From an uncultured Eudoraea sp. (lineage in GTDB: Bacteria > Bacteroidota > Bacteroidia > Flavobacteriales > Flavobacteriaceae): 32,611 nucleotides of DNA. The DNA lies in NCBI GenBank assembly GCA_947258555.1, contig CAMYJF010000019.1, positions 1-32,611 of the forward strand, in the 5' to 3' direction. Below are positions 1 to 32,611 of this stretch, piece after piece. The notes under the pieces were generated by a model. It did no database searches. It was given only the letters and a program-made list of their open reading frames with translations, and had not been told where the DNA came from. How positions within the stretch are numbered: the first letter of the stretch is position 1; each line of letters starts with the position of its first letter. A program made the position numbers and the translations under genes.

Positions 1-1194
1 CACCAAAATGATATAGGCGTTATCCTGGACTGGGTGCCCTCTCATTTTCCAAGTGACGCCCATGGCCTGGGCTTTTTCGACGGCTCACATTTATATGAAC
101 ATCCCGATACCAGGAAAGGCTATCATCCAGACTGGAAGAGCCTGATCTTCAATTATGGCCGCAACGAAGTACGTGCTTTTCTGATCTCCAATGCCCTTTA
201 TTGGCTGGATGAATTCCATGTAGACGGACTCAGGGTAGATGCGGTAGCATCTATGCTATATTTGGACTATTCCCGTGAAGATGGCGAGTGGGAGCCAAAC
301 ATCTATGGCAATAATGAAAACCTGGAGGCCATCTCTTTTATTAAAGAATTTAACAGCCATGTCTATGAGAATTTTGAAGGTGTTCAGACAATAGCTGAAG
401 AATCCACAGCATTTGGTGGCGTTACCCGACCTGTAGACTTGGGCGGACTGGGCTTTGGAATGAAATGGATGATGGGTTGGATGCACGATACACTGGAATA
501 TTTTAAGAAAGATCCTGTTTACAGAACACATCATCAGAATGACCTGACATTCAGTATGACCTATGCCTTTACTGAAAATTTCATGTTACCCTTTTCACAC
601 GACGAGGTAGTTTATGGGAAGCAATCCCTTCTGAATAAAATGCCGGGCGATGAATGGCAGAAATTTGCAAATCTGCGATTGCTTTTGGGATATATGTATA
701 CGCATCCGGGAGCCAACCTGTTATTTATGGGCGCCGAATTTGGTCAATCTGCCGAATGGAATTTCCAGTATTCCCTGGATTGGCACTTGCTCCAATATGA
801 GGTACACAGTGGCATTCAGGCCTTTATGAAAGACTTGAATAGATGCTATACGGGAAATCCTGCTTTGTATGAAAAACAGTTTAGTCCGGATGGCTTTCAA
901 TGGATCAGCTATGAAGACCATGAAAATTGTGTCTTGGCATATATCCGGAAAGGCCATGACGAAGAAAACGACCTGATCGTCCTTTGTAATTTAACCCCTG
1001 TCCTAAGAAAATCCTACCAAATTGGAGTCCCTTCAAATAAAAAATATTCATTGGTCTTAAACTCCGATGACAGTAAATATGGGGGAAGCGGGCAAAAACC
1101 TGGCGGTTTAAAAGCGAAAAAGCAGGCAGCTCATGGCTTTGAACAATCACTAAGTGTTAACATCCCGCCTTTGTCCGTACTTATCATAGGATAA
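1..1194 (+). CDS. glgB: 1,4-alpha-glucan branching enzyme, 3' part (5' end outside window)
   Basis: Glycogen branching enzyme (GH13): it cuts an alpha-1,4 glucan chain and re-attaches it through an alpha-1,6 bond during cytoplasmic glycogen synthesis. The reading frame is open from base 1 (first residues [16 protein letters not shown]), so the gene is cut by the window edge rather than truncated. The GTG at 34 lies inside the catalytic barrel and is not a real start. Visible GH13 motifs are [10 protein letters not shown] with the nucleophile Asp at 238-240, IAEEST with the general acid Glu near 397, and SHDEVVYGK with the third carboxylate. The C-terminal all-beta domain follows and ends with VLIIG. 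The N-terminal CBM48 and early barrel are missing. A GH31 alpha-glucosidase follows 90 bases downstream on the same strand, consistent with a glucan metabolism locus. Confidence 0.97.
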
Positions 1195-1284
1195 CTTCTT
1201 GAAAACTATAGTAAAAAGTAGCTCACTCAATTTTTGTATGTGCCTTCAATAGCTTTTTTTTGTGAGGCGTAAAAATCAGCCTAT

Positions 1285-3684
1285 ATGATTACTAATACAG
1301 AACTGGAACAAAAAGGAAATTTATTTCCTAATGAGATCATTTCCTTTTCGCAAGACGCAGACACTTTATTCTTTACGACAGCGAATGGGGTGATCCTGGA
1401 GTTGACCGTGATCCGTAATAGTGCGTTTAGATTTCGATATGCCACAGATCTGACATTCCAACCAGATTTCTCCTATGCGATCAGTCCGAATGCCACAAGG
1501 GGGTATAATCAGCTTGATTGTACAGAGACAAAAGCTCACTACGAGATACGTACTTCTAAGCTGGTAGTGGAAATTTCCAAGAAAGGCTTAAGAGTTAAGA
1601 TCAAGGATATAGAAGGGAAGGTGATCAATGAAGATGAACTCGGTTTTCATTGGGAAGAAAATCAAACCCATGGTGGAAATCTGGTGAAAATGAGCAAGGT
1701 TACCCAGAGTTCGGAAAGTTTTTATGGGCTAGGGGATAAGGCTACCCACTCTAACTTAAAAGGCAAGCGAGTAAATAACTGGGTAACAGATCAGTATGCC
1801 TTTGGAAAAGATCAGGACCCGCTGTATAAAGCCATTCCATTTTTTCTGGGATTGCATAATAACATAGCATACGGGATCTTCTTTGATAATAGTTTTCGTA
1901 CGTTTTTTGATTTTGCACACGAACGCAGAAGTACAACCAGTTTTTGGGCCGATGGTGGCGAGATGAATTATTACTTTTTCTACGGTCCGGAAATGTCACG
2001 AGTTGTGCGATCCTATACGAATCTTACCGGGACCCCGGAGCTACCTCCATTATGGGCGCTGGGATTTCATCAGTCCAAGTGGAGTTACTATCCGGAAAGC
2101 CGCGTAAAGGAGGTCGCTAAAAAATTCCGCGATTTGAAGATCCCTTGTGACGCCTTGTATTTGGACATCGATTATATGGATGGCTTCCGATGCTTTACAT
2201 GGGACAATGATAAATTCCCCGACCCAAAGCAAATGATCAAGGATCTGTATGCCGATGGCTTTAAAACAGTTGCCATGATTGATCCGGGGATCAAAGAAGA
2301 TCGCGACTATTGGGTGTATAAGGAAGCCCTGGAGAACGACTATTTCTGTAAGCGAGCTGATGGTCCGTTGATGCGTGGAAAAGTATGGCCGGGCGTATGC
2401 AGTTTTCCAGATTTTACAAATCCTAAAGTACGGGATTGGTGGAGCAAACTTTATAAAGGACTCATTGCAGAAGATGGCGTACATGCTATTTGGAATGATA
2501 TGAACGAACCTGCGGTGATGGAGGTGCCGTCTAAAACTGCACCTTTAGATACACGTCATGATTATGATGGTCATCCCTGCAGTCACAGGAAAGCCCATAA
2601 TATCTACGGCACACAAATGGTACGGGCTACCTATGAAGGCGTAAAAAAATATGTATATCCAAAACGTCCTTTTGTGATAACCAGGGCTGCCTATGCAGGT
2701 GCGCAGCGATTCTGCTCGACCTGGACAGGGGATAATGTGGCGACCTGGGAACATCTATGGATCGCCAATGTACAGGTACAACGTATGTGCATGAGCGGTT
2801 TCTCTTTTGTTGGCTCAGATATTGGCGGCTTTGCGGAACAGCCGAATGGCGAATTGTTTGCCCGATGGGTACAGCTGGGTATTTTTCATCCGTTTTTGCG
2901 AGTGCATTCCAGTGGGGATCACGGGGATCAGGAACCCTGGTCGTTTGATCCGGAAGTAACAGATATTGTCAGGAAGTTCATCGAACTCAGATACCAGCTT
3001 CTCCCATATCTCTATACAGCGTTTTGGCACTATGCAGAGAAAGGGGTGCCCATGATCAAGTCATTGGTGTATTGGGATCAGGAGGACCCACAAACACATT
3101 TCAGGACAGATGAATTCATCTGTGGAGAGCATATTTTGGTATGCCCGATCCAGGAAGCAAATGCCAAAGGAAGGCGCATGTATATACCCAAAGGAAAATG
3201 GCACAACTTTTGGACTGGAGAGATCATTGAAGGTGGGTTAGAACGATGGGTGGTAGCCGATATTGACAGAGTGCCCATTTTCATAAAAGCTGGGGCTATG
3301 ATCCCTAAATATCCTGTACAACAGTACGTAGGAGAGAAGTCTTTTGATGCGCTGACTATTGACGTATATTTTACATTGGGATCAGAACAAAGCACATTGT
3401 ATGAAGATGCCCATGAGGGGTATGATTACAAGAAAGGTGATTTTAGTGTGCGCAATTTCAAGCTTCAGGGGAAAAAGAACGCCTTGATCATTCAGCAGTT
3501 CAAAGATGGGACTTATATAACGCCTTATAAGACCTTGGATCTGCACTTGATAGGCCTGCCTTTTAAGATTGATAAGATTGAAGTTGACAATGTAGAAGTA
3601 CCCCTGGAAAAAGTAAAATTGAATGGCGATAATAACATTGAGATCAGCAAGGATTTCACCCAGCTACACATAATTGGAAAATAA
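1285..3684 (+). CDS. GH31 family alpha-glucosidase
   Basis: A retaining glycoside hydrolase of family 31 that probably releases glucose from alpha-linked oligosaccharides. No signal peptide is visible, so it is likely cytoplasmic. At 799 residues it has the usual family layout: an N-terminal galactose-mutarotase-like beta domain (about 1-240), a TIM barrel starting near LWALGFHQSKWSYY, and C-terminal beta domains. The nucleophile is Asp405 in AIWNDMNEPAV and the acid/base is Asp483 in STWTGDN. Other landmarks are LYLDIDYMDGF and GSDIGGF. It follows glgB in the same direction after 90 bases; no clear TAnnTTTG box was found between them, so it may be co-transcribed. The exact substrate (maltooligosaccharide, isomaltose or other) cannot be read from the sequence. 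Confidence 0.95.
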   Translation: MITNTELEQKGNLFPNEIISFSQDADTLFFTTANGVILELTVIRNSAFRFRYATDLTFQPDFSYAISPNATRGYNQLDCTETKAHYEIRTSKLVVEISKKGLRVKIKDIEGKVINEDELGFHWEENQTHGGNLVKMSKVTQSSESFYGLGDKATHSNLKGKRVNNWVTDQYAFGKDQDPLYKAIPFFLGLHNNIAYGIFFDNSFRTFFDFAHERRSTTSFWADGGEMNYYFFYGPEMSRVVRSYTNLTGTPELPPLWALGFHQSKWSYYPESRVKEVAKKFRDLKIPCDALYLDIDYMDGFRCFTWDNDKFPDPKQMIKDLYADGFKTVAMIDPGIKEDRDYWVYKEALENDYFCKRADGPLMRGKVWPGVCSFPDFTNPKVRDWWSKLYKGLIAEDGVHAIWNDMNEPAVMEVPSKTAPLDTRHDYDGHPCSHRKAHNIYGTQMVRATYEGVKKYVYPKRPFVITRAAYAGAQRFCSTWTGDNVATWEHLWIANVQVQRMCMSGFSFVGSDIGGFAEQPNGELFARWVQLGIFHPFLRVHSSGDHGDQEPWSFDPEVTDIVRKFIELRYQLLPYLYTAFWHYAEKGVPMIKSLVYWDQEDPQTHFRTDEFICGEHILVCPIQEANAKGRRMYIPKGKWHNFWTGEIIEGGLERWVVADIDRVPIFIKAGAMIPKYPVQQYVGEKSFDALTIDVYFTLGSEQSTLYEDAHEGYDYKKGDFSVRNFKLQGKKNALIIQQFKDGTYITPYKTLDLHLIGLPFKIDKIEVDNVEVPLEKVKLNGDNNIEISKDFTQLHIIGK

Positions 3685-3722
3685 TATTTTTCGTAAATTA
3701 CGGAAATGCAAACACTAACATT

Positions 3723-4538
3723 ATGAATATGCGTAAACTCTTATTGGGTATCGCTTTACTCTTGCTTGTAGCGGCTTGTAAGGTGAACCCTTTTACCGGG
3801 AAAAAAATGTTGAATTTTTACCCGAACAGCCAGATCTTTCCTATGGCTTTTGCCCAGTATGATCAATTCCTGGGAGAGAATAAAGTGGTAGAAGGAACAG
3901 CTGAAGCTGTAATGATATCCCGAGTAGGCCAGCGAATTGCCTCTTCTGCCGAACGATGGCTAACTGCTAATGGCTATCCGGGCTATTTAAAGGACTATCA
4001 ATGGGAATACAACCTTGTAAATGACGAAACAATCAATGCATGGTGTATGCCTGGCGGTAAAATTGTTTTCTATTCCGGAATACTGCCTATCACACAAACA
4101 GAAACTGGAGTGGCTGTAGTAATGGGCCATGAAGTAGCTCATGCGCTTGCAGATCACGGAGCACAACGAATGAGCGCGGCAACTGTTCAGCAATTGGGCG
4201 CCGTTGCCGGAAATGTGGCTATACAAGATCCGCAAAAACGAAATATGTTTAACCAGGCATATGGCTTGGGCTCTACGATCGGTCTCATGTTGCCTTTCAG
4301 CAGGAGCCACGAGACAGAAGCCGACAGAATCGGACTTCAGATCATGGCTATAGCCGGTTACAATCCGGATGAAGCTGCCGAATTATGGCGCAGAATGAAG
4401 GCTAACGCCGGAAATCAGGCTCCACCAGAATTTTTGAGCACTCACCCTTCAAATGATACTCGAATTGCGAATCTGACTGCATGGTCTCCTCTGGCCAAGG
4501 AAGAAGCTCGCAAGTTTGGCGTTCAGACTTTTCAATAA
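3723..4538 (+). CDS. M48 family lipoprotein metallopeptidase (LoiP/BepA-like)
   Basis: A zinc metalloprotease of family M48, likely facing the periplasm, where relatives degrade or rescue misfolded outer membrane proteins. The N-terminus has a hydrophobic stretch ending in a lipobox (LLVAAC, Cys19), so the mature protein should be lipidated. The motif NPFTGKKMLNF just after the Cys is typical of this lipoprotein subgroup. The zinc site is HEVAH at 136-140, and the third ligand is the Glu in HETEADRIG. Near the C-terminus, STHPSNDTRI is the usual ending motif. At 271 residues it is a standalone peptidase without the TPR domain of BepA. It lies 38 bases after the GH31 gene, and a strong terminator hairpin follows at 4578-4608. 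Confidence 0.93.
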   Translation: MNMRKLLLGIALLLLVAACKVNPFTGKKMLNFYPNSQIFPMAFAQYDQFLGENKVVEGTAEAVMISRVGQRIASSAERWLTANGYPGYLKDYQWEYNLVNDETINAWCMPGGKIVFYSGILPITQTETGVAVVMGHEVAHALADHGAQRMSAATVQQLGAVAGNVAIQDPQKRNMFNQAYGLGSTIGLMLPFSRSHETEADRIGLQIMAIAGYNPDEAAELWRRMKANAGNQAPPEFLSTHPSNDTRIANLTAWSPLAKEEARKFGVQTFQ

Positions 4539-4577
4539 ATAGACAGGCCCAAAAAGGGCTATTTAATTGTATATTCG

Positions 4578-4608
4578 AAGCTGTACCCTTAAAGGTGCAG
4601 CTTTTTTT
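4578..4608 (+). terminator. Intrinsic terminator after the M48 gene, abutting the next start codon
   Basis: The stem is AAGCTG-TACC (4578-4587) paired with GGTG-CAGCTT (4594-4603), ten base pairs with one G-U, around the six-base loop CTTAAA. An uninterrupted T tract runs to 4608. The ATG of the transporter gene begins at 4609, the very next base. A weaker GCCC-GGGC hairpin (4547-4559) lies just upstream. Confidence 0.85.
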
Positions 4609-5952
4609 ATGGCGCATTTGATCCCTTTGAAGGGAAGTAAACGTTTGCTTAATGCCTGGGCTTTTTACGATTGGGCCAACTCAGTGTATAGCCTGGTTAT
4701 AGCTTCGGCCATTTTCCCTATTTTTTATGGTCTTTTGTTCCGAACTGCGGAAATAGATAAAGTAGCCATTTTTGGAGGAGAAATTGCCCGTGCTCCCCTG
4801 ATAAGCTATGTTACTTCTGCCGCCTTCGTTTGTATCGCCATTATCACCCCCTTGATCTCCGGAATTGCGGATTATCTGGGAAACAAGAAGGTGTTTATGA
4901 AATTCTTCTGTTACCTGGGAGGCCTATCTTGCATGGGACTCTATTGGTTTTCCCTTGAGCATATCTATTTAGGCTTACTTTTCTACTTTTTTGGACTGGT
5001 TGGCTTTTGGGTCAGTTTTGCCATCAACAATTCCTATTTACCCGATATAGCCTACCCGGAGCAACAGGATGCAATAAGCGCAAAAGGATTTTCCATGGGT
5101 TATATTGGAAGTGTCTTGCTTTTGCTTTTTAACCTGGTCATGGTCATGAAACCGGAGATCTTCGCGATCTCAGATTCTCCGGGGGCACCAGCAGAGATGA
5201 AAGCCATGCGCTATTCCTTTGTCTCTGTCGGTATCTGGTGGATCCTTTTTAGTCAGTATACATTTTACTATTTGCCCCAGGGAAATAAACGGGAAGGAGA
5301 TAGATCGAGGATTATCTTGAACGGCTTTAAAGAATTGCGCAAGGTGTGGCACCAACTTGGCCAGGAAACCCGGCTAAAGCGTTATCTAGGGGCATTTTTT
5401 GTTTACAGCATGGCGGTTCAGACGATCATGCTTATAGCCGCATTTTTCGGGGAAGAAGAGATCGGTTGGAGCTCGGATACTGAGCGCACTACCGGATTGA
5501 TCGTTAGTATAATGGTCATACAATTAGTTGCCATCATAGGAGCCACACTCACGGCCAAAGCCTCAGAAAAATTTGGGAATATCAGGTCCTTGATCACGAT
5601 CAATATCTTATGGATCTTTATCTGCATCTATGCCTACTTCCTGCAAACGCCCATGCAATTTTATATTGCGGCCGGCTGTGTGGGGATGGTCATGGGCGGA
5701 ATCCAATCCTTGTCCCGCTCTACCTATTCCAAATTCATCCCGGAAACGATTGACACCGCTTCCTTCTTTAGTTTCTATGATGTATCAGAGAAGATCGGTA
5801 TAGTTATCGGAACCTTTTTATATGGTATTGTTGCCCAATTCACCGGGAGCATGCGTAATGCTACCATATTTCTGGGAATATTCTTCTTATTGGGTGTCTT
5901 CCTCTTGTTACGAGTCCCAAAAAAACCCCATCAGACTGCAGAAGCAGGCTGA
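4609..5952 (+). CDS. UMF1/Atg22-type MFS transporter
   Basis: An inner membrane transporter of the major facilitator superfamily, UMF1 (Atg22-like) branch; the substrate is unknown. About twelve hydrophobic segments are visible, with the branch's N-terminal signature AWAFYDWANSVYSLVI and, in the second half, GGIQSLSRSTYSKFIPE. I chose the ATG at 4609 (447 residues) because the signature then starts about ten residues in, as in relatives. The frame stays open upstream to a TTG at 4567, but that stretch is the terminator hairpin and does not look like protein. The start codon directly follows the terminator T tract and no TAnnTTTG box is visible, so transcription is either by read-through or from an unrecognised promoter. 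It converges with the DUF2807 gene, 25 bases away. Confidence 0.9.
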   Translation: MAHLIPLKGSKRLLNAWAFYDWANSVYSLVIASAIFPIFYGLLFRTAEIDKVAIFGGEIARAPLISYVTSAAFVCIAIITPLISGIADYLGNKKVFMKFFCYLGGLSCMGLYWFSLEHIYLGLLFYFFGLVGFWVSFAINNSYLPDIAYPEQQDAISAKGFSMGYIGSVLLLLFNLVMVMKPEIFAISDSPGAPAEMKAMRYSFVSVGIWWILFSQYTFYYLPQGNKREGDRSRIILNGFKELRKVWHQLGQETRLKRYLGAFFVYSMAVQTIMLIAAFFGEEEIGWSSDTERTTGLIVSIMVIQLVAIIGATLTAKASEKFGNIRSLITINILWIFICIYAYFLQTPMQFYIAAGCVGMVMGGIQSLSRSTYSKFIPETIDTASFFSFYDVSEKIGIVIGTFLYGIVAQFTGSMRNATIFLGIFFLLGVFLLLRVPKKPHQTAEAG

Positions 5953-5977
5953 CGAGGTTCATTGAAGTGTAGTTATT

Positions 5978-6712
5978 TTACTTGTTCGTTTTGGTAATAT
6001 CTCCAGAGCCTGATGTTTTGCTTTGGACTTTCGGATTGCCCTTGTAATAGATATCGCCTGAGCCCGAAACTTTGGCATTTAAAGTTTCAGTAGCCGTAAC
6101 TTTAATATCTGCGGAGCCGGAAACATTAGCCGTTACATTTTTTGCTTTTAATTCATATGCTTTCACATCGCCAGATCCTGAAATGGAGATATCCAGATCA
6201 TTGGCACTGCCTTCCAGATTAATATCTCCTGAACCCGATAATGAAACATCCAGATCATTGGCATCTATATCGAGGGTAATATCTCCTGATCCAGACATAC
6301 TTGCCGTAAAGATATCAGCATTTAAAGCTGTTTTCCCGACTATATCACCGGAACCAGATAAGGATACTTCCCGAATTTCTTTCACAGGGACGGTCACTTC
6401 TATTCCTCCACTTTTCCAACTGGATGGAGATAGGTAATAGCCTTTTTTAGGTTTGATCACCAGTTTGTCATTCCTTACCTCCGTAATTAGGTATTCCAGA
6501 AGGTTTTCTTCCCCTTTAATGGTAACATTTCCTTCATTCCCATTGACCAGATTCACATCGAACCAACCGGATACGGCTACACCGTCATAATCTGCTGTAG
6601 ACCGTTCTATGGTAACCACTTTCCCATTCCCTTTAATTTTCTTGCCCCATTGTGCATAGGTGGTAAAGGTCATGCATAAGGCTGCAAAGAGTATTGTATA
6701 ATTTTTCATCAC
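5978..6712 (-). CDS. Secreted DUF2807 (head GIN domain) repeat protein
   Basis: A secreted protein of the DUF2807 family, sometimes annotated as putative auto-transporter adhesin; biochemical function unknown. A signal peptide (MMKNYTILFAALCMTFTTYA, then Q) has no lipobox, so signal peptidase I cleavage is expected. The last half is a tandem short repeat: SGSGDI or a close variant begins at residues 119, 140, 159, 178, 198, 216 and 234, a period of 18-21 residues, which suggests one beta-helix or solenoid turn per copy. At DNA level, ATCCAGATCATTGGCA recurs 57 bases apart. It is the last gene of the sigma factor operon, 13 bases after the DUF4097-like gene. Its likely role is in the cell envelope; adhesion is only the family name's suggestion. 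Confidence 0.9.
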   Translation of the reverse strand: MMKNYTILFAALCMTFTTYAQWGKKIKGNGKVVTIERSTADYDGVAVSGWFDVNLVNGNEGNVTIKGEENLLEYLITEVRNDKLVIKPKKGYYLSPSSWKSGGIEVTVPVKEIREVSLSGSGDIVGKTALNADIFTASMSGSGDITLDIDANDLDVSLSGSGDINLEGSANDLDISISGSGDVKAYELKAKNVTANVSGSADIKVTATETLNAKVSGSGDIYYKGNPKVQSKTSGSGDITKTNK

Positions 6713-6725
6713 TGTAGTTTTTCAA

Positions 6726-7808
6726 TTAATTTTTATGGAAGGAAACACCGCCGTATTCACTACTGATATAGACCGAATTGCCTGAACCAGCCTGCCCGTA
6801 ATAGCCCTTGTAATAGCGCTCGCTGTTCTTTTCCTTGCTGATATTGAACTCAAAATCGTCTTTTCCTTTTACACTCGCGTATTCGGTAGTGATCTCAAAA
6901 TCAAAATGGTATGCCGGATCATAACCGATCTTAATACCGGTGTAATCAGTACTTATATTCACATTTCCGGCTTCCGGAGTCAGGTTATTGATCTTGACTG
7001 ATCCATAATCTGCGTTGATATCTACATTACCGTATACATCTCCAATATCTACGCTGAAATAGTCTCCATTGCCCATTACATTCTGAACAGAACTTACATC
7101 CATACTGCCATAATCACTGGTGTAATCCAGATTTTTCATCTCGCCAATAGAGGCCTTTGTATAATCGGCATTCAATTCCAGGTCGCCCACTTTCTTAAGG
7201 ACAAAGCCTGAGTAATCTGCATTGATGGATCCACTATTCATATAATCGATCGTAGATTTTGAGGTATAGTCGAAACGCAATTGATTGTTCCTTCCGCGCA
7301 GTTCTCCGATCTCTATTCTGCCATAATCACAGAATATCTTGGCATGTCCGTCTATACGATCGATAATAATGGCACCGTAGTCATTTTTCAAATTCACGCT
7401 GTGTTTAACAGGGACTTTGATCGAATAGTTGACCTGCATACTTGTATTGCTTTTTCCCCAACTTCCTCCCCTGCCTTTGGCAAAAACGGTTTTGGCAGAA
7501 ACCATATCGCCAGAGTCATCAAATTCCACAGTGATATCATCCAGTTTTTTCTGGACTTTATCTTCATTGTTACCACTGACTTTGATCTTTATCTCCATGA
7601 CAATACGATCTTCATCCCAGCTTGAAACGGTTACATTACCATATCGATTATTGACTTTTAATAAGTCAGTGGGATTCACATCAAACTCTTTGTTTATGGT
7701 CTTTTCCTTGTTGTACTTTCCCTTTAACTTGCCATCAGTGGCCATTGTGGCCAGAGGAATTGTCAAGCACAGAACCAGGGCGCACTTAAATAGTAATGTT
7801 TTCATCAT
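6726..7808 (-). CDS. Secreted DUF4097-like beta-repeat protein
   Basis: A 360-residue secreted protein of unknown function resembling DUF4097 beta-strand repeat proteins. The signal peptide ends near TMA-TDG and has no lipobox. From residue 143 on, a DYG/DYT/DYS/DYF/EYA motif recurs at 143, 161, 180, 198, 215, 232, 249, 267, 288 and 309, with outliers at 55 and 351. Each is followed by alternating hydrophobic residues, as expected for a regular beta-helix with about 18 residues per turn. The start overlaps the end of the anti-sigma gene by 23 bases, indicating translational coupling; ATGATG gives two possible starts one codon apart. The next gene (DUF2807) is of the same general architecture. 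Envelope structure or surface sensing are guesses only. Confidence 0.85.
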   Translation of the reverse strand: MMKTLLFKCALVLCLTIPLATMATDGKLKGKYNKEKTINKEFDVNPTDLLKVNNRYGNVTVSSWDEDRIVMEIKIKVSGNNEDKVQKKLDDITVEFDDSGDMVSAKTVFAKGRGGSWGKSNTSMQVNYSIKVPVKHSVNLKNDYGAIIIDRIDGHAKIFCDYGRIEIGELRGRNNQLRFDYTSKSTIDYMNSGSINADYSGFVLKKVGDLELNADYTKASIGEMKNLDYTSDYGSMDVSSVQNVMGNGDYFSVDIGDVYGNVDINADYGSVKINNLTPEAGNVNISTDYTGIKIGYDPAYHFDFEITTEYASVKGKDDFEFNISKEKNSERYYKGYYGQAGSGNSVYISSEYGGVSFHKN

Positions 7809-8364
7809 TATTCGTTTTAAATTGATCTATCATTTTTATTTTGGTCATATATGCATTCAGGATATCCATCCGGCTTTGGAAATTCTGTATCATGGCCTGC
7901 ATGATCACTTCCTTATTCCCTCCGCTGATCAATTCCTGTTCTAATTTCAAGTAATCAGTTTCCAGGCGTGACATTTGCTGCATGGCGTCCTGGACCAGTT
8001 TTTCGGTGTCTTCATTTCTGTATTGTTCGAAACTGTTTAGCTGATTTTCAACCAGATTTGCAAAATGCAACCGGGTCTCAGGCAGTTCAGGAGCGATCTT
8101 AGCCACTTGATTTTCTACCGAAGAACCTGTCTGTAAATTTACGAGACTGATACCGAGGACGCCGATTAGTGCAATTGATGCAGCAATCGCCAGTGGCCTC
8201 CACCAGTTAACTCTTTTTCGCATGGTGTAAACAACTTGAGTTTGATCTTCGAGCTTCGCTTGGAAACGCGACTGGTGCCCTTCCTGAGGTTCCAGGAAAT
8301 CAAAAGATCCCTTTAAACCATCGATCATTTCTTCTATGTTGAATTCTTCTTTCATGTCAGGCAT
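7786..8364 (-). CDS. Probable membrane anti-sigma factor
   Basis: A 192-residue single-span membrane protein encoded directly after an ECF sigma factor and overlapping its stop by 8 bases, the usual arrangement for a cognate anti-sigma factor. Residues 1-52 should be cytoplasmic and bind the sigma factor. RKRVNWW marks the positive-inside boundary, and about 57-76 is the transmembrane helix (PLAIAASIALIGVLGISLV). The remaining ~115 residues, predicted periplasmic, are rich in Glu, Gln and Met and look helical or coiled-coil. I see no zinc-binding HxxxCxxC motif in the N-terminal part, so it is not a classical ZAS-type anti-sigma factor. The function is inferred from position and topology. Confidence 0.8.
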   Translation of the reverse strand: MPDMKEEFNIEEMIDGLKGSFDFLEPQEGHQSRFQAKLEDQTQVVYTMRKRVNWWRPLAIAASIALIGVLGISLVNLQTGSSVENQVAKIAPELPETRLHFANLVENQLNSFEQYRNEDTEKLVQDAMQQMSRLETDYLKLEQELISGGNKEVIMQAMIQNFQSRMDILNAYMTKIKMIDQFKTNNDENITI

Positions 8365-8908
8365 TAATCATTTTTTTCCTCAGGCTTTCCTTTGCCCTTG
8401 ATATGGTTGTGCGACAGTTGGCATAACTGATATCCATAATGCCGCTAATTTCTTCGTAATCATAACCCTCGATCAGGTGTAAGGTCAAAGACATTCTGTA
8501 ATTGTCTTTGAGTCGGGTCATGGCCTCCATCACTTTTTGAGCCTCTCGTTCAGTACTACTATGATCCGTGACAACTGCATCAGTATCTTCGACCTTGTAC
8601 ATCAAATTTTCCAGATCTACTTCATTCCGTTTCTTTTGTTTGCGATAGTGATAAATGCTGTTATTGATCACAATTCGCTTTAACCAGGCTCCGAACGTTA
8701 CCTCACCTTTAAAAGTCTGGAGTTTAGTGAAGGCATTCAGAAAGGATTCCTGCATGATATCTTCTGCTTCCATTTCATCCTTCACTATGCGTACTGCTGT
8801 GTTGTACATGGCTTTGTAATATCTGTTGTACACCTCCATTTGTGCTTGTTGATCGCCGTTGATACACCGCTGTAACAGGGAGTCAATATGATCTTTTCTA
8901 AGGCTCAA
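8357..8908 (-). CDS. ECF-type RNA polymerase sigma factor
   Basis: A 183-residue sigma-70 family extracytoplasmic-function sigma factor. Region 2 is visible as MEAEDIMQESFLNAFTKL with FGAWLKRIVINNSIYHYRK, and region 4 as LIEGYDYEEISGIMDISYANCRTTISRAK (split here: the helix-turn-helix spans about residues 140-172). Regions 1 and 3 are absent, as in other ECF factors. The start is a TTG: in this frame the only codons between the previous in-frame stop (about 8942-8944) and 8908 contain no ATG or GTG. It heads a four-gene overlapping operon with the anti-sigma-like protein and two secreted repeat proteins, so it probably responds to an envelope signal and controls its own operon. The gene diverges from lon, 218 bases away. 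Confidence 0.92.
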   Translation of the reverse strand: MSLRKDHIDSLLQRCINGDQQAQMEVYNRYYKAMYNTAVRIVKDEMEAEDIMQESFLNAFTKLQTFKGEVTFGAWLKRIVINNSIYHYRKQKKRNEVDLENLMYKVEDTDAVVTDHSSTEREAQKVMEAMTRLKDNYRMSLTLHLIEGYDYEEISGIMDISYANCRTTISRAKESLRKKMINA

Positions 8909-9126
8909 AAAGTTGATTGTTTGAAGTAATGAGTACTCAAGTTAGGGATTGTTACACTTTTTATAAAAATCTTGTTTCCCATGGCATAGGAATTGCCTTA
9001 TATGGGCGGTAAAAATGCGTGTAAAGTCTTATTTTTAGGTCGCTTGGGGAATTAAGGCAAATCAAATACCACCTCAGAAAGACCTAGATTCTAAGGATTC
9101 GTGACAGAATGACCGATTTATAGCAT
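8909..9126. other. Divergent intergenic region between sigma operon and lon
   Basis: A 218-base AT-rich spacer that must contain promoters for both the sigma operon (minus) and lon (plus). I found no perfect TAnnTTTG box on either strand. The nearest is TATTTTTA at about 9033-9040 on the plus strand, one mismatch. On the minus strand the segment with GTGTAACAATCCC could hold an ECF-type -35 (AAC-containing) element, but that is speculative. Confidence 0.4.
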
Positions 9127-11589
9127 ATGGGAGAGATAAAAAATACCGAATTTGACAATATGACGCTCCAGGGATTGGATGAAGATTCCGAATTGATCCC
9201 CTTACTCACTCCTGAAGATGAGGAAGAGATGAATAAAGAGCGCTTGCCTGAAACCTTGCCAATACTACCTTTGAGGAATACGGTACTCTTTCCTGGTGTG
9301 GTTGTGCCTATTACAGCCGGCAGGGATACTTCAATAAATTTGATAAAAGATGCCAATAAAGGGAGTAAAGTGATTGGTGTTGTCTCTCAAAAAGACGAAG
9401 AAACAGAAAACCCCGGCATTAAAGACCTAAATACGTTGGGTACGGTAGCTCGTATTTTGCGCGTCTTAAAAATGCCTGATGGCAATACAACCGTTATTAT
9501 CCAGGGTAAGAAGCGATTCGAGATCGCCGAGATCCTGACAGAAAAGCCGTATATGACGGCCACTATCCGGGAGGCGTATGAGAGTTCTACAAATCAGGAA
9601 GAAAAAGAGTTCCTGGCCATAATTGAGGGGATCAAGACCATTGCCCTGGATATCATTCGTGAAAATCCAAATATTCCCAGTGAAGCTTCTTTTGCGATCA
9701 AGAACATAGAAAGCAATTCCTTCCTGATCAATTTTGTGTCCTCCAACCTTAATCTCAATGTGAAAGAGAAGCAGGAACTGCTGGAGATACCTAATTTAAA
9801 AGCCAGGGCACTCGCCACTTTAAAATACATGAATGTGGAATTGCAAAAATTGGAATTGCAGAAAGACATTCAATCTAAGGTCCGTAGTGATATGGATCAG
9901 CAGCAGCGGGAGTACTTCCTGCATCAGCAGATGAAAACCATCCAGGAAGAGTTGGGCGGGGGAGTCTCTTATGATGAAGAGATCCAGGAGATGCAAGCAC
10001 GTGCCATGGAAAAGAAATGGAGTGAAAAAGTAAAAACTCACTTCGAAAAGGAATTAGGGAAATTAAAACGCATGAACCCCCAGGTTGCTGAATACGGAAT
10101 CCAACGCAACTACCTGGACTTACTTCTCGATCTTCCCTGGGAGGATTATTCTGAGGATCAATTTGATCTGAAGCGAGCGGTCCGGATCCTGGACAGGGAC
10201 CATTATGGCCTGGAAGATGTTAAGAAGCGCATTATTGAATACCTGGCAGTTTTAAAGCTCAGGAATGACATGAAATCGCCTATTCTATGCCTGTACGGAC
10301 CCCCGGGGGTTGGGAAGACCTCTCTTGGTAAATCTGTAGCTGAGGCATTGGGCAGGCAATATGTGCGTATGTCCCTAGGTGGACTCCGGGACGAAGCTGA
10401 GATCCGAGGTCATAGGAAGACGTATATCGGGGCTATGCCGGGACGAATTATCCAGAATATCAAAAAAGCCGGGACGTCTAATCCTGTCTTTATTTTGGAT
10501 GAGATCGATAAAATTTCTGTCAGCTATCAGGGCGATCCTTCTTCAGCTATGCTTGAAGTGTTGGATCCTGAGCAGAATATGGACTTCCATGACAACTTCC
10601 TTGAAATAGGGTATGATCTCTCAAAAGTCCTGTTCGTGGCAACTGCCAATAGTCTATCTCCCATTCAGCCTGCCTTACGTGACAGAATGGAGATCATCAA
10701 TGTGACGGGCTATACCATCGAAGAGAAAGTAGAGATCGCCAAAAGGCATCTCTTGCCAAAGCAATTAAAGGAACATGGCCTCAGCAAGAAAGACCTTCAG
10801 ATCGGGAAAGCACAGCTTTTAAAGATCGTAGAGGGATATACTCGTGAATCCGGAGTTAGGGGTATGGAGAAACAGATCGCTAAAATGGTACGCCATGCGG
10901 CTAAATCCATCGCCATGGAAGAATCATACAACATCAAGGTAAGTTCTGCCGATGTGGAAAAAGTCCTGGGGCCTCCGAGGTTGCTTCGAGACAAATACGA
11001 GAACAACGAAATAGCTGGTGTGGTGACAGGCCTTGCCTGGACTTCCGTAGGCGGGGATATTCTCTTTATAGAATCTATCTTATCCAAGGGAAAGGGGATG
11101 CTCAACATTACCGGAAATCTCGGTAAGGTGATGAAAGAATCGGCCACCATCGCTATGGAGTATATCAAGTCAAACTCAGATCATTTTAAACTTGATCCAA
11201 ATATTTTCAAGTTTTATAATGTGCATATCCATGTACCCGAAGGTGCCACCCCAAAGGACGGCCCTAGTGCCGGGATCGCTATGCTTACATCACTGGTGTC
11301 TCTGTTCACCCAGAAACGGGTGAAGAAACATTTGGCCATGACGGGGGAGATCACCTTGAGAGGGAAAGTATTGCCGGTGGGAGGTATTAAGGAAAAGATC
11401 TTGGCTGCCAAAAGAGCACGTATCAAGGAGATCATCCTTAGTGAAGAGAACAAGAAAGATATTGCCGAGATCAAAGAAGATTACATAAAAGGGTTAACTT
11501 TCCATTATGTTTCTGAAATGAGCGAAGTCATTGATATTGCCATTACAGATCAAAATGTGAAAAACGCTAAAAAACTCAAGGCGGAGTAA
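9127..11589 (+). CDS. lon: Lon ATP-dependent protease (endopeptidase La)
   Basis: Cytoplasmic AAA+ serine protease that unfolds and degrades damaged and selected regulatory proteins. At 820 residues it is a typical bacterial LonA: N-terminal substrate-binding LON domain (about 40-240, starting LPILPLRNTVLFPGVVVPI), helical linker with EYFLHQQMKTIQEELG, AAA+ module with Walker A GPPGVGKT at 391-398 and Walker B FILDEIDK, and the C-terminal protease domain with catalytic Ser714 (DGPSAG) and Lys757 (GGIKEK). The first ~35 residues are acidic and lie ahead of the conserved domain, an N-terminal extension common in Bacteroidota. The ATG at 9127 is the first start in the frame. cmk follows 11 bases after its stop, so both may share a transcript. 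Confidence 0.98.
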   Translation: MGEIKNTEFDNMTLQGLDEDSELIPLLTPEDEEEMNKERLPETLPILPLRNTVLFPGVVVPITAGRDTSINLIKDANKGSKVIGVVSQKDEETENPGIKDLNTLGTVARILRVLKMPDGNTTVIIQGKKRFEIAEILTEKPYMTATIREAYESSTNQEEKEFLAIIEGIKTIALDIIRENPNIPSEASFAIKNIESNSFLINFVSSNLNLNVKEKQELLEIPNLKARALATLKYMNVELQKLELQKDIQSKVRSDMDQQQREYFLHQQMKTIQEELGGGVSYDEEIQEMQARAMEKKWSEKVKTHFEKELGKLKRMNPQVAEYGIQRNYLDLLLDLPWEDYSEDQFDLKRAVRILDRDHYGLEDVKKRIIEYLAVLKLRNDMKSPILCLYGPPGVGKTSLGKSVAEALGRQYVRMSLGGLRDEAEIRGHRKTYIGAMPGRIIQNIKKAGTSNPVFILDEIDKISVSYQGDPSSAMLEVLDPEQNMDFHDNFLEIGYDLSKVLFVATANSLSPIQPALRDRMEIINVTGYTIEEKVEIAKRHLLPKQLKEHGLSKKDLQIGKAQLLKIVEGYTRESGVRGMEKQIAKMVRHAAKSIAMEESYNIKVSSADVEKVLGPPRLLRDKYENNEIAGVVTGLAWTSVGGDILFIESILSKGKGMLNITGNLGKVMKESATIAMEYIKSNSDHFKLDPNIFKFYNVHIHVPEGATPKDGPSAGIAMLTSLVSLFTQKRVKKHLAMTGEITLRGKVLPVGGIKEKILAAKRARIKEIILSEENKKDIAEIKEDYIKGLTFHYVSEMSEVIDIAITDQNVKNAKKLKAE

Positions 11590-11600
11590 GTCGCAATTAC

Positions 11601-12305
11601 ATGTCCAAGATCACCATTGCCATAGACGGGTACTCATCAACAGGTAAGAGTACTATTGCCCGTCAATTGGCAGAAACCCTGGGCTATATCTACGTAGATT
11701 CCGGGGCTATGTACCGAGCCCTTACTTTATATGCCCTACGCGCTGAACTTATCCAAAATGATGTATTAGATAAGGAGAAACTTATCCAAAGCTTACCGTC
11801 CATTTTCCTGCAGTTCACTTTCAATCCCAAAAAGGGATATGCAGAAGTGTATTTAAACAACAAGAATGTAGAAGGAGATATACGTAAGCTCGAAGTTTCG
11901 AAATATGTGAGTCGGGTTGCCGAGATACCTGAAGTGCGCAGAAAGTTGGTGGCTATCCAACAGGAGATGGGAAAAAACAAAGGCGTTGTGATGGATGGGC
12001 GCGATATTGGCACAGTAGTCTTCCCTGAAGCTGATCTGAAATTATTCCTCACTGCCGCTCCTGACAAAAGGGCCACACGCAGGTATAAAGAACTTCTGGA
12101 GAGAGGGGATGAGGTTACCTTTGAAGAGGTGCTTGAAAATGTAGAATTCCGCGATCATATCGATTCCACCCGAGCGGTTTCTCCTCTAAAAAAAGCTGAA
12201 GACGCCATTGTGATTGATAATACGGATATGGGGCTGAAAGAACAGTTCGAGAGGGTATTAAATATTGCCAATAGGGTGATCAACCAAAAAAAAAAGGATG
12301 CCTGA
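11601..12305 (+). CDS. cmk: Cytidylate kinase
   Basis: Phosphorylates CMP and dCMP with ATP in pyrimidine nucleotide salvage (cytoplasm). The P-loop is GYSSTGKSTIAR near the N-terminus, followed by YVDSGAMYRALTLYAL; the CMP-binding insert and MDGRDIGTVVFPEA are both present, as is the lid region RATRRYKELLERG. At 234 residues it has the normal size. It is 11 bases downstream of lon. The last codons (Lys-Lys-Lys-Asp-Ala-stop) are part of a bidirectional terminator hairpin: the ten-A run encodes the lysines. In many bacteria cmk is next to rpsA; here a convergent LysM gene lies between them. Confidence 0.97.
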   Translation: MSKITIAIDGYSSTGKSTIARQLAETLGYIYVDSGAMYRALTLYALRAELIQNDVLDKEKLIQSLPSIFLQFTFNPKKGYAEVYLNNKNVEGDIRKLEVSKYVSRVAEIPEVRRKLVAIQQEMGKNKGVVMDGRDIGTVVFPEADLKLFLTAAPDKRATRRYKELLERGDEVTFEEVLENVEFRDHIDSTRAVSPLKKAEDAIVIDNTDMGLKEQFERVLNIANRVINQKKKDA

Positions 12306-12317
12306 GCATCCCTTTTT
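12286..12317. terminator. Bidirectional terminator overlapping the end of cmk
   Basis: A run of ten A (12286-12295) precedes GGATGC (12296-12301), loop CTGA containing the cmk stop codon, then GCATCC (12306-12311) and a T tract to about 12317. Read on the minus strand it is followed by ten T, so it serves both cmk (plus) and the convergent LysM gene (minus). The left arm is inside the cmk coding sequence. Confidence 0.88.
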
Positions 12318-12335
12318 TCACGTAAGTAAATAAAC

Positions 12336-12716
12336 TTATAGGTTGGGTATCACCAATACTTGCTCTGGATGAATAACATCCGGATTAGAAAGGAGATTTG
12401 TATTTGCTTCAAAGATCTTGTTGTACTTCATGGCATCACCGTAGTAATGCTTAGCTATCTTGCTTAGCGATTCTCCGCTTCTTACAACGTGCCTGTGGTA
12501 TACAGAATCATCTGCTACCGTAATATTAGCTTTTAGATCGGATGGACTATCGCCACCAACGGCCTTGATTTTATCCCATAGCAGGTTTTTTTCATATTGC
12601 GTATTTGCCTGGCCTTTGATCTTCAAAACGCCATTCTCTTCATTTACGCTACCGTCTTTGATTCCCAGCTGTTCACCAAGATCCAATACGGGCTGATATT
12701 TCGCTTTTACACTCAT
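12336..12716 (-). CDS. BON-LysM protein, Kbp (YgaU)-like
   Basis: A 126-residue protein with a BON domain in the first ~70 residues and a C-terminal LysM domain starting at HVVRSGESLSKIAKHYYGD and ending in VLVIPNL. This domain order and the lack of a signal peptide match E. coli Kbp (YgaU), a cytoplasmic K+-binding protein; the sequence itself does not show the ion. The LysM domain would normally suggest peptidoglycan binding, but no export signal is seen. It sits convergently to cmk, sharing a terminator, and divergently from rpsA. Upstream on the minus strand, TATCTTTA (12753-12760) is a one-mismatch -7 box and may be its promoter. Confidence 0.88.
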   Translation of the reverse strand: MSVKAKYQPVLDLGEQLGIKDGSVNEENGVLKIKGQANTQYEKNLLWDKIKAVGGDSPSDLKANITVADDSVYHRHVVRSGESLSKIAKHYYGDAMKYNKIFEANTNLLSNPDVIHPEQVLVIPNL

Positions 12717-12830
12717 GTTTAAATTAAATTAATGGTTAAAAAATAATGAGCCTAAAGATACGAATAATTAGGAAAATTTGGAATAATTTCTCGCATGCGA
12801 AGACCGAAAATACAGTTGATTTGGTCTGGG

Positions 12831-12861
12831 TTGTTAAAACAAGGAATAAATTGTACTTTTG
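12831..12861 (+). promoter_or_regulatory. rpsA promoter (Bacteroidota type)
   Basis: TACTTTTG at 12854-12861 is a perfect match to the TAnnTTTG -7 box, and TTG at 12831-12833 sits 20 bases upstream at the expected -33 position. Transcription should start near 12866, leaving a leader of about 110 bases before the rpsA ATG at 12977. Confidence 0.8.
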
Positions 12862-12900
12862 CAGACCTTTTTCACCCATTTATCAAGAAGGAAAAGGGAA

Positions 12901-12957
12901 ACAGAAAAGAAGATAATCACTTCTGTACAATAGGGTTTATTCTTGATGCGTACAGAA
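12901..12957 (+). promoter_or_regulatory. rpsA leader with mutually exclusive hairpins
   Basis: Three short elements can pair in two exclusive ways. ACAGAA (12901-12906) can pair with TTCTGT (12921-12926). TTCTGTAC (12921-12928) can instead pair with GTACAGAA (12950-12957), an 8-bp perfect stem with a 21-base loop. The second hairpin ends 19 bases before the rpsA start codon. S1 is known to autoregulate its translation in E. coli; whether this leader does that is inference. Confidence 0.45.
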
Positions 12958-12976
12958 TACAAATGTAGATCAGCAA

Positions 12977-14821
12977 ATGGCTGAAGAAAAAGTAACACCA
13001 CAAGCGGAGGAGACTGCCAATACTGAAACGGCCAAAGAACCTAAAAAAGCCGCAGCTCCAAAACAAGACCCGAAAGAATTCCTTTCCAATTTTGACTGGG
13101 ATAAGTACGAAGAAGGCATCGAGCGCATCGAGGATAAGAAACTCGAAGAGTTTGAAAAACTAGTAGCCGAAAATTTCGTAGATACCGCTGATGAAGAAGT
13201 GGTAACAGGAGTAGTGACACATTTAACGGAACGTGAAGCGATCATTGATATCAATGCGAAGTCCGAAGGTGTGATCTCCCTGAACGAGTTTAGATATAAT
13301 CCGGACCTGAAGTTAGGGGATGAAGTAGAGGTCTTAATAGATATCCGGGAAGATAAAACAGGTCAGCTTGTATTGTCGCACAGAAAGGCCCGTACCATTA
13401 TGGCATGGGAACGTGTGAATGATGCACATGACAAGGAAGAAGTCATCACTGGCTTTGTAAAATGCAGGACCAAAGGGGGTATGATCGTGGATGTCTTCGG
13501 AATTGAAGCCTTCTTGCCTGGTTCTCAAATAGACGTAAAACCTATTCGCGATTACGATCAGTATGTAGGAAAAACGATGGAATTCAAGGTGGTTAAGATC
13601 AACCAGGAATTCAAGAATGTCGTGGTTTCACACAAAGCATTGATCGAAGCCGATATAGAAGAACAGAAAAAAGAGATCATCAGTAAGCTTGAAAAAGGCC
13701 AGGTACTGGAAGGTATTGTGAAAAACATTACTTCTTATGGTGTCTTTATCGACCTTGGTGGTGTAGACGGACTGGTACATATTACAGATTTGTCCTGGAG
13801 CCGTATTAACCACCCGAATGAGATCGTAGAGTTGGATCAGAAGCTGAATGTTGTGATCCTTGATTTTGATGATAATAAATCCCGAATTCAATTAGGTCTT
13901 AAGCAATTAGAGAAGCACCCGTGGGATGCCCTTGGCGAAGAGATCAAAATTGGGGATAAGGTAAAAGGTAGAGTAGTTGTGATCGCAGATTACGGCGCCT
14001 TCCTGGAAGTAGCAGAAGGGGTTGAAGGATTGATCCATGTATCTGAGATGTCATGGTCTACACACCTGCGCTCTGCGCAAGACTTTGTAAATGTTGGCGA
14101 TGAACTGGAAGCGGTTGTGCTAACACTAGATAGAGAAGATCGTAAAATGTCCTTAGGGATCAAGCAATTGACTCCGGATCCATGGACGGATATCACGACT
14201 AAATATCCAGTAGGATCCAAACACAAAGGAATTGTACGAAACTTCACCAATTTTGGTGTCTTTGTAGAATTAGAGGAAGGGATTGACGGATTGATCTACA
14301 TTTCTGACCTAAGCTGGACAAGAAAGATCAAGCATCCTTCTGAATTTGTGACCGTTGGTGATGAGATTGAGGTAGAAGTACTGGAATTAGATGTAGATGG
14401 CCGTAAGTTAAGCCTTGGACACAAGCAGACTACTGAGAATCCTTGGAATAAATATGAAAAGGAATTTGGTTTAGGCAGCGTACATAAAGCATCTATTACT
14501 GAAGTTGTAGATAAAGGAGCTATCATCACCTTTAATGAAGATATCACTGCCTTTGTTCCACAACGCCATATGGAAAAAGAAGACGGCAAGAAACTCACTA
14601 AAGGAGAAGAGGCTGATTTCAAGATCATTGAATTCAATAAAGATTTCAAGCGTGTGGTAGCAAGCCATACCGCCCTGTTCAGAGAAGAGGAGGAACGCAA
14701 TGTGCGCTCTGCCCGCAAGAAAGCGGCTGCAGCTGCCGAGGAGGCCAAACCTACACTAGGGGATGCCAACGAGCAGTTACAGGCTTTGAAGGATAAGATG
14801 GAAGCAGATAAGAAGAAATAA
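12977..14821 (+). CDS. rpsA: 30S ribosomal protein S1
   Basis: RNA-binding ribosomal protein that helps recruit mRNA to the 30S subunit. The 614-residue protein has six S1 (OB-fold) repeats. Good examples are VLEGIVKNITSYGVFIDLGG and VKGRVVVIADYGAFLEVAEG, each followed by GLVHITDLSW or GLIHVSEMSW. The first ~55 residues are rich in Ala, Lys and Glu, and the C-terminal tail is Lys/Glu-rich. The length and tails are normal for Bacteroidota. The ATG at 12977 follows a ~110-base leader with potential alternative hairpins. A strong terminator follows at 14838-14874, so it is a single-gene transcript. In a phylum with few Shine-Dalgarno sites, S1 is expected to matter greatly for initiation. Confidence 0.97.
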   Translation: MAEEKVTPQAEETANTETAKEPKKAAAPKQDPKEFLSNFDWDKYEEGIERIEDKKLEEFEKLVAENFVDTADEEVVTGVVTHLTEREAIIDINAKSEGVISLNEFRYNPDLKLGDEVEVLIDIREDKTGQLVLSHRKARTIMAWERVNDAHDKEEVITGFVKCRTKGGMIVDVFGIEAFLPGSQIDVKPIRDYDQYVGKTMEFKVVKINQEFKNVVVSHKALIEADIEEQKKEIISKLEKGQVLEGIVKNITSYGVFIDLGGVDGLVHITDLSWSRINHPNEIVELDQKLNVVILDFDDNKSRIQLGLKQLEKHPWDALGEEIKIGDKVKGRVVVIADYGAFLEVAEGVEGLIHVSEMSWSTHLRSAQDFVNVGDELEAVVLTLDREDRKMSLGIKQLTPDPWTDITTKYPVGSKHKGIVRNFTNFGVFVELEEGIDGLIYISDLSWTRKIKHPSEFVTVGDEIEVEVLELDVDGRKLSLGHKQTTENPWNKYEKEFGLGSVHKASITEVVDKGAIITFNEDITAFVPQRHMEKEDGKKLTKGEEADFKIIEFNKDFKRVVASHTALFREEEERNVRSARKKAAAAAEEAKPTLGDANEQLQALKDKMEADKKK

Positions 14822-14837
14822 GAAATGAAAGCAATTC

Positions 14838-14874
14838 AAAAAAAGCCCTGTTCCGTAGATCAGGGCTTTTTTTT
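14838..14874 (+). terminator. rpsA terminator
   Basis: A-rich lead, AAAAGCCCTG (14841-14850), ten-base loop, then CAGGGCTTTT (14861-14870) and further T to 14874. This perfect hairpin with a T tract starts 17 bases after the rpsA stop. Confidence 0.9.
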
Positions 14875-14920
14875 GAGCTAGCTTCATAAGAGAATAAAAA
14901 GAAGATTAACCAGAAATATC

Positions 14921-14928
14921 TATTTTTG
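14921..14928 (+). promoter_or_regulatory. -7 box of the pyrR-pyrB operon
   Basis: TATTTTTG is a perfect TAnnTTTG box 27 bases before the pyrR ATG. No clear TTG was seen at the -33 position. It shows that the TTG at 14926, which is in frame with pyrR, lies inside the promoter and is not the start codon. Confidence 0.65.
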
Positions 14929-14955
14929 CCTAAACGACACGACGGCGAATTCAAT

Positions 14956-15495
14956 ATGAGCCAAAAAGTACTCCTTACCGCAAAAGAGATCGATATCCTC
15001 TTACATAGGCTCGCGTGTCAATTACTTGAAAGACATCTCGATTTTTCAGATACGGTCCTGATCGGTATACAGCCTCGTGGAATTTACCTTGCAAATCGAT
15101 TGACCAAGATCCTGAGTGAAGAGTATCAGGTAAAAGATATTGCACTGGGTTCTTTGGATATCACATTTTTCAGGGACGATTTTAGAAGAGGGGAGAAGAT
15201 CCTTGAAGCAAGTACAACGGAGATCGATTTCCTGGTAGAAGGGAAACGCGTTGTGCTGATCGATGACGTCTTGTATACCGGCCGGAGTATCCGTGCCGCC
15301 CTAACAGCCATACAGTCCTTTGGCAGACCTAAAGAAATAGAATTACTGACACTTATAGACCGACGTTTTAGCCGGCATTTACCCATTCAACCTAATTATC
15401 GGGGGAGACAAGTAGATGCGATCAATGAGGAGAAAGTCAAAGTGCTTTGGAAAGAGAATGATGGAAAGGATGTTATTTACCTAATAAATACCTGA
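14956..15495 (+). CDS. pyrR: PyrR-family uracil phosphoribosyltransferase/regulator
   Basis: A phosphoribosyltransferase of the PyrR type, which in other bacteria combines uracil phosphoribosyltransferase activity with RNA-binding attenuation of pyr operons. The PRPP-binding loop VVLIDDVLYTGRSIRAAL is clear, as are IGIQPRGIYLANRL and the basic stretch LIDRRFSRHLPIQPNYRGRQ. I chose the ATG at 14956 (179 residues, MSQKVLLTAKEID) because the longer frame starts inside the promoter box. pyrB follows after 3 bases. The predicted leader (~25 bases) is too short to carry a PyrR-responsive antiterminator/terminator pair, so classical attenuation at this operon looks unlikely. Confidence 0.93.
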   Translation: MSQKVLLTAKEIDILLHRLACQLLERHLDFSDTVLIGIQPRGIYLANRLTKILSEEYQVKDIALGSLDITFFRDDFRRGEKILEASTTEIDFLVEGKRVVLIDDVLYTGRSIRAALTAIQSFGRPKEIELLTLIDRRFSRHLPIQPNYRGRQVDAINEEKVKVLWKENDGKDVIYLINT

Positions 15496-15498
15496 TCG

Positions 15499-16425
15499 AT
15501 GAGCGAACTGAGTGTGAATCATTTATTGGGAATAAAATATCTTACAGAACAAGATATTGAACTCATTTTTGAAACGGCCGATCACTTCAAAGAGGTCATT
15601 AACAGGGCTATCAAAAAAGTTCCTACCCTCAGGGATATAACCATTGCCAATATATTTTTTGAAAATAGTACCCGAACCAAGCTATCCTTTGAATTGGCCG
15701 AAAAACGATTATCTGCCGATGTTATCAATTTCTCAGCAGGTCAATCTTCGGTAAAAAAGGGGGAGACGCTTATTGATACGGTAAATAATATATTATCCAT
15801 GAAAGTGGATATGGTGGTGATGAGACATCCTAATCCGGGCGCAGGCATCTTCTTGTCAAGGCATGTGAAGGCCGCGATCATAAACGCCGGGGATGGAGCG
15901 CATGAACATCCTACACAGGCCCTCCTGGATACTTTTTCTATTCGGGAACGACTTGGCGGGGTATCGGGTAAAAAAGTAGTCATCGTGGGTGATATTCTGC
16001 ATTCCAGAGTGGCACTTTCTAATATTTTTGCCCTGAAATTACAGGGGGCAGAAGTTAAGGTATGTGGTCCGCGTACACTGTTACCCAAACATATTGAATC
16101 CCTTGGTGTTGGTGTGGAAACCGACCTCAGAAAAGCTTTGAATTGGTGCGATGTAGCCAATATGTTGCGCATTCAAAATGAGCGTATGGAATTCAGTTAT
16201 TTCCCGACTACTAGAGAGTATAGCCAGCAATACGGCATTAATAGAAGCTTGCTTGAGAGCCTGGATAAAGAAATTGTGATCATGCATCCCGGTCCGATCA
16301 ACCGCGGAGTGGAAATTACCAGTGATGTAGCCGATTCTGATCAATCGATCATCCTGGATCAAGTTGAAAATGGCGTTGCCATACGCATGGCCGTCATTTA
16401 TTTACTGGCATCAAAGATTAAATAA
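15499..16425 (+). CDS. pyrB: Aspartate carbamoyltransferase catalytic subunit
   Basis: Joins carbamoyl phosphate and aspartate, the second step of de novo pyrimidine synthesis, in the cytoplasm. The carbamoyl-phosphate loop FFENSTRTKLSFE (Ser57-Thr60) is present, as are HPNPGAG (where HRxxxG is more usual), HEHPTQALLD and the later MHPGPINRGVEI. At 308 residues it is a normal catalytic chain. No regulatory subunit (pyrI) gene follows. It is 3 bases after pyrR and 6 bases before the next small gene, so it is within an operon. Confidence 0.97.
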   Translation: MSELSVNHLLGIKYLTEQDIELIFETADHFKEVINRAIKKVPTLRDITIANIFFENSTRTKLSFELAEKRLSADVINFSAGQSSVKKGETLIDTVNNILSMKVDMVVMRHPNPGAGIFLSRHVKAAIINAGDGAHEHPTQALLDTFSIRERLGGVSGKKVVIVGDILHSRVALSNIFALKLQGAEVKVCGPRTLLPKHIESLGVGVETDLRKALNWCDVANMLRIQNERMEFSYFPTTREYSQQYGINRSLLESLDKEIVIMHPGPINRGVEITSDVADSDQSIILDQVENGVAIRMAVIYLLASKIK

Positions 16426-16431
16426 GAACCC

Positions 16432-16767
16432 ATGATTCTTGATAAGGACGGAAATACGACCATCGTATTCCAGGAAACCACATCGATAACTGAATTCATT
16501 CAGAATCTAACTAGGGCATATCGGGGTATAAAAAAGGACCACATCATTGTGAACCTATTTTCATTTGATAAATTGGATACCAATGATATTCTTGAATTCC
16601 TTGAATTGTCTAACCGGCATCGGGGAATGAGAAAATCCTTTGTCCTGGTATCAAAAAAGATCAGTTATGAGGATGTTCCGGAGGAGATGTGCCTGGTACC
16701 TTCTATTCAGGAAGCCAAGGACATGATAGAAATGGAGGAGATTGAACGCGATCTGGATCTGTCATGA
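16432..16767 (+). CDS. Small STAS-like protein of unknown function
   Basis: A 111-residue protein with no signal peptide or membrane segment. The alternating strand/helix pattern (IVNLFSFDKLDTNDILEFLE, then KSFVLVSK) resembles a STAS or anti-sigma antagonist fold: a central strand, a short loop with Thr/Asp, then a helix. That assignment is inference from pattern; I do not recognise a named family with certainty. The C-terminus is strongly acidic (MIEMEEIERDLDLS). It lies 6 bases after pyrB and overlaps the next gene by 4 bases (ATGA), so it is translated within the pyrB-rnz operon. Confidence 0.8.
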   Translation: MILDKDGNTTIVFQETTSITEFIQNLTRAYRGIKKDHIIVNLFSFDKLDTNDILEFLELSNRHRGMRKSFVLVSKKISYEDVPEEMCLVPSIQEAKDMIEMEEIERDLDLS

Positions 16768-17222
16768 GCATAAAACTGGCACAGCTGAACCTGGCAAAAA
16801 TGACCATGCCGGTAGACCATCCGGAAATGGCTGACTTTGTCAATAACCTGGATAAGATCAATGCACTTGCTGATAAAAGTCCTGGTTTCATTTGGAGGTA
16901 TACAGAGGAAGATTACTCGGTCTCCGAGGCGGTATTCGGCCCAAACATGCTTGTAAATATGTCTGTATGGAAAGGCATAGAAAACCTGACAGATTTTACG
17001 TATAAAAGCCCGCACCTGGCCATTTATAAAAGAAGGAAAGAGTGGTTTGCCAAGATGGATAGCCCTCATATGGTGTGTTGGTTTGTGAAAGAAGGACATA
17101 TCCCGAGCCTGGAAGAAGCTAAAGAACGGATCGGTTATCTCGAAGCCCACGGAGAAACACCGTACGCCTTCACCTTCAGAAAACAGTTTAGTATAGAGGA
17201 AGCCCTGGCATTTCAACCCTAG
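16764..17222 (+). CDS. DUF3291 domain protein
   Basis: A 152-residue soluble protein matching the DUF3291 pattern: an N-terminal LAQLNLAKM strand, DFVNNLDKINALADKSPGF, then MSVWKGIENLTDFTY and MVCWFVKEGHIPSLEEAKER. The family has a dimeric alpha/beta-barrel (ABM-like) appearance; no activity is established. Its start overlaps the preceding gene by 4 bases and rnz begins 1 base after its stop, so it is part of the same operon. Confidence 0.88.
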   Translation: MSIKLAQLNLAKMTMPVDHPEMADFVNNLDKINALADKSPGFIWRYTEEDYSVSEAVFGPNMLVNMSVWKGIENLTDFTYKSPHLAIYKRRKEWFAKMDSPHMVCWFVKEGHIPSLEEAKERIGYLEAHGETPYAFTFRKQFSIEEALAFQP

Positions 17223-17223
17223 T

Positions 17224-18141
17224 ATGGCCGATTCCATGAAATTACATATCCTTGGATGTTATGCGGCAACGCCGCGTAGCGATACCCAACCTACGGCCCA
17301 GGTCCTGGAATGCAGAAATCAACTCTTTCTTATTGATTGCGCTGAGGGGACCCAAGTCCAACTCCGACGAAATAAGATCAAATTTTCGCGAATAGACCAT
17401 ATTTTCATTTCACATTTACACGGCGACCATTTTTTTGGCCTTCCCGGGCTACTGGCCACATTTCGTTTGCTGGGCCGCGAGAAAGAGATCCATATTTATG
17501 GCCCTGAAGGGCTTAAGGAAGCTATTACTATCATGCTCCGGCTGGGTGAATCTGAGGTAGGATATCCTATCCATTTCCATGTATTAAATAAGACTGGATC
17601 GGATCGGATCTATGAAAATGAGAAGGTAACTGTAGATACAATACCCCTTTCACACAGAGTATACACCAATGGATTTCTGTTCACTGAGAAACCTAAGGAT
17701 CTGGGATTGAATGTGGAGGCCGCCGAAAAGTACGGGATAGATACCTCTCAATACCGAAATATCAAAAAAGGCAAAGATGTTGTCCTTGATGATGGCAAAC
17801 GTATTCCGAATTCAAAGTTGACATTCCCCCCTAAAAAAGTCAAGAGCTATGCATTTTGTTGTGACACTGCGTATGAACCCAAGATCATCCCTTTAATTAG
17901 CGGGGTAGATGTCATGTACCACGATGCCACTTTTCTGGAAAGTGAAAAGCACCTGGCCAAAAAAACAGGTCATTCCACGGCGATAGAAGCAGCAAGTATC
18001 GCCAAGCAATCAAAAGTAGGGCAGCTCATCCTGGGTCATTTTTCTACGCGCTATACCAGTACAGAGCCATTTTTAATTGAGGCGTTGACAGAATTCCCGA
18101 ATACCGCCTTAGCACAGGACGGAAAGGCATTTGAGTGGTAG
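17224..18141 (+). CDS. rnz: Ribonuclease Z
   Basis: Zinc endoribonuclease of the metallo-beta-lactamase superfamily that removes the 3' trailer from tRNA precursors. The HLHGDHFFGLPG motif starts at His64; other metal ligands are in IPLSHRVYTNGF, CCDTAYEP and LGHFSTRY. The flexible-arm region with GLNVEAAEKYGID is present. At 305 residues it is the short form (RNase Z-S). The ATG at 17224 is 1 base after the DUF3291 stop; a second ATG four codons later (17236, MKLHILGCYA) matches the usual family start and is an alternative. It is the last gene of the pyrR-pyrB string. Confidence 0.97.
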   Translation: MADSMKLHILGCYAATPRSDTQPTAQVLECRNQLFLIDCAEGTQVQLRRNKIKFSRIDHIFISHLHGDHFFGLPGLLATFRLLGREKEIHIYGPEGLKEAITIMLRLGESEVGYPIHFHVLNKTGSDRIYENEKVTVDTIPLSHRVYTNGFLFTEKPKDLGLNVEAAEKYGIDTSQYRNIKKGKDVVLDDGKRIPNSKLTFPPKKVKSYAFCCDTAYEPKIIPLISGVDVMYHDATFLESEKHLAKKTGHSTAIEAASIAKQSKVGQLILGHFSTRYTSTEPFLIEALTEFPNTALAQDGKAFEW

Positions 18142-18215
18142 AAAGTGCCCTGATTCATTGAGATCATAGCGCGCTTTAACGGAATTCTACTTATCTTGTT
18201 TCTAGATTTATTTGG

Positions 18216-18863
18216 ATGGAAAAAAACCTTGATAACATTAGGAAAGCGTATGGGAAAAGCGATTTGAACGAAGCCACCCTGCCGGTCGATCCGATCACTC
18301 TTTTTAAGAAGTGGTTCCATGAATTGGAAAGTTCCGGAAGCACGGATGAACCCAACGCTATGGCTGTTGCCACGCAGGGAGAAGATGGCTTTCCGAAAAA
18401 TCGAATGGTCTTGCTCAAGCGTTTCTCATATGATGGGTTTGTTTTTTATACCAATTACGAAAGTGAAAAAGGGCAAGCCATCGCACGTGATCCGAATGTG
18501 TGCCTGAGTTTTTATTGGCCTGTTATGGAACGCCAGGTGATCATTAAAGGAAAAGCCGAGAAGATTGCCCCGAATCTCTCAGACGGATATTTTGAGTCCC
18601 GTCCCGATGCCAGCAAATTAGGAGCCATTGCCTCACCTCAGAGTCAGGTGATCCCTTCAAGAGATATCCTTGAAGATTCTGTACGCGAACTGGAAGTGAA
18701 GTATGAAGGTAAGGAAATACCAAGACCCTCCTTCTGGGGAGGATATCTCGTTAGCCCAGTATCTGTAGAGTTCTGGCAAGGCAGGCCCAATAGATTGCAC
18801 GACAGGTTCCGATATACATTGGGCGATGATCTGAATTGGATAATAGAGCGACTCGCACCCTAA
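18216..18863 (+). CDS. pdxH: Pyridoxamine 5'-phosphate oxidase
   Basis: FMN-dependent oxidase that makes pyridoxal 5'-phosphate from pyridoxine or pyridoxamine phosphate (vitamin B6 synthesis and salvage). Visible features are NAMAVATQGEDGFPKNRMVLLKRF (in two adjoining parts around residue 45-70), FYTNYESEKGQAI, LSFYWPVMERQVIIKG and, at the end, FWQGRPNRLHDRFRY. At 215 residues it has the normal length. The start MEKNLDNIRKAYGKSDL matches the usual N-terminal helix. It follows rnz after 74 bases and precedes the SixA-like gene by 12 bases; no clear promoter box was found upstream. Confidence 0.96.
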   Translation: MEKNLDNIRKAYGKSDLNEATLPVDPITLFKKWFHELESSGSTDEPNAMAVATQGEDGFPKNRMVLLKRFSYDGFVFYTNYESEKGQAIARDPNVCLSFYWPVMERQVIIKGKAEKIAPNLSDGYFESRPDASKLGAIASPQSQVIPSRDILEDSVRELEVKYEGKEIPRPSFWGGYLVSPVSVEFWQGRPNRLHDRFRYTLGDDLNWIIERLAP

Positions 18864-18875
18864 AAATAACAAAGG

Positions 18876-19361
18876 ATGAAACAACTGATTTTAATACGAC
18901 ATGGTAAATCGTCATGGGAATACGAAGCCTCAGACAAGGACAGACCGTTAAAGCAACGCGGAATAAAGGATGGACACGCAGTTGCGGCGGCGTTTAAGGA
19001 GAAAATGCCCACTATAGATGCAGTGTATTCGAGCCCTGCGAACAGGGCGCTCCATACCTGCATGATCCTTATGCGCGGACTCAATATTCCCTTTGAGAAG
19101 CTTATCATAACCGATGCGCTGTACGACTTCTCTGGTGAGAGTATCATGGATTTTGTCTATCAGCTGGATCCAAAATTGAATTGTGTTCTTATATTCGGAC
19201 ATAATTTCGCATTTACCAATGTAGCTAACCAATGGGGAAGTGTACGGATCGATAATGTACCAACGACCGGACTTGTTCATTTAAAGTCGGATGCAGATGA
19301 CTGGAAGAAGATGCGAGATGCGAAAACAGTAGATACCATTTTTCCAAAGGATGTCAGATAG
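18876..19361 (+). CDS. SixA-like histidine phosphatase
   Basis: A 161-residue protein of the phosphoglycerate-mutase-like (histidine phosphatase) superfamily. The phosphohistidine motif is LILIRHGKSSWE at the N-terminus; the second catalytic His is in VLIFGHNFAFTNVA. The KSSW variant and short length place it near SixA, which removes phosphate from histidine in signalling proteins or the PTS. Substrate here is unknown. Its stop overlaps the GTG start of ppk1 by one base (TAGTG), so the two are translationally linked; in related genomes this neighbourhood is common but no ppx exopolyphosphatase gene follows here. Confidence 0.9.
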   Translation: MKQLILIRHGKSSWEYEASDKDRPLKQRGIKDGHAVAAAFKEKMPTIDAVYSSPANRALHTCMILMRGLNIPFEKLIITDALYDFSGESIMDFVYQLDPKLNCVLIFGHNFAFTNVANQWGSVRIDNVPTTGLVHLKSDADDWKKMRDAKTVDTIFPKDVR

Positions 19362-21472
19362 TGGCGAGTAAGAAATATCAATACATAAACAGGGAGATCA
19401 GCTGGCTTAGTTTTAATGAGCGGGTTTTGCAGGAGAGTATGGATTCTAATGTCCCGCTGATCGAACGACTCCGCTTTGTCGGTATTTTCTCTAACAATCT
19501 TGATGAATTTTTTAAAGTGCGTTATGCAACGGTCAGGCGTATAGTTGAAGCAGGAAAAAGCGGCAAAAGTGTATTGGGAGGGCAAGTCGCTAAGGAGCTA
19601 TTGGAAGAGATCACTAAAATTGTGATCCGGCTGCAAGCCGACAGTAGCAACTATCTGAAGAAAATTACCAAGGAACTCGAATCAAAGGATATATATATTA
19701 TTGATGAGAGCCAGGTAAAAGAGGAACACGAAGTCTTTATCAAAGATTATTTCCTGAAAGAAGTTAGCCCTTCCCTGATGACCATTATCTTGAATGACCT
19801 TGCAGAATTTCCAAACCTTACAGATATGGCAGCTTATCTGGCCGTCCGGATCGAGTTGATGGAGGAACAGGAGGGCAATGGCAATATACGATATGCACTG
19901 ATCGAGATCCCGAGAAATATGAGTCGCTTTGTAGTGCTGCCTAAGATCGGCAAGAAGGATTATGTTATCCTTCTCGATGACCTGATCCGATATTCAATGC
20001 GGAATATTTTCAATATGTTCTCATACAGACAGATCTCGGCATATATGATCAAGATCACCCGTGATGCTGAACTCGATATAGACAATGATCTGAGCAAGAG
20101 CTTTATTGATAAAATATCCTCCAGTGTCGACAATCGTCGTATCAGCAATCCTGTTCGTTTTGTCTACGACCAGAATATTGAAAATGATACCCTGACATTT
20201 TTGAAAGATAAAATGAGGATCCAGGATACAGATAGTATTATTCCCGGAGGTCGCTATCACAATCGGAAAGACTATATGGGATTCCCCAGTTTGGGAAGAA
20301 CAGATCTTTTGTATAAACCTATTGAACCCCTTGCTGTTAAGGGATTGATTATGGAAGGCAGCCTGTTCAAGTGTATTGCGGAAAAGGATCATATGATCTA
20401 TACGCCCTATCATACCTTCTCCTATATCATCAAGTTGCTTCGGGAAGCCGCCTTGGATCCGAAAGTGAGAACTATCAAGCTAACGGCATACCGACTGGCT
20501 AATGATTCTCAGGTGATCGCCTCCCTGATCAATGCAGCAAAGAACGGAAAACAAGTGACAGTTCAAATTGAACTGCGAGCCCGTTTTGATGAACGGGCCA
20601 ATATTGAATACGCAGAACAACTACAGGAAGAAGGGGTTCATGTGATCTTTGGAGTCCCTGGTTTAAAGGTGCACAGCAAGATCTGTGTTATTGAGCGGGA
20701 GGAGAATAATAAAATAAAGCGTTACGGCTTTGTTAGCACAGGAAATTTCAATGAATCCACAGCCAGGATTTATACAGACTACACGCTCTTTACAGCGCAC
20801 GATGGCATTAATAAGGAATTGATTAAAGTGTTTAATTTCTTTGAGACCACCTATAAGGTAACTAAGTATAAGCACCTGATCGTTTCTCCGCATTATACTA
20901 CAAATTTCTACAAGAAAATGATCGATCAGGAGATCGCCAATGCCCTTGCTGGTAAACAGGCGTATATCAAGATCAAGATGAATAGCTTTACCTCTTATAA
21001 AATGATAGACAAGCTTTATGAAGCGAGTCAGGCCGGAGTAAAGATCCAGTTGATCATCCGAGGCATATGCTGCCTGATACCCGGTATTGAGGGTATGAGC
21101 GACAATATCGAAGCCATAAGTATCATAGATAAATTCCTGGAGCATCCCCGGGTATTCATCTTTGGAAATGATGGAGATCCTCGGATCTATATATCATCTG
21201 CCGATTGGATGACCCGTAATTTAGAAAACAGGGTAGAGGTAGGTTGCCCCATTTACGATGTAGATCTCAAAGAAATGCTGATGGAAAATTTTGAGATTTG
21301 CTGGAATGACAATGTGAAGGCCCGGATTTTTACAGCACAACAGGAACATATCTATAAGCGAAATAATGAGAAAGCCATTCGATCTCAGTTTGCCCTCTAT
21401 GATTACTTCAGACAACAACTGGAAGAAAAATCCACTGTTCAGGTTCCGGAAACTGTTAATGGAAGGAGTTAA
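19361..21472 (+). CDS. ppk1: Polyphosphate kinase 1
   Basis: Makes inorganic polyphosphate from ATP through a phosphohistidine intermediate; usually membrane-associated. The N domain begins INREISWLSFNERVLQE, and the two phospholipase-D-like halves carry LRARFDERANIEYAEQL and GLKVHSKICVIERE, where the His is the family's autophosphorylation site. RYGFVSTGNFNESTARIYTD and the C-terminal SADWMTRNLENRVEVGCPI are also clear. At 703 residues it has the usual length. The start is GTG at 19361: no in-frame ATG lies before the conserved INREISWLSF, and the next (MDSNVPL) would delete it. It ends convergently with miaE, sharing TTAA. Confidence 0.97.
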   Translation: MASKKYQYINREISWLSFNERVLQESMDSNVPLIERLRFVGIFSNNLDEFFKVRYATVRRIVEAGKSGKSVLGGQVAKELLEEITKIVIRLQADSSNYLKKITKELESKDIYIIDESQVKEEHEVFIKDYFLKEVSPSLMTIILNDLAEFPNLTDMAAYLAVRIELMEEQEGNGNIRYALIEIPRNMSRFVVLPKIGKKDYVILLDDLIRYSMRNIFNMFSYRQISAYMIKITRDAELDIDNDLSKSFIDKISSSVDNRRISNPVRFVYDQNIENDTLTFLKDKMRIQDTDSIIPGGRYHNRKDYMGFPSLGRTDLLYKPIEPLAVKGLIMEGSLFKCIAEKDHMIYTPYHTFSYIIKLLREAALDPKVRTIKLTAYRLANDSQVIASLINAAKNGKQVTVQIELRARFDERANIEYAEQLQEEGVHVIFGVPGLKVHSKICVIEREENNKIKRYGFVSTGNFNESTARIYTDYTLFTAHDGINKELIKVFNFFETTYKVTKYKHLIVSPHYTTNFYKKMIDQEIANALAGKQAYIKIKMNSFTSYKMIDKLYEASQAGVKIQLIIRGICCLIPGIEGMSDNIEAISIIDKFLEHPRVFIFGNDGDPRIYISSADWMTRNLENRVEVGCPIYDVDLKEMLMENFEICWNDNVKARIFTAQQEHIYKRNNEKAIRSQFALYDYFRQQLEEKSTVQVPETVNGRS

Positions 21473-22050
21473 CCGTGAATGGCCTCCTTATCGCCCAGAT
21501 CTTTCATGATCTCGGCCTCGTAATCTAACAAGTCCTGCCATTTGGCATCTACTTTGTCCCGATCCCCAAATTCCCTGGCAAACTTCAGGAACATCGTATA
21601 ATGCCCAGCTTCACTGATCATTAGTTTTCTATAAAACTCAGCCAAATCCTTGTCCCGCAATTGTTCGGAAAGCAACCTGAATCGTTCACAACTTCGGGCT
21701 TCGATCATGGCAGCATAAAGCAACCTGTGTACCAACTGCTCCTTGCGATCTCCCCCCTTGGGAAAGAATTTCATCAGGGCGATCACATACTCGTCTTTTC
21801 TGTGTTTCCCCAGTGTCATACCTCGTTTGAGTATCCGGTCGTGTACCATCTTAAAATGCCCCATTTCCTCTCTGGATAAGGCGATCATTTCATCGACTAA
21901 TTCCGGGTATTCGGGAAAATTTATGATCAAGGAGATGGCCGTACTCGCAGCTTTCTGTTCACAGTAGGCATGATCCGTCAGGATCTCGTCTATGTTTTTT
22001 TCTACAATATTTACCCACCTGGGGTCTGTCGGGAGCTTTAATCCTAACAT
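21469..22050 (-). CDS. miaE: tRNA 2-methylthio-N6-isopentenyladenosine(37) hydroxylase
   Basis: Ferritin-like diiron enzyme that hydroxylates the isopentenyl group of ms2i6A at tRNA position 37. Diiron ligand motifs are HAYCEQKAA, REEMGHF, EARSCERF and SEAGHY, spaced as in a four-helix bundle. I chose the ATG at 22050 (193 residues, MLGLKLPTDPRW, the usual N-terminus). The frame stays open to 22185, but the additional residues do not fit the family and cover a perfect -7 box at 22066-22073. Its stop codon and that of ppk1 overlap in the four bases TTAA. The ebo genes start on the other strand, 147 bases away. Confidence 0.93.
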   Translation of the reverse strand: MLGLKLPTDPRWVNIVEKNIDEILTDHAYCEQKAASTAISLIINFPEYPELVDEMIALSREEMGHFKMVHDRILKRGMTLGKHRKDEYVIALMKFFPKGGDRKEQLVHRLLYAAMIEARSCERFRLLSEQLRDKDLAEFYRKLMISEAGHYTMFLKFAREFGDRDKVDAKWQDLLDYEAEIMKDLGDKEAIHG

Positions 22051-22065
22051 GATGTAAATTTTTAC

Positions 22066-22073
22066 CAAAGGTA
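22066..22073 (-). promoter_or_regulatory. -7 box of miaE
   Basis: On the minus strand the bases read TACCTTTG, a perfect TAnnTTTG match ending 15 bases before the miaE ATG at 22050. It supports the shorter start. No obvious -33 TTG was seen. Confidence 0.55.
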
Positions 22074-22139
22074 AGAAATCGACTGTGGAAGCCCTTCTAG
22101 TTATTTCTTTTGAATAGTTTAAAGTTGATGGATACTTAA

Positions 22140-22147
22140 TATCTTTG
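22140..22147 (+). promoter_or_regulatory. -7 box of the ebo operon
   Basis: TATCTTTG is a perfect TAnnTTTG match 49 bases before the eboA ATG. No TTG is placed at the ideal distance upstream, so the -33 contact is weak or the box is activator-dependent. No further perfect box was noticed inside the tightly packed ebo genes, so it probably drives the entire cluster. Confidence 0.55.
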
Positions 22148-22196
22148 TTCTCTTTGAGTAGAACTACCTCCCTAAACAGCCACAAGAAATTAATTT

Positions 22197-23060
22197 ATGG
22201 TGTTAACCGTATCGTCAAAAGAAGTTGAAAATGTCATTAGAGGCAATATTGCCGATGAGACTTTTCAATGGTTGACAGCCCAGTTAGAGAAGGTGATCTT
22301 CGAAAAGTCTGGTAAGGACTTGTTTATGACCTATAGTCTATTGTCTTCCAAGATCCCGGATAATGATCTTCTCATTCTGACACTCCAGGAAAGCCCATTC
22401 AATAGTTTTCTTATAAGACAACACGCCAGGATCCTGGAACTCGCTCGTATCTATTTGCTAATGCGTGTACTGGAAGCAGATGAAAATACATTTACACCAA
22501 AAGTGGCTACATTGATACAGGTGGCGGATAAAGGAGAACTCGTTGCCTTTTTGAAATTCCTTGCCTTCCTGCCTAATCATAAGGCATTTACTCATGTGGC
22601 CGTAGAAGCCCTGCGTACCAATATTGCCGATGTTTTCGACGCTATTTCTTTGAATAACCCATATCCTGCTGCATATTTTAATGACCAGCAATGGAACCAG
22701 ATGTACCTGAAAGCGGCTTTTATGCAACGCGATCTATCAATGATCATGGATGTGGATAGCAGGTCGAATAAAGAGCTCACTCGTATCATATCAGATTATG
22801 CGCATGAACGTTGGGCCGCCTCCAGGGATATCGACCCGCTTTTTTGGCGACCGGTGTCGGGATTTTTAGATGAAGACCTGTTGAAGGACATGGAAAGGTT
22901 GTTACAAAGCGATGTGCGGGCAGAACAATTGGCAGGTGCACTATGCTGTTTGAACGCGGTCACTCCCGAAGCATCAGCATTGCTCGACAAGTACCCATAT
23001 CTAAAAGAAGAAATAAGTACCGGTGATATAAGCTGGGAATCCATAAAACAGATCAAATGA
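22197..23060 (+). CDS. eboA: EboA domain protein
   Basis: First gene of the ebo cluster. The 287-residue protein is predicted nearly all helical, with no signal peptide or membrane span. Pieces such as FLAFLPNHKAFTHVAVEAL, RTNIADVFDAISLNNPYPA and FNDQQWNQMYLKAAFM are the characteristic EboA block. Its biochemical role is unknown; it has no recognisable catalytic motif and may be a scaffold or partner. I identify it mainly from this block together with the order of the five following genes, which matches the known eboA-F arrangement. It overlaps eboB by 4 bases (ATGA). Confidence 0.9.
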   Translation: MVLTVSSKEVENVIRGNIADETFQWLTAQLEKVIFEKSGKDLFMTYSLLSSKIPDNDLLILTLQESPFNSFLIRQHARILELARIYLLMRVLEADENTFTPKVATLIQVADKGELVAFLKFLAFLPNHKAFTHVAVEALRTNIADVFDAISLNNPYPAAYFNDQQWNQMYLKAAFMQRDLSMIMDVDSRSNKELTRIISDYAHERWAASRDIDPLFWRPVSGFLDEDLLKDMERLLQSDVRAEQLAGALCCLNAVTPEASALLDKYPYLKEEISTGDISWESIKQIK

Positions 23061-23965
23061 CAAAAGAACAGATGTGGATCGATCCACATATTCACATGAC
23101 CTCCCGAACCACGGATGATTATGAGGCAATGGCTGCCGCAGGCGTAGTGGCCGTTATTGAACCCTCTTTTTGGCTGGGCCAGCCCCGCACACAAGTGGGT
23201 AGTTTCCAGGATTATTTCAGCAGCCTTGTAGGATGGGAACCTTTTAGGGCGAGTCAGTTTGGGATCAAACACTATTGTACGATCGGACTCAATTCCAAAG
23301 AAGCAAATAATGAAGCCCTGGCGGAGCAGGTGATAGAATTGTTGCCTTTGTATTTACACAAAGAGAATGTAGTTGCCATAGGAGAGATAGGCTATGACGA
23401 TCAAACACCGGCCGAGGACAAATATTTCCGTATGCAACTGGACATGGCAAAAGAATTAGACATGACTGTTCAAATACACACCCCACACAGAGATAAAAAG
23501 GCGGGAACTTTAAAAAGTATGGAGGTATGCCTTGAGCACGGTTTGGATCCGGGGAATGTGATCATAGACCATAACAATGAAGAAACGGTACAAGAGGTGC
23601 TCGATCGCGGATTTATAGCTGCCTTCACCATCTATCCGAAGACGAAAATGGGAAATGAACGCATGGTAGAAGTAGTGCGCCGCTTTGGAAGTACGAATAT
23701 TATCGTTGACAGTTCGGCAGATTGGGGCGTTAGCGATCCGCTTGCCGTTCCTAAAACAGCTAATTTGATGCTCAGCAGGGGGATCCCGGAGGAAAATGTT
23801 GTAAAAACCTGCTACAGCAATGCCCTACTTGCATTTAGCAAGAATGGTAAAATGAAAGAAGCAGATTGGTTGGAAACTCAGCTGATCGATCAGCGCAACC
23901 TATATAATGATAATAGCGTATTACGCGGACAGCAACCCCGTGTAGACAGTGAAACAATAGAATAA
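23057..23965 (+). CDS. eboB: EboB, TatD-like metal-dependent hydrolase
   Basis: A 302-residue TIM-barrel hydrolase of the TatD/amidohydrolase type. Metal ligands are visible in order: DPHIH (His11, His13), IGEIGYDD (Glu), VQIHTPHRDK (His), VIIDHNNEETV (His) and VDSSADWGV (Asp). The whole site is intact, so it is probably active; the substrate is unknown. TatD itself is a nuclease, but ebo members form a separate group and a small-molecule substrate is more plausible in this context (inference). An alternative start is the ATG at 23072. It overlaps eboA by 4 bases and eboC starts 1 base after its stop. Confidence 0.92.
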   Translation: MTKEQMWIDPHIHMTSRTTDDYEAMAAAGVVAVIEPSFWLGQPRTQVGSFQDYFSSLVGWEPFRASQFGIKHYCTIGLNSKEANNEALAEQVIELLPLYLHKENVVAIGEIGYDDQTPAEDKYFRMQLDMAKELDMTVQIHTPHRDKKAGTLKSMEVCLEHGLDPGNVIIDHNNEETVQEVLDRGFIAAFTIYPKTKMGNERMVEVVRRFGSTNIIVDSSADWGVSDPLAVPKTANLMLSRGIPEENVVKTCYSNALLAFSKNGKMKEADWLETQLIDQRNLYNDNSVLRGQQPRVDSETIE

Positions 23966-23966
23966 T

Positions 23967-24863
23967 ATGTGGCCAAGGATAATGGGCTTTTTAAGGCTCA
24001 TGCGACCTGCTAACCTGCCAACCGCAGGGGCTGATGTATTGGCCGGTGCAGCCATTGCAGCTGCGGTATCCACCCAAATACCCTTCACGCTTACCACAGC
24101 TTTTAGTGATCTGGTTTTATTATTTTTCTCTTCGGTTGCTCTATACGCAGGGGGCGTTGTCCTTAACGACTATTTTGATGCCGATCTGGATGCAATTGAA
24201 AGACCGGAACGCGTCATTCCAAGCGGACTCATCAAAAAAAAGGAGGCCCTGCTCTTCGGCCTGGCCTGGTTATTCCTCGGACTTATCCTTGCCTATTTGG
24301 TGAATCAGACCTCTCTGGTCATTGCTATTGTACTTGCTTTCTGCATCTTGCTATATGATGCCCGAGCAAAGAGGCATGCCTTTGCAGGTGCCCTGACCAT
24401 GGGTGTTTGTCGGGGATTAAACCTCCTTTTAGGGATCAGTATTTTGGGCGGACTTACCCATTGGCCTCTTGCGGGAATTCCGATCCTCTACATATTTGCA
24501 ATTACCTTGATCAGTCAGGGTGAAGTTCATGGGGGAAATAAACGGAATCTATTGCTCGCAGGAACCATATACGTTAGCGTCATTCTGATCGTTTTGTATG
24601 TAGTGAATGCACAGGAAAGCTTAAACGGGATCTCGATTGGCGCCATAGCAGTTTTTGCACTAGCCATCCTTATCCCTTGGTACAGGGCGTTTCGGTCTCC
24701 GGAACCGCGGCTTATTAAAAAAGCAGTCATTGCAGGGGTCTTATCTATCATTTTGCTGGATGTGATCTTTGCTGCCAGCTTTGGCCATATCTCATATGCT
24801 TTCTTCGTACTTTTGCTCCTGCCAATTTCCATGGGACTTGGCAGTCTGTTTAAAGTGACTTAA
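23967..24863 (+). CDS. eboC: EboC, UbiA-family prenyltransferase
   Basis: A polytopic inner membrane protein (298 residues, about eight or nine hydrophobic segments) of the UbiA superfamily, which transfers prenyl groups to acceptors. The first Asp-rich motif is NDYFDADLD (Asn67, Asp68, Asp71, Asp75) with ERPERVIPSG after it; the second is YDARAKR around Asp131. Both are intact, so binding of a prenyl diphosphate with Mg2+ is expected. The acceptor is unknown; the product of the neighbouring cyclase EboD is an obvious candidate (inference). The gene is packed between eboB and eboD with 1- and 6-base gaps. Confidence 0.94.
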   Translation: MWPRIMGFLRLMRPANLPTAGADVLAGAAIAAAVSTQIPFTLTTAFSDLVLLFFSSVALYAGGVVLNDYFDADLDAIERPERVIPSGLIKKKEALLFGLAWLFLGLILAYLVNQTSLVIAIVLAFCILLYDARAKRHAFAGALTMGVCRGLNLLLGISILGGLTHWPLAGIPILYIFAITLISQGEVHGGNKRNLLLAGTIYVSVILIVLYVVNAQESLNGISIGAIAVFALAILIPWYRAFRSPEPRLIKKAVIAGVLSIILLDVIFAASFGHISYAFFVLLLLPISMGLGSLFKVT

Positions 24864-24869
24864 AGCAGC

Positions 24870-26036
24870 ATGCAATTAAAACCCATATCACAGTCGTTTT
24901 CTGTAGCCTATACGTATAAGCTTCATTTCACAAGGCAGCTATTCGCTAAAGAGAATCCGCTTATTCATTCATTGATCAAAGAATCAGGAGGTCAAACGCC
25001 TGTTAAATTCATTGTTGTGATCGATGAAGGAGTTCATACCCACCATCCGGAATTACGGGACCAGATTGCGGAATATGCCCGGGAGTTTGCTGAAAACATA
25101 GCGCTAAAAGACATAATATTGGTGCCAGGGGGAGAAAATTCCAAAAATACAGATCAATGGGTCCACAAGATCCTTGACAGTATTAATAAGAACAAGATTT
25201 GCAGACACTCTTTTGTGCTCGTCATTGGTGGCGGCGCTGTAATTGATATGGCCGGATATTCCGCTACCATTGCACATAGGGGAGTCCGACTCATACGAAT
25301 ACCTACAACGGTGCTCTCTCAAAATGATGCTGCAGTAGGGGTGAAGAACGGCATAAATGAATTTGATAAGAAGAATTTTATCGGCACATTTAATCCACCC
25401 TATGCCATAGTAAATGATGTGGAATTCCTCTCTACCTTGGAAGATCGGGATTGGAGGGCAGGGATTGCCGAGGCGATCAAAGTCGCCTTACTTAAAGATG
25501 CGGACTTCTTCAGCTGGATAGAAGCGCATGTTGAGGCACTTTCTACCAGGGACGAAAATGCCATACAGCAATTGATATATAATTGCGCAGATCTGCATAT
25601 GCGGCATATTGCACAAGGAGGTGATCCTTTTGAACTGGGATCTTCCAGACCGTTGGACTTTGGACATTGGTCGGCCCATAAACTGGAACAAATGACGAAA
25701 TACGCCATCCGCCATGGAGAAGCAGTGGCTATGGGGATCGCCCTGGACGTAGTCTATGCCGAACGCCTGGGAATACTATCAGTAGGAGATTCCCGAAGAG
25801 TTATAGATCTATTTACCCAACTGGGCTTTGATCTCAACCTACCGATCAAGACTCAGGAAGAAATTCCCGTTCTGCTGGAAGGCATCCAGGAGTTTAGGGA
25901 ACATTTAGGCGGTAAACTCACCATTACCCTGATCTCTGAAATTGGAAAGGCCTGCGATGTACATGAAATTGATACCGATGAAATGATACAAGCTATCAAC
26001 AGGCAGAGAGGTGAAGATAACCAAAGCGTTGCCTGA
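24870..26036 (+). CDS. eboD: EboD, 3-dehydroquinate synthase-like sugar phosphate cyclase
   Basis: A 388-residue member of the sugar phosphate cyclase superfamily (dehydroquinate synthase-like), using NAD and a divalent metal to cyclise a sugar phosphate. The NAD-binding motif GGGAVIDMAGYSA and IPTTVLSQNDAAVGVKNGIN are clear. Candidate metal ligands are Glu201 (AGIAEAIKVAL), His266 (DFGHWSAHKLE) and His282 (IRHGEAVAMG), with the 16-residue His-His spacing of AroB. GHWSAHKLE differs from the usual GHTFGHALE of AroB, consistent with a separate substrate. It is not expected to be the housekeeping AroB. It lies between eboC (6 bases) and eboE (3 bases). Confidence 0.93.
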   Translation: MQLKPISQSFSVAYTYKLHFTRQLFAKENPLIHSLIKESGGQTPVKFIVVIDEGVHTHHPELRDQIAEYAREFAENIALKDIILVPGGENSKNTDQWVHKILDSINKNKICRHSFVLVIGGGAVIDMAGYSATIAHRGVRLIRIPTTVLSQNDAAVGVKNGINEFDKKNFIGTFNPPYAIVNDVEFLSTLEDRDWRAGIAEAIKVALLKDADFFSWIEAHVEALSTRDENAIQQLIYNCADLHMRHIAQGGDPFELGSSRPLDFGHWSAHKLEQMTKYAIRHGEAVAMGIALDVVYAERLGILSVGDSRRVIDLFTQLGFDLNLPIKTQEEIPVLLEGIQEFREHLGGKLTITLISEIGKACDVHEIDTDEMIQAINRQRGEDNQSVA

Positions 26037-26039
26037 CTT

Positions 26040-27239
26040 ATGTGGGTAGACCAGCAATATCATCTAAGTTATTGTACCAATATTCATCCCGGAAACGATT
26101 GGACAGAAACCCTGGCCCATCTTAAAGAAAATTTACCGAAAATAAAGGGGCGACTCAGCCCTGAAAAACCTTTCGGAATAGGGTTGCGACTCTCTAATAA
26201 GGCAAGTGAAGAGTTAGGTGAAGAATCCCTGGCTGAATTTAGGGAGTGGCTGCAAAAAGAGGGGCTCTATGTCTTCACGATTAATGGTTTCCCATATGGC
26301 AATTTCCATGGCGAAAAAGTAAAGGAGCAAGTACATCATCCGGATTGGACGAGTAAGGAACGCCTCGAATATACGCAGCGGCTTGCAGTTCAGTTAGCCC
26401 AGCTGCTCCCTGAATTAGAGGATGGCGGCATCTCTACATCGCCAATTGGTTACAAACATATGTATCCGGGAGAGAGGCGGATAGAAGCCCTTATCAAAGG
26501 AAGCGCTCAATTGGCGATTCTAGCGGTTTTCCTGCACGAATTGGAAAAAGATACAGGGAAATTAATTCATATAGATATTGAACCTGAACCGGATGGCTTG
26601 CTGGAGAATTCAGAGGAATTCCTTGAATTTTACGAGGAATATCTGATACCTGCGGCTAGAAAGGAATTTAGTAATACCCAGAATAAATCTTCGTATAAGG
26701 CAGAAGAATTGCTTAAGCGATACATCACCCTTTGTTATGATGTATGTCATTTTTCACTGGCCTATGAGCAGCCGGATGAGGTTTTCTCTAAAATGGAGCA
26801 AGCTGGAATACGAATTGGTAAAATACAGATCAGTGCTGCATTAAAAGCACATAGCAGTGGCAGTGACAACGAAGAGATTTGGAAGGCCCTTTCAAAATTT
26901 GATGAACCTGTTTACTTGCACCAGGTCACCGAATCCAAAGATGGAGTTGTAATCACCTATTCAGATCTGCCCGACCTTCTAAAAGAGCGACCGGGCTTTA
27001 CAGAATTAAGAGCGCATTTTCATGTCCCCATTTTCCTGGATACCTTTGGGGTATTGCAATCTACTCAAGAAGATATTATTCAAGTGCTGGACTATATTAA
27101 ACGTAAACCTGTGTCGACCCACCTGGAGGTAGAAACCTATACCTGGGAGGTATTGCCGGCACATTTAAAAGAGCCGATGGCCGATTCGATTTCCCGGGAA
27201 TTGGAATGGGTGCTTCAAAAATTAGATTCAGATGAATAG
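26040..27239 (+). CDS. eboE: EboE, xylose-isomerase-like TIM barrel protein
   Basis: A 399-residue soluble protein of the EboE family, related to xylose-isomerase-like TIM barrels. The N-terminus LSYCTNIHPGNDWTETLAHL and the later FTINGFPYGNFHGEKVKEQV, HIDIEPEPDGLLE and CYDVCHFSLAYE are characteristic; Glu, Asp and His residues in the last two are candidate metal ligands. No signal peptide is seen. The reaction is unknown; the family suggests isomerisation or epimerisation of a sugar-like compound. The start is ATG at 26040, 3 bases after eboD. It overlaps eboF by 8 bases. Confidence 0.92.
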   Translation: MWVDQQYHLSYCTNIHPGNDWTETLAHLKENLPKIKGRLSPEKPFGIGLRLSNKASEELGEESLAEFREWLQKEGLYVFTINGFPYGNFHGEKVKEQVHHPDWTSKERLEYTQRLAVQLAQLLPELEDGGISTSPIGYKHMYPGERRIEALIKGSAQLAILAVFLHELEKDTGKLIHIDIEPEPDGLLENSEEFLEFYEEYLIPAARKEFSNTQNKSSYKAEELLKRYITLCYDVCHFSLAYEQPDEVFSKMEQAGIRIGKIQISAALKAHSSGSDNEEIWKALSKFDEPVYLHQVTESKDGVVITYSDLPDLLKERPGFTELRAHFHVPIFLDTFGVLQSTQEDIIQVLDYIKRKPVSTHLEVETYTWEVLPAHLKEPMADSISRELEWVLQKLDSDE

Positions 27240-28614
27240 GACGGCTGTTATCAATGTAGTTGGGCTGACCCATAGATTGATCGGTGAGCATACGCCTTTT
27301 ATCAAATCTATGATGGAAGCCGGAAGCTGGACCAAGATCACCCCTGTTTTTCCAGCAGTTACCTGCACGGCACAATCTACATATTTGACAGGTAAATGGC
27401 CTAAAGAGCATGGTATCATTGGCAATGGATGGTATTTCAAGGAAGAGCACGAAGTTAAATTCTGGCGCCAATCCAACTCATTGGTGCAATCGGAAAAAAT
27501 TTGGGAATCATGTAAAAAGGAAGATCCTCATTTCACTTGCGCTAATTTATTCTGGTGGTATAATATGTACTCATCCGTGGATTACAGTGTTACCCCCAGG
27601 CCCAACTACTTGGCAGATGGACGAAAAATTCCTGACATCTATACGCATCCGGCCGAATTGAGGGACAGCCTTCAAGAGGAGCTTGGCCAGTTTCCATTAT
27701 TTAGTTTTTGGGGACCCAGAACGAATATAAAGTCCTCTGAATGGATCGCCAGGGCGGCTTACAGAACAGACGAAATATATAGTCCTACCCTGAGCTTTGT
27801 GTATATACCCCATCTGGATTATGGCCTTCAAAAACACGGCCTGGATTTTTCAAAGATCGGGAAAGATCTCAGGGAAGTAGATGCGCTTGTAAAAGACCTG
27901 GTAACATTTTATCGGGATCGAAACGTACAGGTCATGGTGCTCTCTGAATATGGCATTACCGATGTAAGCAGACCGGTTCATATCAACAGGGTATTTCGGG
28001 AAAAGGGACTTCTTTCTGTGAGGACGGAACGCGGTCTTGAACTACTGGATGCCGGGGCCAGTGAGGCCTTTGCTGTAGCTGATCATCAGCTAGCCCACAT
28101 TTACATAAAGGATAGTTCAAGGGTAGAGGAAGTTAAGTCGATTTTAGAAGCTATTCCCGGGGTTGAAAAGGTTCTTGAGAAAGCAGATACAAGCTTGCAC
28201 CTGGATCATGAACGCAGTGGAGATCTGATCGCCATAGCCGATGCGTCTTCCTGGTTTACTTATTATTATTGGCAGGATGATAGGAAAGCACCGGATTTTG
28301 CCAGGTGTGTAGATATACACAGTAAACCTGGATACGATCCTGTTGAATTATTCACCGATCCAAAAAATCCTTTTGTTTCCTTGAAAGTGATCTGGAAATT
28401 GATCCGGAAGAAACTGGGCTTTCGCACTTTGATGAATGTTATACCTTTGCAAGCAGATCTTGTCAAAGGGTCGCATGGCAGGATCCCGGAAGATTCAGAA
28501 GACCATCCTTTACTCATTATAGAGGCTACTTCCGGCCTGTTTGAAGAAACGATCCCGGCAATACATATTCATGATCTGATCAAACAACTATTAATTAAAA
28601 AACCAGGCAGATGA
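27232..28614 (+). CDS. eboF: EboF, nucleotide pyrophosphatase/phosphodiesterase-like
   Basis: A 460-residue protein of the alkaline phosphatase superfamily, phosphodiesterase/nucleotide pyrophosphatase group. The nucleophile region PAVTCTAQSTYLTGKWP (Thr44) is intact, and HLDYGLQKHG and GSHGRIPEDSEDHP carry later Asp and His ligands. Two usual metal-site features differ: the N-terminal Asp-Gly is Val-Gly (INVVGLTHRLIG) and the DHG motif appears as LSEYGIT. No signal peptide is visible, so it is probably cytoplasmic. A role in splitting a phosphodiester or diphosphate made by the other ebo enzymes is possible (inference). It overlaps eboE by 8 bases and the next gene by 4. Confidence 0.9.
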   Translation: MNRTAVINVVGLTHRLIGEHTPFIKSMMEAGSWTKITPVFPAVTCTAQSTYLTGKWPKEHGIIGNGWYFKEEHEVKFWRQSNSLVQSEKIWESCKKEDPHFTCANLFWWYNMYSSVDYSVTPRPNYLADGRKIPDIYTHPAELRDSLQEELGQFPLFSFWGPRTNIKSSEWIARAAYRTDEIYSPTLSFVYIPHLDYGLQKHGLDFSKIGKDLREVDALVKDLVTFYRDRNVQVMVLSEYGITDVSRPVHINRVFREKGLLSVRTERGLELLDAGASEAFAVADHQLAHIYIKDSSRVEEVKSILEAIPGVEKVLEKADTSLHLDHERSGDLIAIADASSWFTYYYWQDDRKAPDFARCVDIHSKPGYDPVELFTDPKNPFVSLKVIWKLIRKKLGFRTLMNVIPLQADLVKGSHGRIPEDSEDHPLLIIEATSGLFEETIPAIHIHDLIKQLLIKKPGR

Positions 28615-28964
28615 AAAAATTCAGCAAGATCCTCGCATTGATATTTGCCCTCCTATTTATATGGGCGGCTTTTGTGCAACACAACGATCCAGATGCATTG
28701 CTTTGGTATGCCATTTATGGCGTGGCAGCTGCGGCATGCCTCTTGTTTTATTTTGACCGGTTTCATCCTGCTTTGGGAATAATACTAGCCATTCTTTATC
28801 TGATCGAAACCGTACTGGTATGGCCTGAATCCTTTGAAGGCTTTACGATCGGTGAAGGCGACATAGTAAATATAGAGCGCGGCCGGGAAGCTTTTGGATT
28901 GTTAATTTGCGGACTCTTTATGATCTTCCTAAGCTGGCGAAGCATCAAACGGAGAAAATCATAG
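28611..28964 (+). CDS. TMEM220-family small membrane protein
   Basis: A 117-residue integral membrane protein with about four hydrophobic helices. The family signature is QHNDPDALLWYAIYG after the first helix; the tail RSIKRRKS is basic. TMEM220 proteins occur in bacteria and animals with no established function. The start ATG overlaps the eboF stop (ATGA), so it is likely translated with the ebo cluster and may be a seventh component. Its stop (28962-28964) lies next to the convergent dnaX stop (28959-28961), leaving no room for a terminator outside coding sequence. Confidence 0.88.
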   Translation: MKKFSKILALIFALLFIWAAFVQHNDPDALLWYAIYGVAAAACLLFYFDRFHPALGIILAILYLIETVLVWPESFEGFTIGEGDIVNIERGREAFGLLICGLFMIFLSWRSIKRRKS

Positions 28965-30755
28965 TTCCAGGTCAAAAGTCTTGCGTAGCAGGTCCATGTC
29001 GGGATTCTTACTTTTTAGCTTTTCGTATTTCTCCTCCGGGGTATAGGCATATTTCTTAGCCTCTTGTTCATTAACTAACAGTTCCAGGCTGATCTCTGTA
29101 TTTTTCAGCTTGTTTCGAAGAAAATGCATTAAAGGTTCCCGCTCCATATCCAACTCTTTCTTCATGCTGTGATTCGGCAAGGTATATTGAATACTATGAT
29201 CCCCCGTCAATTTTGGGTTGCTGATTGTTAAATTGGACGAGAGGATAGGGCGACCTTTTTTCAGTAGTTTTTGAGCGTATTCAGTCCACAGTTTCTCCAA
29301 TTCTTCCTGGGTGAAAGGACTCGTATTGACCTCAATGGTATCGGCGATCACTTCCTGGTTACGTATCTCGTGATCCCGTTTGGCCTGAAGGCCTGCAATA
29401 GACAATCCGGAAATGCGCTTACCCCGATCCTTAATATTCAATTTTTTAGCAGGGCTTGCGGGTAGCGGCTCAACTGCGGCCTTAATGGGTTGGGATCCTT
29501 CTTCCTTTTTTACCGGTTCAGCGGTTTTCTCTTCATACGTCTTTAAGGTGTCCACTCTGCGTTCAGCAAGTGTCTTTCTTTGTATTTTTTCCTGGGTGCC
29601 TCCATGAACATCCAGATCTTTTTTAAAGAAATGGGCTGCAGGGATCAGGAAATTAGTCAGGGTAAGACCAAGGACGCTACGTTTGTTTTTTTTTTCAGCT
29701 TCGAAAGTAAGGGAAGCTAGTTTCATCAGGGTCAGTTCGACAAGGAGCCGGTGATTCTTGCTCGTCTTATACTTCAGATCACATTGATTGGCAAGGTCGA
29801 TCGCTTTTAATAAGAATTCCTGGGATGTTTTTTTAGACTGTTCCAGGTAAAGGGATTTCACTTGTTCACCTACTTCAAGCAAGGCAATGGTCTCTTCATG
29901 ACGGCAAACCATAAGATCCCTGAAATGTGATGCGAGTCCGTTGATAAAATGATGTCCTTCAAATCCTTTGGACAGGATGTCGTTGAATAACAGGAGCAGA
30001 TCAGGAATATTATTTTCCAGGATCAGGTCTGTAGCCTTGAAGTAAATATCGTAATCGAGGACATTTAAATTTTCAGTGACGGATTTCCGGGTAATTTTTT
30101 TCCCGGCAAAGCTCACAACCCTGTCGAAAATCGATAAGGCATCTCGCATGGCACCATCTGCTTTTTGTGCTATAATGTGCAAGGCATCTTCCTCTGCTTC
30201 AATTCCTTGTTGTTCAGCGATATACTGCAGGTAATCGGCAATATCCTTAATGGTTATTCGCTTAAAATCAAAGATCTGGCATCGAGAAAGTATCGTTGGG
30301 ATGATCTTATGTTTTTCGGTGGTGGCCAATATAAAAATGGCATGCGCTGGTGGCTCTTCAAGCGTTTTCAAAAAGGCGTTAAATGCCGATTGAGATAGCA
30401 TATGTACCTCGTCAATAATATAGACTTTGTACTTGCCGACCTGAGGCGGGATCCGTACCTGGTCTGTGAGGCTTCGTATGTCATCTACGGAATTATTAGA
30501 TGCGGCATCCAATTCAAATATATTGAAGGCAAAATCCTCATCTGCCTTTTGGGTACCATCCTCATTGATCTTTTTGGCCAGGATCCTGGCACAGGTAGTT
30601 TTCCCAACACCGCGTGGACCACAAAAGAGTAAAGCCTGGGCAAGGTGGTTGCTTTCAATGGCATTTTCAAGCGTAGTCGTAATAGCTCCCTGGCCAACGA
30701 CATCCTTGAAATTCTGAGGCCTGTATTTCCGGGCCGATACAATGAAAGGTTCCAT
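28959..30755 (-). CDS. dnaX: DNA polymerase III subunit gamma/tau
   Basis: Clamp-loader ATPase of the replicative polymerase. AAA+ domain: FCGPRGVGKTTCARILAK (Walker A, residues 45-62), YIIDEVHMLS (Walker B), ILATTEKHKIIPTILSRCQ (sensor 1 and Arg finger region). Domain III ends near LLVELTLMKLASL (about residue 350). The 240-residue tail is charged, as in tau. After Walker A the usual four-Cys zinc module is absent: KKINEDGTQKADEDFAFNIF replaces it. At codons 354-357 (plus-strand 29686-29695) the gene carries ten A followed by C. Slipping by one base gives a stop after Gln-Thr, making a 359-residue protein that would resemble gamma. The start ATG at 30755 is 41 bases from a -7 box. Confidence 0.97.
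   Translation of the reverse strand: MEPFIVSARKYRPQNFKDVVGQGAITTTLENAIESNHLAQALLFCGPRGVGKTTCARILAKKINEDGTQKADEDFAFNIFELDAASNNSVDDIRSLTDQVRIPPQVGKYKVYIIDEVHMLSQSAFNAFLKTLEEPPAHAIFILATTEKHKIIPTILSRCQIFDFKRITIKDIADYLQYIAEQQGIEAEEDALHIIAQKADGAMRDALSIFDRVVSFAGKKITRKSVTENLNVLDYDIYFKATDLILENNIPDLLLLFNDILSKGFEGHHFINGLASHFRDLMVCRHEETIALLEVGEQVKSLYLEQSKKTSQEFLLKAIDLANQCDLKYKTSKNHRLLVELTLMKLASLTFEAEKKNKRSVLGLTLTNFLIPAAHFFKKDLDVHGGTQEKIQRKTLAERRVDTLKTYEEKTAEPVKKEEGSQPIKAAVEPLPASPAKKLNIKDRGKRISGLSIAGLQAKRDHEIRNQEVIADTIEVNTSPFTQEELEKLWTEYAQKLLKKGRPILSSNLTISNPKLTGDHSIQYTLPNHSMKKELDMEREPLMHFLRNKLKNTEISLELLVNEQEAKKYAYTPEEKYEKLKSKNPDMDLLRKTFDLEL
29677..29695 (-). promoter_or_regulatory. Candidate slippage/frameshift site in dnaX
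   Basis: The coding strand reads G followed by ten A and a C, framed GAA AAA AAA AAC, so it includes the classical slippery heptamer A AAA AAC. Adding one A in the transcript, or -1 ribosomal shifting, gives CAA ACG TAG (stop at 29679-29677). Losing one A gives a stop after a further eight or so codons. No terminator-like hairpin explains the run. Regulated use is inference. Confidence 0.5.
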
Positions 30756-30796
30756 CTGGGTTTACACTGCGTTTTAGATCACAAAAGGTGAATGTA

Positions 30797-30804
30797 CAAA
30801 TATA
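30797..30804 (-). promoter_or_regulatory. -7 box of dnaX
   Basis: The minus strand reads TATATTTG, a perfect TAnnTTTG box 41 bases before the dnaX ATG. No clear -33 TTG at the ideal spacing. Confidence 0.5.
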
Positions 30805-30868
30805 AAAATAGCCGGTTATTTTCCCCTGTGAATGGGCGATACAAGCTAATTAGTTATTAACAAATTCG

Positions 30869-30876
30869 TATCTTTG
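30869..30876 (+). promoter_or_regulatory. -7 box of rnpB
   Basis: TATCTTTG is a perfect TAnnTTTG box ending 4 bases before the predicted 5' end of RNase P RNA, which is the expected distance to the transcription start. Confidence 0.65.
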
Positions 30877-30879
30877 CAG

Positions 30880-31191
30880 CTTGCAGGATATCTTATCGCG
30901 TCTCGCAATAGCGGGGTGAGGAAAGTCCGGACACCGTAGCGTAGCATAGCGGGTAACGCCCGTCGCTCTGACTTTATTGTTAGGGTCGGACAAGTGCAAC
31001 AGAAAGCAAGTACAGGTAATGCTGTAGTGAAATCAGGTAAACTCTATGCGGTGAAACGCCAAGTAAATCAACATTTGAGGGTAGCGCGCCCGAGTTGAAG
31101 GGTTGGCGGATAGAATGTTGTGGTAACATAACATCCAGATAAATGATAAGAGCCCTTTGGGTTACAGAATCCGGCTTATTTCCTGCATAAG
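30880..31191 (+). ncRNA. rnpB: RNase P RNA (bacterial type A)
   Basis: Catalytic RNA of RNase P, which matures tRNA 5' ends. The universally conserved P4 strands are present: GAGGAAAGTCCGGAC at 30918-30932 and ACAGAATCCGGCTTA near the 3' end (about 31164-31178). Other signatures are GGTAAACTC and GGTGAAACGCCAAG in the central part and GAGGGTAGCGCGCC. The ends are set by helix P1: CTTGCAGGA (30880-30888) pairs with TCCTGCATAAG (31181-31191) with one bulge. The length of about 312 nt is short for type A, as is common in Bacteroidota. It lies between divergent dnaX and convergent rsmD, with its own promoter and terminator. Confidence 0.96.
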
Positions 31192-31242
31192 AACTCCCTG
31201 TTCTATGGTTTTAATCGACTATGAGCAGGGAGTTTTATTTTG
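31192..31242 (+). terminator. rnpB terminator
   Basis: AACTCCCTG (31192-31200) pairs with CAGGGAGTT (31226-31234), extended by three pairs (TTC with GAG), followed by TTTATTTT. It begins directly after the RNase P RNA end. Its T tract overlaps the last bases of the convergent rsmD gene. Confidence 0.8.
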
Positions 31243-31774
31243 ATTCGAAAAAACTCAGCACACTCCCGCCGTATTTCCTGGATTCTGCATGCCCGGGCAG
31301 CTCTTCCAATGCAAGATGTTTGGAATGTTCCAGGATCAATATGCCTTCATCAGAAAGCAAGTCGCCCGCATATACCATTTCTGGAATTTTGGCCATTTCT
31401 TCCAGAGGTAGATCATAAGGCGGATCGGCAAAGATAATATCATACTTGCCAATGGCACGATTCAAATAGCGGATCGCATCTAATTTAATCACCTGGATAG
31501 GGGCTTCCAGCTGCTTGGCAGTAGTAGCTATAAAGTGTGCACAGCGGGCATCGGCATCAACAGCGATGATCTCCGGTACGCCACGTGAAGCGAATTCATA
31601 ACTTATATTTCCGGTGCCAGCATACAAGTCAAGCACACGAATATTTTCAAAAGTATAGCTGTTATGAAGAATGTTGAAAAGAGCCTCCTTGACCATATCG
31701 GTCGTTGGACGTACCGGTAATTTTTTAGGGGCAATGATCCGCTTACCTCTGTGACGCCCCGAAATGATCCTCAT
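31235..31774 (-). CDS. rsmD: 16S rRNA (guanine966-N2)-methyltransferase
   Basis: SAM-dependent methyltransferase modifying G966 of 16S rRNA in 30S assembly. The start MRIISGRHRGKRIIAPKKLPVRPTTD (two adjoining blocks, about residues 1-26) is family-typical. The SAM-binding motif is VLDLYAGTGNISYEFASRG, and the catalytic motif IV is IIFADPPYDLP. At 179 residues it has the normal length. The start codon shares one base with the stop of the upstream DUF3822 gene (TGATG), so they are translationally coupled. It ends inside the rnpB terminator region. Confidence 0.96.
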   Translation of the reverse strand: MRIISGRHRGKRIIAPKKLPVRPTTDMVKEALFNILHNSYTFENIRVLDLYAGTGNISYEFASRGVPEIIAVDADARCAHFIATTAKQLEAPIQVIKLDAIRYLNRAIGKYDIIFADPPYDLPLEEMAKIPEMVYAGDLLSDEGILILEHSKHLALEELPGHAESRKYGGSVLSFFESK

Positions 31775-32604
31775 CAGAAGGCATTTAAGACAGTAAAATC
31801 GATCGATTCATCCTCGGATTCACCACTGCCATAGATCTCATTGGATGGGTAAAAGAGTCCGATGTTCTGAATGTACTCATAACAGAGCTTGTAAAGCTCA
31901 TCGCCTTCTTTTACAGAACCGAACAAACGTACGCCTACCTGTGAAGGATCAAGTTTTAGCTGTTCCAGGGTGAAAAGTAAATAGTAGATAAAATCTTCTT
32001 TTGTATCGAAATAAAAGCTGTTGTAAAACTTGAGTTTTTTATTCTCCAGGACGGTAATATCCATCTGGTCATCTGCGACATGTACGTAACAGATCGGACT
32101 TTTACTATCTGAGGGGCTTTGCAATAACGCCTGGATCAATACGGTGCCGTTGTGAAGGAAGTCAAATTCCCCGAATAACTCATAGATATAGTTATTGATG
32201 TTCATAAAGGGGACATAAACATTGACCAGTTCCGGCTGATCGATCTCGTCATACGCCATCATATCGTTAGACAGGATCTTTATATTGAATTTCATGTAAT
32301 TGGCTAACTCCTTCTCATCGAAAAGCGATTTAGGGACAAGACTGAAAAGAGTGTTGCGATGGATCACGACCACATCTGAATAGCCATAATCTTCTACGCG
32401 GTAAGTACGCAGTAGATCCCTGAGTTCTTTCAGGATCTCATAGGCAGTAAGATCCTTCTTAAAAATAACTTGTTTGGAAAGTACAATGGAATTGGATATC
32501 GAATCCAGTATACAAAAAGAAAGTCCATTCAAGCTAACCTGAATGGACAATTTATGTATATTATCTAAGCCCGAAGGCGTATTAATTTTCTCCTCTTTTG
32601 TCAT
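31774..32604 (-). CDS. DUF3822 family protein
   Basis: A 276-residue soluble protein of the DUF3822 family, found next to rsmD across Bacteroidota. The family resembles an actin-like ATPase (ASKHA) fold in strand order, but I see no clear phosphate-binding loop, so ATPase activity is not supported. Recognisable parts are LSIQVSLNGLSFCILD near the N-terminus, VVVIHRNTLFSLVPKSLF, and FYNSFYFDTKEDFIYYLLFT in the second half. The acidic C-terminal tail (SGESEDESIDF) is notable. The ATG at 32602-32604 is 7 bases from the window end, so upstream signals are not visible. It overlaps rsmD by one base. Confidence 0.88.
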   Translation of the reverse strand: MTKEEKINTPSGLDNIHKLSIQVSLNGLSFCILDSISNSIVLSKQVIFKKDLTAYEILKELRDLLRTYRVEDYGYSDVVVIHRNTLFSLVPKSLFDEKELANYMKFNIKILSNDMMAYDEIDQPELVNVYVPFMNINNYIYELFGEFDFLHNGTVLIQALLQSPSDSKSPICYVHVADDQMDITVLENKKLKFYNSFYFDTKEDFIYYLLFTLEQLKLDPSQVGVRLFGSVKEGDELYKLCYEYIQNIGLFYPSNEIYGSGESEDESIDFTVLNAF

Positions 32605-32611
32605 AAATAGG

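Follow-up and report, generated by a model that had tools for sequence, protein, structure and literature searches.

A conserved adenine run in Bacteroidota dnaX as a candidate slippage site for tau and a gamma-like short protein

Introduction

The dnaX gene of Escherichia coli is read with a -1 programmed ribosomal frameshift, described as involving a seven-base site, a stem-loop and a Shine-Dalgarno (SD)-like stimulator (PMC5009743, PMC3290774). In Thermus thermophilus, dnaX is described as undergoing transcriptional slippage on a run of nine adenines (A9), with stops in both other frames (PMC1088944, PMC5009743). Antonov et al. 2013 reported dnaX genes divided over two ORFs, 17 genes from 12 genera, nine with 10 As, all of them in the -1 direction and Chlorobi among them, for which transcriptional slippage was proposed (PMC3711429). 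A poly-A frameshift in Blochmannia dnaX has likewise been proposed to be corrected by transcriptional slippage (PMC3017870), and most other bacteria are stated to keep no frameshift signature in dnaX (PMC3290774).

Here we analyse the dnaX gene in a 32,611-nucleotide stretch of DNA (the window) from an uncultured Eudoraea sp. (contig CAMYJF010000019.1, assembly GCA_947258555.1), together with dnaX loci of its relatives. Comparison of these sequences leads us to propose that a run of ten As (A10) in the gene is very probably a selected slippage site, at which RNA polymerase would slip so that one gene gives rise to full-length tau and a gamma-like short protein.

Results

The dnaX gene of the window and its predicted products

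By its domain matches, the gene is a standard DnaX clamp-loader gene (Table 1). The Pfam match to domain III (PF12169) is weak, with 23.3 bits against a cut-off of 24.4, and ends at residue 349, and the match to DNA_pol3_delta_C ends at residue 346. The A10 lies directly 3' of domain III in the framing GAA AAA AAA AAC and occupies CDS nucleotides 1061-1070, its first A falling in codon 354; a first-pass annotation of this DNA had placed the run here, and both its coordinates and its frame are exact. The nine bases 3' of the run are CAAACGTAG (29685-29677), which the A11/-1 frame reads as CAA ACG TAG, giving an off-frame TAG two codons past the run. Translated in silico, the A10 form encodes 598 aa (68.0 kDa), A11 encodes 359 aa (40.6 kDa) and A9 encodes 365 aa (41.1 kDa), with 366 aa for A12 and 358 aa for A8, and every non-tau product ends shortly past domain III. 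The 359-residue product of the -1 reading had been predicted in the first-pass annotation, and our translation agrees; its further claim that loss of one A soon leads to a stop also holds, although the stop comes after nine codons and not about a dozen. Tau is encoded at full length in one frame, the tail sharing the frame of domains I-III. The gene fits a Thermus-type layout, with at least nine sense-strand As after domain III and off-frame stops two and nine codons further on.

Table 1 Features of the dnaX locus, in window coordinates
Feature	Position	Strand	Basis
dnaX, DNA polymerase III subunit tau, 598 aa	28959..30755	minus	ORF; NCBIfam PRK14971 residues 1-598; Pfam AAA+, lid, domain III
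A10 slippage run (candidate), codons 354-357	29686..29695	minus	sequence; kept in relatives
TAG, stop of A11 (-1) frame, end of predicted 359-aa gamma-like product	29677..29679	minus	sequence, in-silico translation
TGA, stop of A9 frame, nine codons on, end of predicted 365-aa product	29658..29660	minus	derived from sequence and product length
Domains I-III, common to tau and predicted gamma-like product	29689..30755	minus	ORF, Pfam, in-silico products
Tau-only tail, predicted missing from short product	28959..29685	minus	ORF, in-silico products; homologous tails in relatives, displaced ones included

Long A and T runs in the window and its genome

Runs of at least nine As occur at two places when both strands of the window are considered, in dnaX and at the end of cmk, as the first-pass annotation had noted for runs of ten. 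At 12286-12317 of the window, the other A10 lies in the last codons of cmk (NQKKKDA), just before a hairpin (GGATGC-CTGA-GCATCC) and CTTTTTT, and an ORF convergent with cmk lies on the other strand at 12336-12716. The run thus resembles half of a bidirectional terminator, which fits the terminator that had been invoked to explain it.

In the 2.73-Mb genome we found five runs of at least ten As or Ts. Apart from that of dnaX, two fall in the final codons of cmk and of a small membrane-protein-like ORF, one of 14 is intergenic and one, a T16, lies within an ORF. The dnaX run alone among the five is a sense-strand A-run well inside a gene. The membrane-protein-like ORF (141 aa; A10 at 3315-3324 of L214, contig C7 of the same genome, about 29314-29323) is directly followed by a dihydrofolate-reductase-like ORF, the run marking the junction of the two genes. 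The T16 (4279-4294 of L216, contig C34, about 15278-15293) lies within a 301-aa lipoprotein-like ORF (YFFFFFAPE) and is a candidate for phase variation or slippage; the other ORFs sampled from this genome (303 kb) contain no T run of nine or more.

For 303,570 bases of ORFs on 17 other contigs of the genome, synonymous shuffles predict 12.9 (sd 2.7) runs of at least nine As and 8.6 (sd 2.3) of at least nine Ts; the observed numbers are three and zero. Long A and T runs are thus selected against in the ORFs of this genome, as expected where the polymerase slips on such runs; Baranov et al. 2005 used under-representation of this kind as a sign of polymerase slippage (PMC1088944).

The run is conserved after domain III

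We assembled 216 dnaX loci, comprising that of the window and 215 relatives, which were picked by domains I-III only, the run not being used. In the phylum set, dnaX was found in 389 of 392 genomes, and 130 among the best-scoring loci were used, 105 from the window's class and 25 from other classes. For the second set, a run-less gene served as query against 198 genomes from the order to which genome G230 belongs, which we infer to be Bacteroidales, and dnaX was found in 192 of them; 90 loci were used, and removal of the repeats L234, L235, L236 and L248 left 86. The names Bacteroidia, Bacteroidales and Flavobacterium are applied to the G genomes by likeness to named loci, and the sample leans to relatives of the two queries, 46 of the 216 loci coming from the window's own family (f1). 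The run was scored in the 130 codons after residue 330. A further 80 named loci were left out of the statistics, as the run there overlaps with the seed peptide FEAEKKNK; at least nine As are present in 72 of these loci.

At least nine As follow domain III in 167 of the 216 loci, that is, in 98 of 105 in the window's class, 15 of 25 in other classes (all A9) and 54 of 86 in the second set. Of the 143 genera and 75 families distinguished by code letters, 108 and 48, respectively, have the run in at least one member. Equally sized stretches just before, further before and further after this region contain such a run in 1, 0 and 3 of the 216 loci. The longest run is A9 in 26 loci, A10 in 111, A11 in 26, A12 in three and A13 in one, with A8 in five and shorter runs in 44, a two-peaked distribution with modes at 4-5 and, as the main one, at 10, whereas the preceding 130 codons peak at 5. 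Within family f1, the window's own locus included, 44 of 46 loci have A10 and the other two A11; interruption of the run by AAG codons, which we looked for in these close relatives, occurs in none of them.

Could the run carry no signal and merely reflect a lysine-rich linker that happens to use AAA in AT-rich genomes? One A10 is not rare in the window, as 16 of 100 shuffled windows reach at least the observed number of A9 matches, and a single A10 in a lysine-rich stretch is by itself weak evidence and only mildly remarkable; its significance comes from the conservation of the run in relatives. In the 147 loci that either lack a run or keep the tail in frame, synonymous shuffles yield a run in 40.4 (sd 4.3), meaning that the amino acids of the linker account for 40 of the 98 runs observed there. 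Against such an origin stand the excess of 98 over this expectation, the retention of the run in 12 loci whose gene GC exceeds 50%, the selection against runs in the genome's other ORFs and the conservation of off-frame stops, and the displaced tails described below already contradict it, so we regard it as scarcely credible. Chance as the source of the A-run is likewise ruled out by the control windows, the synonymous shuffles, the off-frame stops and the displaced tails.

To judge from these loci, what is conserved is the run and not the protein: its length is kept, but its codon phase and position move. It starts at codon position 2, 3 or 1 in 85, 54 and 28 of the 167 loci, respectively, and the middle 90% of runs (5-95% range) fall at codons 351-373. 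Six runs beyond codon 380 were counted, of which that of L194 has no near stops and is perhaps due to chance. Outside the window's class, the 14 loci of family f24 (among L189-L213) all keep tau in frame and share a run of exactly A9 that does not vary in codon phase, which by sequence is a more uniform and more Thermus-like state.

Stops in the two non-tau frames are also conserved, in favour of the first-pass reading of the run. Both frames stop within ten codons past the run in 155 of the 167 run-bearing loci, against 28% expected, and the median distance from the run to the first stop is 1 codon in one frame and 5 in the other, compared with 4 and 17 elsewhere in the same genes.

The tau tail lies in another frame in many relatives

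The tail is in frame with domains I-III in 98 of the 167 run-bearing loci, requires one extra A in 62 and requires one fewer or two more in seven; seven 'tau' frames under 150 codons were included in these counts. All displaced tails (62 of 62 and 7 of 7) match the profile of the in-frame tails, with a median E of about 1e-39, and the zero frame of these 69 loci runs into a stop 0-6 codons past the run. It follows that tau itself should need slippage there. Expression of the tail from a start of its own is unlikely in most of these loci, as few start codons are near: an ATG lies within 15 codons of the start of the displaced tail in 2 of 62 and 1 of 7 (3/69), and any of ATG, GTG or TTG in 7 of 62 and 2 of 7 (9/69). 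This displacement of the tau frame in many relatives, invisible from the window alone, is in our judgement the strongest evidence for the slippage-site reading of the window's dnaX, which the comparison supports.

Genus g2, which belongs to the window's family, shows a single arrangement: each of its 25 loci has A10, and the tail requires one extra A. Since four of five named Flavobacterium records (L018, L020, L022 and L023) have the same arrangement, g2 is probably Flavobacterium; the fifth, L017 (Flavobacterium sp. YO12), has A9 and requires one fewer or two more As. The agreement of all 25 g2 loci makes sequencing error unlikely as the general source of displaced frames, although single cases such as L017 could be sequencing errors. 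On a tree of domains I-III from all 216 loci, built by a quick search in IQ-TREE, run-bearing loci switch frame at least 24 times, compared with a mean of 56.7 and a lowest value of 50 in 30 label shuffles, and presence of the run also changes at least 24 times. The frame is inherited, yet has often been switched.

Frame changes of this kind might also suggest phase variation, in which slippage during DNA replication would flip single cells between tau and gamma alleles, given that runs of 9-13 As are indel-prone, that run length differs between species and that genus g3 displays three states in four loci. However, the 25 g2 loci are identical in both A10 and frame, the tree shows strong inheritance of the frame, and a gamma-only allele would leave a cell without tau, all of which make phase variation a highly improbable explanation.

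Transcriptional slippage or ribosomal frameshifting

We propose that RNA polymerase would slip on the A10 while copying dnaX, producing transcripts with A10 and others with more or fewer As. Transcripts that keep the tau frame would give the full-length protein of 598 aa, and the others would reach a stop after two to nine codons, yielding a gamma-like subunit of the clamp loader (358-366 aa) with domains I-III only. In E. coli, the tau tail binds the polymerase and the helicase. In relatives, the tail would have drifted repeatedly to the one-more-A frame and more rarely to the one-fewer-A (or two-more-A) frame, and tau would depend on slippage wherever it is displaced. A run slippery enough to feed all three frames would leave the DNA frame of the tail only loosely constrained. 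The run, its conservation, the off-frame stops and the displaced homologous tails are plain to see in the DNA; from them we infer that slippage takes place, often and during transcription, and that the cell makes both proteins.

The first-pass annotation had offered two mechanisms, slippage in the transcript and a -1 ribosomal shift, of which the former is better supported here. A programmed -1 frameshift of the E. coli dnaX kind, taking place within the run at A AAA AAC or A AAA AAG, would find its site in the window, where A AAA AAC forms an in-frame X_XXY_YYZ heptamer, and layouts needing a -1 shift are in excess by 62 to 7. This bias fits the Thermus pattern, described as the addition of one or several As in decreasing proportion (PMC5009743), but it fits -1 ribosomal shifting as well. 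The seven loci that need the opposite direction nevertheless break a one-direction rule across relatives, and Antonov et al. 2013 treated both shift directions as a sign of transcriptional realignment (PMC3711429). Moreover, the run is kept at nine or more As though seven bases would do for a ribosomal shift.

Signals that might stimulate a ribosomal shift were looked for on both sides of the run. SD-like motifs are in slight excess just upstream, in 14 of 167 loci against 7.6 expected, about twice as many; visual inspection of the 16 bases that precede the run of the window shows none. Downstream, 14% of 60-nt windows have a folding z below -2 compared with 7% of controls (n = 110), but the mean z is near that of controls (-0.51 against -0.32; a random draw of 110 of the 167 run-bearing loci), which speaks against a conserved RNA structure there; the window's own downstream z is -0.60, with 54 of 200 shuffles folding as well, and a search of Rfam for an RNA stimulator gave no match. 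Ribosomal frameshifting is therefore an unlikely account of the run, and on these sequences polymerase slippage is favoured because of the two directions, the length of the run, its free codon phase and the lack of a conserved stem-loop.

Loci without the run

No run of at least nine As follows domain III in 49 of the 216 loci (7 of 105 in the window's class, 10 of 25 in other classes and 32 of 86 in the second set), so that the short product would there be absent or made otherwise. No common alternative slippery signal was seen among these 49; 20 of them do contain an in-frame X_XXY_YYZ heptamer, its location differing from locus to locus. In several run-less dnaX genes of Bacteroidales (named or inferred), a short palindrome, GGGC-N3/4-GCCC, occupies the place of the A-run in the same codon phase. 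It lies in the linker at about codons 357-360 in L038, L045, L057, L078, L142, L144 and L166, is exact in six of these loci and reads GGGCGTAGCTC in L038, and could be either an RNA element or a protein motif.

Discussion

Our comparison of dnaX across relatives suggests a model in which the gene in Bacteroidota is 'frame-neutral'. We consider it reasonably likely that slippage on 9-13 As feeds three frames, that the frame of the tail drifts as a result, and that whole genera such as g2 rely on RNA-polymerase error for tau, with selection keeping the length of the run and the off-frame stops in place of the reading frame. If polymerase slippage on the run is real, (i) the duality of tau and gamma by slippage would be the common state across much of a large phylum with gut, soil and marine members, and not an oddity of Thermus; (ii) the purpose of gamma, an old question, would become testable in many species, including those with natural losses of the site; (iii) intact two-frame dnaX genes may be annotated as truncated or frameshifted; and (iv) the natural series of run lengths, phases and frames could be used to measure how efficiently, and in which direction, the polymerase slips in vivo.

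Earlier work has described slippage of the Thermus type and, in 2013, two-ORF dnaX genes with 10 As from nine species, which may include Bacteroidota. We have not found in print the wide extent of the run, the repeated switching of frame or the opposite-direction layout, and among the matches listed in the open-licence literature no paper has slippage in Bacteroidota dnaX as the subject of its title or abstract. The two-ORF genes of Antonov et al. 2013 are matched by the 62 of 167 loci in which the tail follows the A-run in the one-more-A frame and tau would need recoding, whereas the window's gene, having a single frame, offers no frame transition for a search of that kind to detect; the opposite-direction layout of our seven loci is absent from that report as far as it was available to us (PMC3711429).

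The Blochmannia case, as described, resembles these loci in combining a homopolymer frameshift in dnaX with slippage as its proposed correction, but its run, in the gene of an endosymbiont, is situated past the gamma/tau boundary, where the sequence encodes tau alone. With E. coli, as described, the window shares the gene and the logic of a gamma ending just past the shift site, but it has a longer, pure A-run and lacks a conserved stem-loop. Between Thermus and the window, slippage and both products have been demonstrated only for the former, which has A9 where the window has A10. Like the Thermus gene as described, that of the window has tau in one frame, at least nine As, close stops in both other frames and tau and gamma as its predicted products, and this one-frame layout, with a run and an in-frame tau, is found in 98 of the 167 run-bearing loci.
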